Below, in pieces: positions 1-64,000 of a DNA stretch of 64,000 nucleotides. The DNA comes from Bradyrhizobium sp. S69 (GTDB taxonomy: Bacteria; Pseudomonadota; Alphaproteobacteria; Rhizobiales; Xanthobacteraceae): NCBI RefSeq assembly GCF_009766005.1, contig NZ_LMUK01000010.1, positions 1-64,000 on the forward strand, in the 5' to 3' direction. Position 1 is the first letter of the stretch; each line of letters opens with the position of its first letter. Under the pieces are notes generated by a model. It was given only the letters and a program-made list of their open reading frames with translations, was not told where the DNA came from and ran no database searches. Made by a program: the position numbers and the translations under genes.

Positions 1-71
1 GACATATGGATGCAAGCGATCCGATCAGACCCTGAAAAAAACTCTTGTGGCACGGGGGCCGTCCACATATG

Positions 72-655
72 GGTCCCGGCGCAAGGCCGGGACGACGGCT
101 GGACGTAACTCCGCATTCTCGCGACACGCTGCGCCCGAGTTTTGCAAAATCGTTCGCCCTGAAAATAGAGGGCGCAGGGAAGACCGGGTGCGCGCTGCAC
201 CCGCGGTCTCGTGTGCAAAGATGCTTATAGAAAACGCACACGAGCATACAGGTTCAGCGGAAACACTCCGGCCTTCCCTGCGCAATGGTTTACGGCTTAT
301 TCCGTGCTCTCCCCGGTGAGACCAGGGCTTGTTTGTCACCGTCATTCCCAAGAAGCGTGAGCTTCCTGCGAACTTGACACCGGCCATTGGGGCGTCAGGA
401 CCACACGACTTTGCCGTCCGCGTCACGCGCCGTTCGTCAAAAGCGCATCCGCGTCCACCGCTCCCCGCCCCACGTCAGTGACGATGGCCAACGCCCCTCT
501 CTTGGGACGGGATGACGAGGAATAAGCCGGTGATTTGGGTCAAGAGTCAAGGACAATTTCTGAAAATCAGAAATGGCGCGAGCATGAAAGAGGCTGCACA
601 CAACATCGCGTGATTTGCCCCATCGGCAAAATCAATCCGATGATCTCCACGGCAG
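72..655. repeat. Intergenic repeat mosaic at the window start
   Basis: No convincing gene lies in the first 687 bases. A hairpin GTCCCGGC/GCCGGGAC sits at 73-93. Around 531-655 the sequence carries GTGATTTGGGTCAA followed about 85 bases later by GTGATTTGCCC and a TCGGCAAAATC tail. The same two blocks recur in reverse orientation at 63870-64000, so this is one end of a dispersed repeat. Short ORFs on both strands here have no family features and overlap the repeat. From memory the whole block resembles a long intergenic repeat common in Bradyrhizobium; that was not checked. Confidence 0.55.
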
Positions 656-687
656 CGCCATCCAAAAGCGCGTCCGGCGCCGATCAG

Positions 688-1074
688 CTATCCCTTGTCG
701 GCTGCGGCGAACACCTCCCTGCAGGCGGCGACGCCGTTGATCGCCGCGGCGACGCCGACATAGGGCACGAGCTGCATCATGACCTCGACGAGCTGCTCGC
801 GCGTAACGCCGCACCGCAGGGCTCCGCCGATATGAGTCCGCAATTGCGGCGCCGCCGTTCCAAGCGTCGCCAGCGCTGCGACGGTGACGATCTGTCGGGT
901 GCGGGAGTCGAGGACCTCGTTCTGGTAGATATCTCCATAGATCGTCTCCAGCACATAGGTTGCGAGCCCGGGCGCGATGTCGCCCAGCGATCTCTCGACC
1001 TGTTCGGGGGCCTGCCCGAGAATCTCGCCGATCTTTTCTGCACCGCGCGCGCGGCGTTGTGGGTCTGATTGCAT
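688..1074 (-). CDS. Carboxymuconolactone decarboxylase (CMD) family protein
   Basis: This 128-residue protein matches the small all-helical CMD/AhpD-like fold. It carries the family pattern of a helix with DSRTRQIVTVAALATLG, then HIGGALRCGVTREQLVEV, then a C-terminal helix around MMQLVPYVGVAAAINGV. There is no CxxC pair, so it is unlikely to act as an AhpD-type thiol peroxidase. It could be a gamma-carboxymuconolactone decarboxylase or one of the many uncharacterised CMD proteins. It is divergent from the Bug-type binding protein at 1220. Length is normal for the single-domain family. Confidence 0.75.
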   Translation of the reverse strand: MQSDPQRRARGAEKIGEILGQAPEQVERSLGDIAPGLATYVLETIYGDIYQNEVLDSRTRQIVTVAALATLGTAAPQLRTHIGGALRCGVTREQLVEVMMQLVPYVGVAAAINGVAACREVFAAADKG

Positions 1075-1219
1075 GGCGGCTTCCTTCTGTCCCGGGTGGC
1101 GCTAAGCTGATGCTGCCGCCGGTCTGGTCTGACATGACAAAAGTCCAGGCTGAGCGGCCGGCATCGTTAAACGATAACAAGGCGAAATACGCAACGCAGG
1201 GCAAGCGATGGGAGGAAGT

Positions 1220-2200
1220 ATGTTCAGCCGGTATCGCAAATTGATGGTGCTTGGCGCAGCCGCGACGATAACACTGGTCGCAAGCGCTGCTTTGGCAGAG
1301 GCTCAGACCTATCCTGCGCGCCCGATCAAGATCGTGATCGGATTCGGTCCCGGTTCTGCCGCGGATATTCTGGCCCGGCTTGTCGGCAGGCAAATGGAAG
1401 TTAGCCTCGGTCAGCCGATCATCGTCGAAAATCGCTCCGGTAACAGCAGTATGCTGGCGGCCGAAACCGTGGCGCGCGCCCCCGCCGATGGATACACGCT
1501 TTTCATGGCGACCATCGCCAACACGCTCAACCCGGCAGAGACGAAAGCGGATTTCAATCTCGGACGGGATCTTGCGCCGATCGTCCTGCTGGGCGTGGTG
1601 CCCAACGTGCTGGTGGCCAATCCTTCGGTTCCAGCCAATAATTTGCAGGAGTTGATCGCGCTGGCGAAGAGCAAACCCGAGAGTTTGTCGTTCGGCTCCT
1701 CCGGCTACGCCACCGCGAGCTACATGGCAGCCGAGCTGTTCAATGCCAAAGCGGGCACCAAAATCCTGACGGTGCCTTATCAAGGCGGTAGCAACCAGGC
1801 GGTTTCCGATCTGCTCTCCGGCCGCATCACCCTGATGTTCAATGTCGCCCCAACGCTGGCCCCGCAGGTCGAGGCAGGTAAGTTGAAGGCTTTCGCCGTG
1901 GCGCAGCCAAAGCGCGCATCGATCATGCCCAACGTTCCCACCCTCGCGGAGGCGGGAATGACCGGCTATGACGCCGGCATCTGGATCGGGCTGCTCGCGC
2001 CGACTGGTACGCCGCCCGCCATCATCGAGAAATTGTCGGCTGCGGCGAATGCTGCGTTGAACACCGATGCGGTTCGCACCGGGCTCAAGCAACAGGGGAC
2101 CGATCCGATCGGCGGTACGCCCGCGGAATTCGCCGACTTCATCCGCGCCGACATCGAGAAATGGGTCGCTCTGCTTGCGGCACCAAGCTCCGGAAAATGA
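1220..2200 (+). CDS. Bug/TctC-type tripartite tricarboxylate transporter substrate-binding protein
   Basis: Periplasmic binding protein of about 326 residues. The N-terminus is a signal peptide (basic MFSRYRKL, hydrophobic stretch, ALAEAQ). It is followed by the family hallmark YPARPIKIVIGFGPGSAADI and later ADGYTLFMAT and VPYQGGSNQAVSDLLSGRI. ATG 1220 is preferred over the in-frame ATG 1208 because GGAGGAAG lies just before 1220 and the extra four residues would sit on it. No TctA/TctB membrane genes are adjacent, so it is one of the orphan Bug proteins abundant in proteobacteria; the ligand (a carboxylate or aromatic acid) cannot be read from sequence. Confidence 0.88.
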   Translation: MFSRYRKLMVLGAAATITLVASAALAEAQTYPARPIKIVIGFGPGSAADILARLVGRQMEVSLGQPIIVENRSGNSSMLAAETVARAPADGYTLFMATIANTLNPAETKADFNLGRDLAPIVLLGVVPNVLVANPSVPANNLQELIALAKSKPESLSFGSSGYATASYMAAELFNAKAGTKILTVPYQGGSNQAVSDLLSGRITLMFNVAPTLAPQVEAGKLKAFAVAQPKRASIMPNVPTLAEAGMTGYDAGIWIGLLAPTGTPPAIIEKLSAAANAALNTDAVRTGLKQQGTDPIGGTPAEFADFIRADIEKWVALLAAPSSGK

Positions 2201-2258
2201 CCGGGTCCGCGCCAGCGCGGCCCGGTGACAGAGGCGTAATCCGCCGCTTTTGATCGCG

Positions 2259-2282
2259 GCCGGCGGATGACAATCCGCCGGC
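2259..2282. terminator. Perfect 10-bp hairpin between convergent genes
   Basis: GCCGGCGGAT and ATCCGCCGGC flank a 4-base loop, between the stop of the binding protein (2200) and the stop of the SDR (2306). There is no clear T tract on either side, so it may be a weak bidirectional terminator or an mRNA-stabilising hairpin. Confidence 0.4.
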
Positions 2283-2305
2283 TGCGATCTCCATTGGCAG
2301 TGGGA

Positions 2306-3283
2306 TCAAAAACGCTCGCCGACCATTTCCTCGCTCTTGGCCCACAGCGCTTCGGCGTGCTTCGCGTCAAGCGCATAGGCGCGAACGCCTTCGCTGATGG
2401 GGCTGATATCCCGATCGTCCGGTACGATCTCGCCCACATGGCAGTTCTCGCAGTAGCGGCCGCCGATCGCATCGGCCGATGCCACGGCGGCGGTCCAGAC
2501 CGACGTCGCCGCACCTTGCGGGATGGTCTTCCACTGGAACGGCGGCTTGCCCTCGGCGGCCAGATCCTTGTTGATCTGCTCGACCCTCTCCTCCATGCCG
2601 CCCGATGGCAGATGACGGGCCAGCTCGGTGCGAATGCCTCCGGGATGCACCGCGGCGGCGCGAATGCCACGCGCGCGATGACGGCGGTCGAATTCGACGG
2701 CGAACAGGATATTGGCGGTCTTGGAGCGGCCGTAGCCGATGAAGGGCACATAGGCCGTGCGTTCGAAATTCGGATCGTCGAGATCGACGTCGGCGTAACG
2801 GTGACCTGATGACGCCAGGTTCACCAGTCGCGCGCCCTCGCGCATCAGCGGCGCGATCCGGTTCACCAGCACGAAATGTCCAAGATGGTTGGTCCCGAAC
2901 TGGGTCTCGAAACCATCGGTGGTGTGACCGAGCGGCGGCGCCATCACACCGGCATTGGCGATCACCAGGTCAAAGGGGTCGGCCTTGGCGTTGAGGCGAT
3001 CGGCGCAGGCGCGGACGCTGGCGAGCGAGGCCAGGTCGAGTGCCACGATCTCGAAACCACCGCCGCCGCTTTTCGCGGCATCCCGCACGGAAGCTGTCAC
3101 ATCCCGGGCCTTGGCCAGGTCGCGCGCCGCGCCAACCACATGGGCGCCGTGGGCCGCGAGCGCGCGGGCGGTCTCTACACCAATACCGGCAGACACGCCG
3201 GTCACAAATACCCTTTTGCCCCGCAGGCTGATGCCGGCGAGTACATCGTCCGTTGTCGAGGTCGCACCGAATGGCTGGGTCAA
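2306..3283 (-). CDS. Short-chain dehydrogenase/reductase (retinol dehydrogenase-like SDR)
   Basis: NAD(P)-dependent oxidoreductase of about 325 residues. The Rossmann motif TGVSAGIG lies near the N-terminus, with NAG at ANAGVMA, the catalytic Ser in LASSGHRY and the YGRSK catalytic Tyr/Lys pair. The open frame extends upstream to 3580, but that extension is antisense to the TetR gene and crosses the operator. The TTG at 3283 is preceded by AGGAG about 8 bases upstream and gives a normal family length. It is divergently paired with the TetR gene at 3408, its likely regulator. Substrate unknown. Confidence 0.85.
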   Translation of the reverse strand: MTQPFGATSTTDDVLAGISLRGKRVFVTGVSAGIGVETARALAAHGAHVVGAARDLAKARDVTASVRDAAKSGGGGFEIVALDLASLASVRACADRLNAKADPFDLVIANAGVMAPPLGHTTDGFETQFGTNHLGHFVLVNRIAPLMREGARLVNLASSGHRYADVDLDDPNFERTAYVPFIGYGRSKTANILFAVEFDRRHRARGIRAAAVHPGGIRTELARHLPSGGMEERVEQINKDLAAEGKPPFQWKTIPQGAATSVWTAAVASADAIGGRYCENCHVGEIVPDDRDISPISEGVRAYALDAKHAEALWAKSEEMVGERF

Positions 3284-3348
3284 ATTCCTGTCTCCTGTCT
3301 GTCTGGCCGGCGTTCGTCCCTTGCGGATCGTGCCGATCTCCGCAATAA

Positions 3349-3390
3349 ACGGAGGATTACTCCGAAATGATATACGGAGCGTTTCTCCGT
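3349..3390. promoter_or_regulatory. Double palindromic operator between SDR and TetR genes
   Basis: Two near-identical palindromes lie in the divergent promoter: ACGGAG-GATTA-CTCCG at 3349-3364 and ACGGAG-CGTTT-CTCCGT at 3374-3390. Half-sites are identical with 5-base spacers and the centres are 25 bp apart. This is the expected architecture for two TetR dimers repressing both genes. Confidence 0.7.
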
Positions 3391-3407
3391 TTACAAGGGG
3401 CTGAGAT

Positions 3408-4028
3408 TTGGCGCGCCTGCCCAAGCCTGTGACCGAGCCTGTGACCGAGCCTGTGAGCAAGGCTGTGACCGCCCGCAAGCCGCGCGCCGACGCGCTGCGC
3501 AACCGCGATCGCCTGATGGAGGTCGCCAAGGCCACGTTCACGCGCGCAGGCACTGAGATCAATCTGGACGATATTGCCAAGCAGGCCGGCGTGGGGGTCG
3601 GGACGCTGTATCGCCATTTCCCGACGCGCGACGCGTTGATCGAAGCGGTGTACCGCGCCGAAGTCGAACGGCTGGCCGCGGCGGCGGCGCGACTGTCGCT
3701 GGCTCATGCGCCGCTGGAAGCGTTACGTGAATGGATGCGGCTGTTCGTCGACTATATCGGGACCAAGAATTTGATCGCGCCTGCGCTCAATGCGATGGTC
3801 GGCGGCCCGTCGCAATTATACGCGACCTCGAGAGAGTTGGTGAAAGCCGCGATCGATTCCCTGGTCCGCCGCGCCGTGGAATCCGGCGACATCCGGCCCG
3901 ATCTCGAACCGCTCGACCTGCTGCGCGCGCTGGCAGGTGTCGCCAATCTGTCCGCGAGCCCCGACTGGGAGGCCAGCGCCAAGCGGCTGGTCGACATCCT
4001 GCTGCTTGGATCGAAACCAGCCGGTTGA
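3408..4028 (+). CDS. TetR/AcrR family transcriptional regulator
   Basis: This 206-residue repressor has an N-terminal helix-turn-helix (INLDDIAKQAGVGVGTLYRHFPTRDALIEAVY, here split as AKQAGVGVGTLYRHFPTR) and a variable ligand-binding C-terminus. The start is TTG at 3408, preceded by AAGGGG. The first 20 residues are a repetitive Pro-Val-Thr-Glu leader encoded by a 12-bp tandem repeat, so the true start could lie a little further in. It probably autoregulates and controls the divergent SDR through the double palindrome at 3349-3390. The inducer is unknown. Confidence 0.88.
   Translation: MARLPKPVTEPVTEPVSKAVTARKPRADALRNRDRLMEVAKATFTRAGTEINLDDIAKQAGVGVGTLYRHFPTRDALIEAVYRAEVERLAAAAARLSLAHAPLEALREWMRLFVDYIGTKNLIAPALNAMVGGPSQLYATSRELVKAAIDSLVRRAVESGDIRPDLEPLDLLRALAGVANLSASPDWEASAKRLVDILLLGSKPAG
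3425..3472 (+). repeat. Four-unit 12-bp tandem repeat inside the TetR N-terminus
   Basis: Units GCCTGTGACCGA, GCCTGTGACCGA, GCCTGTGAGCAA and GGCTGTGACCGC follow directly. The unit is a multiple of three, so copy-number change keeps frame and only alters the length of the PVTEPVTEPV leader before the DNA-binding domain. Confidence 0.75.
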
Positions 4029-4077
4029 CGATCTCGGCCTAGTTGCGCCACGGGTAGTACGCGATGAGAAAAACGTA

Positions 4078-6186
4078 ATGCGCCCTGCTCTGCTCAATCC
4101 GCTGTTTGCCCTGGTTACGAGCCTCGCCGGCGTCGGGCCGAAGCAGGACAAGCTGCTGCGCTATCTGCTCGGCCGCAGCGAGACGCCGCGGCTGGTCGAT
4201 TTGCTGCTGCATCTGCCGGCCAGCGTGATCGACCGCCGGGCGCGGCCGAAAATCCGCGACGCGGCGCAAGGCACCATGGTGACGCTGGAAGTCACCGTCG
4301 ACCGCCATCGGCCGCCGCCACCGCGCAATTCCCGCGCGCCCTATCTGGTCTATGCCAGCGACGACACCGGCGACGTGGTGCTGACCTTTTTCCGCGCCAA
4401 ACCCGGCTACGTCGAAAAGCTGCTGCCGGTCGGCGAGAAGCGCTACGTCTCCGGCACGCTTCAGATGTATGACGGGATCCCGCAGATCGTGCATCCCGAC
4501 CGCGTGGTGGATGAGGCCGCCTTCGCCAAATTATCCGGCATCGATCCGGTCTACCCCCTCACGGTGGGCCTGGCGCTGGGCTCGCTGCGGCGCGCGGTGA
4601 CGCAGGCGTTGCAGAAGCTGCCGGATTTGCCGGAATGGATCAGCCCGGAAGTCCTTCGCCGCTGCGGCTTTCCGCCGATCGCTGAGGCGCTCAACCGCGT
4701 CCACAATCCGGTCGACCTGACGGATATCCTGCCCGATCGCCCGTTCTGGTCGCGGCTTGCATTCGACGAGTTGTTGGCCGGTCAATTGGCGCTGGCGCTG
4801 GTGCGCGCGCAATTGCGCCGGCCCGCCGGCGATCGCCATGCCGGCGACGGCCATCTACGCAGCAAGATCATCGATGCGCTGCCCTACGCGCTAACGGCCT
4901 CGCAACAGGCGGCGGCGGCCGCGATCGCGGAGGATCTGCGCCAACCGCTGCGCATGCTGCGGCTGCTGCAGGGCGATGTCGGCTCCGGCAAGACCGTGGT
5001 GGCGCTGCTCGCCGCCGCCGCCGTCGCCGAGGTCGGCAAGCAGGCCGCGCTGATGGCGCCGACCGAGATTTTGGCGCGGCAGCATATCAAGACCATCACG
5101 CCGCTGGCCGAACGCGCCGGACTTCAGGTCGCCATTCTCACCGGCCGCGAAAAAGGTAGGGAGCGGCGCGACCTGCTGACGCGGCTGGAGGCCGGCGAGA
5201 TCGATCTTTTGGTCGGCACCCACGCGCTGATCCAGGACGACGTGATTTTCAAGGCATTGGCGCTGGCGGTAGTCGACGAGCAGCATCGTTTTGGCGTGCG
5301 CGAGCGGCTGGCGCTGACCAACAAGGGCGATGCCGTCGATGTGCTGGTGCTGAGCGCAACGCCGATCCCGCGCACGCTGGTGCTGACGTATTTCGGCGAC
5401 ATGGACGTCTCGGAGTTGCGCGAAAAGCCGGCCGGACGCCAGCCGATCGAAACCCGCACGATCTCGATGAGCAGGCTCGAGGAGGTCACCGATGGCGTCG
5501 GCCGCGCGCTCGCATCGGGCAAGCTGGTCTACTGGATCTGCCCGCTGGTCGAGGAATCGGAAGCCGAAGGCACCGAGCATCTGACCAACGCCACCGAGCG
5601 GTTCGAATCGCTGCAACAGCGTTTTGGCGATCGCGTCGGGCTGGTCCACGGCCAGATGAAGGGCACGGACAAAGATCGCGTGATGGCGCAGTTCGCCGCG
5701 CACGAGATCGGCCTGCTGGTCGCGACCACCGTGGTCGAAGTCGGCGTCGATGTGCCGGCCGCCAGCATCATGGTGATCGAGAACGCCGAGCGTTTCGGGT
5801 TGGCGCAATTGCATCAATTGCGCGGCCGCATCGGCCGCGGCTCGGAGGCCTCGACCTGCCTGCTGCTCTACAAGGAGCCGCTCGGCGAAATGTCGAAGTC
5901 GCGGTTAAAAGTCATCCGCGAGACCACGGACGGCTTCCGGATCGCAGAGGAAGACTTAAAGCTGCGCGGCGAAGGCGATGTGCTTGGCATCCGGCAGAGC
6001 GGCCTGCCCGGCTACCGGATCGCGCGCTCCGAGGTCCACGGCCAGCTCATCACGCAGGCGCGCGACGAAGCGCTGCGCATCCTGAAGGACGATCCGAAAC
6101 TGAAGGGCGAACGCGGCGAAGCGCTGCGTTGCCTGCTCTATCTCTATGAACGCGACGAAGCCGTGCCGCTGATCGGCGCCGGATAA
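4078..6186 (+). CDS. recG: ATP-dependent DNA helicase RecG
   Basis: Branched-DNA helicase that regresses stalled forks and processes Holliday junctions. At 702 residues it has the family length. An N-terminal wedge/OB domain (VTLEVTVDRHRPPPPRNSR region) precedes the superfamily 2 core: Walker A GDVGSGKT near residue 300, the DEQH motif II (DEQHRFGVRERL) near residue 400, SATPIPRTL motif III, and motifs V-VI in TTVVEVGVDVPAA and QLRGRIGRG. The frame is open 47 codons further upstream but overlaps the TetR gene; ATG 4078 gives the canonical start. Confidence 0.97.
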   Translation: MRPALLNPLFALVTSLAGVGPKQDKLLRYLLGRSETPRLVDLLLHLPASVIDRRARPKIRDAAQGTMVTLEVTVDRHRPPPPRNSRAPYLVYASDDTGDVVLTFFRAKPGYVEKLLPVGEKRYVSGTLQMYDGIPQIVHPDRVVDEAAFAKLSGIDPVYPLTVGLALGSLRRAVTQALQKLPDLPEWISPEVLRRCGFPPIAEALNRVHNPVDLTDILPDRPFWSRLAFDELLAGQLALALVRAQLRRPAGDRHAGDGHLRSKIIDALPYALTASQQAAAAAIAEDLRQPLRMLRLLQGDVGSGKTVVALLAAAAVAEVGKQAALMAPTEILARQHIKTITPLAERAGLQVAILTGREKGRERRDLLTRLEAGEIDLLVGTHALIQDDVIFKALALAVVDEQHRFGVRERLALTNKGDAVDVLVLSATPIPRTLVLTYFGDMDVSELREKPAGRQPIETRTISMSRLEEVTDGVGRALASGKLVYWICPLVEESEAEGTEHLTNATERFESLQQRFGDRVGLVHGQMKGTDKDRVMAQFAAHEIGLLVATTVVEVGVDVPAASIMVIENAERFGLAQLHQLRGRIGRGSEASTCLLLYKEPLGEMSKSRLKVIRETTDGFRIAEEDLKLRGEGDVLGIRQSGLPGYRIARSEVHGQLITQARDEALRILKDDPKLKGERGEALRCLLYLYERDEAVPLIGAG

Positions 6187-6269
6187 CGGAGACGCGTGGC
6201 TTCTTGCATTTCAGTCCGTGGCATGAAAACTGCGCCAATAGCGGTCGTTGAACAGGCGGGCCATTTGCG

Positions 6270-6896
6270 ATGAAGACAGAGGACTCCCAACTGCTGCGCG
6301 CGATCGATCTGGCCGGCACCTTCGTGCTGGCGATCCAGGGCGCATCGATCGGCGCCGAGAAGAATCTCGATTTCCTCGGCGTGATGGTGATTTCGCTGGT
6401 CACCGCGATGGGCGGCGGCATCGCCCGCGACCTTCTGGTCGGTGAACACCCGCCGGAAGCGTTGCGCGGTTGGCCGATTCCGGCCGTAGCGCTTGCCGGC
6501 GGCCTGTTTACGATCTTCTCGTTTCACGTCATCGAGCAGGTTCCGGAGATGGCCCTGCTCACGGTCGATGCGCTGGGCCTGGCGTTGCTGGCGGTCTCCG
6601 GTGTCGAGAAGGCGATCGAGTACAAACTGACGCCGATCGCGGCCGTCATCATGGGCGCGATCGCCGGCACCGGCGGCCTGACCGCGGGCGAAGTGCTGCT
6701 GGCGCAAATCCCGACGATCCTGCGTACCGATTTTCTGGCGTCCGCGGCCATCATCGGCGCGATCGCCATGGTGATCGCGCGCAAGCTCGGTCTCGGTGCC
6801 AATTGGTCGGCGCTGCTTGGCGGCGCCGTCTGCTTCGTGTCGCGAACCATCGCGATCTGGCAACACTGGCATCTACCGACACCGCATTTGCATTAG
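6270..6896 (+). CDS. Trimeric intracellular cation channel (TRIC)/UPF0126 membrane protein
   Basis: This 208-residue protein has about seven membrane segments arranged as an internal duplication. The family motif GGGIARDLL appears near residue 50 and its counterpart GTGGLTAGEVLL near residue 130. Bacterial TRIC homologues form K+-permeable trimeric channels; the physiological role in bacteria is open. It lies 84 bases after recG on the same strand and converges on the DUF502 gene. Confidence 0.88.
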   Translation: MKTEDSQLLRAIDLAGTFVLAIQGASIGAEKNLDFLGVMVISLVTAMGGGIARDLLVGEHPPEALRGWPIPAVALAGGLFTIFSFHVIEQVPEMALLTVDALGLALLAVSGVEKAIEYKLTPIAAVIMGAIAGTGGLTAGEVLLAQIPTILRTDFLASAAIIGAIAMVIARKLGLGANWSALLGGAVCFVSRTIAIWQHWHLPTPHLH

Positions 6897-6908
6897 CCGG
6901 CTTCGACG

Positions 6909-7682
6909 TTAATCCGCCTTTTCCGTCACCGGCTGCAGCGCGGGTGTATTGGCGACGCGCGCGGCGTTGGCCATGCCGGCGAGCGCTGCGATCTTCTTCT
7001 GCTGATCGGAGCCGGGCTGCACCACGCCGGCCGACATGATCAGGGTTGCGGCATCCTCGGCACTCATCTCGATTTCGATGATCTTGCTCTTGGGCACATA
7101 GAAGAAGAAGCCGGTGGTCGGGTTCGGCGCGCAGGGCAGGAACACCGAGATGTGCTCCTCCTGTCCCGGAAGGCTGTTGGCGATTTCCACGCTCGGCGGC
7201 TGCGAGATCAGCACGATCGACCACATGCCCGGCGAGGGAAATTCGACCAGCCCGACCCGGCGGAAGCTCGAGCCTGTGCCGGAGAACAATGTCTCGAACA
7301 CCTGCTTGAGGCCGCGATAGATCGCGCGCACCACCGGCATGCGGCCGAGCAGTCTTTCGCCGAGATCGACCAGCGTGCGCCCGATCAGATTGTGGGTGAG
7401 GAAGCCCAGCAGGGTCAGCGCGATCACGGCGACCACGAGCCCGGAACCGGGCAGTCCGAACGGCAGGTAAGTCTCCGGGCGATAGGCGACCGGCACAAAT
7501 GGCCGCACCAGGGCATCGACCCAGGTGACGAACCACCAGGTCAGGTACAGCGTGATCGCGACCGGACCCGCCACGATCAGGCCGGTCAGGAAGTAATTCC
7601 GCAACCGGGCCGTAAAGCCCCGTGGAGCAGCCGGAGGGAGTTCCGCCGGGGGCACGGCCGGGGGCAGATCGTCGCGGTTCAT
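6909..7682 (-). CDS. DUF502 family inner-membrane protein
   Basis: Uncharacterised membrane protein of about 257 residues. A proline-rich cytoplasmic N-terminus (DDLPPAVPPAELPPAAPRG) is followed by two transmembrane helices (FLTGLIVAGPVAITLYLTWW; LVVAVIALTLLGFLTHNLIG) and the conserved block IPVVRAIYRGLKQVFETL-like PVVRAIYRGLKQ, then a soluble region with LVEFPSPGMWSIVLIS. An open frame reaches 7751, but ATG 7682 matches the usual start next to the proline-rich segment. No function is established for the family. Confidence 0.85.
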   Translation of the reverse strand: MNRDDLPPAVPPAELPPAAPRGFTARLRNYFLTGLIVAGPVAITLYLTWWFVTWVDALVRPFVPVAYRPETYLPFGLPGSGLVVAVIALTLLGFLTHNLIGRTLVDLGERLLGRMPVVRAIYRGLKQVFETLFSGTGSSFRRVGLVEFPSPGMWSIVLISQPPSVEIANSLPGQEEHISVFLPCAPNPTTGFFFYVPKSKIIEIEMSAEDAATLIMSAGVVQPGSDQQKKIAALAGMANAARVANTPALQPVTEKAD

Positions 7683-7828
7683 CGGGTTCCCAACATCGGT
7701 CCAAAATCGGTCGAAGTCACAGGCCCCATCGGTCGAGGCGGCTCGCGTCAAAACTCAGCTAAGCCATCCTAGCAGACTTTTGAAGGCCCCAAGGGGATGT
7801 ACTAACGCCCTGCGACCTGATGGCAGGG

Positions 7829-9655
7829 TTATTCGACGGTTACCGATTTGGCCAGGTTTCGCGGCTGGTCGACGTCGGTGCCCATCACCACGGCGGTATG
7901 ATAGGCCAGCAATTGCACCGGCACGGCATAGACCATCGGCGTGAAGGTCGCGTCCATGTCGGGCAGCACGATCGTCACCAGCGACTCGATGGTGGCTTCC
8001 GCCGCGCCCTTGGCATCCGTCATCAGGATGATATTGCCGCCGCGCGCCGCCACCTCCTGCATGTTGGAAACGGTCTTCTCGAACACCCGGTCGAACGGCG
8101 CGATCACCACCACCGGCATGTTCTCGTCGATCAGCGCGATCGGCCCGTGCTTGAGTTCGCCGGCGGCGTAGCCTTCGGCATGAATGTAGGAGATTTCCTT
8201 CAGCTTCAGCGCGCCTTCCAGCGCCAGCGGATAGCTGGTGCCGCGGCCGAGATAGAGCACGTCGCGGCATTTGGCGATGTCGCGCGCCAGTTTTTCGATC
8301 TGCGGTTCGCAGTGCAACGCCGACGCCATCAGCCGCGGAATTTCAACAAGGCCATGCACCAGCTTCGCCTCGTCCGCGTCGGACAATTCGCCACGCGCCT
8401 TGCCGGCGGCGACCGCGATCGCGGCCAGCACCATCAATTGGCAGGTGAAGGCCTTGGTGGAGGCAACGCCGATTTCAGGGCCCGCCAGCGTCGGCAGCAC
8501 GGTCTCGCTTTCGCGCGCGATCGTCGAGGTCGGCACATTGACCACCGAAAGCGTGTGCACGCCCTGCGACTTGGCATAGCGCAATGCCGCCAGCGTATCG
8601 GCGGTCTCGCCGGATTGCGAGATGAAGATCGCCAGATCGCCCTTGCGCAGCGGCGCCTCGCGGTAGCGGAATTCGGAGGCGACATCGAGTTCGACCGGCA
8701 CCCGGCCGAGCCGTTCGAACCAGTATTTGGCAATAAAACCGGCATAGCTCGCGGTGCCGCAGGCCACGATCGAGATGCGCTGGATATCCCTGAAGTCGAA
8801 CGGCAGTTTGAGCGGCAGCATGACGCGCTCGGCCGCCATATCGACATAGCGCGCCAGCGTGTGGCCGACGACTTCGGGCTGCTCGTGAATTTCCTTGGCC
8901 ATGAAGTGGCGGTAGTTCGCCTTGTCGACCAGGAATGACGACGCGCCGGATTTCAGCACGTCGCGATTGACCACGTTGTTATGGGAATCGTAGATCACGC
9001 CGACTTCGCGGCTCAGAACCACCCAATCGCCGTCCTCCAGATAGCTGATGGTGTCGGTGAACGGGGCCAGCGCGATCGCATCCGACCCCAGATACATCTC
9101 GCCATCGCCATGGCCGATCGCGAGCGGCGATCCCTTGCGGGCGCCGATCATCAGATCGCTATGGCCCTTGAACAGGAACGCCAGCGCGAATGCGCCGCGC
9201 AGTTGCGGCAGCGACGCCTTCACCGCTTCCTGCGGCGAAGCTCCCTTGAGCAAATAGGAGTTGACCAGATGCGCCACCACTTCGGTGTCGGTCTCGCTTG
9301 AAAATTGCGCGCCCTGCTGTTCCAGCATCAGCCGCAATTCGCGAAAGTTCTCGATGATGCCGTTGTGCACGACCACGACATTGTCGGTCGCGTGCGGATG
9401 GGCGTTGTTCTCGGTCGGCTTGCCGTGGGTGGCCCAGCGGGTATGACCGATGCCGCTCAGGCCCATCAGCGGCTGCGCCCGCAGTTTCGCTTCCAGGTTC
9501 TTCAGCTTGCCTTCGGCGCGGCGGCGGTCGAGATGACCGCCCTCCAGCGTGGCGACGCCGGCGGAGTCATAGCCGCGATATTCGAGACGCTTGAGCGAAT
9601 CCACCAATTGCTCCGCGACCGGAGCCCGTCCCAGAATGCCGACAATCCCGCACAT
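7829..9655 (-). CDS. glmS: Glutamine-fructose-6-phosphate transaminase (isomerizing)
   Basis: First committed step of UDP-GlcNAc synthesis: fructose-6-P plus glutamine gives glucosamine-6-P. At 608 residues it has the usual length. The N-terminal glutaminase starts MCGIVGI, with the catalytic Cys exposed after Met removal, which fixes ATG 9655 over the upstream TTG. HTRWATHG and the two SIS domains (CGTASYAGF, SQSGETADTL, GRGTSYPLALEGALKLKE) follow, and the C-terminus ends KSVTVE as in the family. GlmU, two steps on, is encoded 1.6 kb away. No glmS ribozyme is evident in the leader. Confidence 0.97.
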   Translation of the reverse strand: MCGIVGILGRAPVAEQLVDSLKRLEYRGYDSAGVATLEGGHLDRRRAEGKLKNLEAKLRAQPLMGLSGIGHTRWATHGKPTENNAHPHATDNVVVVHNGIIENFRELRLMLEQQGAQFSSETDTEVVAHLVNSYLLKGASPQEAVKASLPQLRGAFALAFLFKGHSDLMIGARKGSPLAIGHGDGEMYLGSDAIALAPFTDTISYLEDGDWVVLSREVGVIYDSHNNVVNRDVLKSGASSFLVDKANYRHFMAKEIHEQPEVVGHTLARYVDMAAERVMLPLKLPFDFRDIQRISIVACGTASYAGFIAKYWFERLGRVPVELDVASEFRYREAPLRKGDLAIFISQSGETADTLAALRYAKSQGVHTLSVVNVPTSTIARESETVLPTLAGPEIGVASTKAFTCQLMVLAAIAVAAGKARGELSDADEAKLVHGLVEIPRLMASALHCEPQIEKLARDIAKCRDVLYLGRGTSYPLALEGALKLKEISYIHAEGYAAGELKHGPIALIDENMPVVVIAPFDRVFEKTVSNMQEVAARGGNIILMTDAKGAAEATIESLVTIVLPDMDATFTPMVYAVPVQLLAYHTAVVMGTDVDQPRNLAKSVTVE

Positions 9656-9763
9656 GCGGCTCAATATCCCCAGTCAAACAAAAATGGCCAGAACGGCTCG
9701 AGTCTCTCTTAACGAGTTTAGCGAACGCTCAGATATTCAATAATTGTTGCGGATTGAGACGGC

Positions 9764-9834
9764 GTTAAGCGAAACGCTTAACGATTCGGACCTAACGATT
9801 CGGACTTAACGATTCAGACTTAACCATTCAGACC
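9764..9834. repeat. Palindrome plus four 14-bp tandem repeats carrying GANTC sites, upstream of glmS
   Basis: The 357-base gap between glmS and the MFS gene holds GTTAAGCG-AAA-CGCTTAAC (9764-9782), which runs into four 14-base units at 9779-9834 with consensus TAACGATTCGGACT. The first three units contain GATTC, a GANTC site of the cell-cycle methylase CcrM; the fourth has CATTC. The rest of the gap shows no gene. Confidence 0.7.
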
Positions 9835-10012
9835 TGCCCGCGCCGCGCGGCTTACCACGCTTGGCCTGCCACCTGCACGCCCATGCGGCACGGTTCTGCC
9901 AGCTTAGGCATATTCTCATGCGGTTTGGCCTGACGCTGCCTTGCCGCGCCTCACGCTGCCGGATACCACCGTTCGGGACCCCTGCGCTATATCAGTGAAT
10001 TGATGGTTCTTC

Positions 10013-11263
10013 ATGAATGAAATGAAGCCGGTCTCCGCCGGCGCGTCGCCAGCCGCCAAGCGATCCTTTGCGGCGATGCGCCACCCGGGCTTCCGTGCCC
10101 AGTTCGCGACCTTTGTGCTCGCGATGATGGCGGACAATATCGAGCACGTCATCAGCTACTGGATGGTGTACCAGAAATTCCATTCGCCGGCCTTGGCCGG
10201 CTTTGCCATCGTGTCGCATTGGCTCCCGTTTTTGTTGTTTTCGGTCGCCTCCGGCGCGCTCGCGGACCGCTTCGACCCGCGCCGCCTGATCCAGATCGGC
10301 ATGGCGCTGTTCATCATCGCTTCCTTGAGCTGGAGCTATTTCTTCGTCACCGGCACGCTGCAGATGTGGCAGGCGATGGTGATCCTGGTGATCCATGGCT
10401 GCGCCGGCGTGCTGTGGCAGACGCCAAACCAGATGCTGCTCTACGACATCGTCGGACCGCAGGATCTGGAGAGCGCGGTGCGGCTGAACGCGATGGCGCG
10501 CTATCTGGCGATCCTGGTCGGCCCCGCCGTCGGCGGCGCCATCCTGCTGGCGCTCGGACCGGCCCCCGGCATCATGCTCAACACCGTGTTCTATCTGCCG
10601 CTGGTGCTGTGGCTGGTGAACGCGCCCTATGGTCCGCGCTTCCGCGCCGGCGCGCCTGCCCTGCGCCGCGCCGTGCGCGGATTTGGCGACATCGTGCAGA
10701 CCATCCGCGATATCAAGGGCCGCTCCGTGATCGTCTCGATGACGCTGCTGGCCGGTGCGGCATCGTTCTTTGTCGGCAATGCTTATAGTTCACAGATGCC
10801 GGGGCTTGCCAGCGATCTCGGCCATGGCGATCCCGGCGTCTCCTACAGCATGCTGCTGGCCGCCGATGCCGCCGGTGGTTTATTGGCCGGCATCGTGCTG
10901 GAAGGCCGGGGATTGCTGCCGCCACGGCCGCGTACCGCGATCCTGCTCGCGATGCTGTGGTGCGCGGCGCTCGCGACCTTCTCGCTGGCCAACAATTATT
11001 GGCTCGCGCTCGGCTTCCTGTTTGCCGCGGGATTCCTCGAATTGTCCTTCAACGCCATGGCGCAAAGCCTGGTGCAGCTCGACGCCCCGCTCGATATGCG
11101 CGGCCGCGTCATCGGCCTGTTCAACATGTCGAGCCTCGGCCTGCGTGCCTTCAGCGGCATATCGGTCGGCCTGCTGGGCAGCCTGATCGGCGTGCACTGG
11201 TCGCTCGCGCTGTCGGCACTCGCGACCTTGGCCGTCGCGGGGGCACTGCTGGCACTGCCGTGA
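10013..11263 (+). CDS. Major facilitator superfamily transporter
   Basis: This 416-residue inner-membrane protein has about 12 hydrophobic helices. A typical MFS loop 2-3 signature occurs as GALADRFDPRRLIQIGMA near residues 78-95. The arrangement resembles the MFS_3 (EntS-like) exporter branch. It converges on glmU with an 11-base gap. Substrate unknown; the position between glmS and glmU does not by itself link it to amino-sugar metabolism. Confidence 0.88.
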   Translation: MNEMKPVSAGASPAAKRSFAAMRHPGFRAQFATFVLAMMADNIEHVISYWMVYQKFHSPALAGFAIVSHWLPFLLFSVASGALADRFDPRRLIQIGMALFIIASLSWSYFFVTGTLQMWQAMVILVIHGCAGVLWQTPNQMLLYDIVGPQDLESAVRLNAMARYLAILVGPAVGGAILLALGPAPGIMLNTVFYLPLVLWLVNAPYGPRFRAGAPALRRAVRGFGDIVQTIRDIKGRSVIVSMTLLAGAASFFVGNAYSSQMPGLASDLGHGDPGVSYSMLLAADAAGGLLAGIVLEGRGLLPPRPRTAILLAMLWCAALATFSLANNYWLALGFLFAAGFLELSFNAMAQSLVQLDAPLDMRGRVIGLFNMSSLGLRAFSGISVGLLGSLIGVHWSLALSALATLAVAGALLALP

Positions 11264-11273
11264 CGGCGGTGCC

Positions 11274-12635
11274 CTAACCTTCTTTTTTCGGCTTCTTGCC
11301 CTTTGTCTTGATCTCGCGGTAGCGCTTGGCGCCGCCTTCGCGGATGGTCTGCTGGCTGCGCTCGACCGCCAGTGCGTCGTCGGGCACGTCTTTCGTGATC
11401 ACGGAACCCGACCCGATATAGGCGCCGTTGCCGATTTTGACCGGCGCGACCAGCGAGGAATTGGTGCCGACGAAGGCGCCCTCGCCGATCTCGGTCTTGT
11501 GCTTGGAGAAACCATCGTAATTGCAGGTAATGGTGCCGGCGCCGATGTTGCTGTTGGCCCCGATATGGGCGTCGCCGATATAGCTGAGATGGTTGACCTT
11601 GACGCCGGCGTCCAGCACCGCGGCCTTGGTCTCGACGAAATTGCCGATCCTCGCGCCGTCGCCGAGCGAAGTGCCGGGCCGCAGCCGCGCATAAGGGCCG
11701 ACTGATGTGTTCTTGCCGATCGACGCCTGCGTGATGTGGCAAAACGAATGTATCACCGCGCCGTCGTCGATCGAGACACCGGGGCCGATCACCACGAACG
11801 GCTCGATGGTGACGTCGTTGCCGAATTTGGTATCGGCGGCGAGATAGACCGTATCCGGCGCGATCAGCGTCACGCCGGCCTCGAGGGCTGCCTTGCGCAA
11901 GCGCTGCTGCATCACCTGCTCGGCCTCGGCGAGTTGGGCCTTGGTATTGATCCCGCGCACTTCATCCTCGCTGGTTTCGATCACGACGGCCTCCAATCCC
12001 AGGTCCCTGATGATGGCAACCGCGTCGGTCAGATAATATTCGCGCTTGCTGTTGGCGTTGCCGATCTTGTCGATGATGTCGAGCGCGCGGCGGCCATCGA
12101 ACGCCATCACGCCGGCATTGCAGAGATCGACCGCGCGCTCGGCGGCACTGGCGTCGGCCTGCTCGCGGATCGCCACCAGATGATCGCCTTCGACCAGCAG
12201 CCGGCCGTAGCCGGTGGGATCGACGGCGCGAAAGCCGAGCACGGCGAGCGCCGCGCCGTTTCGCAACGGCGCCCGCAGCCGCGCGAAGGTCTCGGCCGAA
12301 ATCAGCGGCGTATCGCCAAACGCCACCAACAGATCGTCGGCGCCGCCGGCGATCGCCTCGCGAGCGGCCAGCACCGCATGCGCGGTGCCGAGGCGTTCGC
12401 GCTGAATGTAGATCTTGGCATCGGGACGTATCCGCTTGATCTCCTGCTCGACAGCGGCGTGGTCGGGCCCGACCACCACGGCAAGGGCGGCGCCGGGCCC
12501 ATGCGGGGCCGCGCCAAGCACATGCGCCAGCAGCGATTGGCCGGCGACCGGATGCAGCACCTTGGGCAGCGAGGACCGCATGCGCGTCCCCTCGCCGGCG
12601 GCGAGTACCACGGTCAGGCTGGATCGAGCTGTCAT
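11274..12635 (-). CDS. glmU: Bifunctional UDP-N-acetylglucosamine pyrophosphorylase / glucosamine-1-phosphate N-acetyltransferase
   Basis: Makes UDP-GlcNAc for peptidoglycan and lipid A. The 453-residue chain starts with the uridylyltransferase loop [20 protein letters not shown] and continues with FGDTPL. The C-terminal left-handed beta-helix shows hexapeptide repeats ([16 protein letters not shown] through IGNFVETK to [17 protein letters not shown]). Length and domain order are canonical. It diverges from the SPOR-like gene at 12851. Confidence 0.97.
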
Positions 12636-12850
12636 CCGGGTCCTTGCTGGTGCGCCAGTCGCTGCCGGTGCCTGGCAGGCTCCTGGGCGTTGACGGCGAT
12701 GGTGATGCCGCCGCCGTCATAAAGCGTTTTGCGGTGGAGGGGAAACCCGAATCCCCGTCCGGCAACACAGCGAATCGGGGATCGGGGCGTATTTCCTGTT
12801 AATGTTTGCTGTGTGATTCGGCGGGGCCTGAGGGGGGCCGAAGAAGTCGT

Positions 12851-14464
12851 ATGGCGAAAAATAGCGACCAGCGGGCTGGCGGTTTCGAGGCCGAAAATAC
12901 CGGGGGCGTGCTGTCCGGCCTGTTGGCCGAAGAAGAGCATCTCGACCGCCGCGCCATGTTCCGGCTCGCCACCTGGGGCGTGGTCGCGGTTGGCGCCGTC
13001 GTGGTCGCCGTGTTCGCCAATCAGTCGGGCATGAAGTCGCGGCACGACGAGATCGCGGCACTGGACCTGACGCGGCAGTCGCAGCAGATCCAGTCGGTCG
13101 CCAAGGAAAGCCAGAACGAAACGCGGCGACTGGCCTCCGCGATCGACACGCTCAATAGCGATCGCGACCGGGTGTACTCCCGTTTGACCACCCTGGAACA
13201 AGGGCTGGAGTCCGTGACCGGCGCGATTGCCAAGCAGAACGCGGCGCCGCTGCCCGTGGCCGCAGCGCCCGCGGCCACACCGCCTGCCTCAACAGCTCCA
13301 GCCGCAACACCGCCTGCTTCAACACCTGCAGCCACGCCGCAGCCTGTCGCGCAAAATACGGCGCCGGAGCTTGCTCCGGTCATCGCGCCGGTGATGACGG
13401 TCGCAGCCGCCATGCCACCCGAAAAACCGGCGAATGAAAGGTGGCGGGGCGAGAGCAGGAAATCGTCGCAAGCAGCCATAGCCCCCGTCGCAGTCGCGAC
13501 GCCCACGCCTTCGAGTGCGCCGTCGGCGACCTCGGCGACGCCGCTGATGGCTTCGAAATCGATGATCGGGCCGCCGGACCCGGCCGCCGGTAAATTGATC
13601 GAGCCCGAGACGGCCGCCAAACCCGTGGCCGCCGCGACACCCGCCCCTGCGACGCCTGCACCCGTCGCACTTGCACCTGCGACGCCTGCTCCTGCGACAG
13701 CCGCAACCACGACACCCGCGCCCGCAACATCGGTGGCCGCGATGCCGCCAGCCGCGCCGACACCGACACAAGCGACCAACCCCGAGCCCGCGCCGGAAAT
13801 CACGGCGGCGGCGCCTGTCGCCGACAAACCCGGCGCCGACAAAGATAAAAAAGACGGCCCGGATGCCGCCCCCGCCCCTGCGCCGCAACTCGCGGTCAAG
13901 CGGACCGAATTCGGCGTGGATGTCGGCGGCGCCAATTCGGTCAGCGGCCTGCGTGCGCTATGGCGCGGACTGCTGAAATGGCGTTCGAACGCGGCCCTGG
14001 CGGGGCTGCAACCGATCATCGTGGTGAAGGAAAGCAATAACGGCCTCGGGATGCAGCTTCGGCTGGTCGCGGGGCCGCTGACCGACGCCGCCGCGGCGGC
14101 CAAGATCTGCGCCGCCATGACGATCAACGACCGGCATTGCGAGACCACCGTGTATGACGGCCAGCGTCTGGCTTTGAAGGCCGAAGATATGCCCACGACG
14201 ACCGAATCCATTTCGGCCAAGCCATCCGCGGAAAAAACGTCGCCGGAAAAAACGTCAGACCCGGCTGCGGACAAGTCCGCATCGGACAAATCTTCCGCGG
14301 ACAAGTCTTCCGCGGACAAGTCTTCGGCCAAGCCGGGTTACCGGCAGAGTTCGCGCCGGCACTATTCCTATTCAAGGCGCAGCGCGCCGGTCGCGGAAAC
14401 GCCGCCGCCGCCACCTCCTGCGCAAACCTCGAGCCTGTCCTGGTTCCATCTCCGGTCGCAATAG
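12851..14464 (+). CDS. Membrane-anchored Ala/Pro-rich protein with C-terminal SPOR-like domain
   Basis: About 537 residues. A cytoplasmic N-terminus of about 35 residues precedes one membrane helix (LATWGVVAVGAVVVAVF). Next come a short coiled-coil-like stretch (KESQNETRRLASAIDTLNSD), a long low-complexity Ala/Pro/Thr segment, then FGVDVGGANSVSGLRALWRG to the ICAAMT/NDRHCETTVYDG block, which resembles a SPOR peptidoglycan-binding fold. A Lys/Ser/Asp repeat (ADKSS units) precedes the tail. Such proteins often sit at the division septum; that role is inference. ATG 12851 is chosen because upstream residues are not protein-like. Confidence 0.75.
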   Translation: MAKNSDQRAGGFEAENTGGVLSGLLAEEEHLDRRAMFRLATWGVVAVGAVVVAVFANQSGMKSRHDEIAALDLTRQSQQIQSVAKESQNETRRLASAIDTLNSDRDRVYSRLTTLEQGLESVTGAIAKQNAAPLPVAAAPAATPPASTAPAATPPASTPAATPQPVAQNTAPELAPVIAPVMTVAAAMPPEKPANERWRGESRKSSQAAIAPVAVATPTPSSAPSATSATPLMASKSMIGPPDPAAGKLIEPETAAKPVAAATPAPATPAPVALAPATPAPATAATTTPAPATSVAAMPPAAPTPTQATNPEPAPEITAAAPVADKPGADKDKKDGPDAAPAPAPQLAVKRTEFGVDVGGANSVSGLRALWRGLLKWRSNAALAGLQPIIVVKESNNGLGMQLRLVAGPLTDAAAAAKICAAMTINDRHCETTVYDGQRLALKAEDMPTTTESISAKPSAEKTSPEKTSDPAADKSASDKSSADKSSADKSSAKPGYRQSSRRHYSYSRRSAPVAETPPPPPPAQTSSLSWFHLRSQ

Positions 14465-14531
14465 GGCCCGCGGCTGCAATGCGTTGCCGCGGAATCTTCA
14501 CGCGTTATCCTGAGAGCCTATGAAGCTATTT

Positions 14532-14645
14532 CGACGTCATCCTGAGGAGCGGCGTCTTCGCCGCGTCTCGAAGGATGGCCGCACGCACGGCGCAGAACAA
14601 CCTCCTTCGAGGCTCGCAAGGGCGCGCACCTCAGGATGACGTCGG
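14532..14645. repeat. Dispersed composite palindrome, family 1 copy a (A arm - centre - B arm)
   Basis: Outer ends read GTCATCCTGAGG inward on both strands. The left arm is type A (GAGCGGCGTCTTCGCCGCGTC hairpin, here with GGAG at its start) and the right arm, read inverted, is type B (GGTGCGCGC...). The centre is close to the reverse complement of the centre in copies 45670 and 63747. It fills the non-coding gap 14465-14783, which holds nothing else I can identify. Confidence 0.85.
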
Positions 14646-14783
14646 TAATTGCTTCACGGCCTCTCGGGAACGTCGATTGCCTCACAAGCTCTCAGGATGA
14701 CGGCTGAGATAGCTGCCTGACATGCACGCCATTGTCACCCGCGACGGCTTGTCCGGCCGCGCATTCCCCATCATATTCGCCCG

Positions 14784-15164
14784 ATGAAAAAAGCACCGTT
14801 CCGGCTGACGCCCTATCAGGTCCAATGGCTCATGATCGTCGGTTTCCTCACCGCCGGTTATGCCTTGTACCTGCGCTATCTCGTGATCGAATTCTCGACC
14901 GCGGCGCTGGCTTGCGACGCCGGGTTGCAGACCATGGTGTGCAAGAGCCGTACGCTGGTGACGGCCTTGTTCCAGAACTCGGTGTTCGGCGTCGTGGCGC
15001 TCATCATCGCGGTGCTGAACATCATGCGGCCGTCGGTGGTTTTGCTGACCGGTGGGCTGGTCGCCGCCGGATTGGGCATCGTGCTGTACAACGTCAGCCT
15101 GTCGGGCCTGGCGATCGGGCTGCTAATTCTGGGATTTGCACGCCCCGCGCCTGCCACAGCGTAA
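14784..15164 (+). CDS. Small four-helix membrane protein of unknown function
   Basis: 126 residues with about four hydrophobic helices (WLMIVGFLTAGYALYL; ALFQNSVFGVVALIIAVL; VVLLTGGLVAAGLGIVLY; LAIGLLILGFA) and two cysteines (ACDAG and VCKS) on one periplasmic or cytoplasmic loop. I do not recognise a family with certainty; the Cys-containing loop and size loosely recall VKOR-like or DoxX-like proteins, without their motifs. Its last 71 bases overlap, tail to tail, the end of the NdvC-like gene. Confidence 0.65.
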   Translation: MKKAPFRLTPYQVQWLMIVGFLTAGYALYLRYLVIEFSTAALACDAGLQTMVCKSRTLVTALFQNSVFGVVALIIAVLNIMRPSVVLLTGGLVAAGLGIVLYNVSLSGLAIGLLILGFARPAPATA

Positions 15165-16749
15165 GCGCAAACAACAGAAACACCGCACAGGTCCACAACG
15201 ATTGCCAGTTGTCCGGACCTTCGTTGAAGCCGGTAAAGAGGGCTGCCCCCGCCAGCAGGCCCGCGAACACCGCTTCCGCGATCGGGCGTGCCCCCGCTTT
15301 GGGGCGGTTGAGCAGCATCAGCGTTGCAAACGGCAGCACCGCCATGGTCAGCGAGGCAAACGGAAAGTCCTTGTAGCGCGGGTCGAACACGAAGCCGAGC
15401 GCGGTCTGCGCCGCCACCAGGCTGGTCACCGCGAGCACCAATCCCAGCAGGATCGGCAGCGCCGATCGCGTTCTGGCCTCGCGGGGGCCCAATAGTTCGA
15501 GGAATGTCGGCAGCGACCGCCCCGACATCAGCGCGTTGGTGCACAGCAAGGGCGAGGCGACGCCTGCCGCCAGCAACGCGCCCCATCCAAGCCAGCCGCC
15601 GAAACCATAGCTTTCGTAGTACATCTTGTCGGCGGCGACGCCGAGCAGAATGCCGCCCGAGGTCGCCGACAGCGCCACCGCGATCCAGGACGACAGCCGC
15701 GGCTTCCAGGGCCGGCGGCGCAAGGTCAGCCAACCGGTGCCGAACACCAGCACCGCCAAGGTCGTTCCGCCGCCCATCTGCCATTTCCACAGCGGAAAGT
15801 TGCTGATGGCCTCGCCGGGCGGATATTTCAGCGCTCGCTGCACCGAATCGAGCAGGCCCCAATAGCCGCCCACCGTGCCCTCGAGCCTGCGTTTCCAGGG
15901 CTGGTCATAGGCCTCGATCAGGTTGACGCGGAAATTCTCCTGCTTGGCCATCGCCAGAATCTCGGAGACCACCCTGGCCTGGTTGGTCCGCGACGGCAGC
16001 GCGCCGGCGCGCATCCGTCCCTCGCTCGGCCAGCCGGTTTCTCCGATCAGGATTTCCTTGCCGGGGAATGCCACCGCGAGCCGCTTGCGGATCGAATCGA
16101 CGTGGGCGGCGGCGTATTTGGCGCGGATCGGAAAATCCTCCCAATACGGCAGGATATGGATCGTGATAAAATCGACCGCGTCGTAGATTTCCCGATTGCG
16201 CAGCCAGAATTCCCAGACATCGGCATAGGTGACGGGAACCGTAACCTGGGACTTCACCGATCGGATGGTGGCGACGAGGTCGGACGTCGTCATCTCACCG
16301 CGCAACAATACCTCGTTGCCGACCACGACGGCGCTGATGACATCGGGATATTGCTTGGTCAGCCCGATCACGGTCGAAATCTGCGCCGCGTTTTTCAGCC
16401 GGTCGCTGCCGAGCCAGATGCCCTGGATCACCTTGAGGCCGACCTTGGCGGCGAGACCTGGAACCTGATCGAGCCCGTTTTCGATCGAATAGGTCCGCAC
16501 GCAATCGGATATTTTGGCCAGTTGCGCCAGATCCTGGGCGATCTGTTCCGAGGTGATGTGCGTGGTCGGCACCAGCGGCGTTTGCGCCGCCCGGAACGGC
16601 GCATAGGACACGCACAACAGCTTGGCGGCGGGATCGATCGGCGCGCGCGCCAAGGTGATCGGCGTGGCCAGCCACCACCATGCCGCGGCAATCGCACCTA
16701 GCGATATCAGGAGAAGCGCCAGCGGCGTACGAAGAGAAATCTGTTCCAT
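15094..16749 (-). CDS. ndvC: NdvC-like membrane glucosyltransferase/GH17 protein of cyclic beta-glucan synthesis
   Basis: 551 residues. An N-terminal membrane anchor is followed by a glycoside hydrolase 17-type domain. It has the acid/base glutamate in VVVGNEVLLRG (E146) and the nucleophile in IGETGWPS (E237), so the hydrolase/transglycosylase machinery looks intact. The C-terminal 220 residues form about seven membrane helices. Size and layout fit Bradyrhizobium NdvC (about 62 kDa), genetically linked to beta-1,6 linkages in cyclic beta-(1-3),(1-6)-glucan. The divergent neighbour leads into the ndvB-like gene. Gene name by family and context, not by alignment. Confidence 0.8.
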   Translation of the reverse strand: MEQISLRTPLALLLISLGAIAAAWWWLATPITLARAPIDPAAKLLCVSYAPFRAAQTPLVPTTHITSEQIAQDLAQLAKISDCVRTYSIENGLDQVPGLAAKVGLKVIQGIWLGSDRLKNAAQISTVIGLTKQYPDVISAVVVGNEVLLRGEMTTSDLVATIRSVKSQVTVPVTYADVWEFWLRNREIYDAVDFITIHILPYWEDFPIRAKYAAAHVDSIRKRLAVAFPGKEILIGETGWPSEGRMRAGALPSRTNQARVVSEILAMAKQENFRVNLIEAYDQPWKRRLEGTVGGYWGLLDSVQRALKYPPGEAISNFPLWKWQMGGGTTLAVLVFGTGWLTLRRRPWKPRLSSWIAVALSATSGGILLGVAADKMYYESYGFGGWLGWGALLAAGVASPLLCTNALMSGRSLPTFLELLGPREARTRSALPILLGLVLAVTSLVAAQTALGFVFDPRYKDFPFASLTMAVLPFATLMLLNRPKAGARPIAEAVFAGLLAGAALFTGFNEGPDNWQSLWTCAVFLLFALTLWQARGVQIPELAARSPGPTG

Positions 16750-16851
16750 CCTCCGGGCGAGGCCCGTCGCTTAGCCGGTCGCCGCGCGTCTGCCAAGCCC
16801 GTCTGCTGGGCACCGTCGATGAGCTATCGAGCGCTGGAGCTGCGGAATCAT

Positions 16852-16886
16852 GTCACGACTTTACCACGACGCGATAAAGTTGTGAC
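16852..16886. promoter_or_regulatory. 12-bp inverted repeat in the divergent ndvC / secreted-protein promoter
   Basis: GTCACGACTTTA (16852-16863) and TAAAGTTGTGAC (16875-16886) form an inverted repeat with one mismatch and an 11-base spacer. It lies about 100 bases from the NdvC-like start and 150 from the secreted protein start, well placed as an operator for both. Confidence 0.5.
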
Positions 16887-17034
16887 TTTGCTGGACAAAA
16901 TCCGAAATGTCCGTCATGGGAATTCGCTAATGTCTCCGCCGTATTGGAGACCTATTTGGACGGCATCAAAACCAGCCCAAACCGGCCCTGGGCCGCTCTC
17001 AGGCTGGCACGGCAGGCAACAAATCGGGGAATCT

Positions 17035-17652
17035 ATGCGTCGACGGGTGCTTCAGCTTCAAAATCCGGTTTTGCGCCATCTCGCCGTTGCCGGACTTGTC
17101 GCAAGTCTTGTTGTGGGAGCGGCGCTGCCGATCGCGGGCGGAAGCGCGTTTGCCCAGAGCGGAGACCCCCACCCCCAGGATCAACAGGGCAAGCCCGCCA
17201 ACGGCAATCCGGCGCAGCCTGGCGATGCGGCCAAGGACAACCAGCGCAAGACCGACGAATTCGTCGAAGCCACCCAGGCCCTCAACGGCCCGGCCGGAAA
17301 CCCCGAATGCGTCTGGCTCGGCCGCCGCGTCGTGCGCCTGATGTGGCTCGACGACCTCGACACCGCGTTCCGCCATCTCGATCTGTACGACCGTTTTGGC
17401 TGCCCCGGCGGCCACGTCCAGGCGGCGTTCCGCTGTCTGACCCGATTTGGCGGCCAGATCGATCCCAAGGTCGCCGATACGCTCAACAGCCGCGTCCACG
17501 CCTGCTGGATCAATCCGGCCGCGCAACCGCAGACGGCGGCGGCGACGCCGCCGGCGGCTCCGACCACCGCGGGTAGTGCGGCAGCACCAGCGGCGGTTCC
17601 CGCCGCGGCGGCAACACCGGCTCCCGCTCCCACGCCTGCGCCCGCCAAATAA
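17035..17652 (+). CDS. Small secreted Ala/Pro-rich protein between ndvC- and ndvB-like genes
   Basis: 205 residues with a signal peptide (RRRVLQLQNPVLRHL, hydrophobic core, GGSAFAQ). A conserved-looking middle (TDEFVEATQALNGPAGNPEC through WLDDLDTAFRHLDLYDRFGC) contains four cysteines: NPEC, FGC, FRC, ACW. The tail is low-complexity Ala/Pro/Thr. A third glucan gene, ndvD, encoding a small protein, has been described in B. japonicum; the size and position make this a candidate, but I could not verify sequence similarity. ATG 17035 begins the signal peptide. Confidence 0.7.
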   Translation: MRRRVLQLQNPVLRHLAVAGLVASLVVGAALPIAGGSAFAQSGDPHPQDQQGKPANGNPAQPGDAAKDNQRKTDEFVEATQALNGPAGNPECVWLGRRVVRLMWLDDLDTAFRHLDLYDRFGCPGGHVQAAFRCLTRFGGQIDPKVADTLNSRVHACWINPAAQPQTAAATPPAAPTTAGSAAAPAAVPAAAATPAPAPTPAPAK

Positions 17653-17880
17653 TTCCGGCCTGTCATTCGGGCCTGTAATTCGGACTTGCCGACCGGCGCA
17701 GACGGAAATTTTACGGCTGTGGTTTATTCGGCCCTGAAAACGCCATGCCGCCGTAAGAAACGGCGCCATAATAGTTGTTAAATCGTGTGGCGGAGATAAG
17801 CTCTCTTTGCCGCTGACTTGGTCGGATCTTGGGGACGGGTCCGCTGCCCTGCCATATTGGCCCCCTATGGTTGAGTAGCG

Positions 17881-20718
17881 ATGCGCGCCGTCGTCGCCGT
17901 TCTGTTGTTCGTCACCGCCGCTCACGCTGCGCTTTGGGGTCTCCTCCAGCAGAAGCAACCAGCGCCCGATTTCCGGGGCATTCTGCCGAGCGCTTCCTAT
18001 GCGCCATTTGAACCCGGTCATACCGTCGCCGACACCGCGGCCGACTCCGAGAAGGTTCGCGCCGAGCTGAAGAAACTCTCGACCCTGACGCGAGCGGTTC
18101 GGCTGTATTCGTCGACCGAAGGCAACGAGCTGGTGCCGCCGATTGCCGCCGAATTCGGCATGAAGGTCATGGTCGGCGCCTGGATCGACAAGGACGGCAA
18201 CCGAAACAACCGCGAGATCGAAGCCGCCATCAATCTGGCGCGTCGCAACAGCAACGTCATCGGGGTCGTGGTCGGCAACGAAACCATTTATCGCGGCGAG
18301 CAAATACCTCTCGAGAACCTGGGGCCGGCAACCGAGGCCGGGCTCGAACCTGGGGAAGCCGCCGGAATCCTTCGCGAGGAAGGCGAGCGGATTCGGGACG
18401 CGGAAGCGCAGCCTGACGACAAGAAGGCCGAAGCGCAGAAATGGGCGGTCGCGGAAAACAACGTTCATCGGCTGATCAAGCTGGTTCAGCGGATCAAGAA
18501 GTCGGTCAATGTTCCCGTGACGACGGGCGAAATCTGGAACATCTGGCGCGACCATCCGCAGCTCGCCTACTCGGTCGATTTCATCGCCGCCCACGTGTTG
18601 CCCTATTGGGAAAATTTCACGGACAAGCAGGCCGTCGATCAGGCCGTTACGATCTATCAGCTGCTGCGCGACCAGTTCCCCGGCAAACGCATCATGATCG
18701 CGGAATTCGGCTGGCCGAGCGCCGGCTATAATCTGCGCAGTGCCGACCCGGGCCCGTTCCAGCAGGCCGTCGTGTTGCGCAACTTCGTGTCCCGCGCCGA
18801 AGCCATCGGCATGGAATACAACATTGTCGAGGCGATCGATCAGCCCTGGAAGTTCTTCGAAGGTGGCGTCGGCCCCTATTGGGGCATGCTGAACGCCGAC
18901 CGCGAGCCGAAATTTTCCTGGACCGGCCCTGTGGTCAACGAGAACTACTGGAAATTCGCCAGCATCGCTCTCCTGGTCGGCATCCTGCTGTCGCTGCCGA
19001 TCCTGCGGCTCGATCGCCCCACCCTGATGCAATCGATGATGCTGTCGGCCGCCGCCAACGGCGTCGGCGCCTGGGCTGCGGTCGTGTTCGAATACTGGAC
19101 CGGGCATTATTTCGTGTTCGGCTCGGCCTTCGCCCTGACGCTCGGCCTGATCCTGCTGGTGCCGCTGGTGCTGATCGCGATGGCGCGGATCGAGGAGATC
19201 GCCGCGATTGCCTTTGGCCACGCCCCGCGCCGCCTGATCACCAAAAACGCGGCGCTGGCGCCCGCGACAATGGGAGAAGCCGTCAACTTCCCCAAAGTCT
19301 CGATCCATGTCCCGGCCTATCGCGAGCCGCCGGAAATGCTCAAGCAGACGCTCGATGCGGTGGCGCGGCTGGACTATCCGAACTTCGAATGCGTCGTGAT
19401 CATCAACAACACGCCGGATCCGGAGTTCTGGCAGCCGATCCAGGATCATTGCCGTACGCTCGGCGAACGCTTCGTGTTCATCAATGCCGAGAAGGTGCAG
19501 GGCTTCAAGGCCGGCGCCCTAAAGATCGCGATGGAACGCACCGCCGTGGACGCCGAGATCATCGGCATCATCGATGCCGACTATGTCGTGACGCCGGACT
19601 GGCTGAAGGACCTGGTGCCGCTATTCGCCGACCCGCGCGTCGGCATCGTGCAGGCGCCGCAAGAGCATCGCGACGGCGACCGCTCGCTGATGCACTACAT
19701 CATGAACGGCGAATATGCCGGGTTCTTCGACATCGGCATGGTCCAGCGCAACGAGTTCAATTCCATCATCGTCCACGGCACCATGTGCCTGATGCGGCGG
19801 GCGGCGATGGACATGGCGGGCGGCTGGGCCGGCGATACCATCTGCGAGGATACCGACCTTGGGCTAGCCATCATCGAGCAAGGCTGGGTGACGCATTACA
19901 CCAATACCCGCTACGGCTACGGCCTGCTGCCGGACACCTATGAGGCGTTCAAGAAGCAGCGCCATCGCTGGGCCTACGGCGGCTTCCAGATCGTCAAGAA
20001 GCACTGGCGCCGCTTCCTGCCCGGCGCCAGCCGGCTGAGCCCGGATCAGCGCCGCGAATTCTCGCTGGGCTGGCTCAACTGGCTGGGCGCCGAAAGCCTC
20101 GGCGTGGTGGTGGCGATCCTCAATTTGATCTGGGTGCCGATCGTCGCGTTCGCCGACATCGCCATTCCCGACAAGATCCTGACGCTGCCGATCATCGCCT
20201 CCTTCGTGGTCTCGCTGGTGCATTTCGTAGCCCTCTATCGGCTGCGCGTGCATGTGAAGGCCGGACAGATGCTGGGCGCCATGATCGCGGCGATGTCGGT
20301 GCAATGGACGGTGTCGCGCGCGGTCGCCCAGGGGCTGATCACCGAGCATTTGCCGTTCGCCCGGACCTCCAAAGGCGGGCTGTCGCGGGTCTCGATCGAG
20401 TTCCAGGCGTTCTGGGAAGCCGTGATCGGCGCGCTGCTGTTGGCCGGCGCCGCGGTGCTGGTCGCCACCAACAGCACCAAGCAGGTGCGCGAAATCTACA
20501 TCTTCGCCGGCGTGCTGGTGCTGGAGAGCCTGCCCTTCCTGTCGGCGGTCGCGATCGCCATCCTGGAGCAGTCGCGCATCAATTCGTTCTCGTTCTGGCG
20601 CGACAGCGCGATACGGACGGCGGAACTGATCGGGTTGCGCCCGGTGGCGATGCCGACCGTGATCGGCGCCGCCGCCCCGCCGGTCGCAACCTCCGACATT
20701 CACCGGGAATCCAACTGA
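17881..20718 (+). CDS. ndvB: NdvB-like GH17-GT2 fusion, beta-1,3-glucan synthase/cyclase
   Basis: 945 residues. The N-terminal GH17 domain has acid/base E134 in VVGNETIYRG and nucleophile E275 in IAEFGWPS. Two or three membrane helices follow (about residues 355-440), then a processive family 2 glycosyltransferase with DAD 565-567, CEDTD around 655-659 and QRHRW 693-697, then C-terminal membrane helices. The catalytic set predicts polymerisation of UDP-glucose by the GT2 part and transglycosylation (ring closure or branching) by the GH17 part. Matches Bradyrhizobium NdvB (about 102 kDa) in size. Cyclic glucans serve osmoadaptation and symbiosis. Confidence 0.88.
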   Translation: MRAVVAVLLFVTAAHAALWGLLQQKQPAPDFRGILPSASYAPFEPGHTVADTAADSEKVRAELKKLSTLTRAVRLYSSTEGNELVPPIAAEFGMKVMVGAWIDKDGNRNNREIEAAINLARRNSNVIGVVVGNETIYRGEQIPLENLGPATEAGLEPGEAAGILREEGERIRDAEAQPDDKKAEAQKWAVAENNVHRLIKLVQRIKKSVNVPVTTGEIWNIWRDHPQLAYSVDFIAAHVLPYWENFTDKQAVDQAVTIYQLLRDQFPGKRIMIAEFGWPSAGYNLRSADPGPFQQAVVLRNFVSRAEAIGMEYNIVEAIDQPWKFFEGGVGPYWGMLNADREPKFSWTGPVVNENYWKFASIALLVGILLSLPILRLDRPTLMQSMMLSAAANGVGAWAAVVFEYWTGHYFVFGSAFALTLGLILLVPLVLIAMARIEEIAAIAFGHAPRRLITKNAALAPATMGEAVNFPKVSIHVPAYREPPEMLKQTLDAVARLDYPNFECVVIINNTPDPEFWQPIQDHCRTLGERFVFINAEKVQGFKAGALKIAMERTAVDAEIIGIIDADYVVTPDWLKDLVPLFADPRVGIVQAPQEHRDGDRSLMHYIMNGEYAGFFDIGMVQRNEFNSIIVHGTMCLMRRAAMDMAGGWAGDTICEDTDLGLAIIEQGWVTHYTNTRYGYGLLPDTYEAFKKQRHRWAYGGFQIVKKHWRRFLPGASRLSPDQRREFSLGWLNWLGAESLGVVVAILNLIWVPIVAFADIAIPDKILTLPIIASFVVSLVHFVALYRLRVHVKAGQMLGAMIAAMSVQWTVSRAVAQGLITEHLPFARTSKGGLSRVSIEFQAFWEAVIGALLLAGAAVLVATNSTKQVREIYIFAGVLVLESLPFLSAVAIAILEQSRINSFSFWRDSAIRTAELIGLRPVAMPTVIGAAAPPVATSDIHRESN

Positions 20719-20868
20719 GGGCTGCCCGCTTTTCCTGTGGGCAATCGGCTTGAAGAAGTCGCAGCAACACCCGGTATCGCCGGGGAAATCCGCGCTATTC
20801 TGCCTGATGTCAGCGGATTGTCACGCTATTGACCCACGACGCCCCGCCCCCTACACAGCGCGGCAAGT

Positions 20869-20944
20869 GAGCGCGTAGCTCAGGCGGTAGAGCACGTGAC
20901 TTTTAATCATGGGGTCGTGGGTTCGAGTCCCACCGCGCTCACCA
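20869..20944 (+). tRNA. tRNA-Lys (anticodon UUU)
   Basis: Acceptor stem GAGCGCG/CGCGCTC, D arm GCTC...GAGC, anticodon stem CGTGA/TCATG with loop CTTTTAA (anticodon TTT), T arm GTGGG-TTCGAGT-CCCAC, and encoded CCA at 20942-20944. All stems are fully paired. No integrase or copy of the tRNA 3' end is seen downstream. Confidence 0.97.
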
Positions 20945-21117
20945 ATGAAATCAATTATTTAGCGGAATTTTTTGTTCCCCTCGGAATTGTCCTGTGGGCA
21001 GTGTGTGGGCAAATCGATTGCTGCGGCACCCGCGTTTGACCACACTGCAACGGGCGATGCTCGCGCAGCCGCGATAGCGCGGGTCTTCGCGGCGCGCGTG
21101 GAGGCATAGGAGCCGAG

Positions 21118-21582
21118 ATGAAGTCGTTTGCCCGCTCTCTACTTGTCGGAACCATCCTACTCGCCCGGTGCGCCTGGGCCACTGAACTCACCCCGGTAAC
21201 ATTTGCGAAGAGCGTGGTTTCGGAGCCGCGCTCGGAAACTTTTGCGACGGTGAGCTACCCGGACAAAACCTTGATCGTCGAGTTCAGACTCGAGCCTTAC
21301 TCAACCGGCAAAGCAACCGCGGTTCGGGCTTTTGGCGAGATAACCAGAAAAATCGCAGAAGGCGCGTTCAGCAGATTCCCGAAGATCAAGGGCGTCCAGC
21401 TCATTGGCAACCTCGCGCTGCACGACAAGCACGGAAACGAAACTGTTGACCGCGCCGTCATGGCAAAGTTTTCGAGGGTCACCGCCGCGACGATCACATG
21501 GGAAAATGTCGATCCCGCCAACATCGTCGAGATCGCCGACAAGCACTGGGTCTTGCCGGAGCTGGGCTCCGATAAGAAATAA
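21118..21582 (+). CDS. Hypothetical secreted protein
   Basis: 154 residues with a signal peptide (KSFARSLLVGTILLARCAWA, cleavage near WA-TE). The mature part is about 130 residues with mixed alpha/beta content and a patterned segment (FGEITRKIAEGAFSRFPKIKGVQLIGNLAL). Start ATG 21118 follows AGGAG. I do not recognise the family. It is the first gene after tRNA-Lys. Confidence 0.65.
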   Translation: MKSFARSLLVGTILLARCAWATELTPVTFAKSVVSEPRSETFATVSYPDKTLIVEFRLEPYSTGKATAVRAFGEITRKIAEGAFSRFPKIKGVQLIGNLALHDKHGNETVDRAVMAKFSRVTAATITWENVDPANIVEIADKHWVLPELGSDKK

Positions 21583-21861
21583 TCGGTTGCTGGGGCCATC
21601 CTATAGCCCGTGAAAAAGCCGCCGCTGAGGTTGAGGTCAGCGACGGCTCTTGCGACAGTTTCATGCAACCCTTGGAGGGGTCGGGTCGCATGGTGGGACG
21701 GCCGGGTTAATGCGCGGTTACCCGCGAGGTCGAGCCCTGAGATCGCCTCCGAGCACGACGGTGCCAGTCGACCATGCCGTGCTCTCGTTCGGCCACGCTG
21801 GCCCAGCCTTTGCATCCATTCGAGCCATTCGCGGTCAATCGAACAAAACCGAGGAGGCTCC

Positions 21862-22773
21862 ATGACGAAGTCACGTCTCGTTTCGTGCGCGGCCCTGCTT
21901 GCATCGATGCTCGCAGCGCCCGCGTTCGCCGAAGAGCTGACCGGTACCTTGCAGAAAATCAAGGAGACCGGTTCGATTGCGCTGGGCTATCGCGAAACCT
22001 CGATGCCATTTTCATACATTGACGACAACCAGAACCCGATCGGGTTCGCCCTGGATATCTGCTACAAGATCGTCGATGAGGTGAAGGAGACGCTGAAACT
22101 CGACAGACTGGAGGTCAAGCTCATTCCAGTAACGTCGGCGAGCCGGATTCCGCTGATTGGCAACGGGACGATCGACCTCGAATGCGCCTCGACGACGAAC
22201 AATCTCGAGCGCGAAAAGCTGGTGGCGTTCTCGGCCAGTTATTTTCTCACCGCCAACCGGTTCGTCGCCAAGACGTCGAGCGGGCTCACAACAATCGACA
22301 ACCTCAAGGGCAAGGCGGTCGCCTCAACAGCAGGCACTTCCAACATGAAGGAGCTCATCGAGACAAACATTTCGCGCAACCTCGGCATGACGATCCAGAC
22401 GTCCAAGGATACCGCGGAAGGCTTTCTGTTGGTCGAGACCGGTCGTGCCGAAGCCTATGTCATGGACGACATCCTGCTCGCCGGCATCGTGGCCAGTTCG
22501 AAGACCCCGTCGGCCTATGTGATATCGACCGACGAATTTGCCGTTCCAGAGCCCTACGGCATCATGCTGCGACGGGATGATCCCGCCTTCAAGGCAGCCG
22601 TCGACCGGGCGACCGCCAAACTCTATCCCAGCCCCGAGATGGCAACGCTGTATGCCAAATGGTTCACGTCGCCGATTCCGCCGAAGGGCGTCAATTTCAA
22701 TTTTCCCATGACACCCGTCATGCAGAAGGCTTTCGCGCATCCAAACGACAGTGGCGATCCCAACGCGTATTGA
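21862..22773 (+). CDS. Amino-acid ABC transporter substrate-binding protein (GltI-like)
   Basis: 303 residues of the PAAT/SBP_bac_3 family. The signal peptide ends at PAFAEEL. Family markers are IALGYRETSMPFSYIDDNQNPIG (ligand lobe, split here at IGFALDICYKI), LIPVTSASRIPLIGNGTIDL and EGFLLVETGRAEAYVMDD. This branch binds glutamate/aspartate in its best-known members. No permease or ATPase genes are adjacent, so it is an orphan or uses a transporter elsewhere. ATG 21862 has GGAGG just upstream. Confidence 0.88.
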   Translation: MTKSRLVSCAALLASMLAAPAFAEELTGTLQKIKETGSIALGYRETSMPFSYIDDNQNPIGFALDICYKIVDEVKETLKLDRLEVKLIPVTSASRIPLIGNGTIDLECASTTNNLEREKLVAFSASYFLTANRFVAKTSSGLTTIDNLKGKAVASTAGTSNMKELIETNISRNLGMTIQTSKDTAEGFLLVETGRAEAYVMDDILLAGIVASSKTPSAYVISTDEFAVPEPYGIMLRRDDPAFKAAVDRATAKLYPSPEMATLYAKWFTSPIPPKGVNFNFPMTPVMQKAFAHPNDSGDPNAY

Positions 22774-22885
22774 TCTTGAATCTCGGATTACGGGGTGCCG
22801 TCCACCCCATCACCGTAATCATTGATTGCCGCGTCAAACGCCTCGTGATTCAAATGCCCGAGGCGTCCGGTCCCGCGCCCGACAG

Positions 22886-23518
22886 TCAGCGCGTCAGCAC
22901 GAGATGGGTCGCGAGCTCCATGGGGACCGCCTCCGTCACCCGATAGCCAAGGCCTGGCAAGTCGATGCCTGCGAACAGGGATTCACCACGGCCCAGAACG
23001 ACGGGCGACAGCGCCAGGTGCAACTCGTCGATCGCTCCTGCGAGCAGGTACTGGCGGACCGTCGAAACGCCGCCGCCGATCTTCACGTCGAGGTCGCCCG
23101 CGGCGGCCTTAGCCTGGGCGAGCGCCGCCTCGATCCCGTCGGTGACGAAATGGAAGGTCGTCCCGCCCTCCATCACGATCGGCGCCCGGGCGTGGTGGGT
23201 GAGGATGAAGGTCGGCGCGTGGTACGGCGGATTGTCGCCCCACCAGCCCTTCCAGTCGGGCCCGCCCCAATCGTCGCCGGCCGGCCCGAACATATTGCGG
23301 CCGAGGATGAAGGCGCCAAAGCCTTCCGCCGCGGCGCTGGCGAAGCGATCGTCAGTCCCGCCGTCTTTTCCGATCATCGATCGAAAGGCCCGGGTTGGGA
23401 AGAACCACTGCATCAATTCCTGACCCCGTTTGCCGAGCGGATGCTCCAGGCCCTGGTCCGGGCCGGCCCCGAAGCCATCGATGGACACTCCAAATCCCGC
23501 TACGCGCACCTTGCCCAT
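22886..23518 (-). CDS. Dihydrofolate reductase family protein (RibD C-terminal-like)
   Basis: 210 residues. The N-terminal strand VAGFGVSIDGFGAGP, the AFILGRNMFGP block and the C-terminal VKIGGGVSTVRQYLLAGAIDELHLALSPVVLGRGESLF signature (given here in part, GGGVSTVRQYL) identify the DHFR/RibD_C fold that binds NADPH. True RibD and DHFR catalytic residues are not conserved together, so the substrate is unknown. It stands alone, convergent with the binding protein gene. Confidence 0.8.
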   Translation of the reverse strand: MGKVRVAGFGVSIDGFGAGPDQGLEHPLGKRGQELMQWFFPTRAFRSMIGKDGGTDDRFASAAAEGFGAFILGRNMFGPAGDDWGGPDWKGWWGDNPPYHAPTFILTHHARAPIVMEGGTTFHFVTDGIEAALAQAKAAAGDLDVKIGGGVSTVRQYLLAGAIDELHLALSPVVLGRGESLFAGIDLPGLGYRVTEAVPMELATHLVLTR

Positions 23519-23898
23519 CGGGGCCTCCGTTTGATTGTGAACTGACTTAAGGACGAACGGGCACGCGCGTTTCCGACAGCGTCAGCCCCTTTGACACAGA
23601 ATTTTTCGAATTTCTAACCTTTGGCTGACTCGGCTTATGTTCTTGTTATGCTGCAGTCAGACATGACCGATCGACCTGCGTTCGAGGGCGACTGCCGCAC
23701 GAAGTCCACGCCGGTGCCCGCCCCTCACCTCGTCTACGGTTTTCCGACAACCTCGCCCAACGCCGTCGTGCAGCCTATCCAACCGAAGGCCATGCCGGTC
23801 CGGCCGTTGTCGTCGATTGCAAAATTCCGAGGATAGATTGTATATTCTGTTGCGACCTATGCGAGCACTTTTCCATATTAACAATTTTGGATTTTAAA
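23519..23898. other. Gene-free AT-richer stretch before the DUF1906 gene
   Basis: Base composition drops here relative to both sides, especially in the last 80 bases. A 71-codon frame at 23621-23836 lacks a ribosome site and family features and was not accepted. The promoter of the DUF1906 gene must lie in this interval, but I cannot place its elements with confidence. Confidence 0.4.
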
Positions 23899-25038
23899 AT
23901 GAGCCATTCGCATTTCAGCCGGCGCACCGTTCTTACAGGCCTCGGAGCCTCCGCACTAAACGCTTACGCGCCTCGCTACGCCCATGCCGACGAGCGCAAG
24001 CGAGGATTGGCGCCTGCGGTTCAATTCGTGGACATGGACCATCCCTATCCCATAGCGAACAAACCTCTTCAGCAGAAATTTCACAATGCCGGCGTCAAAA
24101 TAATCGGGCGCTACTACTCCCACAAGCCAGATCCCCATCATCCGACCGGATGCAACGTACCAGGCAAAGTGCTTACATCGCCCGAACTGGATGCGATTGA
24201 GAGCGATCCCGATCAAGCCGTGATCACCGCCTTTCAGTTCTGCAATCGTTGTTCAGGATTCGGTGGCAACCTGACCTCCCAAAGCGACGCTATGAAATAC
24301 GTCAGTCAAAAGGGGAGAGACGACGGTCAAGCCGCATTCGACATGGCCAAGGCCCTCAATCAGCCCCTCCACACTCCGATTTATTTCGGCGTGGACTTCG
24401 ATCCTGAGAGCGATTGCGTTCATCGTGCTTCGTGGGACGATATGAGAAAACGGATCGTCGAATATTTTCGTCAGGTGAACGCCATCGTAGCACCAACATG
24501 GGATATCGGTGTTTACGGATTTGGCGCGGCTTGCGCCGAGGTCGGAAGCAACGGTTATGCGAACTACTTCTGGCTATCGGCTTCGGTCAGTCATCCAGGC
24601 ACGCGCGCGTTTTTCAACGACGGCGAATGGAATATCTTTCAGGACATGACGTCGGATACCATAGGTTACGCCGGAATCCCGAACATCGACACGGACGTTC
24701 TGAATCCCGCGAAGAAGACTGCCGGACAATGGCGAAGAAGCGGAGCGGTCAATACGGATCAAAAAGCTGCGGCTGACATCCTTGCCGGAAGATTTTTTGT
24801 TACGAAAGATGTATGCGCTTATACAGATCGCGATTTGAAGCATCCGGCGAATGGCCCCGCCAGCATTTACCATTGGACTGCGCGGGTCGTCGAAGCGACG
24901 GATAAATACATCGCCGCGAGCTTCAACGAAAGCGATCAGGCTGCCTTCTATTTCCGATCAGAGGATATCAAGCTCGGCCTAACGAAAAACATGCCTGAAT
25001 ACTTTTCCGGCGCGCCCTGGCCCACCTGCCATTCGTGA
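23899..25038 (+). CDS. Tat-exported DUF1906 (glycoside-hydrolase-like, Rv2525c-type) protein
   Basis: 379 residues. The N-terminus has a twin-arginine motif (FSRRTVLTGLGASALNAY). The family core begins GVKIIGRYYSHKP and continues through DQAVITAFQFCNRC and PIYFGVDFDPESDC, the TIM-barrel-like strands with acidic residues typical of DUF1906. Rv2525c in Mycobacterium affects cell-envelope sensitivity; the enzyme activity of the family is unproven. ATG 23899 is preferred over TTG 23887. Codon and base use are less GC-rich than the neighbours, consistent with acquisition. Confidence 0.8.
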   Translation: MSHSHFSRRTVLTGLGASALNAYAPRYAHADERKRGLAPAVQFVDMDHPYPIANKPLQQKFHNAGVKIIGRYYSHKPDPHHPTGCNVPGKVLTSPELDAIESDPDQAVITAFQFCNRCSGFGGNLTSQSDAMKYVSQKGRDDGQAAFDMAKALNQPLHTPIYFGVDFDPESDCVHRASWDDMRKRIVEYFRQVNAIVAPTWDIGVYGFGAACAEVGSNGYANYFWLSASVSHPGTRAFFNDGEWNIFQDMTSDTIGYAGIPNIDTDVLNPAKKTAGQWRRSGAVNTDQKAAADILAGRFFVTKDVCAYTDRDLKHPANGPASIYHWTARVVEATDKYIAASFNESDQAAFYFRSEDIKLGLTKNMPEYFSGAPWPTCHS

Positions 25039-25190
25039 GATTAATTCATGCGCCTTCGCACAACCTCAGAAAAGCGCGCACCGACCACCCTATTGAAGCG
25101 AGACCGCACCCGGGCAGTCGTTATGAGAGAAGGTCACCGGAATATTTCGATAAATCCACCCCATACCAAAACCAACATGGAGGGCTGGGA

Positions 25191-25439
25191 ATGAAACACC
25201 TGATCTTAGCCGCTACACTTGCCTTGGCCGCGACCGCCGCGCAGGCGCAATATCTCGGGACGGAATCGAACCCGAACAGCCATCCGGTCCGGGCCTACAC
25301 CACCGCGGGTCCCGCGGGCGCCGGGGCCTACCGGGAGGAGCCCCTGCCGGCCAATCCCAACAGCGCGCAGCTCGATAAAAGCGGCACGAGGGGCAAGGCA
25401 GCCGTCGGCGCGCGCAACGCGAGATCCCTAGGCAATTGA
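25191..25439 (+). CDS. Small secreted hypothetical protein (82 aa)
   Basis: Signal peptide KHLILAATLALAATAAQAQ followed by a short, Gly/Pro/Asn-rich mature part of about 63 residues. GGAGG lies 8 bases before ATG 25191. No cysteines and no recognised domain. Confidence 0.65.
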   Translation: MKHLILAATLALAATAAQAQYLGTESNPNSHPVRAYTTAGPAGAGAYREEPLPANPNSAQLDKSGTRGKAAVGARNARSLGN

Positions 25440-25547
25440 CGGCTTCGAACATCAATGCCGTCGCAGGCGTCGAAACGCCTCGGCATCGGAGGCTTGTGCG
25501 CGCGGCCCGTTACACACGCTGCCCGCCATCCCCTCGCTCATCCACGT

Positions 25548-25805
25548 TCACGGGCAAATGTGCTGGCCGTTGTGCCAAAAGCAGGCCGAGCCGCGATGGT
25601 AGGCGTAGAAACCGCCGCCGTTGCGATAGGCGTGAATGTCGCCGGTCGGACCCACCGCGACCGCACCGTCCCGCGTGACGGCCCAGCTTCCGAGGTGGCC
25701 GCTGCAACCGGTGGCATATGAGTTGCTGAAGCAGGTGAATGCATTCGCGCTGGAAGCGCTGAAGAGCGCACCAAGCACTGCGACGGAAAGAGCGATCTTC
25801 TTCAT
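25548..25805 (-). CDS. Small secreted cysteine-containing protein (85 aa)
   Basis: Signal peptide KKIALSVAVLGALFSASSANA. The mature domain of about 60 residues has four cysteines (TCFS, GCSG, ACFW, ICP), many Gly and His, and aromatic pairs, suggesting a disulfide-stabilised microdomain. The start was set at 25805, with AGGA upstream, rather than 25814. Family unknown to me. Confidence 0.65.
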   Translation of the reverse strand: MKKIALSVAVLGALFSASSANAFTCFSNSYATGCSGHLGSWAVTRDGAVAVGPTGDIHAYRNGGGFYAYHRGSACFWHNGQHICP

Positions 25806-26111
25806 GACGAGCATCCTGTTGCAAATGGCTAAATGAATGAGCGTATCGGCCTTCGATCCCTCGTCCGACCACGCCAGCGAACAGCGATGAACCTATTGCC
25901 GATGCAGACAGAGCACTGTGACTTCGGTCACGCGCCTGCTCGCGGCCTACCCGGGGGATGGCAACCGTGATGCCACGACATCCGCGCGCCATGTTATCCG
26001 CAGCATACCCACAACATATCCACAGCCCGCAAAACGCGGGATTCTGAGCAGTAGGAGCAGCTTGCTGCGCACAAATCCACAGCACGCGTGACGATCGACG
26101 ATCTCCGCACT
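25806..26111. other. Gene-free interval with near-DnaA-box motifs
   Basis: About 300 bases between two minus-strand genes. It holds TTATCCGCA, ATATCCACA and AAATCCACA within about 90 bases (25990-26085), each one or two mismatches from TTATNCACA. No gene or hairpin of note. Probably the terminator/promoter spacer of the small secreted gene; a DnaA role is unsupported. Confidence 0.35.
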
Positions 26112-26744
26112 TCAGCGATGCCCGAGGCTCACGAGATAGGCGCAAAACATATCGGCCATGGCCGCGGCATAGATGTCGATCTCGGCGGGCGTCCGGGGAC
26201 TTTCGGAAAAATCCTTGCCCACCGCGCTGAACGTCGTGGTGATGAGGTCGCCGGCCAAGGCACGGACAGCTTCCGGCGCGTCGGGCAGCGTCTCCCGCAT
26301 AAAGGCATGGATAATGCGGTTTCCCGACGCCCTCGCCTCCTGCGCCTCCGGCGCGTCGCGATACAGCGGCGCGGCGTCGTTGAGCGCCACGCGGATGGCG
26401 GCCTCCTCGCATTCCGAACGGATGAAGGCGTGGACCAGGGTGCGCAGCCGCGCCAGCGGCGGCCGCTCGACATCCTCCAGGATTTCGCGCAGCAATTGGC
26501 TGGTCTGCCGCCATTCGTCGCTCTGCAGCCGGAACAGGATCGCGGTCTTGTTCGGAAAATACTGATAGAGCGATCCGATGCTCACGCCGGCCTTCTCGGC
26601 CACCCGCGCCGTGGTGAAGCGTGGCGCGCCTTCCTTCGCCAAAACCTGAACCGCGGCCTCCAAAATCGTCGCCACGAGCCCCGCCGAGCGAGCTTGTTTG
26701 GGCTGTTTTCGTGAGGAAATCCGGGTGCTTGGGCGATCGGTCAC
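26112..26744 (-). CDS. TetR/AcrR family transcriptional regulator
   Basis: About 210 residues. HTH region AARVAEKAGVSIGSLYQYFPNKTAI-type (RVAEKAGVSIGSLYQYFP) near residue 45. The C-terminal domain is of the TetR_C type rich in Ala/Glu helices. The frame is open to 26807, but GTG 26744, with GAGG upstream, leaves the divergent promoter and its palindrome free. It faces the O-methyltransferase gene, the likely target together with itself. Confidence 0.85.
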   Translation of the reverse strand: MTDRPSTRISSRKQPKQARSAGLVATILEAAVQVLAKEGAPRFTTARVAEKAGVSIGSLYQYFPNKTAILFRLQSDEWRQTSQLLREILEDVERPPLARLRTLVHAFIRSECEEAAIRVALNDAAPLYRDAPEAQEARASGNRIIHAFMRETLPDAPEAVRALAGDLITTTFSAVGKDFSESPRTPAEIDIYAAAMADMFCAYLVSLGHR

Positions 26745-26771
26745 GGTGCGGCCTCGGAACGCGATTAGTAA

Positions 26772-26791
26772 ACACGACGAATTAGTCGTAT
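26772..26791. promoter_or_regulatory. Candidate TetR operator
   Basis: AACACGAC-GAATTA-GTCGTATT forms an inverted repeat (7 of 8 positions per arm) midway between the divergent TetR (26744) and O-methyltransferase (26836) starts. Confidence 0.55.
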
Positions 26792-26835
26792 TTCCGATCC
26801 AGCGCAACGACGCTTCTCTTCAGACCGGAGACCCC

Positions 26836-27501
26836 ATGACCACGCTGACCAATGCCCCGCTAAAAACCCTGCTGGATCGCTTGTTCGAACAGGCCGCCGC
26901 GGCCGAGACCGAAACGATCTCTGCCATCGCCGACATCTCTGACCAGGAGCGGATGCGCCTGATGCAGAGCAAAACCGATTACCGCGACCTCTACGGACGC
27001 TTGAAGCATGTTCCGCTCGCGGTCTCGCGCGAGACCGGCGCGCTGCTCTACATGCTGGCGCGCAGCAGCGGCGCCCGGGACATCGTCGAGTTCGGGACGT
27101 CGTTCGGCATCTCGACCCTGCACCTCGCAGCAGGACTGCGCGACAATGGCGGCGGCCGGCTGATCACCAGCGAGTTCGAGCCCTCCAAGGTGGCGCGGGC
27201 CCGCGATCATTTGACGGCGGGCGGCCTGATCGACCTCGTCGAGATCCGCGAAGGCGATGCGCTGCGAACGCTGAGCGTCAATCTCCCCGACACCATCGAC
27301 CTCGTGCTGCTAGACGGCGCCAAGGCGCTCTACCCTGACATCCTCGAGCTGGTGGAGAGCCGGCTGCGTCCGGGCGCGTTGATCGTCGCCGACAACGCCG
27401 ATCACAGCCCCGATTATCTGGCGCGCGTGCGCTCGCCCGCCAACGGCTATTTATCGACGCCGTTCGCCGAGGACGTCGAGCTGTCGATGCGGCTCGGCTG
27501 A
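26836..27501 (+). CDS. SAM-dependent O-methyltransferase (class I, family 3)
   Basis: 221 residues. SAM-binding motif I is VEFGTSFGISTLHLAAGL; the metal/substrate-site strand is DLVLLDGAKALYPDIL, followed by LIVADNADHSP. This is the catechol/caffeoyl-CoA-type O-methyltransferase architecture. Substrate unknown. The start ATG 26836 follows a GGAGACCCC ribosome site. Divergent TetR suggests induction by a small molecule, perhaps the methylated substrate. Confidence 0.88.
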   Translation: MTTLTNAPLKTLLDRLFEQAAAAETETISAIADISDQERMRLMQSKTDYRDLYGRLKHVPLAVSRETGALLYMLARSSGARDIVEFGTSFGISTLHLAAGLRDNGGGRLITSEFEPSKVARARDHLTAGGLIDLVEIREGDALRTLSVNLPDTIDLVLLDGAKALYPDILELVESRLRPGALIVADNADHSPDYLARVRSPANGYLSTPFAEDVELSMRLG

Positions 27502-27538
27502 CGCCGATGCGGTGCGCACGGGATGACGAAGATTTACC

Positions 27539-27647
27539 GACGTCATCCTGAGGTGCGCGCTCTTGCGCGCCTCGAAGGATGGAAGCAAGACATGGACTCG
27601 CGGCCATCCTTCGAGACGGCGCTTCGCGCCTCCTCAGGATGAGGTCG
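27539..27647. repeat. Dispersed composite palindrome, family 1 copy b (B arm - centre - A arm)
   Basis: Left arm GTCATCCTGAGGTGCGCGC (type B), right arm inverted type A ending CTCCTCAGGATGA. The centre differs from the other copies. It occupies the gap between the convergent O-methyltransferase and dmeF genes. Confidence 0.8.
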
Positions 27648-27700
27648 GAGATGGCTTCACGACCTCTCCGGTGCGGTGCCGGCCGTTCGGCGATAACGCC

Positions 27701-28969
27701 TTACTGGCGAACGACTTCGATCGTGAGGTGGGAAACGGTGCTGAACCCGGCGAGCCTGGCGCGATAATAGTCGGCCTCGCGGCGGGTTGCCGTGACGATC
27801 GACACGATCGCGCCGAGATGACCCGGCCCCAGCCGCCATAGATGAAGGTCGGCGAGCCGATCGCCTTCGCGCTCGATCGTGGCGCGCAGATTTTGCGCCA
27901 TGGCCCGATCCGGATTCATGTCCAGCAGAATAGCAGCGGTATCGCGGATCAGTCCGTAGGACCAGCTCGCGATCACGCAGGCTCCGATGATGCCGGCGAG
28001 CGGATCCATCCAGAGCCAGCCGAACGTGCGCGCCAGCAGCAGGCCGACGATCACCAGCACCGACACCGCGGCGTCCGCGACGACGTGGATCACGGCCGCC
28101 CGCATGTTGTTGTCGCGGTGCGCGTGACCATGCGCGTGCGTATGCTCATGCTCTGTAAAAATCGCCGGAACGTTCTCGCCGTCAACGCTGACATTGGCGG
28201 TGAACCCATGCGGCTCCGGAATTTCGTCGATCGATTCCAGATAATCGCCTCTGTCCGCGAAACGGAATGACTGGCGGGCGCCATCCGGCCTCACGGTTTC
28301 GATGGACACCGCCGCCACCGACGGCGCCGGACCGGTATCGGCGTAAATGCGAAACCGCGGTGGCACGCCGTCTTCGAAGATATCGAGCACGATGCTGCCG
28401 TCCTTGGTCGTCAAGCGCTGACTTTCATCGTGCGCGTCAGCGTCGCCGTGACCATGGGAATGCCCGTGAGCGTGGCCGTGATGGTGATCGCCGCTGCTCA
28501 GCAGCCAGGCACTGGCGACATTCACGGCAAGCCCGAGGCAGGCAATCGGTATGGCCTCGCCGAAATGAATTGGCACCGGCGCAAATAACCGGCCGACCGC
28601 CTCATAGCCGATCAAGAGCGCAATCATCGCCAGGATGATCGCACTGGTGAAGCCGGCGAGATCGCCGAGCTTTCCGGTTCCGAAGGTGAAGCGGGCGTCG
28701 TTGGCGTAGCGACGCGCATAGGTATAGGCCAGCGCGGCAAGCAGCAGCGCGCCGGCATGCGTGCTCATGTGCAGGCCGTCGGCGACCAGCGCAATCGAGC
28801 CGAAGAACAACCCGCCGATAATCTCCAAGAGCATCATGGCGCCACAGAGCCAAATCACCGCCCAGGTTTTGCGTTCGCTGCTTTGGTGCTGCTTGCCCAA
28901 AAAGACGTGATCGTGAAACCCCGAAAGACCGTTATTGCCACCTGCATTCGCAGCCATGTTCGCGCTCAT
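27701..28969 (-). CDS. dmeF: Cation diffusion facilitator, DmeF-type Co2+/Ni2+ efflux protein
   Basis: 422 residues of the CDF family: metal/H+ antiport out of the cytoplasm. Helices contain the HxxxD and DxxxD-like site residues in ADGLHMSTHAGALLLA and HVVADAAVSVLV. Two histidine-rich loops (HHHGHAHGHSHGHGDADAH and HEHTHAHGHAH) flank an inserted soluble segment, characteristic of DmeF. ATG 28969 has AAGGAA upstream. It sits 20 bases after dmeR, forming the dmeRF operon known in Rhizobium. Confidence 0.9.
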   Translation of the reverse strand: MSANMAANAGGNNGLSGFHDHVFLGKQHQSSERKTWAVIWLCGAMMLLEIIGGLFFGSIALVADGLHMSTHAGALLLAALAYTYARRYANDARFTFGTGKLGDLAGFTSAIILAMIALLIGYEAVGRLFAPVPIHFGEAIPIACLGLAVNVASAWLLSSGDHHHGHAHGHSHGHGDADAHDESQRLTTKDGSIVLDIFEDGVPPRFRIYADTGPAPSVAAVSIETVRPDGARQSFRFADRGDYLESIDEIPEPHGFTANVSVDGENVPAIFTEHEHTHAHGHAHRDNNMRAAVIHVVADAAVSVLVIVGLLLARTFGWLWMDPLAGIIGACVIASWSYGLIRDTAAILLDMNPDRAMAQNLRATIEREGDRLADLHLWRLGPGHLGAIVSIVTATRREADYYRARLAGFSTVSHLTIEVVRQ

Positions 28970-28989
28970 GTTCACGTTCCTTGCCGACC

Positions 28990-29268
28990 TCATTTTACGT
29001 AAGTTCGGATAACGTCCAGCAACTGGTCGGCAGCCTCGACGTTGAGCGCACCCGGGTGGCGGTCGGCATCGACGAGGTGGGTACGCACGTGATCCTCGAC
29101 CACTTCAGCCATCAGCCCCGACGTCGCGCCGCGCAGGCCGGCCAACAGGTGCATGACTTTTTCGCAGCCGGCCTCGCTCTCGAGCGCGCGCTCGATGGCT
29201 TCGACCTGGCCGCGGATGCGGCGAACCCGCGCCAGTAATTTCTGCTTTTCGCGCACCGTATGTGTCAT
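28990..29268 (-). CDS. dmeR: DmeR/RcnR/FrmR family metal-sensing repressor
   Basis: 92-residue all-helical repressor of the CsoR/RcnR superfamily. It keeps the Cys (GCEKVMHLLAG, C35) and the helix-2 histidines (EDHVRTHLVD) that form the Co/Ni site in RcnR-like sensors; the His near the N-terminus (MTHTV) fits RcnR/DmeR rather than CsoR. First gene of the operon with dmeF; metal binding would release the promoter. Confidence 0.88.
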   Translation of the reverse strand: MTHTVREKQKLLARVRRIRGQVEAIERALESEAGCEKVMHLLAGLRGATSGLMAEVVEDHVRTHLVDADRHPGALNVEAADQLLDVIRTYVK

Positions 29269-29282
29269 TCGACGGAAATAGC

Positions 29283-29300
29283 ATAGCCCCCTACCCTATA
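29283..29300 (-). promoter_or_regulatory. Candidate DmeR operator upstream of dmeRF
   Basis: On the minus strand TATAGGGTAGGGGGCTAT lies 15-32 bases upstream of dmeR. G tracts flanked by A/T-rich ATAG/CTAT ends are typical of RcnR/FrmR-family operators. Position and pattern only. Confidence 0.4.
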
Positions 29301-29344
29301 CAAGCAGATGGCAAGACTTTGAACCTGAGCCGGCCTGGCAAGAC

Positions 29345-29540
29345 TAATCATCGGCTGGAGGATTTGAGGGACTTCAGTGAAGAGCTCGACGCCGCCAAGC
29401 GATCATATTCCGCTTGAGCGGCGTTGTTGTTTGAACCTTTTCCGGTTTCGCGCATTTGATAACCGAAGCCGATGATCCCCCCCGATCGCCGCTTCCTTTG
29501 AGAAGGCCCCGCTTCCCCCCAGGCGGGGCCTTCGCGCTTT
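29345..29540 (+). ncRNA. Candidate structured RNA with terminator (unidentified)
   Basis: ATCATCGGCT (29347-29356) pairs perfectly with AGCCGATGAT (29467-29476). Inside lies a 13-bp hairpin with one bulged A (29389-29401 with 29411-29424, 9-base loop) and a smaller AACC/GGTT hairpin (29434-29447). A GC-rich hairpin, AAGGCCCCGC with GCGGGGCCTT (about 29502-29531), follows with a short T run. The closing stem, bubble and terminal stem recall 6S RNA, but 6S usually sits by zapA/ygfA, so identity is open. It could also be a leader of the formyltransferase at 29747. No protein-coding frame fits. Confidence 0.5.
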
Positions 29541-29746
29541 TAACGCGCGGCGCCGGCCCGCCTCACCGGCATTTTCGGACGCTTGGGCGGGGCCGGCCCA
29601 CCCCATGGCGGCCGATGAAAAGATGTGGATCATGGCCTGCGGGCCGGGTTAGAGCATCCGCAGGCCGGCTCATCTATGGCATTCAGGATGGCTCGCACCC
29701 GGCGCCACGCGCCTCGTTTCAATCGATTTACGACGGAAGAGCCATC

Positions 29747-30337
29747 ATGCGGATCACCCTCGTCGGCTCCCGCCATTTCGGCGTGACGACCCTGAACATG
29801 CTGCGCCAGCACGGCGTCGACATCGTCCGGGTGGTCGTTCATGACGGCGAGGACCGGCTGGCCACGACGGCGAGCGCCGCCGGCATCGAAGTCGTCGTGC
29901 AGGCCGATCCGAAGCGCGTGGCCGCCTCCGAGATCGCTCCGGGAACCGACCTGATCGTGACCGCGCACAGCCACGCCCGGGTCACCCGCGAGGCGCTGGC
30001 CGCCGCGAAACTCGGGGGCATCGGCTATCATCCGTCGCTGCTGCCCCGTCACCGCGGTATTGCCGCGGTGGAATGGACCATCAGGGAAGGCGATCCGATC
30101 GCCGGCGGCACCATCTATCATTTGGCGGACCGCATGGATGCCGGCGCCATCGCGGCCCAGGAATGGGTTTTCGTCAAAAAGGGCGAGACCGCCCGCCAAT
30201 TGTGGGAGCGTGCGCTGGCCCCGCTGGGCCAAAAACTTCTCGCCGAAGTAATCGACCACGCCAAGGCCCATGGCAGTCTGCCGGCCAAGCCGCAGGACGA
30301 GGAGTTTGCGACCAGCGCGCCGAATCTCCCGGAGTAG
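29747..30337 (+). CDS. Formyltransferase family protein
   Basis: 196 residues. The formyl-THF-dependent transferase core is visible: RITLVGSRHFGVTTLNML at the N-terminus, LIVTAHSHARV, and the loop GIGYHPSLLPRHRGIAAVEW with the conserved His and the SLLPRxRG signature, then DRMDAGAIAAQEW. It lacks the C-terminal tRNA-binding domain of Fmt, and length is closer to PurN or sugar-nucleotide formyltransferases. Acceptor unknown. ATG 29747 follows GGAAGAG. Confidence 0.8.
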   Translation: MRITLVGSRHFGVTTLNMLRQHGVDIVRVVVHDGEDRLATTASAAGIEVVVQADPKRVAASEIAPGTDLIVTAHSHARVTREALAAAKLGGIGYHPSLLPRHRGIAAVEWTIREGDPIAGGTIYHLADRMDAGAIAAQEWVFVKKGETARQLWERALAPLGQKLLAEVIDHAKAHGSLPAKPQDEEFATSAPNLPE

Positions 30338-30435
30338 TCGCTCTCTTCGGAGCGGTCTTTCGAAGAATCGTGCAGGTATCCTGGCACCGAGTGACGTTTT
30401 ACTGGTCACATGGAACAAATTCGCGGTCCTTTTGG

Positions 30436-30460
30436 GGAACCAACCTCACTTCTATGTGTT
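30436..30460 (+). promoter_or_regulatory. Possible EcfG (general stress) promoter
   Basis: GGAAC, 16 bases, TGTT: one mismatch from the rhizobial EcfG consensus GGAAC-N16/17-CGTT, about 100 bases before the small secreted protein at 30561. Confidence 0.3.
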
Positions 30461-30560
30461 TGAGCAGGTGGAACAATTTGCTTCGCCGCGGCGCAGCAAA
30501 TTTTGAACACATTTGACCCGAATAAGCCCCCTCATCCAGACAAATTGAGGATTTCATTTC

Positions 30561-30920
30561 ATGCGCCACGATCGCATTCGAGCGGCCTTTTTTGGTTCGT
30601 TTCTCGCCGCCGCCACCGCCCTCATCGCAGCTCCGGCCGTTGCCCAGTCCCCCTATGACGGTCTCTGGCAGGTTACCGTGGTAACCAAAACGGGTAGTTG
30701 CGAACCGCAGACCAGCTCCACACTTACTGTCACGGACGGAAGGGTTTCGGCGGCTGGCGCCGAGGTTTCCGGCAGCGTTGGTCGTGAGGGTATTGTACGT
30801 GTTTCAATCAATGGTGCATATGCGAACGGCCAGCTCAGTGGCAACGCAGGATCGGGGAAGTGGAATGGGGCATCGGCAGGCGTACCTTGCAGCGGCAGAT
30901 GGCAAGCATCGCGTCAATAA
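30561..30920 (+). CDS. Small secreted protein (119 aa)
   Basis: Signal peptide (RHDRIRAAFFGSFLAA, AAPAVAQS cleavage). The mature part begins YDGLWQVTVVTKTG and has paired cysteines (GSCEPQ and VPCSGRW) with beta-rich Gly/Ser repeats. The opening GxW and closing CSGRW blocks are common in small periplasmic proteins of Bradyrhizobium, from memory. It may be co-expressed with the next secreted protein, 44 bases downstream. Confidence 0.7.
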   Translation: MRHDRIRAAFFGSFLAAATALIAAPAVAQSPYDGLWQVTVVTKTGSCEPQTSSTLTVTDGRVSAAGAEVSGSVGREGIVRVSINGAYANGQLSGNAGSGKWNGASAGVPCSGRWQASRQ

Positions 30921-30963
30921 AGCACAACGGACGGCCGGTCGTTTTTCGGTCGTCAGAGGACTG

Positions 30964-31428
30964 ATGGTCGGAGCCGTCGCGTTGTTCGCGGCTTCGATTT
31001 CGAGTTCAGCGAGTTATGCCCAGTCGGGGCCATTTAACGGCCTCGCAGGGGTCTGGTCCGGCGCTGGCACCGTGACCCTGGACGACGGCTCGAGCGAGCG
31101 GATCAGGTGCCGCGCGACCTATGCGGTCGGCGCCGGCGGCGCGGGCCTCAACCAGTCCCTCACCTGTGCCAGCGACAGCTACAAATTCGATCTCAAGACC
31201 AATGTCGTCGCCGAAGGCGGCGCGATCACCGGAAGCTGGAGCGAGAGCAGCCGCGGCATCAACGGCAGCATCCAGGGCCACGGCAGCAGCGGCAATATCC
31301 AGGTCGAAGCCAGCGCCCCCGGCTTCACTGCGGGCATCACGGTGACGACGCACGGTAACAAGCAGTCCGTCGTAATCCGCGCCGAAAGCCAGTTCAAGGC
31401 CGCGACCATTTCGTTGACGCGCTCCTGA
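30964..31428 (+). CDS. Secreted beta-rich protein (154 aa)
   Basis: Signal-like stretch VGAVALFAASISSSASYAQ, then FNGLAGVWSGAGTVTLDDGS and a repetitive Gly/Ser beta pattern (GAITGSWSESSRG, GSIQGHGSSGNIQV). Two cysteines (IRCRA, LTCAS). The ATG 30964 has AGAGG 5 bases upstream but leaves no basic residue before the hydrophobic core; ATG 30868 would overlap the previous gene by 53 bases and supply basic residues. Function unknown. Confidence 0.65.
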   Translation: MVGAVALFAASISSSASYAQSGPFNGLAGVWSGAGTVTLDDGSSERIRCRATYAVGAGGAGLNQSLTCASDSYKFDLKTNVVAEGGAITGSWSESSRGINGSIQGHGSSGNIQVEASAPGFTAGITVTTHGNKQSVVIRAESQFKAATISLTRS

Positions 31429-31449
31429 GCTAACCCGCACCCAGCCTAC

Positions 31450-31479
31450 AGAGCGGGATGACTTTCGTTATCCCGCTCT
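31450..31479 (+). terminator. Intrinsic terminator after the secreted-protein pair
   Basis: AGAGCGGGAT (31450-31459) and ATCCCGCTCT (31470-31479) with a 10-base loop, followed by AATTTATT. Confidence 0.6.
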
Positions 31480-31491
31480 AATTTATTGTTC

Positions 31492-31565
31492 GAGCATGAT
31501 CTGCGGGCAAACGCTTCGCGTTTGTCCCGAGGGAAAACCGGTTTCCACTTTTCCGGATCATGCTC
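31492..31565. repeat. Dispersed palindrome, family with GAGCATGAT ends
   Basis: GAGCATGAT (31492-31500) and ATCATGCTC (31557-31565) bound an element with internal hairpin CAAACGCTTCGCGTTTG and an AAAACCGGTTTCCACTTTTC block. From memory this intergenic palindrome is frequent in Bradyrhizobium; only one copy lies in this window. Confidence 0.6.
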
Positions 31566-31577
31566 TGCTCAGCCCGG

Positions 31578-31775
31578 TCACTGTTTCGGCCGGGCGAGCC
31601 GGTCCGCGGTTTCCTTGATGGTCTTTGCGACCAACAAAGCCTGCTCCTTGTTGAACGCAAAATCCTGAATGCCCTTATGCGTGGTCAGCGTAAGCACCAT
31701 GATCTCTGGCTGGTTTTCGGGCCAGCCGGTGGCGAAGGCTGTGACAAAATCCGCCGAGGTCGATCGCTTCGTCAT
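31578..31775 (-). CDS. Small hypothetical protein (65 aa)
   Basis: Cytosolic, with no signal or membrane segment. It contains a beta-strand-like EIMVLTLTTHKGIQDFAF followed by a helix (KEQALLVAKTIKETADRLA). ATG 31775 has GGAG adjacent. The patterned sequence argues for a real gene; function unknown. Confidence 0.6.
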   Translation of the reverse strand: MTKRSTSADFVTAFATGWPENQPEIMVLTLTTHKGIQDFAFNKEQALLVAKTIKETADRLARPKQ

Positions 31776-31876
31776 CTCCAGATATCTCCTTGTCGCAATT
31801 GCCAGGTGCCGCGTTTAATGTTGCTGCGTTGTGGCGGAAAAAACTTGACCGCTATAAGCGCTGCGGCCAAGCCGGT

Positions 31877-32275
31877 CTACGCCTGCGGCACGAATGCGGT
31901 GACTTCGATTTCGACCTTGGCGCGCGCATCGACCAGGCCGTCGATATAGAGCAGCGTCGAGGGTGGAAAATTCCGCGCCAGCGTTTCCTTCCAGGCTGCG
32001 CCAATGCCGGCGCCGGCGGCCTGGTATTCGCTCCTGCTGGTCAAATACCAGGTCAGGCGAACGATGTGCTGCGGACCAGCCCCGGCCTCGGCGAGCAGCT
32101 TGATGATCCGCTGCAACGCCACCGCGACCTGAGCGGCCATGTCGGCGGGATAGTCCCCCTTATCGTCGCCGCCGGTCTGGCCGGCCAGCACAATCCATTG
32201 ACCGGGACCATCGACCACGACGCCGTGCGAAAAACCGCGCGGCTTCGACCATTCGGCGGGTTGCAAGATGCGCAT
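31877..32275 (-). CDS. RidA/YjgF/UK114 family protein
   Basis: 132 residues. RidA proteins hydrolyse reactive enamines/imines made by PLP enzymes. Family features: GFSHGVVVDGPGQWIVLAGQTGGD, QVAVALQRIIKLLAEAGAGPQHIVRLTWYL (given in part, GAGPQHIVRLTWYL) and the C-terminal VEIEVTAFVP. The canonical catalytic Arg-Cys-IEIE set is replaced by KVEIEVTA lacking the Arg, so it may be one of the inactive-imine Rid subgroups. ATG 32275 matches the family start. Confidence 0.85.
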   Translation of the reverse strand: MRILQPAEWSKPRGFSHGVVVDGPGQWIVLAGQTGGDDKGDYPADMAAQVAVALQRIIKLLAEAGAGPQHIVRLTWYLTSRSEYQAAGAGIGAAWKETLARNFPPSTLLYIDGLVDARAKVEIEVTAFVPQA

Positions 32276-32518
32276 CGGCGGATACTCCCGAATTTGTTGT
32301 TTGTCGTAACCAAATGAGCCAGAGCGATCCTTAGCACCGATCGGGCGACGGCTCCCAGATCGAAATTGAGCGCAGCGCCGGTTGGGTTGGGTGCAGCGCT
32401 GCATCGGCATATTTACGCGTTGCAAATCGGCATGAGGTCGTCGATACCGGCGCGCGCCCCAACCGCCTCCCGCCGAACGTTGCGGCACGCGAAATCACCA
32501 AGAAACGGCTCTGCACTG

Positions 32519-33397
32519 ATGAACCAGACACCTTCCAAACCAAAGGCCGCGCTCTGGATGGGGGGCTGGCTCGCCTTGATGCTGATGGTGACGGTCGCGG
32601 GCCGCGAGGCGTTGCGGGAGCTGAACGTATTTCAGGTCATGGAACTGCGCACGCTGTTCGGCTTCGTGCTGCTCTACCCCCTGATCCGGAGGAACGGCGG
32701 CTTCGCGGCGATGAAGACCTCGCGGCCGGTGCAATTCATCGGGCGCAATCTCATCCACTATGGTGCGCAACTCGGCTGGTTCTTTGCGCTGACGCTGATC
32801 CCGCTCGGCCAGGTGGTGTCGATCGAGTTCACGATGCCGATCTGGACCGCGATCCTCGCCGCGAGCTTTCTCGGCGAGCGCATCACGCTCTGGAAGGTCA
32901 CCGCGATCGTTCTCGGCCTGGTCGGCGTGTTCGTAATCGTTCGCCCCGAGGCCGGCGAGATCAATCAGGGTCAGCTAATCGCACTGGTCGCAGCCATCGG
33001 ATTTGGCATCTCGGTTGCCATGATGAAGTCGCTGACCCGGACCGAGAAGACCGTGACGATTATCTTCTGGATGCTGGTGATCCAGTCCATCGCCGGATTG
33101 CTGCCGTCGCTCTATGTCTGGAAATGGCCGTCCGCCGTGACCTGGGGCTGGGTCGTCGTGATCGCGTTTTGCGGCACGTTCTCGCATTACTGTATGGCGC
33201 GCGCGATGCTGTACGCGGATGCCACCGTGGTGCTGCCGATGGACTTCCTGCGGGTCCCGCTGACCGCGACCGTCGGCTGGCTGATCTATTCGGAACGGCT
33301 GGACCTGTTCACCGTGCTCGGCGCAGCGCTGATTCTCACCGGCAATCTCCTCAACCTGAAACCGACGACGCCGATTCCCGCCCCGGTCGGAACCTGA
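32519..33397 (+). CDS. EamA/DMT family permease
   Basis: 292 residues with ten predicted membrane helices in two EamA repeats: FGFVLLYPLIRRNGG... IPLGQVVSIEFTMPIWTAIL in the first half and DATVVLPMDFLRVPLTATVG in the second, with GERITLWKVTAIVLGLVGVF between them. Probable exporter of a small metabolite; substrate unknown. ATG 32519 begins directly before the basic N-terminus. Confidence 0.87.
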   Translation: MNQTPSKPKAALWMGGWLALMLMVTVAGREALRELNVFQVMELRTLFGFVLLYPLIRRNGGFAAMKTSRPVQFIGRNLIHYGAQLGWFFALTLIPLGQVVSIEFTMPIWTAILAASFLGERITLWKVTAIVLGLVGVFVIVRPEAGEINQGQLIALVAAIGFGISVAMMKSLTRTEKTVTIIFWMLVIQSIAGLLPSLYVWKWPSAVTWGWVVVIAFCGTFSHYCMARAMLYADATVVLPMDFLRVPLTATVGWLIYSERLDLFTVLGAALILTGNLLNLKPTTPIPAPVGT

Positions 33398-33629
33398 TCC
33401 AGGCTAACGGTATCGGCTTAGCGTTCGACCGCGGCGTCGTGTGATTTAAATCACGTAAGACCGTCCTAAGACCGTCCCCCGATCGGGTCACGTTGAGTGA
33501 CCGACGGATGGTGCCGGCAAAATATGCGTGCAGCGCAAATTTTGTGGCGCGAAATGCGGTTTTTTCGTGTAATACAGCCAGCTGTTGCAGCCGAAAAAAT
33601 TACTCGATTTGAGCCTGGGGATTTTTCCA

Positions 33630-35072
33630 ATGCGCTATTTCACCATTTTCCTTTCCCTGATGTGCATGGTGTTCGCCGCCGACGCGGCCCAGGATTCCGC
33701 CAAGGCCGACAAGCGCGTCGCCTTCGTGGTCGGCAACGGCGCCTACAAGAACGTGGCCGCGCTGCCCAATCCGCCGATCGATGCCAAGGCGATCGCGGCC
33801 GTGCTGCGCAATGTGGGCTTCGAGGTCGTCGAAGGCACCAACCTCACCCGCGATACCATGACCGAGCGGCTGCTCGAATTCGGCAAGAAGGCGCAAGGCG
33901 CCGACGTCGCGGTGTTCTTCTATGCCGGCCACGGCATCGCCATCAGCGGCACCAATTATCTGTTGCCGATCGACGCCGACATCAAATCGGAAATGGACGT
34001 CAAGCTTGGCGCCGCCATCAACATCGACCTGACGCTCGACCAGACCATGAGCGACGCCAAGGTCAAGCTGGTGTTCCTCGACGCCTGCCGCGACAATCCG
34101 TTTGCCGCCAAGATCAAGTCGAACGCAACCACCCGCAGCGTGTCGGTTCAAAGCGGTCTCGCCGAAATGAAATCCGGTGAAGGCACGCTGATCGCGTTTG
34201 CGACCGGCCCCGGCCAGACCGCGCTGGACGGCCATGAGGGCACCAACAGCCCGTTTACCCGCGCCCTGATCGACAACATCACGCAACCCGGGATCGAGAT
34301 CCAGCAGGCGATGACCAAGGTCCGTGCCGAGGTCAATGAACAGACCAACAAGGGGCAATTGCCCTGGGGCCACACCAACCTGACCGGTTCGGTCTATCTG
34401 AACCCGGCGCCCGAGCCCGCCGCGGCTGCGGCGTCCAATGCCCCCGCGCCGGTGGCGTCGGTGTCCGGCAATACCGATGTCGAACTGGAGTTCTGGCGCT
34501 CGATCAAGGAAACCAACAAGCCGGAAGAACTCAACGCGTATCTGAGCAGCTATCCGAATGGTCAGTTCAAATCGCTGGCGCTGGCCCGGATCGCGTCTCT
34601 GGACAGCAACAACAACGGCAATAGCAACAGCTCGAACAACAGCAATCCGCAGACCCGCAACCTGACCAGCGTCGATCCCGCGACCTTCAACGCCGAATCA
34701 AACCAGGTCACCGAAGACCAGATCGGCCTCGACAAGGGCCAGCGCCGCGACGTGCAGCGCCGGCTCAATGGCCTCGGTTTCGATACCAAGGTCAACGGCA
34801 AGTTCGATGAAGCGACCCGCGCCGTGATCACGCGCTGGCAGGCCGCCCGCGGCTATACCAAGAGCGGCTATCTCAACCAGTTGCAGCACAAGGCGCTGTT
34901 GACCGAGATCGTCTCCGCCCAGGCCAGCAGCAGCGACGAGGACTCCGATGACCACGCCTCGCGCCGCCATCACGGCGGTGGTGGCGGTGGTGGTGGTGGT
35001 GGCCGTCATTACCGCGGCGGCGGTGGCCCCGGCGGCTTCATCGGCGGCGTGGTCGGCGGGCTGTTCCGGTAA
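33630..35072 (+). CDS. Caspase-like (peptidase C14) protein with C-terminal peptidoglycan-binding domain
   Basis: 480 residues. Signal peptide MRYFTIFLSLMCMVFAADAA, then a caspase-like p20 fold: KRVAFVVGNGAYKNVAAL, catalytic His101 in FFYAGHG and Cys153 in FLDACRDNPF. A spacer rich in Ser/Asn follows, then a PG-binding_1-like domain (QRRDVQRRLNGLGFDTKVNG and DEATRAVITRWQ), ending in a Gly/His-rich GFIGGVVGGLFR tail that may insert in membrane. Both dyad residues are present, so activity is plausible. Target unknown; export points to a periplasmic role. Confidence 0.88.
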   Translation: MRYFTIFLSLMCMVFAADAAQDSAKADKRVAFVVGNGAYKNVAALPNPPIDAKAIAAVLRNVGFEVVEGTNLTRDTMTERLLEFGKKAQGADVAVFFYAGHGIAISGTNYLLPIDADIKSEMDVKLGAAINIDLTLDQTMSDAKVKLVFLDACRDNPFAAKIKSNATTRSVSVQSGLAEMKSGEGTLIAFATGPGQTALDGHEGTNSPFTRALIDNITQPGIEIQQAMTKVRAEVNEQTNKGQLPWGHTNLTGSVYLNPAPEPAAAAASNAPAPVASVSGNTDVELEFWRSIKETNKPEELNAYLSSYPNGQFKSLALARIASLDSNNNGNSNSSNNSNPQTRNLTSVDPATFNAESNQVTEDQIGLDKGQRRDVQRRLNGLGFDTKVNGKFDEATRAVITRWQAARGYTKSGYLNQLQHKALLTEIVSAQASSSDEDSDDHASRRHHGGGGGGGGGGRHYRGGGGPGGFIGGVVGGLFR

Positions 35073-35100
35073 CGCCCGCGAGCCCGGTATTCCCTAAAGC

Positions 35101-35130
35101 AAAAAGCCCGGCTCGCGCCGGGCTTTTTAG
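35101..35130. terminator. Bidirectional intrinsic terminator
   Basis: AAAAAGCCCGGC and GCCGGGCTTTTT pair around a 5-base loop. It serves the caspase-like gene and, read on the other strand, the end of the cysK-BrnA operon at 35155. Confidence 0.85.
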
Positions 35131-35154
35131 TTTCGGGCCGTGGACGCCGCGCCG

Positions 35155-35394
35155 CTACTTCCCGGCCGCTTTGCGCAGCGCCTCGTTGATGCGCTCCTGC
35201 CAGCCGGGGCCGCCTTCCTGGAAGTATGCCAGCACGTCCTGGTCGATCCGCAAGGAGACCAGCTCCTTGACGCCGGGCAGCGTGGCCGGCTTGGGTGGCG
35301 CTTCCGGCACCTTGGTCGTGGTCTTCTTGAACGCCGCCTCGGCTTCGGTGCGGGCGTCGTTCAGGGTTCTCGGGCGTCGCGGTTGATCGGCCAC
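35155..35394 (-). CDS. BrnA-like antitoxin (ribbon-helix-helix) without BrnT
   Basis: 79 residues. The C-terminal half, LVSLRIDQDVLAYFQEGGPGWQERINEALR (key block SLRIDQDVLAYFQ), is the BrnA ribbon-helix-helix domain; the N-terminus is a basic, Pro-rich linker. In BrnTA systems brnT precedes brnA, but here the upstream gene is cysK, ending 2 bases before. No BrnT-like ORF is in the window. It may be a solitary regulator. Confidence 0.75.
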   Translation of the reverse strand: MADQPRRPRTLNDARTEAEAAFKKTTTKVPEAPPKPATLPGVKELVSLRIDQDVLAYFQEGGPGWQERINEALRKAAGK

Positions 35395-35396
35395 TA

Positions 35397-36374
35397 TCAG
35401 ATTCCTTCGAATAGAGCGGTCGACAGATAGCGTTCCGCGAACGACGGCACAATCGCCAGAATGGTTTTGCCGGCGTTCTCCGGCCGCTTGCCGATCGCCA
35501 GCGCGGCTGCGATCGCAGCACCTGAGGAAATACCGCCGGGGATCCCCTCGTTGCGGGCCAGCGCCCGTGACGTCTCCAGCGCCGTGGCGCTGTTGATCTT
35601 GACGATCTCGTCGATCACCGAACGGTCGAGGATGTCAGGGACAAAACCCGCGCCGATGCCCTGGATCTTGTGCGGCGAATGCTGGCCGCCGGACAGCACC
35701 GGGCTTTCCTCCGGCTCGACGGCGACAACCCGCACGCCCGGCTTGCGCGACTTCAGCACCTGCCCGACCCCGGTGATGGTGCCGCCGGTGCCGACGCCGG
35801 CGACGAAGACATCGATGTTGCCGCCGGTATCGTTCCAGATTTCCTCCGCGGTGGTGCGGCGATGAATTTCAGGATTGGCCAGGTTCTTGAACTGCTGCGG
35901 CATCACCGCGTTGGGCGTCGTGCGCACCAGTTCTTCGGCGGCTGCGATCGAGCCCTTCATGCCCTGCGCCGCCGGTGTCAACACGATCTCGGCGCCGAGG
36001 AAGGCCAGCATCTTGCGCCGTTCGATCGACATCGATTCCGGCATCACCAGCTTGAGCCGATAGCCGCGCGACGCCGCGACGAACGCCAGCGCTATTCCAG
36101 TGTTGCCCGAGGTAGGCTCGATCAGCACCGTATCGGCATTGATCACGCCGGCCTTCTCCATCGCGACGATCATCGCGGCGCCGATGCGGTCCTTCACGCT
36201 GCCGGCCGGATTGAAATATTCCAGTTTGGCGAGGATGGTCGCTTGCACCCCGTGGGCCTGCGGCAATTTGCGCAACCGCACGATCGGCGTATCGCCGACG
36301 GCGTCCACGATACTGTCGAACACGCGCCCGCGGCCGGGACGGTGCACTGCACTCGCAGCGGATGGTGCGTCCAT
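35397..36374 (-). CDS. cysK: Cysteine synthase A (O-acetylserine sulfhydrylase)
   Basis: PLP enzyme joining O-acetylserine and sulfide. 325 residues with the PLP lysine in [11 protein letters not shown], the substrate loop [11 protein letters not shown], the phosphate loop [10 protein letters not shown] and [15 protein letters not shown] 15-residue N-terminal extension ([15 protein letters not shown]) precedes the usual start. It is followed by the BrnA-like gene after 2 bases, so the two are probably co-transcribed. Confidence 0.92.
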
Positions 36375-36723
36375 GTTCAGCTCCCCATAGAAGTTTTTAG
36401 TGAAAGATTAAGATGTGTAATGCATAGCGCATGGACCGCCAAAGTGTGAGCTATTTGGCGGTAAGATCATGCGACCACTGCTAATTTAACAGGCGCTAGA
36501 AGCCGCGACCGCGTGTTGACGATTTGTCGCACGCTGCAGTGCAAATTTGCGAAATCAAAACGTCACACTGTCGCTGCATTGCAAAAAGCCACGAACAAGT
36601 CCGACGCCACGCCACCAGATTTGAACCTACCTAAATAACGTAAAACCAACGCATTTGTGTTGCGACATCTTCAAACAAACCGGTGTACGGTGACGCTAGG
36701 TTCAGATCGCAAAGGAGGTCACG
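36375..36723. other. AT-rich divergent promoter region
   Basis: 349 bases between cysK and the small zinc-ribbon gene, clearly lower in GC than its surroundings. No ORF or strong hairpin. It ends in a full Shine-Dalgarno AAAGGAGG 6 bases before ATG 36724. It probably holds both promoters and upstream regulatory sites that I cannot name. Confidence 0.5.
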
Positions 36724-36939
36724 ATGCCAGCACTTGCTGAAGTCCTGTCGACCGTCCCGGCTCAACCCGGCCCGCGTGGAAGTGACCTGCCGACCTGCCC
36801 TGTCTGCGCGGATTCCATGATCGCAGCGGAAGCATCAGCCTACCTCTCAGACAATTTGATCAGCTATCTCTGGACCTGTGACACCTGCGGTTATGGTTTC
36901 GTCACCAAACACGCGCTGAAGCGCTTGGTCTGTAACTAG
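36724..36939 (+). CDS. Small zinc-ribbon protein (71 aa)
   Basis: Two CxxC knuckles, CPVC at residues 24-27 and CDTC at about 52-55, about 25 residues apart, form a zinc-ribbon. The remainder has aromatic residues (YLSDNLISYLW) and ends in a basic helix (KHALKRLVCN). It has the strongest ribosome-binding site in the window (AAAGGAGG), implying high expression. No family name is known to me; DNA/RNA binding or a protein-protein adaptor role is possible. Confidence 0.75.
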   Translation: MPALAEVLSTVPAQPGPRGSDLPTCPVCADSMIAAEASAYLSDNLISYLWTCDTCGYGFVTKHALKRLVCN

Positions 36940-36973
36940 GCTTCGCGGCCAATGTTCCGGTTTTTGCTGAATC

Positions 36974-38107
36974 TTAGCGCGGCGCGATGTCGCCTTGCGC
37001 CCATCCGGCGCGTGTGCGCTCGCGAAACTCGGCGAAATTACCGTGCGCGATCGCATCCCTGATGTCGTGCATCAATCGTTGGTAATAAGCGATGTTGATC
37101 TCCGACAGCAACATCGCCCCCAGCGTCTCGCCCGAACGCACCAGGTGATGCAGATAGGCACGCGAATAGCCTGAGGTCGACGGCCAATTGCTTTCCTCGT
37201 CAAGCGGTCGCGGATCGTCGGCATGGCGCGCGTTGCGCAGATTGATCTGGCCAAACCGCGTGAACGCCATGCCGTGACGGCCGTTGCGGGTCGGCATCAC
37301 ACAATCGAACATGTCGACGCCGCGCGCGACCGCTTCCAGCATGTCGTCGGGCGTGCCGACGCCCATCAAATAGCGCGGCCGGTCCGGCGGCAGGATCGGC
37401 GCGACCTCCTCGATCATCGCCAGCATCACCGCCTGGGGTTCACCGACCGCAAGGCCGCCGATCGCGTAGCCGTGAAATCCGATCTCGATCAGACCTCGCG
37501 CGCTGGCGTGGCGCAGGCCGGCGACGTCGCCGCCCTGGACGATGCCGAACAGCATGTAGCCCTCTGGCGCGGTCTCGAAGGCGCGCTTGCTGCGTTCGGC
37601 CCAGCGCAACGACAATTGCATCGCGCGCTCGATCTCGGCGGGCTCTGCCGGCAGCCGCACGCATTCATCCATTTGCATCGCGATGTCGGAGCCGAGCAGC
37701 CGCTGCACCTCGATGGAGCGCTCCGGCGACAGCTCGATTTTGGCGCCGTCGATATGCGAGCGGAAGGTAACGGCCTTTTCGGTGACCTTGCGCAACTCCG
37801 ACAGCGACATCACCTGGAAGCCGCCGGAATCGGTCAGCATCGGACCGCCCCAGCGCGTAAAGGTCTGCAGGCCGCCCAGCGTCGCGATCCGTTCGGCCCC
37901 GGGCCGCAGCATCAGATGATAGGTGTTGCCGAGCACGATATCGGCGCCGGCATCGCGCACCTCGCGCCAATGCATGCCCTTCATCGCGCCCGCCGTGCCG
38001 ACCGGCATGAAGGCGGGTGTGCGCACGGCGCCATGCGGCGTCGTCAGCCGGCCGGTGCGGGCCAGGCCGTCGGTCGCGGCCAGTTCGAAATGGTTGGGTA
38101 CGCTCAT
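36974..38107 (-). CDS. tgt: tRNA-guanine transglycosylase lacking the zinc-site residues
   Basis: Exchanges G34 for preQ1 in tRNAs with GUN anticodons. At 377 residues it has the family length (E. coli 375). The nucleophile region ([12 protein letters not shown]) and [15 protein letters not shown], which hold the two catalytic Asp residues, are intact. The usual zinc site C-x-C-x2-C plus a downstream His is altered: positions aligned to E. coli Cys302, 304, 307 and His333 read Ser306, Trp308, Thr311 and Ile337. Flanking sequence ([15 protein letters not shown]) is conserved, so this is not a frameshift. queA lies on the same strand 1.6 kb away. Confidence 0.93.
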
Positions 38108-38215
38108 GCGTCAGCTTATTGCGTAACAAGGGCTCCCTGTTCAACCTTGTTGAGGGCGATTTTGCCGCCAAAAGCCATTGACGCCGGCGAGGGCCTGCCG
38201 CATAAGCTCCGCGCC

Positions 38216-38287
38216 ATGAATACGACCACCAAACGCACCGCAAAAACCAAAGCACCCTCCGGGGGCTCGGGAGCCGTGCGCGCGTAG
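38216..38287 (+). CDS. Candidate Thr/Lys leader peptide of asd (attenuator)
   Basis: A 23-codon ORF reading MNTTTKRTAKTK and then APSGGSGAVRA. Thr occupies codons 3, 4, 5, 8 and 11, and Lys codons 6, 10 and 12, so 8 of the first 12 codons are Thr/Lys, the end products of the pathway of the next gene, asd. The segment 38252-38279 can form a hairpin around CTCC/GGAG, and GGGGCT (38262-38267) can instead pair with AGCCCC (38314-38319) of the terminator stem. The ribosome site is weak, with no clear GGAG within 15 bases, the main doubt. Confidence 0.55.
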   Translation: MNTTTKRTAKTKAPSGGSGAVRA

Positions 38288-38312
38288 TCGAACGATCGCA
38301 TCATCTGAACCG

Positions 38313-38344
38313 AAGCCCCGCCTGAAAAGGTCCGGGGCTTTTTT
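38313..38344 (+). terminator. Intrinsic terminator in the asd leader
   Basis: AAGCCCCG (38313-38320) pairs with CGGGGCTT (38333-38340), with an inner CCT/AGG around a GAAA loop and six T at 38339-38344. It ends 34 bases before the asd start and after the leader stop codon, as an attenuator would. Confidence 0.8.
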
Positions 38345-38378
38345 ATTGCCTGCTGTTCAAATAACTGGAGACACACCC

Positions 38379-39404
38379 GTGAAGAACGATCTCGTTGTTG
38401 CCATTGCCGGCGTGACCGGCGCGGTCGGCGCCGAATTCATCGCCACCATGGACAGACGCCGATTTCCGGTCGGGAAATTGAAGGCGTTGGCGAGCGCACG
38501 CTCGGCCGGCAAGACCGTCGATTTCCGCGGCGAGAGGATCGTGATCGAGGAGCTCACCGAGCGCTCGTTCGACGGTGTCGACATCGCGCTGTTCTCGGCC
38601 GGCGGCGGCATCTCCCGAAAATTCTCGCCCGCGGCGGTAAAGGCCGGCGCCGTCGTGATCGACAATTCGTCGGCGTTCCGGATGGATCCCGACGTGCCGT
38701 TGGTGATCCCGGAGATCAACGCGCACCGCATCCGCGAACACAAGGGCATCATCGCGGTTCCGAATTGCTCGGCGATCACCGCGCTGGTGCCGCTGTGGCC
38801 GATCCACCGCGTCAACCGCATCAAGCGCCTGATCCTGTCGACCTATCAGGCGGCCAGTGGCGCAGGTGCCGCGGCGATGGCCGAACTGGTGGAATCGACG
38901 CGCGCCAGCCTCAACGGCGAGGCCTACCCGCCGAAGGTGATGCCGCATCCCTACGCCTTCAACCTGTTCAGCCACAATACCGCTATTGACCCCGAGACCG
39001 GCTACAACGACGAAGAGACAAAGGTCATCAAGGAGACCCGGAAGATCTTCGAGGACGAGCGCATCGCGATCGGCGTGACCTGCGTGCGGGTACCGGTGCT
39101 GCGCGCGCATTGCGAAGCCATCACCTTCGAATGCGAACGGCCGATCTCGGAGCACGAGGTGCGCGCGATCCTGTCGACGGCGCCGGGCGTCCGGATCGTG
39201 GACGACCGGGCCAAAAACTATTTCCCGATGCCGGTCGACGCGTCAGGCCAGGACGACGTGCTGGTCGGCCGTATCAGGAAGGATCTGAGCGACACGAGCG
39301 GTCATTCGATCTCGATGTTCGTGTCGGCGGACCAGCTCCTGAAGGGCGCGGCGTTGAATGCCATCCAGATCGCGGAGTTGTTGCCGGAGCGCGCGATCGC
39401 GTGA
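38379..39404 (+). CDS. asd: Aspartate-semialdehyde dehydrogenase
   Basis: Second step of the Lys/Thr/Met branch: aspartyl-phosphate to the semialdehyde with NADPH. 341 residues with GVTGAVG cofactor loop, ALFSAGGGISRKFSP, the active-site Cys in VPNCSAIT and a catalytic His in RAHCEAI. GTG 38379 has GGAG 9 bases upstream. It is divergent from tgt and has its own leader with a Thr/Lys-rich ORF and terminator. Alphaproteobacteria often carry another asd near leuB, so this may be a paralogue. Confidence 0.88.
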   Translation: MKNDLVVAIAGVTGAVGAEFIATMDRRRFPVGKLKALASARSAGKTVDFRGERIVIEELTERSFDGVDIALFSAGGGISRKFSPAAVKAGAVVIDNSSAFRMDPDVPLVIPEINAHRIREHKGIIAVPNCSAITALVPLWPIHRVNRIKRLILSTYQAASGAGAAAMAELVESTRASLNGEAYPPKVMPHPYAFNLFSHNTAIDPETGYNDEETKVIKETRKIFEDERIAIGVTCVRVPVLRAHCEAITFECERPISEHEVRAILSTAPGVRIVDDRAKNYFPMPVDASGQDDVLVGRIRKDLSDTSGHSISMFVSADQLLKGAALNAIQIAELLPERAIA

Positions 39405-39412
39405 GGTGAATT

Positions 39413-39538
39413 CGTAGGGTGGGCAAAGCCACCGGGTCGCGCGAATGCGCGCCCGATGACAGGCTCCCCGTGCCCACCAGGGCAAATTCGGCACGAAGGT
39501 GGTGGGCACGGCGAAAGCGCGCCTTTGCCCACCCTACG
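39413..39538. repeat. Dispersed palindrome with GTAGGGTGGGCAAAG ends
   Basis: GTAGGGTGGGCAAAG (39414-39428) and CTTTGCCCACCCTAC (about 39523-39537) bound the element; an inner GGTGGGCACGG/CCGTGCCCACC pair nests inside. It follows the asd stop codon. The remainder of the gap to queA (39539-39681) shows nothing. Confidence 0.75.
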
Positions 39539-39681
39539 ATTTCTACGATTCAAGCGCGGTTCGCCGGGACGACTTAGTGAGCCAAACATCGTCAAATCGG
39601 GGACTGCGCGTCCGGCGCAGTCGTGAGGCTCAACCGCGGCTACTCTCCTACACCAGCGTTATCAGGATAACGAGGCTGGCT

Positions 39682-40758
39682 TCACGCGGGCGCGCGAAAC
39701 AAAAGGCAGGCATCACCGTAGGAATAAAACCGGTAGCCGTTGGCGATCGCGTGGGCATAGGCCTGTTTCATGCTGTCGAGGCCGGAGAACGCCGAGACCA
39801 GCATGAACAGCGTCGAGCGCGGCAAATGGAAATTGGTCAGCAAAATATCCACCGCGCGAAAGCGATAGCCGGGCGTGATGAAGATCGAGGTTTCGTCCGA
39901 AAACGGCTGGATGGTGCCGTCGTCGGCCGTGGCACTTTCCAGTAGCCGCATCGAGGTGGTGCCGACCGCAACGATACGGCCGCCGTTGGCGCGGGCCGCG
40001 TTCAGCGCGGTCGCGGTCTGCGCGGAGATGCAGCCCCATTCGGCGTGCATCCGGTGCTCGCTGGTCTCGTCCACCTTCACGGGGAGGAACGTCCCTGCCC
40101 CGACATGCAGGGTCAGCCGGTGAAGGCCGACGCCATGGCCGCGCAGCGCGGTCTCCAGAGCCGGCGTGAAATGCAGCCCCGCCGTGGGGGCCGCGACCGC
40201 GCCCTCATTGACCGCGAACATGGTCTGGTAATCGGCGGTGTCCTGATCGTCGGGCGTGCGCTTGGAGGCGATGTAAGGCGGCAACGGCGGCGACCCGAGA
40301 TCGGAGATGGCCTGGTCGAGCGCGGGCCCGTGAAACGAAAACGACAGCGTGACTTCGCCGTCGCTGCCCTTGGCCTCGACCTCGGCGTCGAGATGGCCGA
40401 GCAGGCACACCCTGCCCTCATTGCCAAAACGGACCACATCGCCCGGCGCAAGCTTCTTGGCCGGCTTCACCAAGGCCTGCCAGCGCGAACCGTCGAGCCG
40501 CTTGATCAGCGTCGCCTCGATCTTCGGCTCGGTCTCGCGGCCGATGCGGCGGCCCTTGAGTTGGGCCGAGATCACCTTGGTGTCGTTGACCACCAGTTGA
40601 TCGCCCGGCTCCAGCCATTTCGGCAGGTCGGCAATGAACTGGTCGCGCAGCACGTCGCCGGGCTGCACCACGAGCAGCCGCGCGGAGTCGCGCGGGCTGG
40701 CCGGCCGCAGCGCGATATTTTCAGCGGGAAGTTCGAAGTCGAAGAGATCGGTGCGCAT
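39682..40758 (-). CDS. queA: S-adenosylmethionine:tRNA ribosyltransferase-isomerase
   Basis: Converts preQ1-tRNA to epoxyqueuosine using SAM ribose. 358 residues with [23 protein letters not shown] at the start (split here after PASPR), [37 protein letters not shown] and [19 protein letters not shown], all family hallmarks. Product Tgt is encoded nearby on the same strand but separated by asd, which runs the other way. Cyclophilin genes lie upstream and are probably co-transcribed. Confidence 0.95.
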
Positions 40759-40798
40759 GGCGCTTTGTGCCTATGAGCCGAGCCATTGCAGGGCGCGG

Positions 40799-40939
40799 TC
40801 CTCACCTCTCCCCGGCGGGGAGAGGTCGGAGACTGAGCGTAGCGAAGGCTCCGGGTGAGGGCGTTTGGACTACCAGGGAGCGTAAAGTCCCCTCACCCGC
40901 TCGCTTCGCGAGCGACCTCTCCCCAGCGGGGAGAGGTGA
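40799..40939. repeat. Dispersed palindrome with CTCACCTCTCCCC ends
   Basis: CCTCACCTCTCCCCGGCGGG at the left and an inverted CTCTCCCCAGCGGGGAGAGG copy at the right. The element also contains the strings GGAGAGGTC and GGTGAGGGCG. It separates queA from the upstream cyclophilin gene. Confidence 0.7.
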
Positions 40940-40963
40940 ACAGGCTTGCGACCGGAAGCTACT

Positions 40964-41431
40964 CTACTCCGCCGCGTCGGCGGCCATGTGCGCCTTGACG
41001 ATCTTGTCCGGATTCTTGACCGGCTCGCCGCGCTTGATCTTGTCGACGTTGTCCATGCCTTCGATCACCTTGCCCCAGACCGTGTACTGGTTGTTGAGGA
41101 AGGAAGCATCGTCGAAGCAGATGAAGAACTGGCTGTCGCCGGAATCCGGGCTCGCGGCACGCGCCATCGAGGTGGTGCCGCGCACATGCGGCTCCTTGTT
41201 GAATTCGGCCTTCAGCTTCTTGCCGGAGCCGCCGGTGCCGGTGCCCTGCGGACAGCCGGTTTGCGCCATGAAGCCGTCGATCACACGGTGGAACACGATG
41301 CCGTCGTAAAAGCCTTCGCGCACCAATTCCTTGATCCTGGCGACGTGGCCGGGCGCCAGATCGGGCCGCATCTCGATGGTCACGGGTCCCTGGGTGGTTT
41401 CAAGGATCAAAGTATTCTCTGTAACTGCCAT
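40964..41431 (-). CDS. ppiB: Cytoplasmic peptidyl-prolyl cis-trans isomerase (cyclophilin)
   Basis: 155 residues, without a signal peptide. Cyclophilin motifs are FHRVIDGFMAQTGCPQGTG, SQFFICFDDASFLNNQYTVWGKV and GMDNVDKI. Its start overlaps the tail of the upstream gene (41407-41844) by 25 bases, so they are translationally linked. Confidence 0.9.
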   Translation of the reverse strand: MAVTENTLILETTQGPVTIEMRPDLAPGHVARIKELVREGFYDGIVFHRVIDGFMAQTGCPQGTGTGGSGKKLKAEFNKEPHVRGTTSMARAASPDSGDSQFFICFDDASFLNNQYTVWGKVIEGMDNVDKIKRGEPVKNPDKIVKAHMAADAAE

Positions 41432-41844
41432 GCTCTTTTCTCCATGGGTTGGGGTGGAGGTCTGCGATTGTGGAACTTGACCGCGAAAGGACGACCCGCC
41501 ACGGCGCCCGCCATTGCCTCGGTAAATGGCATCGGCGTGCAGCGTTGCAACGTCTCCATCACGGCGATGCGGTAGATCAGGCGGTCATTGTCGGTGGCCT
41601 GCTCGGATTCATAGGTAATTTTCGGGTGGCCTAGGATAGTGCCGTCGCGCCTGAAGCTGACGATGACGGTGATTTCGATGGACGGATTGGCTTGCGACGG
41701 CGGCGGCGGTCGCCAGCAGGTGCCCAGTTTTGCGAACACCTGCTTGATGTTGTCGACCTGATCGGGCGCGGTTTGCGCCGACACGACCGAACCCGACGAC
41801 AGCCATGCTGCGGCGAACCAGACCATCGGCCTGCGACGCAGCAT
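41407..41844 (-). CDS. Exported protein with TonB-C-like domain
   Basis: 145 residues. Signal peptide WFAAAWLSSGSVVSAQ, then IKQVFAKLGTCWRPPPPSQANPS (split) and the beta pattern EITVIVSFRRDGTILGHPKITY and ETLQRCTPMPFTEAMAGAVAGR, as in TonB C-terminal-like periplasmic proteins. It lies between two cyclophilin genes with overlaps or short gaps, so it is part of their operon. Role unknown. Confidence 0.75.
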   Translation of the reverse strand: MLRRRPMVWFAAAWLSSGSVVSAQTAPDQVDNIKQVFAKLGTCWRPPPPSQANPSIEITVIVSFRRDGTILGHPKITYESEQATDNDRLIYRIAVMETLQRCTPMPFTEAMAGAVAGRPFAVKFHNRRPPPQPMEKRAWQLQRIL

Positions 41845-41853
41845 GGCAATGCC

Positions 41854-42396
41854 TCACTTGATGTCGGATGCGACTTGCACCTTCACCATCTTGTCGGGAT
41901 CGGCGACCGGCTCGCCGCGCTTGAGTTTGTCCACCACATCCATGCCCGCGACCACTTCGCCGATCACGGTATACTGGCCGTTCAACGATGGGCCGTCGTT
42001 GAACATGATAAAGAACTGGGAATTCGCCGAGTTGGGATCGCTGGTGCGCGCCATGCCGACGATACCGCGCTTGAACGGCACGCTGGAGAACTCCGACGGC
42101 AGGTTCGGATATTTCGAGCCGCCGGTGCCGTTGAAATTCTTGCCGTCGCCGGTCTGTGCCATGAAGCCTTCGATGACGCGGTGGAACGGCACGTTGTTGT
42201 AGTAGCCGTCCCGCGCCAGAAGCTTGATGCGCTCGGCATGCTTGGGCGCGAGGTCGGCGCGCAGCTTGATGACGACGCGGCCTTTGGTGGTGTCGATGAC
42301 GATCGCGTTGGCCTTGTCGAGGTTGGCCGGCAGCGACTGGGCCATCACGGGGGCCGCGCAGACCAGCGCGGCAAGGACGGCAAGAATTCGGATCAT
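41854..42396 (-). CDS. ppiA: Periplasmic peptidyl-prolyl cis-trans isomerase (cyclophilin)
   Basis: 180 residues. Signal peptide IRILAVLAALVCAAPVMAQ, then the cyclophilin core FHRVIEGFMAQTGDGKNFNG, SQFFIMFNDGPSLNGQYTVIGEV and GMDVVDKLKRGEP. It closely parallels the cytoplasmic cyclophilin two genes downstream (shared DKLKRGEPV/DKIKRGEPV), indicating tandem duplication. Confidence 0.9.
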   Translation of the reverse strand: MIRILAVLAALVCAAPVMAQSLPANLDKANAIVIDTTKGRVVIKLRADLAPKHAERIKLLARDGYYNNVPFHRVIEGFMAQTGDGKNFNGTGGSKYPNLPSEFSSVPFKRGIVGMARTSDPNSANSQFFIMFNDGPSLNGQYTVIGEVVAGMDVVDKLKRGEPVADPDKMVKVQVASDIK

Positions 42397-42485
42397 GAGA
42401 ACTCCGGGTCGGGTTATGAGGAAGAACGGTTGGTGTTGCGCGGGTCACCGCGAAACCGGTTCCCGGTTCGCGAACGAACGTGCGA

Positions 42486-42980
42486 TCAGGCGAGTTTGGC
42501 TTTCAGGCTGGCGGCGACCGATGGCGGCACGAACGCCGAGACATCGCCGCCCATGGCCGCGATTTGGCGTACCAGTGTGGCGGTGATCGGGCGAACGGCA
42601 ACCGAGGCCGGAACGAATACGGTATGTACCTCCGGCGCCATGGTCTCGTTCATGCCCGCGATTTGCATTTCGTAATCGAGATCGGTGCCATCGCGAAGGC
42701 CGCGAATCATCACGGTAGCGCCGATCTTTTGCGCCGCCGTGACAGTGAGATTGTCGTAGGTGGTGGCTTCGAAGGCACATCCGGCCTGGCCGGCGATCGG
42801 GGCGAAAACCGCCGCCACCATGGCGAGGCGCTCTTCGACCGAAAACAGCGGTTTTTTGCCGGGATGGACGCCAATGGCCACCACCAGCCGGTCGCACAGG
42901 CCGACGGCGTGGCGGACCACGTCGAGATGGCCATTGGTGACGGGGTCGAAGGAGCCTGGGTAGAGCGCGATACGGGGCAT
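42486..42980 (-). CDS. coaD: Pantetheine-phosphate adenylyltransferase
   Basis: Fourth step of coenzyme A synthesis. 164 residues with the nucleotidyltransferase start [19 protein letters not shown], the [12 protein letters not shown] block and the C-terminal phosphate-binding [24 protein letters not shown] 42980 matches the family; the open frame upstream is not protein-like. Confidence 0.95.
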
Positions 42981-43028
42981 AAACCCCTCTACCCCGGCCC
43001 GGGCGGCCTCGCAAGGCGCGTTGGTTCC

Positions 43029-43239
43029 CGAAACCCGGGCCAAACGCCGGTTTTTTATTTCAGGCCGGTAAATGAACCACTTCGGGGGTCCGCGCGTCTT
43101 TCTGGGCAGGCCGCATGTTTCGTCCCTGACGGGGCGACGAAACAAAACTCGGGTGGGACGAAACCATTTTCGCCGCCAGCGAAGACATCCCGAAACGGCC
43201 GGTGGGTATCACAGCGTTAACGAAACGACGGGCCGAAAC
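43029..43239. promoter_or_regulatory. Cluster of CGAAAC motifs between coaD and a secreted protein
   Basis: CGAAAC occurs at 43029, 43138, 43159, 43191, 43221 and 43234, with an inverted GTTTCG at 43117. The pair at 43117-43143 forms a perfect GTTTCGTC/GACGAAAC palindrome. Several intervals (21, 21, 32, 30 bases) are near multiples of a helical turn. It could be a multi-site operator for coaD or for the gene at 43261. Confidence 0.4.
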
Positions 43240-43260
43240 GGCCCATGACAGGGGACCGTC

Positions 43261-43521
43261 ATGATCAAAGCTCTTTCCGCTATCACGATTGCTGCCTTTA
43301 TCGCCGCCGCCCTTACCGTTCTTCCGGGATTTGCGCCCACGGTCGAAGCGAGCGTGCCGCAGGCCCTCGCCAAGGCCGACCGGCTCGACATTCGCCCGGT
43401 TGGCCGCGACTGCTCCCAGCAAGCCTGGCCCAATTTCGAGGCGTCCTGCCTGCGCACGGCCGGCACCAAGGTTTCGGTGGTTCGGGAAGCCCGCCTGGTG
43501 ACCGCCAACCGCATGCCGTAA
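43261..43521 (+). CDS. Small secreted protein (86 aa)
   Basis: Signal peptide IKALSAITIAAFIAAALTVL to PTVEAS. The mature part has two cysteines, RDCSQQAWPNFEASCLR, separated by about 14 residues, then a basic tail. The CSxQxWPxxxxxC pattern recurs in small rhizobial secreted proteins, from memory. Function unknown. Confidence 0.7.
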   Translation: MIKALSAITIAAFIAAALTVLPGFAPTVEASVPQALAKADRLDIRPVGRDCSQQAWPNFEASCLRTAGTKVSVVREARLVTANRMP

Positions 43522-43714
43522 GGCGTGCTGTTTGGGTCGCAAAGGCTATCCCATCGTGATTTACGCCAAGGCAAACTTGGGCGCAATCTTGGGCGCAATC
43601 TTGGACTTGGCAACTTTAGAATTGGCAATTTTAGAACTGGCGACGCAGACTGACCTCTGACCGTGCAGCCGCCGCGATCTCGCCGGCAGCCGCGCTCGAT
43701 CTGGGGAGCAGCCC

Positions 43715-45622
43715 GTGACCGCCACGCCCGTCGCAAACCACACCACATTCAGCGCGTTACCCATGACCGCCACGATCGGCGCACTCGGCGTCGTCTATGG
43801 CGATATCGGCACCAGTCCGCTTTATGCGCTCAAGGAAGCGGTCAAGGCCGCCGCCCATGGCGGGGCGCTGACGCCGGAGGCCATCCTCGGGGTGGCGTCG
43901 CTGATCCTCTGGGCGCTGATCCTGATCATTTCGATCAAATACGCAGCTCTGATCATGCGCGCCGACAACCGCGGCGAAGGCGGCATCGTCGCATTGCTGG
44001 CGCTGCTTTCGGCGCGCAATGCCCAGCCCGGGACCTGGCGCGCGCAATTGCTGATCGTCGGCCTGATCGGCGCCGCGCTGCTCTATGGCGACGGCGCCAT
44101 CACGCCGGCGATCTCGGTGCTGAGCGCGATCGAAGGCCTCAAGGTCGACGCGCCGGCGCTAACCCCCCTTGTGGTGCCGCTGACCATCGTCATCCTGATC
44201 GGCTTGTTTATGATGCAGAAGCAAGGCACCGGCTTCATCGGAAAAATCTTCGGACCGGTCATGCTCGGCTGGTTCGCCATTCTCGCGGCGCTCGGCATTC
44301 ACGGCATCGTCAAGGCGCCGGCGGTGCTTGCCGCGTTGAGCCCGCTTTATGCGTTCGACTTCCTGATCCACCAGGATTTTCGCGTCAGCTTTGCCATTTT
44401 AGGCGCGGCCTTTCTCGCGGTCACCGGCGGCGAGGCGATGTACGCCGACATGGGGCATTTCGGCCGCAATCCGATCCGGCTGGCATGGTTCGCGATCGCC
44501 CTGCCCGCTTTGGTGCTGAATTATTTCGGGCAAGCGGGATTGCTGATCACGGATATGACCGCGATCGATAACCCGTTCTATCAGCTCGCGCCGGACTGGG
44601 CGCAATATCCGCTGATTGCGATGGCCACGCTTGCCACCGTGATTGCCTCGCAGGCCATTATTTCAGGCGTGTTTTCGCTGACCCAGCAGTCGATCCAGCT
44701 CGGCTTCCTGCCGCGGATGCGCATTACCCACACCACCAGCGACTCCATCGGGCAGATTTATGTGCCGCTGGTGAACTGGCTATTGGCGGCAGCGACACTT
44801 GGCGCGGTGCTCGGCTTCGGCACATCGGATGCGCTGGCCGGCGCCTACGGCATCGCGGTGTCGCTGTTGATGGCGATCACGACCTTGCTGGCCGCTTTGG
44901 TGGCGATCCAATGGGGCTATTCGCCCGTTATCGTCATCGCCGTGAACGGGTTTTTCCTGGTCATCGATTGCATTTTCTTTGCCGCGAACTCGACCAAGCT
45001 GTTCGAGGGCGGCTGGTTTCCGCTGCTGCTCGCCGGCGCGGTGGCGTTTTTGATGCTGACCTGGCGCAGCGGTGTCAAACTGGTCGAAGGCGCCCGCGGT
45101 AAATTACGCCAGCCCGAAGAGGATCTGATCGAGACCGCGGTCGACAAATGCCACGCCCGGCTGTCCGGCACCGCGGTGTTCCTGGCCTCGGCCCCGAACG
45201 GCGTGCCGCTGGCGCTGACGCAGTTCGTCAAGCATAACCACTGCCTGCACCAGCGCGTGGTGCTGGTCACCGTCCTGATCGCGGAAGCCCCGCGCATCCC
45301 GGAAGCGGATCGCGCCGAGGTGATCGAGGTGATCCCGGGCATTACCCGAGTCATCCTGCATTACGGTTTCATGCAATATCCGACGATCTATCAGGGCCTG
45401 GTTCTGGCCTGCCAGCAGGGCAAGCTGTCCGGCATCGATCTGACCGACATCACCTATTACATCGGCCGCGAGACCATCATCCCGAGCGAGGACATTCCGG
45501 GCATGTGGCTATGGCGCGAAAACGTCTTCGCCTTCCTGCAACGCAACGCCGAACGCTCCGCCGCGTTCTTCGGCGTGCCGACCAAGCAGGTGGTGGAGTT
45601 CGGCACGGAGATCGAGATTTAG
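43715..45622 (+). CDS. kup: Low-affinity potassium uptake protein (KUP/HAK/KT)
   Basis: 635 residues. Signature GVVYGDIGTSPLYALKE near residue 25, RADNRGEGGIVALLALLS, about 12 membrane helices (GALLYGDGAITPAISVLSAIEG site split at AITPAIS) and a soluble C-terminal domain containing RVVLVTV and YGFMQYPTI. K+/H+ symport into the cytoplasm. GTG 43715 has GGGGAG upstream and gives the standard length. Confidence 0.95.
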   Translation: MTATPVANHTTFSALPMTATIGALGVVYGDIGTSPLYALKEAVKAAAHGGALTPEAILGVASLILWALILIISIKYAALIMRADNRGEGGIVALLALLSARNAQPGTWRAQLLIVGLIGAALLYGDGAITPAISVLSAIEGLKVDAPALTPLVVPLTIVILIGLFMMQKQGTGFIGKIFGPVMLGWFAILAALGIHGIVKAPAVLAALSPLYAFDFLIHQDFRVSFAILGAAFLAVTGGEAMYADMGHFGRNPIRLAWFAIALPALVLNYFGQAGLLITDMTAIDNPFYQLAPDWAQYPLIAMATLATVIASQAIISGVFSLTQQSIQLGFLPRMRITHTTSDSIGQIYVPLVNWLLAAATLGAVLGFGTSDALAGAYGIAVSLLMAITTLLAALVAIQWGYSPVIVIAVNGFFLVIDCIFFAANSTKLFEGGWFPLLLAGAVAFLMLTWRSGVKLVEGARGKLRQPEEDLIETAVDKCHARLSGTAVFLASAPNGVPLALTQFVKHNHCLHQRVVLVTVLIAEAPRIPEADRAEVIEVIPGITRVILHYGFMQYPTIYQGLVLACQQGKLSGIDLTDITYYIGRETIIPSEDIPGMWLWRENVFAFLQRNAERSAAFFGVPTKQVVEFGTEIEI

Positions 45623-45669
45623 GGCGGATCAGGCGTCCCAACCGACGAGCCTCATCCCGTGAAGCAATC

Positions 45670-45788
45670 GACGCCGTCATCCTGAGGTGCGCGCCATTTT
45701 CGGCGCGCCTCGAAGGATGGTGTTCAGCGCAGTGCGTGCGGCCATCCTTCGAGACGCGGCGAAGACGCCGCTCCTCAGGATGACGTCT
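45670..45788. repeat. Dispersed composite palindrome, family 1 copy c (B arm - centre - A arm)
   Basis: Left arm GTCATCCTGAGGTGCGCGCC (B), centre TGTTCAGCGCAGTGCGTGCG, right arm inverted type A. Its full sequence is close to the reverse complement of copy a (14532). Confidence 0.85.
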
Positions 45789-45987
45789 GGGATATCTTGA
45801 CGGAGGAGCGCTGCGGCAGCAGCGCGTCATCCGGCATGCGCGCCAGCACGAACCCGGAGGCTCAGCCTGAGCATGTCTGGACTCCACGATGCGTTCCTCA
45901 GGCAGCGCGACTTTTTTATTTCGCTTACCAAATGGCGGGAACGATTCGAGTTGGCAAGATTTGTGAGTCCAGCACGGAGTTGCTGAG

Positions 45988-46104
45988 ATGAACACCATTC
46001 TTGGAATGACTGTCGCCGTGATGCTTATGGCCGGCGGCGTTTGGGCAAACGTCAGTGATGCCGGGGTGCTTTCCCACACCCGGGGGGCCTGGGTATCGCG
46101 ATAA
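45988..46104 (+). CDS. Possible small secreted peptide (38 aa)
   Basis: NTILGMTVAVMLMAGGVWA resembles a signal peptide, followed by only 18 residues ending GAWVSR. GGAG lies about 8 bases before ATG 45988. It may be a real short protein or the 5' remnant of a longer one; the rest of the gap 45789-45987 shows nothing. Confidence 0.3.
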   Translation: MNTILGMTVAVMLMAGGVWANVSDAGVLSHTRGAWVSR

Positions 46105-46146
46105 AACGGAAAGAACGGCTCCCCGGATGGCCATGCTCGCCCTTCT

Positions 46147-46911
46147 TCATCGCATGATGAAGCCGCCGTCCACCGAGATGGACTGACCGGTGACGTAGCT
46201 CGCAGCTTCACTGCAAAGCCACAGAACGGCATTCGCAATCTCCCCGGGGCGGCCGACGCGGCCGAGGGGAATACTCTTTTCCATGGCCTTGAGCGCATCG
46301 CCTTGACCGGCCGCAACCATCTGATCGGACATCGGCGTCTCAATGAGCCCAGGGCAAACGGCATTGATACGGATGCCGCGTGCGGCATATTCGAGAGCCG
46401 CACTCTTGGTGAACCCCAGCACGCCGTGCTTGGCGGCGTGGTAAATTCCGCGCTCGGCACCTCCGACAAGGCCGCCGAGCGACGAACAATTGACGATCTC
46501 GCCACTTCCTTGTTTGCGCATCTGCTGCAACTCGAATTTCATGCAGCTCCATTGGCCGCGCAGATTGATCCCCATGACGCGGTCGTAATCCTCACGTGTG
46601 GTATCGGCAGTCTCTGCGAGGACGTTTTGAACGCCCGCATTGTTATAGGCGGCATCGAGTTGGCCAAAGGCTTCGACGGTCCGCGCGACCATGGCTTCGA
46701 CCTGCGCGTCATCAGCGACATCGCAGCGGATGGCGATGGCTTTGTAGCCTTGGGCGGTCAGTTCGTCGGCCGCGGTACGCACGGCGCTCTCGTTCCAATC
46801 GGCCAGCGCCACCGCCGCGCCGGATTCCGCGAAAGCCTTCGCCGTGGCCAAGCCTAGTCCAGACGCAGCGCCCGTCACCAGAGCGACCTTTCCCTCGAAT
46901 GAAATGTTCAT
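46147..46911 (-). CDS. SDR family oxidoreductase (FabG-like)
   Basis: 254 residues of classical SDR: TGAASGLG cofactor motif, NNAGV, catalytic Ser in NCSSLGG, YHAAK, and PGLIET. C-terminal GRVGRPGEIANAVLWLCS and ISVDGGF. ATG 46911 has AGGAGA upstream. It is the second gene of the cupin-SDR operon, separated by 52 bases. Substrate unknown; the LysR neighbour suggests a role in detoxifying or catabolising a small compound. Confidence 0.88.
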   Translation of the reverse strand: MNISFEGKVALVTGAASGLGLATAKAFAESGAAVALADWNESAVRTAADELTAQGYKAIAIRCDVADDAQVEAMVARTVEAFGQLDAAYNNAGVQNVLAETADTTREDYDRVMGINLRGQWSCMKFELQQMRKQGSGEIVNCSSLGGLVGGAERGIYHAAKHGVLGFTKSAALEYAARGIRINAVCPGLIETPMSDQMVAAGQGDALKAMEKSIPLGRVGRPGEIANAVLWLCSEAASYVTGQSISVDGGFIMR

Positions 46912-46963
46912 GGATATCTCTCCTGTTGATTTGTCTGCATCGGCGTGCACCCAGCGCACGAAC

Positions 46964-47359
46964 TCATTTGCGGTATTGCTCGTCGCTGACCTTTTCCATC
47001 CAGTCGACGTTGTTGCCGTCGAGCGATTCCGTAATGGCGATATGGGTCATCGCGGTCGTCGCGGTCGCGCCATGCCAGTGCTTCTCGCCGGGCGGAAACC
47101 AGATGACGTCGCCGGGACGGATTTCCTCGATCGGCCCACCCTCGCACTGCACCCAGCCAAGGCCGGAGGTGACGATGAGGGTTTGGCCGAGCGGGTGGGT
47201 GTGCCACATGGTGCGGGCACCGGCTTCGAAGGTTACTTGGCCACCGCTGATGCGTGTCGGGTCGCCCACCTGGAACAGCGGATCCACGCGGACCGTGCCA
47301 GTGAACCATGCCTCGGGGCCCTTGCCGGAAGGTCGCGAGCCGTTGCGTTTGATATCCAT
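46964..47359 (-). CDS. Cupin-domain protein
   Basis: 131 residues with one cupin barrel: the metal-binding set [17 protein letters not shown] and [15 protein letters not shown] supplies His/Gln/His ligands. The family travels with CMD and SDR proteins in LysR-controlled clusters. ATG 47359 has AAGGAG upstream. The frame stays open to 47584 and includes [22 protein letters not shown] at 47467, a possible signal peptide, so an exported longer form (about 167 residues) cannot be excluded. Confidence 0.8.
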
Positions 47360-47605
47360 TGTTCCACTCCTTCTCATCGTTAAGTCATTCACTCCCCGAA
47401 CTCCTGCAAAGACCGCGGATGCCAGCACCACCGATCCCGCCGCGGCCAAGAGCACGCTCCTCCGCATCACCACGCGCCGCGCCTGCGTCGTATCGCTTCC
47501 GCAACGCCGGAGCGGATGTCCGATCGATCCATCTGCCGAACTCCGTTTGCTTCGTGGGGTTTTGGAGCCAATAACTGGGCTCAATTTAGCGCGCGCAGCT
47601 ATATA

Positions 47606-47638
47606 GATTAGCCGCTATAATCGGCATGGACTTATAAA
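47606..47638. promoter_or_regulatory. LysR operator candidate, copy 1 (upstream of the cupin-SDR operon and LysR)
   Basis: GATTAGCCG (47606-47614) and GACTTATAAA (47629-47638), 23 bases between starts. An identical arrangement occurs at 49565. CTATATAG and TATAG/CTATA repeats overlap it. Confidence 0.65.
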
Positions 47639-47650
47639 GAGGCTCGATAA

Positions 47651-48544
47651 ATGCAGCGCGGAAATCTCGACGACCTCTCGGCCTTCCTGATCGTCGCCCG
47701 CGAGGGCAGCTTTACGAAAGCGGCTGCGAAACTCGGCGTTTCGCAGTCCGCGCTCAGCTACACCATCAAGGAGCTTGAGGCGCGTCTCAAGCTGCGCCTG
47801 CTGACGCGCACGACGCGAAGTGTGTCGCCGACGGTTGCGGGCGAGCGCCTGTTGCGTCATGTGGGTCCGCGGCTCGGGGAGATCGAGGAGGAACTCGCCG
47901 CTTTAAGCGAGCTTCGGGAAAAACCCTCCGGCACCATCCGCATCACGGCGACCGAATACGCCACCAACGCCGTTCTCCTGCCGAAACTTACCAAGCTCCT
48001 GCACGAATATCCGGATATCAAGATCGAGATCATCAGCGACTACGGCCTGGCTGATATCGTGGCGCAGCGTTTCGATGCCGGCGTACGGGACGGCGAACAG
48101 GTGGCCAAGGACATGATTGCGGTGCGCATCGGACCCGACTCGCGCATGGCTGTGGTTGGCGCTCCCTCCTACTTCCGGAGCCGGTCGGAACCGACGAAGC
48201 CGCCGGACCTGGTGGAGCACAACTGCATCAATCTTCGTCTTCCCACCCATGGCGGGTTATACGCCTGGGAGTTCGAAAAGGGCTCGCGCGAACTCAAGGT
48301 GCGCGTTGAAGGTCAACTGATCTTCAACACCACCACGCAAATGCTCCACGCGGCGCTGGGAGGTCTGGGCCTGACCTATCTGCCGGAAGGCCTGGTGCAA
48401 CCGCACCTCAGCAAGGGCCGCCTCAAACGGGTGCTCGAGGATTGGTGCCCTCGATATCCGGGCTACCACCTCTACTACCCAAGCCGGCGCCAGCCCTCCG
48501 CCGCCTTTGCGCTGCTTGTCGAAGCGCTACGCCACCGCAATTGA
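47651..48544 (+). CDS. LysR family transcriptional regulator
   Basis: 297 residues. Winged HTH at the N-terminus (DDLSAFLIVAREGSFTKAAAKLGVSQSALSY, key SFTKAAAKLGVSQSALS) and a type 2 periplasmic-binding-like effector domain (GTIRITATEYATNAVLLPKL, FDAGVRDGE). It is divergent from the cupin-SDR operon and next to the double-CMD gene; the shared motif at 47606 and 49565 suggests it controls all of them. Confidence 0.92.
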   Translation: MQRGNLDDLSAFLIVAREGSFTKAAAKLGVSQSALSYTIKELEARLKLRLLTRTTRSVSPTVAGERLLRHVGPRLGEIEEELAALSELREKPSGTIRITATEYATNAVLLPKLTKLLHEYPDIKIEIISDYGLADIVAQRFDAGVRDGEQVAKDMIAVRIGPDSRMAVVGAPSYFRSRSEPTKPPDLVEHNCINLRLPTHGGLYAWEFEKGSRELKVRVEGQLIFNTTTQMLHAALGGLGLTYLPEGLVQPHLSKGRLKRVLEDWCPRYPGYHLYYPSRRQPSAAFALLVEALRHRN

Positions 48545-48623
48545 GATACCGCGCAGCCGATCCGCAGACCCAAAACACGGCGCTTGCAATCTGCTCGGGG
48601 CGGCCAAGCCGGCCGCATGAGTT
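48543..48623 (-). pseudogene. SDR C-terminal remnant
   Basis: The minus strand reads GRLGRPEQIASAVFWVC GSAARYL, close to the C-terminal region of the intact SDR at 46147 (GRVGRPGEIANAVLWLC SEAASYV). No catalytic core precedes it, so it is a relic of a former SDR gene in this cluster. Confidence 0.6.
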
Positions 48624-48656
48624 TTCTCGTTCGATCTGCACGCGTTGAACCCGGAT

Positions 48657-49445
48657 TTAACGGGGGCGCTTTGCGAAGACATCCTTCGCGACGGGCATCG
48701 CCGAAAAGACGTTTGGCCAGCCGACATAGAAGGCCAGTTGCGTGATGGCCTCCGAGGCCTCGGTCTGGGTCAGGCCATTATCCATCGCCCTGTTGAGGTG
48801 CGGCGTAAGCTGCGCTGTTTGCCCATTCGCGATCAACGCGCTGATGGTGACCAGACTCCGGTCCCTGGGCGCAAGGTCCGGGCGCAGCCACAAATCGCGG
48901 AACAGCACGTCGGTGGTGTACTGCACGACGCCGGGAAAGGCCGTACCAAACTGTTGCTGGACGAACGTGGCGCGCTGTGCCTCGGCGGCCTCGTCGATCG
49001 GCAGCAGCGTCACGGCAGCGGCCGGAAGCTGATCGGCACCAATGTGACGGGCCGCAAAGACCTCCTTGGCCACAGCGACCGCCGACATCGCATTGGCCCA
49101 GCCGGCGTAGAAGGCCAGGTGGGTGATGATCTCCGAAATCTCGCGCGGCTTCACACCGTTATCGAGCGCAAGATTGAAATGATATGGCATCTCGATCGTC
49201 TGATTGCGGGCGATCAGGGCTGCCAAGGTGATGATGCTGCGGTCGCGTGGCGCAAGGCCTGGGCGTTTCCAGACATCGCCAAGCAAACGGTTTTGCGTGT
49301 AGGCCTCCAGCGCCGGAGCGACCTTCCGAACATCTTCATACGTTAGCATCGGTTTTGATCCGATCATGGTGGTGGTTTCCGCTGCGCGGGCCGAGGGCAT
49401 CGCCATCAGCGAAAGCAATGCGATTGCCGCGGTCTGAAGTTTCAT
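48657..49445 (-). CDS. Exported double carboxymuconolactone decarboxylase-domain protein
   Basis: 262 residues. Signal peptide KLQTAAIALLSLMAMPSARA. Two CMD repeats: LAPRDRSIITLAALIARNQT ... HLAFYAGWANAMSAVAVAKE and LAPRDRSLVTISALIANGQT ... QLAFYVGWPNVFSAMPVAKD. The repeats are similar to each other, implying internal duplication. No CxxC, so not an AhpD peroxidase. ATG 49445 has AGGAGAG upstream. Likely under the neighbouring LysR. Confidence 0.88.
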   Translation of the reverse strand: MKLQTAAIALLSLMAMPSARAAETTTMIGSKPMLTYEDVRKVAPALEAYTQNRLLGDVWKRPGLAPRDRSIITLAALIARNQTIEMPYHFNLALDNGVKPREISEIITHLAFYAGWANAMSAVAVAKEVFAARHIGADQLPAAAVTLLPIDEAAEAQRATFVQQQFGTAFPGVVQYTTDVLFRDLWLRPDLAPRDRSLVTISALIANGQTAQLTPHLNRAMDNGLTQTEASEAITQLAFYVGWPNVFSAMPVAKDVFAKRPR

Positions 49446-49564
49446 GGACGGCTCTCCTGCCGCAAACCGCAATGGGACAGGACCAATCACGTGCGGTTTC
49501 ACCGAACGAAACGCCGGCACGGTCGCCTTTTACGAGACTTGATATAAACGACAGCTCGCCATGC

Positions 49565-49597
49565 GATTAGCCGGCTGAATTCGTATAGACTTATGAA
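49565..49597. promoter_or_regulatory. LysR operator candidate, copy 2 (upstream of double-CMD gene)
   Basis: GATTAGCCG (49565-49573) and GACTTATGAA (49588-49597), same orientation relative to the minus-strand gene and the same 23-base register as copy 1 at 47606. Confidence 0.65.
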
Positions 49598-49611
49598 ACT
49601 GGTTTCTGAAT

Positions 49612-49711
49612 GCGGCGTGAGGAGCGCGGCGAAAGCAGCGCGTCTCGAAGGGTGGCTGCAAGCTCCATGGTTCAAGACGCGCGGCGTTGCCGCGCTCCTC
49701 ACCATGACGGC
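49612..49711. repeat. Degenerate family 1 palindrome (two A-type arms)
   Basis: GTGAGGAGCGCGGCG and CGTCTCGAAGG on the left; inverted GCCGCGCTCCTCACC on the right. It is related to the copies at 14532, 27539, 45670 and 63747 but diverged, with A-like arms on both sides. Confidence 0.55.
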
Positions 49712-49726
49712 GGTGGCTAACTCGGC

Positions 49727-52456
49727 CTAGCCCCCGTTGCCGTTCTCGCCGTTTTCCCCGTCGTCGCCGATATGCTCGACCGACACCACGTGTTCGTCCT
49801 CGGCGGTATCGAACACGATGACGCCCTGGGTGGAGCGGCCGGCGATCCGGATGCCCTCGACCGGGCAACGAATAAGCTGCCCCTTGTCGGTCACCAGCAT
49901 GATCTGGTCGGAATCCTCGACCGGGAATGATGCGACCAGATGGCCGTTACGGTTATTGACCGACATCGCGACAATGCCTTTGCCGCCGCGTCCGGTGGTG
50001 CGGTATTCGTAGGACGAGGTGCGCTTGCCGTATCCGTTGATGGACACCGTCAAGACCACCTGCTCCTGCGCCGACATGAACGCGTAACGTTCCTGCGAGA
50101 GCTGGATCGTGCCCGAAATCTCCTCGCCCTCGGCATCCGCCGGCTCCTCGGTCGTAGCTTCGCCGGCGACGGCGCGGCGCATCTTCAGGTAGGCCGAGCG
50201 TTCATCCGAGGTCGCCTCGAGATGGCGCAGGATCGACAGCGAGATCAGCGTGTCCTTGCCGGGCAGCGCAATGCCGCGCACGCCCATCGAGGTGCGGCCG
50301 GTGAAGACGCGCACATCGGTGACGGGGAAACGGATGCACTGGCCGCCGGCGGCGGTCAGCAGCACGTCGTCATGTTCCGTGCAGATCTGCACGTCGACGA
50401 TCGCCTCGTCATCCTCGAGCTTCATCGCGATGATGCCGGAACGGCGGACATCGACGAAATCCGACAGCTTGTTGCGGCGGACATTGCCGCCGGTGGTCGC
50501 GAACATGACGTCGAGATTGGCCCAGGAGCTCTCATCCTCGGGCAGCGGCATGATGGTGGTGATCCGCTCACCCTGCTCCAGCGGCAGGATGTTGATCATC
50601 GCCTTGCCGCGCCCGTTCGGCGGCGCCACCGGCAGCCGCCAGACCTTTTCCTTGTAGACCTGGCCGCGCGACGAGAAGAACAGCACCGGCGTATGGGTCG
50701 AGGCCACGAACAGCCGGCTGACGAAATCCTCGTCGCGGGTCTGCATGCCCGAGCGGCCCTTGCCGCCGCGGCGCTGCGCCCGATAGGCCGACAGCGGCAC
50801 CCGCTTGACGTAACCGGCATGCGAGACCGTGACCACCATGTCCTCACGCTGGATCAGGTCTTCGTCTTCGACCTCATTTTCCTGCTCGATAATCTCGGTT
50901 CGACGCGGGGTGGCAAATTTCGCTTTCACCTCGGCCAATTCGGCCTTGACGATCGCCTGCACCCGGGCACGCGAGCGCAATATCTCGAGATAGTCGGCGA
51001 TTTCGAGGGCGAGCTTGTCGAGTTCCTCGGCAATTTCCTCGCGCCCAAGCGCGGTAAGACGCTGCAGCCGCAGTTCGAGAATGGCCTTGGCCTGCTCCAG
51101 CGACAGCCTCGCGGTTCCCTCCGGAGTCATCCGATGCCGGGGATCATCGATCAGCGTGATCATCGCCTCGACGTCCCTGGCCGGCCATTCCCGCGACATC
51201 AGGGTGTCCCGCGCGGTGTTCGGATCGGGCGACGTCCGGATCACCCGGATCACTTCGTCGATGTTGGCGACCGCGATCGCAAGACCCACCAAAATGTGGG
51301 CACGGTCGCGCGCCTTGTTGAGCAGGAACTTGGTCCGGCGCGTGATCACTTGCTCGCGGAACGCCACGAACAGCGTCAGAAAGTCCTTCAGGGTCATGGT
51401 CTGCGGCCGGCCCTGATCCAGCGCCAGCATATTCGCAGCGAAATTGGATTGCAGCGGCGTAAACCGATAGAGCTGGTTCAGCACAACCTCGGGAACCGCG
51501 TCGCGCTTGAGCTCGATCACCACGCGGTAACCGTCGCGGTCGGATTCATCGCGCAACTCGGCGATGCCTTCGATGGTTTTCTCGCGGTGCAGCTCCCCGA
51601 TCCGCGCCACCATGGTGGCCTTGTTCACCTGGTAGGGAATTTCCGAGATGATGATGGCTTCGCGGTCCTTGCGGATGGTGTCGATCCTGACCTTGCCGCG
51701 CATCACGATCGAGCCGCGGCCGAGGTGATAGGCCGAGCGGATGCCCTGGCGCCCCAGGATGATGCCGCCGGTCGGGAAATCCGGCCCCGGGATGATCTTG
51801 ATCAATTCGTCGATGCCGAGCGCGGGGTCGTCAATCAGCGCCACGCAGGCATCGATGACCTCGCCGAGATTGTGCGGCGGGATGTTGGTGGCCATGCCGA
51901 CCGCGATGCCGCCGGCGCCATTGACCAACAGGTTTGGAAACTTCGCCGGCAGAACCGACGGTTCGCTTTCGGAATTGTCATAATTGGCCTGGAAATCGAC
52001 GGTGTCCTTGTCGATATCCCCCAAAACTTCCAGCGCCGACCGGCTCAAACGGGCTTCGGTATATCGATACGCCGCGGGCGGATCGCCGTCGACCGAGCCG
52101 AAATTGCCCTGACCGTCGATCAGCGGCACGCGCATGGAGAAATCCTGCGCCATCCGGACCATGGCGTCGTAAATCGACTGGTCGCCGTGCGGATGATATT
52201 TACCGATGACGTCGCCGACCACGCGCGCCGATTTGACGTACTTCTTGTCCGGCGTGTGCCCCTGCTCGTACATCGAATAGAGAATGCGCCGATGCACCGG
52301 CTTGAGGCCGTCGCGCGCATCCGGCAACGCCCGCGCCACGATCACGCTCATCGCGTAATCGAGGTAGGAGCGCTTCATCTCGTCGAGGATCGATACGGGA
52401 CGAATATCGGAAGGCCTCGGCGGCTCGCCGGGGGGCTTATCTTCAGGCTCAGACAA
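49727..52456 (-). CDS. gyrA: DNA gyrase subunit A
   Basis: Type II topoisomerase subunit that breaks and rejoins DNA. 909 residues. The active-site Tyr lies in [12 protein letters not shown]; the quinolone region reads [11 protein letters not shown], with Gln93 where E. coli has Ser83 and Asp97 at E. coli 87. The GyrA box is QRRGGKG, followed by the C-terminal beta-pinwheel, ending in a Gly/Glu/Asn tail. The start is TTG 52456; the next Met would cut the conserved N-terminus. Confidence 0.96.
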
Positions 52457-52708
52457 AGGGGAAATCCGGTCAATTCTTGCTTAGAATCATATAGCGTATC
52501 GGAGCCTTGCAAACCACCCCTTAACGGGCCGGGTGGGCGGTTTTTCCCTTCGTTTTTCCAGAGACTTACGCGGTCAGCGACCGCGCCTTGCGGGGGCCTG
52601 GAATCCGCCCCCGAAACGCTGCAACGAACGGCTCCGGCGAATACGGTTTCCCAAGGGACCTCGAGGCGAAAAAACCCCTCGCACCGGACCACGAAGAGAC
52701 CCGCTAGC

Positions 52709-53107
52709 TCATTGGCCGAAGACGACCGCATGCATGATCCGGCCCGGCAGCAGCGTGAACAACCCGGCGATGACGAGCGCGCCGCAGAATGTCAGCGTCA
52801 TGGTGAGCCGATGACCGGCGACATCGTGGCGGCGCGCCCGCCACACGCCGATCGGAACGATGATCAGGGTGAAGATCGACAGCAGATGGATCGGGCTCCA
52901 CGGGCCAAGCAGCCGGATCTGGTGGATCCAGAACGAGCTCGCGGCGACGAAGAGCATGAGAGCCACCCAGATCCAGCCAAGCGTCCGGTGAGGCAATGTG
53001 CCCTTTGGCGCCACCAACTGGACGACGCCGAGCACAAAGGCCGCCATCGCGGCAAAGGCATGCAGGGGTATCTGGGGCGCCGCATTGAGCAATGGCGCCA
53101 GACTCAT
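52709..53107 (-). CDS. DUF2306-type four-helix membrane protein
   Basis: 132 residues with four hydrophobic helices: IPLHAFAAMAAFVLGVVQLV, LGWIWVALMLFVAASSFWI, IHLLSIFTLIIVPIGVW and LTMTLTFCGALVIAGLFTLL. The H-A-F, PHRTLGW, HLLS and RAxRHDVAGHR pattern is that of DUF2306. No known activity. It lies between gyrA and ssb on the same strand. Confidence 0.78.
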   Translation of the reverse strand: MSLAPLLNAAPQIPLHAFAAMAAFVLGVVQLVAPKGTLPHRTLGWIWVALMLFVAASSFWIHQIRLLGPWSPIHLLSIFTLIIVPIGVWRARRHDVAGHRLTMTLTFCGALVIAGLFTLLPGRIMHAVVFGQ

Positions 53108-53239
53108 GGCAAAGCCCCCCGGATGATCGGCATCCCGCGTTGGCGCCGAGATATAAGTAAAATCAATATTTTATGAACGGATACAAATCTAATCCATAGC
53201 TTTAGGCTTCTTGCCTAAGTCTATGAAACAAAAGAAAAT

Positions 53240-53270
53240 GGTAACAGAGGGCTCTCCGCCCTCCATTACC
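53240..53270 (-). terminator. Intrinsic terminator of ssb
   Basis: GGTAAxxGAGGGC and GCCCTCxxTTACC pair around a 5-base loop, followed on the minus strand by ATTTTCTTTTG. Confidence 0.75.
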
Positions 53271-53301
53271 GGGTTCTGTCTCAGCTTCGACGCCGGCCGC
53301 A

Positions 53302-53817
53302 TCAGAACGGAATGTCGTCGTCCATGTCGCTGTTGCTGCGCGCGCCGGCCGCCACGGCACGGCGGGGCGCGCTTGACGAACCGCTTGAGCTCGACGGGCC
53401 GCTGGAGCCAAAGTCGCCGCCGCCGGAATCGTCGCCGCCGAAACCGCCACCGCTCCCGCCGCCACTGCGGCCATCGAGCATGGTCAGGGTCGAGTTGAAA
53501 TTCTGCAGCACCACTTCGGTCGAGTATTTCTCGACGCCCTGCGGGTCGGTCCATTTGCGGGTCTGCAACTGACCTTCAATGTAAACCTTGGCGCCCTTCT
53601 TCAGGTACTGCTCGGCGATCTTGCACAGGCCCTCGCTGAAGATCACCACGCGATGCCACTCGGTCTTTTCCTTGCGCTCGCCGGTGGCCTTGTCGCGCCA
53701 GGTATCCGATGTCGCGATCCGCAAATTGGCGATCGGCCGCCCATCCTGGGTCCGCTTGATTTCCGGATCGGCGCCAAGATTGCCGATCAGAATCACCTTG
53801 TTCACACTTCCCGCCAT
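53302..53817 (-). CDS. ssb: Single-stranded DNA-binding protein
   Basis: 171 residues. OB-fold starts [20 protein letters not shown], with [19 protein letters not shown] (key [13 protein letters not shown]). A Gly/Ser linker leads to the acidic tip DDDIPF, which recruits repair partners. ATG 53817 is preferred to GTG 53820. It is upstream of, but not co-directional with, uvrA, as in many proteobacteria. Confidence 0.96.
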
Positions 53818-54359
53818 CACCGCTCTCCACTCTCGAAATTACTGCACTTGCACTGATCGTGCGTTCTACTGATCGTAGGTTCTATTGCGTGCGCCGGTGC
53901 GAGCCGGACTTGCCGGTCCTTGCTCTTCATCACGACCGCGGCACCGCTGTCATAACCGACCCTATACGCTCGCCGATCCGGCACGCCCGGCGATCCCCCG
54001 CTAACTCGGGGTTATCCACATATAGCACTTCCCAGCCAGATGTTCCAGTTTTGTTCCAGTCGAAAATGAACAGGATTTTACGCCGGAAACGCCGCGAAAT
54101 CGCGATCGGTATTCTGATCGCGCGTCGCCACAAAATCGCCCGGTTTTGGACCCGAAAAAGTTCCGCTCGTAAGGAAATAGGCCAAACAAATCATTAACTT
54201 ACAGACATGCAAATGGTTCACGAGTGTTGCTTTTCGGAGACGGCTTTTTTCTCAAAATCGAATATCAGTGGCCTCGGAAATGGGATGGGCTCGCGCACTC
54301 GTTGCCTGACTAGAAAACGCTTCGGCACAAACGAAGCAGAATTACTGGAGAGAACCAAA
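53818..54359. other. Divergent regulatory region between ssb and the porin gene
   Basis: 542 bases with lowered GC. It holds a perfect DnaA box TTATCCACA at 54012-54020 and AT-rich stretches close to the porin gene. A 112-codon frame at 53859-54197 has no family features. The ssb promoter and a strong porin promoter with a long leader are expected here. Confidence 0.45.
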
Positions 54360-55112
54360 ATGAAGAAGTTTTTGCTGAGTACCGCTGGATTGGTTGCATT
54401 GGGCTTGGCGTCGGCGCCCGCCTCGGCTGCCGATCTTGCCGCGCGACCGGTTTACACCAAGGCGCCCCCCGCGATTGTGTCGCCCTATTATGACTGGAGC
54501 GGCTTCTACATCGGCGCCAACGGCGGCTGGGGCCAGAACCGCGACGACCGCGCCAACGTCACCAATGGTCTTGCGCTCGGCAGCCACGACGCCAATGGCG
54601 GCACCGTCGGCGGCCAGATCGGCTACCGCTGGCAGAACGCCGGCTGGGTGTTCGGCCTGGAAGCTCAGGGCAACTGGGCTGACTTCACCGGCTCCGGCGT
54701 CAACGCTGTTGCTCCCGGTCTGAACAACAACTCCAAGCTGGACGCGTTCGGCCTGTTCACCGGCCAGATCGGCTATGCCTGGAACAACGTGCTACTCTAC
54801 GCCAAGGGCGGTGCCGCAGTTACCGACAACAATTACTCGGTGACCTCCAACGCGACCAGCGCCGTGCTCTCGTCGACCGGCGACAACACCAATTGGGGTG
54901 CGGTGGTTGGTGCGGGTCTTGAAGTCGGCTTCGCGCCGAATTGGTCGGTGGGTGTTGAATACGACCATATCTTCATGGACCAGCAGAACCGGACCTTCAC
55001 GACGCCCGCCGGCGTTGCGCTCGGCAGCACGTTCAGCACCGGTGGCGACACCGATCTGGTCACCGCTCGCCTGAACTACCGCTTCGGCGGCCCCGGCCTC
55101 ATGAAGTATTGA
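54360..55112 (+). CDS. Outer-membrane beta-barrel protein (Omp25/31, RopB-like porin family)
   Basis: 250 residues. Signal peptide KKFLLSTAGLVALGLASAPASA, then the family start ADLAARPVYTKAPP and the eight-stranded barrel pattern: YDWSGFYIGANGGWGQN, GGQIGYRWQNAGWVFGLEAQ, GQIGYAWNNVLLYAKGG, GAGLEVGFAPNWSVGVEYDH, and the C-terminal LVTARLNYRFGG. GGAGAG lies 9 bases before ATG 54360. Probably highly expressed, given the strong terminator. Confidence 0.92.
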   Translation: MKKFLLSTAGLVALGLASAPASAADLAARPVYTKAPPAIVSPYYDWSGFYIGANGGWGQNRDDRANVTNGLALGSHDANGGTVGGQIGYRWQNAGWVFGLEAQGNWADFTGSGVNAVAPGLNNNSKLDAFGLFTGQIGYAWNNVLLYAKGGAAVTDNNYSVTSNATSAVLSSTGDNTNWGAVVGAGLEVGFAPNWSVGVEYDHIFMDQQNRTFTTPAGVALGSTFSTGGDTDLVTARLNYRFGGPGLMKY

Positions 55113-55148
55113 TAAAACCACCGATCTCGGCGACAGCCGATCATCTCG

Positions 55149-55176
55149 AAAAGGCCGGCTCGCGCCGGCCTTTTTT
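55149..55176 (+). terminator. Intrinsic terminator of the porin gene
   Basis: AAAAGGCCGGC and GCCGGCCTTTTTT pair around a short loop. Confidence 0.88.
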
Positions 55177-55384
55177 GTTGCGCACGCCCGTTGAACGACA
55201 CGTTGCCCGTGCCAACTGCTGCCAATTCGAACCTCGGCTACAACAAACCGTTGATGGTTTGCACGCGGCTCTGGAAATTGCTTGACGTTCTTCCTATGTT
55301 CCGAGCGCACCCCAATTGGCGTCCGCTTTCGGATTACGCTTCCGAGCGCGCGCCCTTAGCACGCACGCGTCTGGAATTGCCGTT

Positions 55385-58369
<2,985 letters not shown>

Positions 58370-58387
58370 GCATCTTCGTGGCGCGAA

Positions 58388-59479
58388 CTATGCGTCATCT
58401 CGCTTCGTACGCCGATCTTGTTTGGACTTGTCGGTAGCATGTAACGTCAGTTTCGCGATTTCGTTGTCAAAGCCTCGCGCAACTAAGAAATCCACTGAGA
58501 TGCGCTCTCTCGCGTTATAAACCAACATCAGCAATACCAAGAAATCTCGAGAAACAAACCAATCCTCGCTATCTTTTCGTTTTAGTTTCCACAATCTTGC
58601 CAAATAACTCCTGTCTGCACGTTCTAATGCATTCCGTAGCTCTCCTAAATTGCTGATACCCGCCAACACCGCTGTGTCGTAGATATCGGATATAAATTTT
58701 CCTGCTTCAAAGTCGTCTTCCTTTAGACTGAAACCAACTCCCTTAGCGGCACTCGCAAGTTTGTCAGAGCCGTCCCAGGTTGCAAGAAACTCCGAAATAG
58801 TTACCGCCGTAAGCGGTACACTATCATCACCCTCTTTAAGATCGCGCCTAGCCTGCAAGCGAACGGATTCGCGCTCGTTTCTGAGTCCTACGAACTCCTC
58901 ATCGGCTAGTTCGAAAAGTCCGGCAATCCTATGCAAGCGGCGCTGTAGTTTCGAAGGTATCGCTGCTTCCTGCTTATATTGAAGCGCGTGAGAAACGGCT
59001 GACCAAGCATGTTGAATAACTGTTCGAACCTGAATTTCCGCCACAAGATCGGCATACGGTTTCCACTCTGTCAAATCGCCTCGTGTCTTTCCAATTGAAA
59101 CGATGTAATGCGCGGATAGATAGCCAAATCTGTCGACTTCGAGCAATTGCGGCTGCCTTGAAAGGTTTTCTTCCGAGATCCGGAATTCTGCTTTAATTGC
59201 CTCCGCTACGCGAACTACGTCGTCCTGATAATATACAATTATTCGACAGCCACATAAGTCGGTTATGTCCTTGAGCGGATCATTGTATGATTTTCCAGGA
59301 CGAAATATTTTATCCTTGAATGAGGGGACGTCTTTAGCTCTTGATTCAACCATCTGATATTTGATGTTGTTGGCCTCAAGTATGTCTCGTATCAACGGCT
59401 CCAATTTAAGTGCGTATCCCTCGTAAAGGGGCCGCAACGACTGATATTTCTCAACCATGGACTGCATGTCGTTCGGCAT
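58388..59479 (-). CDS. RelA/SpoT-domain protein (GTP pyrophosphokinase-like)
   Basis: About 363 residues. The synthetase fold is visible: FKDKIFRPGKSYNDPLKDITDLCGCRIIV (key KDITDLCGCRIIVYY), FGYLSAHYIVSIG and AEIQVRTVIQHAWSAVSHAL. An unassigned C-terminal half of about 180 residues follows, without HD, TGS or ACT domains. That layout fits small alarmone synthetases and toxic or antiphage SAS proteins rather than Rsh. Base use is distinctly AT-richer than all neighbours, implying acquisition. ATG 59479 is preferred to GTG 59491. Confidence 0.82.
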   Translation of the reverse strand: MPNDMQSMVEKYQSLRPLYEGYALKLEPLIRDILEANNIKYQMVESRAKDVPSFKDKIFRPGKSYNDPLKDITDLCGCRIIVYYQDDVVRVAEAIKAEFRISEENLSRQPQLLEVDRFGYLSAHYIVSIGKTRGDLTEWKPYADLVAEIQVRTVIQHAWSAVSHALQYKQEAAIPSKLQRRLHRIAGLFELADEEFVGLRNERESVRLQARRDLKEGDDSVPLTAVTISEFLATWDGSDKLASAAKGVGFSLKEDDFEAGKFISDIYDTAVLAGISNLGELRNALERADRSYLARLWKLKRKDSEDWFVSRDFLVLLMLVYNARERISVDFLVARGFDNEIAKLTLHATDKSKQDRRTKRDDA

Positions 59480-59505
59480 TTTTGAATCCACTTTCTAGGA
59501 AGCCC

Positions 59506-59535
59506 GTAGGGCGGAATAGCGCAGCGTATTCCGCC
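59506..59535. repeat. Dispersed palindrome with GTAGGGCGGAATA ends
   Basis: GCGGAATA (59511-59518) and TATTCCGC (59527-59534) flank GCGCAGCG. It sits upstream of the RelA/SpoT-domain gene at the border of the AT-rich insert. Confidence 0.65.
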
Positions 59536-59585
59536 TCTTTCGTTTGTCCGCGCGGCGCAATGCACGGGGTTATTGCGTCCCGCTC

Positions 59586-59948
59586 CTAAATATCGCTCCA
59601 CAGATGACGCGACCTGAAGCGTCCCTCCTCGATTACCGTGTAGCGGCCAAAGAGCGCTTCGCCATATCGCTCGATCGCCGACGTTAACCGCGCCGTCTTC
59701 AGTACGGCGGCTTCGGACCCGATGCGGATCAACACAACGCCCGGGATCGAGCGTTCCCGCCGAAAGACGAGATCGCCAAAATCCTTGTCCTCGGTGAGCA
59801 GAAGTCGTTCCTCGCGTAACGCGAGCGCAATAACATCGGAGTCGCTCAAACCCGCGGCAGACTCCGCGACGTAGAGTACGTCATGACCGTGTGCACGGAG
59901 AAACCCGACCAATGGCGCCGCGACGCACTCGTCCGCAAGCCACCGCAC
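59586..59948 (-). CDS. DUF5615 PIN-like protein (putative toxin)
   Basis: 120 residues. Acidic residues in RWLADECVAAPLV, AESAAGLSDSDVIALALREE and LLTEDKDFGDLVF follow the DUF5615 PIN-like RNase pattern. GTG 59948 directly follows the stop codons of the upstream DUF433 gene (3-base gap). Such DUF433-DUF5615 pairs are regarded as toxin-antitoxin-like; activity not demonstrated here. Confidence 0.82.
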   Translation of the reverse strand: MRWLADECVAAPLVGFLRAHGHDVLYVAESAAGLSDSDVIALALREERLLLTEDKDFGDLVFRRERSIPGVVLIRIGSEAAVLKTARLTSAIERYGEALFGRYTVIEEGRFRSRHLWSDI

Positions 59949-59951
59949 CTA

Positions 59952-60173
59952 TTAGCCGTATACAATGTCTTCGTCGGCGAGATAGTCGGCGGCAAACGCC
60001 TGCGCGGCTTGAATATCCCGCGGCGTCAGCCGCGGGTGATCTGCAAGGATAGCCTCGGGCGACGCACCGGCTCCGAGCTTGCGCAAAACCAGCTCTACCG
60101 GAACGCGGGTGCCACGAATGACCGGTTTCCCGTCCATGATGTCCGGGCTGATTTCAATCCGTTCGTGCGGCAT
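59952..60173 (-). CDS. DUF433 protein (putative antitoxin)
   Basis: 73 residues. DUF433 core: RIEISPDIMDGKPVIRGTRVPVELVL then LADHPRLTPRDIQAAQAFAADYLADE (key GKPVIRGTRVPVELV). First gene of the pair with DUF5615. The HTH-like fold suggests autoregulation. Confidence 0.85.
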   Translation of the reverse strand: MPHERIEISPDIMDGKPVIRGTRVPVELVLRKLGAGASPEAILADHPRLTPRDIQAAQAFAADYLADEDIVYG

Positions 60174-60233
60174 GGGGTTATCTCCGTACGGTATGCTGTC
60201 TACGATATCAAATAGAACGACGCTTGTCAGCGA

Positions 60234-60309
60234 GTAGCCCGCATGAGCGAAGCGACATTGCGGGACCACGGAACGACCCCGGATATCGCAAGTGCTCATC
60301 CGGGCTACG
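60234..60309. repeat. Dispersed palindrome with GTAGCCC(G) ends, copy 1
   Basis: GTAGCCCGCATGAGCG at the left and inverted GCTCATCCGGGCTAC at the right, with GGATATCGCAAG inside. It is shared with 62599-62671. Confidence 0.75.
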
Positions 60310-60318
60310 CCCGCCCGC

Positions 60319-60978
60319 TCAGCTCCGCTGGCCCCCGTCACGCCCATTCCATGTACCTGGACTCGGCGGCAGCACGACGACGGTGGCGCCCTGCCTCGCC
60401 CGATCATAGAGATCGATGACGTCCTCGTTGGTCATGCGGATGCAGCCGGAGGAGACGGCTTGGCCGATACGTTCCGGCTGGTTAGTGCCGTGGATGCGGT
60501 ACAGGGTGTCCTTGTTGCCCTGGTACAGGTACATCGCGCGCGCCCCCATTGGATTGGCCGGACCGCCTGCCACGCGATCCGGAAATGGGCCGAGCCGCGC
60601 CTTTATATCGGGGGTCGGAATCCAGTCGGGCCATTCGGCCATGCGGCCGATCGTGGCGGTGCCGGAGAACGCCAGCGCCTCCTGCCCCACCGCGACGCCG
60701 TAGCGGACCGCCTTGTGGCCCGGCTGCACGTAGAAGAGATAGCGCGCATCGCTATCGACCAGGATGCTGCCCGGCGGCTCATTGCGCGGATAGTCGACCA
60801 CTTGCCGGCGAAAATTCTCAGGGATATCCGCCTGCTTGTAAGGCGGATTGGTCAGTAACTCGCGGTCCCGGGGCGTGAAATTAGCACCCATTGGCGGCGC
60901 GACCGTCGTGTCCGCGCAACCGCCGAGCATCAGCCCGAGCAACCCTACACACAACCACGCTGGCCCGAACCTCGGCAC
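60319..60978 (-). CDS. L,D-transpeptidase (YkuD) lipoprotein
   Basis: 219 residues. Lipobox LGGC with Cys21 after a short signal. The YkuD catalytic motif is HGTNQPERIGQAVSSGCIRM, with the nucleophile Cys, preceded by YLFYVQPGHKAVRYGVAVG. It makes 3-3 cross-links in peptidoglycan or attaches proteins. GTG 60978 is chosen because GGAGGG lies 7 bases upstream and it sets a normal lipoprotein signal; the longer TTG frame starts at 61032. Confidence 0.92.
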   Translation of the reverse strand: MPRFGPAWLCVGLLGLMLGGCADTTVAPPMGANFTPRDRELLTNPPYKQADIPENFRRQVVDYPRNEPPGSILVDSDARYLFYVQPGHKAVRYGVAVGQEALAFSGTATIGRMAEWPDWIPTPDIKARLGPFPDRVAGGPANPMGARAMYLYQGNKDTLYRIHGTNQPERIGQAVSSGCIRMTNEDVIDLYDRARQGATVVVLPPSPGTWNGRDGGQRS

Positions 60979-61086
60979 TCCCTGCCCTCCAAAGCGTTTT
61001 CGCGTCTTATTAGTTTCTCGAAGTATGCACAAATCAAGGCGCCGGGGAACCCGGTGGTATCCGCTAGAGTTAATCCTGAAGCGTTC

Positions 61087-61851
61087 TCACTCCTCGATCG
61101 CCGCTTCCACAAACCCCTTCGGATCATCGCAAAACTCGCGCATGACCTTGTAGTGATCCGTCTCCTTCACGGTCACCGGGTCCAGTCCGTATTTTGTCAG
61201 CCGCAGCAGTTGCGCGCCGGGATACGCCATCAGCATTGGCGAATGCGTAGCCATGATGATCTGGCAATGGCCGATGTTTTCCATCCGCCGCATTAGCTTC
61301 AAAAACTCCATCTGGCGCGCCGGAGACAGCGCGGATTCCGGCTCATCGAAGATGAAGATGCCCTGTCGCTGACAGCGTTCCTGGAAGAACCGGAGAAAAC
61401 CTTCGCCGTGGGAATGAGAGAGGAAATTGGGTGGCAAATCCCCAACATCGAGAGCTGCCTGGTCGACATATCTCGCGACGGAAAAGAAGCTTTCGGCCCG
61501 GAAGAACCAGCCATTGGTGATCTTCGGCAGCCAGCTTGCGCGGAGCGCGCTCGACAGCGTGCCACCCATCACTTCCACGGCGTTGGAATGATCGACCGGC
61601 ATATAGCCCTTGCCACCGCCGGCTTCGTCAAAACCCGCGAGCACCGCGATCCCTTCGAGCAAGGTGGATTTGCCGGTGCCGTTCTCGCCGACGATGATGG
61701 TGATCGCCCGGTCAAAACTCAGTTCGAAATCGTCGCGCAATAACGGCAGGCAAAACGGATAGGCGGCGCGGTCGATAATCCGCGACGGCTCCAGCCAGAC
61801 GCGCTTGAGGTACGGCGCCGGCAGATCAATCGGCTTGTGTCGTCTTGCCAT
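61087..61851 (-). CDS. AAA ATPase of the ABC/OLD-like type
   Basis: 254 residues. Walker A GENGTGKSTLLE, a signature-like SHGEG, Walker B IFIFDEPESALSP, and the switch His in ATHSPML. No membrane partner is adjacent. The family includes orphan ATPases of defence and repair systems; no nuclease domain is fused here. It diverges from a small WYL-like gene at 61958. Confidence 0.88.
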   Translation of the reverse strand: MARRHKPIDLPAPYLKRVWLEPSRIIDRAAYPFCLPLLRDDFELSFDRAITIIVGENGTGKSTLLEGIAVLAGFDEAGGGKGYMPVDHSNAVEVMGGTLSSALRASWLPKITNGWFFRAESFFSVARYVDQAALDVGDLPPNFLSHSHGEGFLRFFQERCQRQGIFIFDEPESALSPARQMEFLKLMRRMENIGHCQIIMATHSPMLMAYPGAQLLRLTKYGLDPVTVKETDHYKVMREFCDDPKGFVEAAIEE

Positions 61852-61957
61852 GCGCGCTTACCCAACAACCGACGCAGTCCAGCGCTCCAATCCCAGCCTC
61901 ACTCTCTGGCACGGTTTTCAGAACGAAACAAGAACATTTTTGGTGAGCTTACCGTCC

Positions 61958-62284
61958 ATGCCCAGCGCCGCCTACACCCTCTTCCGTAACGCCATCCTCG
62001 GCGAGCGACAGGTGGTCTGCAGCTACGAAGGCCGCCATCGCGAACTGTGCCCGCACATCATCGGCACCAACATATCAGGCGAAGAGGTCGTGCTGGCCTG
62101 GCAATTCGCCGGCGAGAGCTCAGGCCCGCTGCCGCAATGGCGATGCTTGAAGCTCGCCAATGTCCGGGATGCCCGCGCGCGCGACGGCCGTTGGCACGCC
62201 GGCGGCTCGCACAAGACGACGCAGAAATGCGTTGTTAACATCGACCTCGACATCAACGTTCACGTGCGGAAGTTAAGGAAATAG
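61958..62284 (+). CDS. Small WYL-like protein (108 aa)
   Basis: Sequence blocks EGRHRELCPHIIGTNISGEEVVL (split), AWQFAGESSGPLPQWRCLKL and VVNIDLDINVHV have the beta-rich, Arg/Glu/Trp pattern of WYL-type ligand-binding domains, but without an HTH. Four Cys. No firm family call. Confidence 0.6.
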   Translation: MPSAAYTLFRNAILGERQVVCSYEGRHRELCPHIIGTNISGEEVVLAWQFAGESSGPLPQWRCLKLANVRDARARDGRWHAGGSHKTTQKCVVNIDLDINVHVRKLRK

Positions 62285-62309
62285 CCCGTTCACGCTGCGT
62301 CCGCGGGCC

Positions 62310-62576
62310 TCACGCGCTTGGCAATTTCCGCCCCTTCTCCCGTTCAACCACCCCAATGTCGTACTGTCCCTGCAAATCCAGCCAGAACTGCGCACCGTTA
62401 CCAAAGTAGCGGCCCAACCGTACGGCCGTATCGGCCGTGATCGCGCGACGAAAGTTGAGGATATCGGTGATACGGCCAGAGGGAACGCCGATATCGAGCG
62501 ACAGCCGGTTGGCGCTGAGCTTGCGCGCGACGAGCTCGCGCTTCAGCAGGCGGCCGGGATGTACGATGGGAGCCAT
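62310..62576 (-). CDS. higA: HigA-family antitoxin without HigB
   Basis: 88 residues: IVHPGRLLKRELVARKLSANRLSLDIGVP (key HPGRLLKRELV) and the HTH RITDILNFRRAITADTAVRLGRYFG, typical HigA. HigB normally precedes it, but the upstream segment is a dispersed palindrome (62599-62671) and the aldo/keto reductase gene. Confidence 0.88.
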   Translation of the reverse strand: MAPIVHPGRLLKRELVARKLSANRLSLDIGVPSGRITDILNFRRAITADTAVRLGRYFGNGAQFWLDLQGQYDIGVVEREKGRKLPSA

Positions 62577-62598
62577 GTTCAACCTCTGTGGTGGTATG

Positions 62599-62671
62599 TA
62601 GCCCGGATGAGCGCTTGCGATATCCGGGACGGCACGAAGACCCGGATATCGCAAGCGCTCATCCGGGCTAC
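62599..62671. repeat. Dispersed palindrome with GTAGCCC(G) ends, copy 2
   Basis: GTAGCCCGGATGAGCGCTTG pairs with the inverted CAAGCGCTCATCCGGGCTAC; GATATCCGGG/CCCGGATATC nest inside. It shares ends with 60234-60309. Confidence 0.8.
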
Positions 62672-62673
62672 AA

Positions 62674-63672
62674 TTACCGCGGCTCCCCGGAGAACCCCTC
62701 GCGCAATTCCGCCAGCCGTTCCAGCGCCGCTTGCGGCAATGGGCCCTTCTGGACCGCGGCGAGTGCGTCCTCGAACTGCTGCGGCGTCGCCATGCCGACC
62801 AGGATCGAACCCATCGCCGGATGCGAGATCGCAAACCGCGTCGCGGCTTCGGTCAGGCTGGTGGCAACCCCCTCCTCCACCAGCGGCAGCAGACGGCGGG
62901 CGCGATCGATATCGGCGTCATAGCTCATGGCGGAGCCGATCGGCTCCGGCGCCGGGCTCGCGATCGGGTGACGCTCGGCCGACCCCGACAGCGCGCCGCC
63001 GGCCAGCACGCGGATGCCGACGACGCCGGTGCCGGCGGCCCAGGTGCGATCGAACAGGCGGCCATAATCCTGCGCCGGATAATGCTTCGGCAATGTCACG
63101 GCGGCCGACGGATTGAGCATGTTGTAGACCACCTGCGCGCTGTCGAAGGCGCCGCCATCGATCACCTGATGCAGCGCCGCGGTGTCGCCGACCGCCGTCA
63201 GCCCGAGAAAGCGAATTTTCCCCTGCTGGCGCAGCCGTTCGAACGCGGGCACCACCTCGTCCAGCACCTGCCGGACGCTGAGCGCCGGTCCGCCGCCATC
63301 CTCGGTAATCGAATTGTGCAGATGCAGGATGTCGACCCGCTCGAGCCGCAGCCGCGCCAGGCTGCCCTCGATCGATTTTGTCACGGCATCGGCAATGCGG
63401 CCGGTGTCGCTTGGCGGCAGCCGCACCTTGGTGCCGACCACGACATCGGCAGGCTTCAAGTTTTGCAGGACACGGCCGAGATTCGTTTCGGATTCGCCGT
63501 CGCCATATTGCACCGCCGTGTCGAAATAATTGATGCCGGCCGCGATCGCGCGCGCGACGGTGCGTTCCTGGTCGGCGTGATCGCCCCGCACCATGATGCC
63601 GCCGACGGCACCGCAGCCAAAGCCCAGCACCGAGAGCTGCATTCCCGTCCGCCCAAATGCCCGCATCTGCAT
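62674..63672 (-). CDS. Aldo/keto reductase
   Basis: 332 residues. (beta/alpha)8 NADPH-dependent reductase with FDTAVQYGDGESE (catalytic Asp and Tyr), TKV (Lys), and DILHLHNS (His). ATG 63672 follows GGAGGAAC. Substrate unknown. The stop codon is 2 bases from the palindrome at 62599. Confidence 0.92.
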   Translation of the reverse strand: MQMRAFGRTGMQLSVLGFGCGAVGGIMVRGDHADQERTVARAIAAGINYFDTAVQYGDGESETNLGRVLQNLKPADVVVGTKVRLPPSDTGRIADAVTKSIEGSLARLRLERVDILHLHNSITEDGGGPALSVRQVLDEVVPAFERLRQQGKIRFLGLTAVGDTAALHQVIDGGAFDSAQVVYNMLNPSAAVTLPKHYPAQDYGRLFDRTWAAGTGVVGIRVLAGGALSGSAERHPIASPAPEPIGSAMSYDADIDRARRLLPLVEEGVATSLTEAATRFAISHPAMGSILVGMATPQQFEDALAAVQKGPLPQAALERLAELREGFSGEPR

Positions 63673-63746
63673 GACTGGTTCCTCCGGCTGTTCGCACGAC
63701 TATGCAATGCCGAGCGAGTGTCACCAAGCCCGATGTTTTGCAAGCT

Positions 63747-63868
63747 TCGCCGTCATCCTGAGGAGCGGCGTCTTCGCCGCGTCTCGAAGGATGCTGTTCA
63801 GCGCAGTGCGTGCGGCCATCCTTCGAGGCGCGCAAGAAAGAGCGCGCACCTCAGGATGACGGCGAAGC
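63747..63868. repeat. Dispersed composite palindrome, family 1 copy d (A arm - centre - B arm)
   Basis: Left arm type A, right arm inverted type B (CGCGCACCTCAGGATGAC). The centre TGTTCAGCGCAGTGCGTGCG is in the same orientation as in copy c (45670), although the arms are exchanged. Confidence 0.85.
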
Positions 63869-63869
63869 C

Positions 63870-64000
63870 GTTGCGCAGGATGATCTCAGCCGATGAAATC
63901 GTCAGACCGATCTTGCCCGACGGGCAAATCACCTTCGCGCGCGGAATCCTGTCCAGCCCCTTAGCGAAAAATATTCCGCTTTGTTTTTGACCCAAATCAC
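63870..64000 (-). repeat. Repeat copy with GTGATTTGGGTCAA end, cut by window end
   Basis: On the minus strand the window ends with GTGATTTGGGTCAA, then further in GTGATTTGCCC and TCGGGCAAGATC, matching the blocks at 531-655 on the plus strand. It flanks family 1 copy d. Confidence 0.65.

Follow-up and report, generated by a model that had tools for sequence, protein, structure and literature searches.

In Escherichia coli, the thrL leader (Rfam RF00506; anatomy given from general knowledge) places a Thr-rich leader peptide, overlapping hairpins and a terminator before genes of the aspartate family. The leader upstream of asd2, a second aspartate-semialdehyde dehydrogenase gene of Bradyrhizobium sp. 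S69, is built alike, but its target is asd2 and not thrABC, Lys takes the place of Ile as the second residue, and its ORF is predicted to be leaderless. The trpL (rnTrpL) attenuator of Sinorhizobium meliloti is also alphaproteobacterial and its transcript starts at the leader AUG, as predicted for asd2; unlike the asd2 leader, it carries Trp codons and its target is trpE(G) (available text of PMC7298713).

The nearest published case found is S. meliloti SEP5, a small ORF that clusters six Thr and three Lys codons in the 5'-UTR before an 'aspartate dehydrogenase' gene; its translation was detected by Ribo-seq and Western blot, and it was suggested to be a leader peptide (available text of PMC10117765). 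The gene downstream of SEP5 is probably the ordinary asd. In contrast to the asd2 leader, SEP5 is reported to be conserved only in Sinorhizobium, and the available text of PMC10117765 describes no RNA switch. The statement of the original prediction that no such attenuator on asd was known in this group is accordingly qualified by SEP5. A full-text search, which covered few subscription papers, listed no paper on a Bradyrhizobium asd attenuator or on this leader family, while the proteobacterial survey of Vitreschak et al. (2004) may list related elements. A term search for asd gave no hit in the main texts, as far as these were available, of PMC4842269, PMC5082802, PMC4833913, PMC2965389, PMC8632094, PMC3766115 and PMC1273637. 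The kind of attenuator is known, and its target, its combination of Lys and Thr codons and its spread appear to be new as far as searched.

Leader ORF and predicted promoter of asd2

The window, a stretch of 64,000 nucleotides from Bradyrhizobium sp. S69 (contig NZ_LMUK01000010.1, positions 1 to 64,000, forward strand), contains the features collected in Table 1. Direct reading bore out the predicted 23-codon ORF with five Thr and three Lys among codons 1 to 12: Thr stands at codons 3, 4, 5, 8 and 11 and Lys at codons 6, 10 and 12, which makes T3-T5, K6, T8, K10, T11 and K12 the candidate control codons. Likewise, GGGGCT at 38262-38267 and its complement AGCCCC at 38314-38319 are both present, and the T6 end of the terminator lies 34 nt before the asd GTG. 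The predicted target is an asd by profile, yet it is a second paralog and not the housekeeping copy. Its product exceeds the cut-offs of the equivalog models NF011456 (429.7 bits, cut-off 223) and TIGR01296 (396.3 bits, cut-off 324.2) and contains the Pfam domains PF01118 and PF02774; the closest proteins among the matches listed in the genome contig collection are from Bradyrhizobium, with at most 90% identity. The other asd of the same genome is located on contig G000:C9 and is 45% identical to asd2. The asd2 gene sits between tgt and queA, both queuosine genes on the opposite strand (window 36974-40758), and its predicted promoter is divergent from tgt.

Table 1. Features of the asd2 leader region, in positions of the window.
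Feature	Position	Strand	Details
Predicted promoter	38178..38206	+	TTGACG 38178-38183, 17-nt spacer, CATAAG 38201-38206
Leader ORF, MNTTTKRTAKTKAPSGGSGAVRA	38216..38287	+	23 codons; ATG 38216, stop codon TAG 38285-38287
Predicted protector (1:2) hairpin	38223..38290	+	fold of 38216-38290 of the window, -26.0 kcal/mol
Predicted antiterminator, 5' arms	38262..38280	+	GGGGCUCGGGA 38262-38272, GUGCG 38276-38280 (fold)
Predicted antiterminator, 3' arms	38297..38319	+	CGCAU 38297-38301 to AGCCCC 38314-38319 (fold)
Predicted intrinsic terminator	38313..38344	+	stem 38313-38323 / 38328-38330 and 38333-38340; T6 38339-38344; -16.8 kcal/mol
asd2, second aspartate-semialdehyde dehydrogenase paralog	38379..39404	+	341 aa; profile matches

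Conservation was assessed in 105 asd loci, namely those of 25 genomes of the window's genus, among them the genome of the window, and the best 80 of 573 genome-contig candidates; 16 genomes of other families, which have only an ordinary asd of about 41-46% identity, were left out. Seven Bradyrhizobium loci are duplicates of the same assemblies and are contained in the counts of 105 and 86 loci, but not in the sets of 79 and 73. A short upstream ORF with at least five Thr or Lys in 10 residues was found in 98 of the 105 loci, which include the best 80 of the 573 candidates (91 of 98 without the seven duplicates), compared with 27 of 822 random stretches taken from the genome-contig loci, and a chance ORF was rejected by this control. 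At a threshold of at least seven in 10 residues, the numbers were 91 of 105 loci, again including the best 80 of 573, and none of 822 random stretches. Among the 105 loci, those without a leader by the criterion were L098, L100, L103, L108 and L111, which belong to Phycisphaerae or Phycisphaerales, UBP4 and one other bacterium, and L095 and L096 from two Alphaproteobacteria; the absence from L103 is uncertain because only 150 nt of its upstream region are present. For some of the distant loci, an in-frame ATG further upstream than the counted one may be the start of the leader.

Among the matches listed, all 86 Bradyrhizobium-type loci (79 distinct) have a leader. Among these matches, 73 distinct leaders are 23 aa long; K6, K10 and T11 are invariant in them, and T5 and T8 are kept in 71 and 68, respectively. 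Variability at the three codon positions of these 73 listed leaders is 0.128, 0.108 and 0.219, and this roughly twofold excess at the third position suggests that the reading frame of the leader is under selection. A T-run of at least five follows the hairpin in 79 of 79 distinct Bradyrhizobium-type loci among the matches listed; outside this type, 16 of 33 leaders have a T-run of at most two.

The promoter is conserved as well. Among the matches listed, TTGAC is kept in 78 of the 79 distinct Bradyrhizobium-type loci, and CATAAG follows at exactly 17 nt in 75; TTGAC was found within 70 nt before asd in none of the 86 loci, and none of the 79 has a tetramer resembling a Shine-Dalgarno sequence within the 14 nt upstream of the leader ATG. 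The -10 box is separated from the leader ATG by 9 nt in the window; among the matches listed, 72 of the 86 Bradyrhizobium-type loci have a separation of 8 nt. With this spacing, the transcript should start at or next to the leader AUG, and the leader ORF is predicted to be translated from a leaderless mRNA. In B. japonicum, 192 mapped starts fall exactly on the annotated start codon (available text of PMC4842269).

Predicted folds and the proposed switch

A protector hairpin had been proposed at 38252-38279. Folded on its own, this hairpin reaches -10.2 kcal/mol; the longer fold gives a larger protector, which pairs CGCAC (38234-38238) with GUGCG (38276-38280), overlaps the control codons and would hold segment 2 when no ribosome is stalled. 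In eight Bradyrhizobium leaders, the protectors range from -18.5 to -29.3 and their shapes vary. The pairing of GGGGCT with AGCCCC is present in the folds too, within an antiterminator that is larger than had been claimed: 38262-38272 pairs with 38304-38305, 38310-38312 and 38314-38319, and GUGCG pairs with CGCAU, at -25.7 kcal/mol. The segment 38314-38319 is common to the 3' arm of the antiterminator and the terminator.

The effect of the ribosome was modelled by masked folds. With a stall at T3, T8, K10 or T11, the nascent RNA adopts the antiterminator at -25.7 kcal/mol, and a stall at K12 gives the same structure with a short footprint (-25.7 kcal/mol) but, if the footprint is longer, a weaker version of it (-18.3 kcal/mol). 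With the ribosome at the stop codon, the terminator alone remains (-18.6 kcal/mol), and without a ribosome, protector and terminator fold together. Since the minimum free energy structure of the full-length RNA includes the terminator in every ribosome state folded, antitermination must be kinetic, with the order of synthesis being decisive. The locus thus displays a short ORF with many codons for the amino acids that the regulated pathway produces (seen in the ORF and its conservation), a predicted terminator between leader ORF and gene, and a mutually exclusive antiterminator that depends on ribosome position as predicted by the masked folds.

The leader is therefore very probably a ribosome-mediated transcription attenuator that would adjust the second, backup asd to the supply of Thr and Lys; transcription start, stalling and read-through are steps that we infer. 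RNA polymerase would initiate at the leader AUG or at most about 3 nt away from it, and the ribosome would load on the leaderless mRNA. With ample charged Thr-tRNA and Lys-tRNA, the ribosome would reach the stop codon, where its footprint would cover the antiterminator's inner arms (about 38276-38301); the terminator could then form and transcription would end before asd2. When Thr or Lys is short, the ribosome would stall within codons 3-12 and mask the 5' side of the protector; GGGGCUCGG...GUGCG would then pair with CGCAU...CCGAAGCCCC before the 3' arm of the terminator is made, and asd2 would be transcribed.

Taken by itself, the window gives a less clear picture, and here lies the support for a reading without any regulation, in which the 5'-UTR is ordinary and the terminator constitutive or the ORF due to chance. 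The fold of the region has a z of only -1.08 against dinucleotide shuffles, and between 37900 and 38600 a consensus scanner detected neither a plus-strand terminator nor a promoter. Among 300 synonymous recodings, 79.7% pair at least as well as the native sequence. At least eight Thr or Lys in 11 residues have a probability of about 5e-7 at the composition of four neighbouring proteins, a figure obtained post hoc. Rfam scans gave nothing noteworthy in this region: no match to the family RF00506 (Thr_leader) was found at gathering score in the window, nor at E up to 10 in 38100-38400, and membership in that family was rejected for lack of a covariance-model match. Given the weak z, scanner and recoding results, the window alone is insufficient proof of an attenuator, and conservation decides.

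Pairing across the leaders

For the pairing tests, 119 rows were thinned to 36 leaders of less than 86% likeness, without L138, in which the arm missed the pattern, and L112 and L120, which are copies of L001 and L007. Measured against synonymous recodings, pairing of the 3' part of the ORF with the 5' side of the terminator in these leaders is stronger on average (mean z -1.70), and 19 of the 36 lie at or below the 5% level. In an arm-swap test from which the G/C core was excluded, the inner arm prefers its own partner across the 36 leaders, with a double-centred energy of -2.49 compared with a permutation mean of 0 and a minimum of -1.78, and none of 10,000 permutations was as good. The same was true of the 28 leaders from outside Bradyrhizobium (0 of 10,000), and the eight Bradyrhizobium leaders tested alone gave no significant preference (1,073 of 10,000).

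On alignment A1 (27 rows), 91.4% of the terminator cells are paired and 11 cells are two-sided, with none of 500 shuffles as high. The antiterminator is paired in 73.6% of cells compared with 36-48% when slid, and its covariation is modest: 4 of 500 shuffles reached its percentage paired, 19 its 16 two-sided cells and 26 its covariation score, while the numbers of pairs showing two-sided change and of additional pair types were not above shuffles (212 and 292 of 500, respectively). RNAalifold recovered only the terminator on A1. We think that the modest count for the antiterminator arises because MAFFT columns slip between families, and the alignment-free swap test was used alongside for this reason.

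Family-wide conservation together with the arm-swap test argues against a leader region without regulation and makes that explanation hardly tenable. The probable attenuator of the original prediction is hence supported, as the start, the Thr/Lys codons, the terminator and the promoter are kept in relatives and the alternative pairing covaries across families. The leader might instead act mainly in trans, supplying a small RNA or peptide in the manner of rnTrpL and peTrpL of S. meliloti, with attenuation being secondary. The predicted terminated product would be a short leaderless mRNA like rnTrpL (available text of PMC7298713), and the tail of the peptide is also conserved within Bradyrhizobium; however, the tail codons double as antiterminator arms, and outside Bradyrhizobium the peptide sequence changes while the Thr/Lys content and the pairing partners stay, so that a mainly trans-acting role is very improbable.

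Related leaders and the second asd genes

A covariance model was built from 27 leaders, the window being one of them, and its match to the window in the own genome has an E value of 3e-28. At E of at most 0.1, matches were obtained in 171 of 385 alphaproteobacterial genomes, many of them weak or short and probably due to chance. At E of at most 1e-4, 14 of 71 genomes in the family of the window's genome matched, with only the three Bradyrhizobium below 1e-20, and the asd2 leader thus seems to be unevenly distributed across this family. We read 51 hits (L112, L113, L120-L168), 24 of which precede asd. Of the other 27, 13 precede a threonyl-tRNA synthetase gene (thrS) and four a dapA homolog; five of these 17 genes were named by profile (L129, L139 and L158 as thrS, L113 and L161 as dapA) and the rest by eye from the N-terminal sequence. 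The last ten hits include three before DUF1127 proteins (L135, L152, L164), which have the same hairpin body with other peptides such as ...MTRSGGP..., and one before a GNAT acetyltransferase (L133, leader ...QTHSGGPSE...).

The thrS and dapA leaders share with the asd2 leader the control codons, the G-rich segment and the GGCCCCGCC...GGACGGGGCC hairpin. They differ from it in that thrS leaders are rich in Thr with little Lys and dapA leaders have few Thr and few Lys codons. Leaders with runs of Thr codons precede genes for short threonyl-tRNA synthetases of about 400 aa in L129 and L139 (profiled) and in L130-L132, L141, L151, L153, L155, L156, L159 and L160 (by eye). The thrS products of L129 and L139 matched the model only from position 171-172 and therefore lack the N-terminal part; that of L158 matched from position 1. 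A second candidate attenuator occurs in the same genome as asd2 (L113 1501-1631, G000:C12:23028-23158, minus strand, E 3.6e-5), where the leader MITNPCTIALSKKVPLPGT and a terminator-like hairpin precede a dapA paralog (TIGR00674, 218 bits). Leaders with the hairpin body of L113 also lie before dapA-like genes in L157, L161 and L162.

The thrS leaders serve as an internal control for the amino acid that is sensed, being of the same build before a gene for Thr only; the 13 leaders include two identical peptides (L156, L160), and three of their genes were named by profile, the other 10 by eye. Lys makes up 99 of 822 residues (12.0%) in the asd leaders compared with 8 of 325 (2.5%) in the thrS leaders (P 3.5e-8, a value that is too small because the sequences are related), and at least two Lys are found in 35 of 36 asd leaders but in only one of 13 thrS leaders. 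Lys is hence five times commoner in asd than in thrS leaders and is probably the second signal. The pathway that contains asd supplies both Lys and Thr. Thr might nevertheless be sensed alone, with the Lys codons being incidental, for example as A-rich codons that keep the 5' end unstructured. This would agree with Thr being the commonest residue in the asd leaders (23.4%), with the use of Thr and little Lys in thrS leaders of the same build, and with T11 being as invariant as K6 and K10. The Lys enrichment, the invariance of K6 and K10 in all 73 leaders among the matches listed and the supply of Lys as well as Thr through asd speak against it, and we consider sensing of Thr alone rather unlikely. 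Sensing of both amino acids is thus our preferred reading, with Thr being the surer signal, sensed with high probability, and Lys a likely one. The Lys codons of the Bradyrhizobium leaders among the matches listed are AAA and AAG in a ratio of 160:12, compared with 9:37 in four window genes, in which AAA is the rarer Lys codon (9 of 46). The distance from the end of the last Thr or Lys codon to the GGG core has a median of 7.5 nt (range 0-28).

No U-run follows the hairpin in the asd leaders L101, L102, L104, L107, L109, L136, L140, L144, L148, L150 and L166, and in several of them GUCUCUC can pair with the GAGAGAC Shine-Dalgarno region. Eleven of the 16 leaders with a low T-run were folded, and with segment 3 taken up, the predicted access to the Shine-Dalgarno sequence rises by more than 0.05 in nine (0.06 to 0.34) and by 0.00 and 0.01 in the remaining two. 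As it also rises by at least 0.16 in three of seven terminator-type controls, translational control in the lineages without a U-run stays a weak lead.

The leader goes along with a second copy of asd. Two asd genes are present in the 25 genomes of the window's genus, the second one of G016 being in two pieces. Outside Bradyrhizobium, two asd matches were found in 22 of 22 genomes tested that have a leader before asd, while 17 of 20 genomes without a model match have one asd and none was found in three, all incomplete; both sets were picked by covariance-model match. A midpoint-rooted tree of 90 asd proteins, in which branches are long and bootstrap values unsettled, places 37 proteins with leader and seven without in one group (100/97 support), apart from the other 46, and the leader label needs three changes. 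The tree and the two-copy counts indicate that the leader belongs to the second asd clade.

Leader-type control of the housekeeping asd of this genome was rejected, its upstream region (L002) showing none of the leader features sought. Upstream of the ordinary asd in L028, L029, L031 and L199, there are Thr/Lys-rich ORFs of unrelated sequence, e.g., MSNLHIIFTTKTTTAKRAVTKTGA; in L199, a terminator-like hairpin and T-run follow the ORF. These ORFs possibly represent a second origin of the same control. The ORFs before the ordinary asd in L186, L187 and L192 pass the Thr/Lys threshold with a peptide that looks unlike a leader.

We tentatively suggest that these leaders form an alphaproteobacterial attenuator family, not found in Rfam, that may place backup paralogs (asd2, the N-terminally short thrS and the dapA paralog) under starvation control by Thr and/or Lys. 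In such a family, asd2 would simultaneously sense two end products of its branched pathway, and in lineages without a U-run the sensor would control translation through release of the Shine-Dalgarno sequence in place of read-through.

The attenuator would provide a regulatory reason why Bradyrhizobium and other Alphaproteobacteria have a second asd where the syntheses of Lys, Thr, Met and Ile branch. Together with the dapA-paralog candidate in the same genome, it suggests that leader-peptide attenuators are under-annotated in Alphaproteobacteria, and the asd2 leader would offer a natural sensor of two amino acids.
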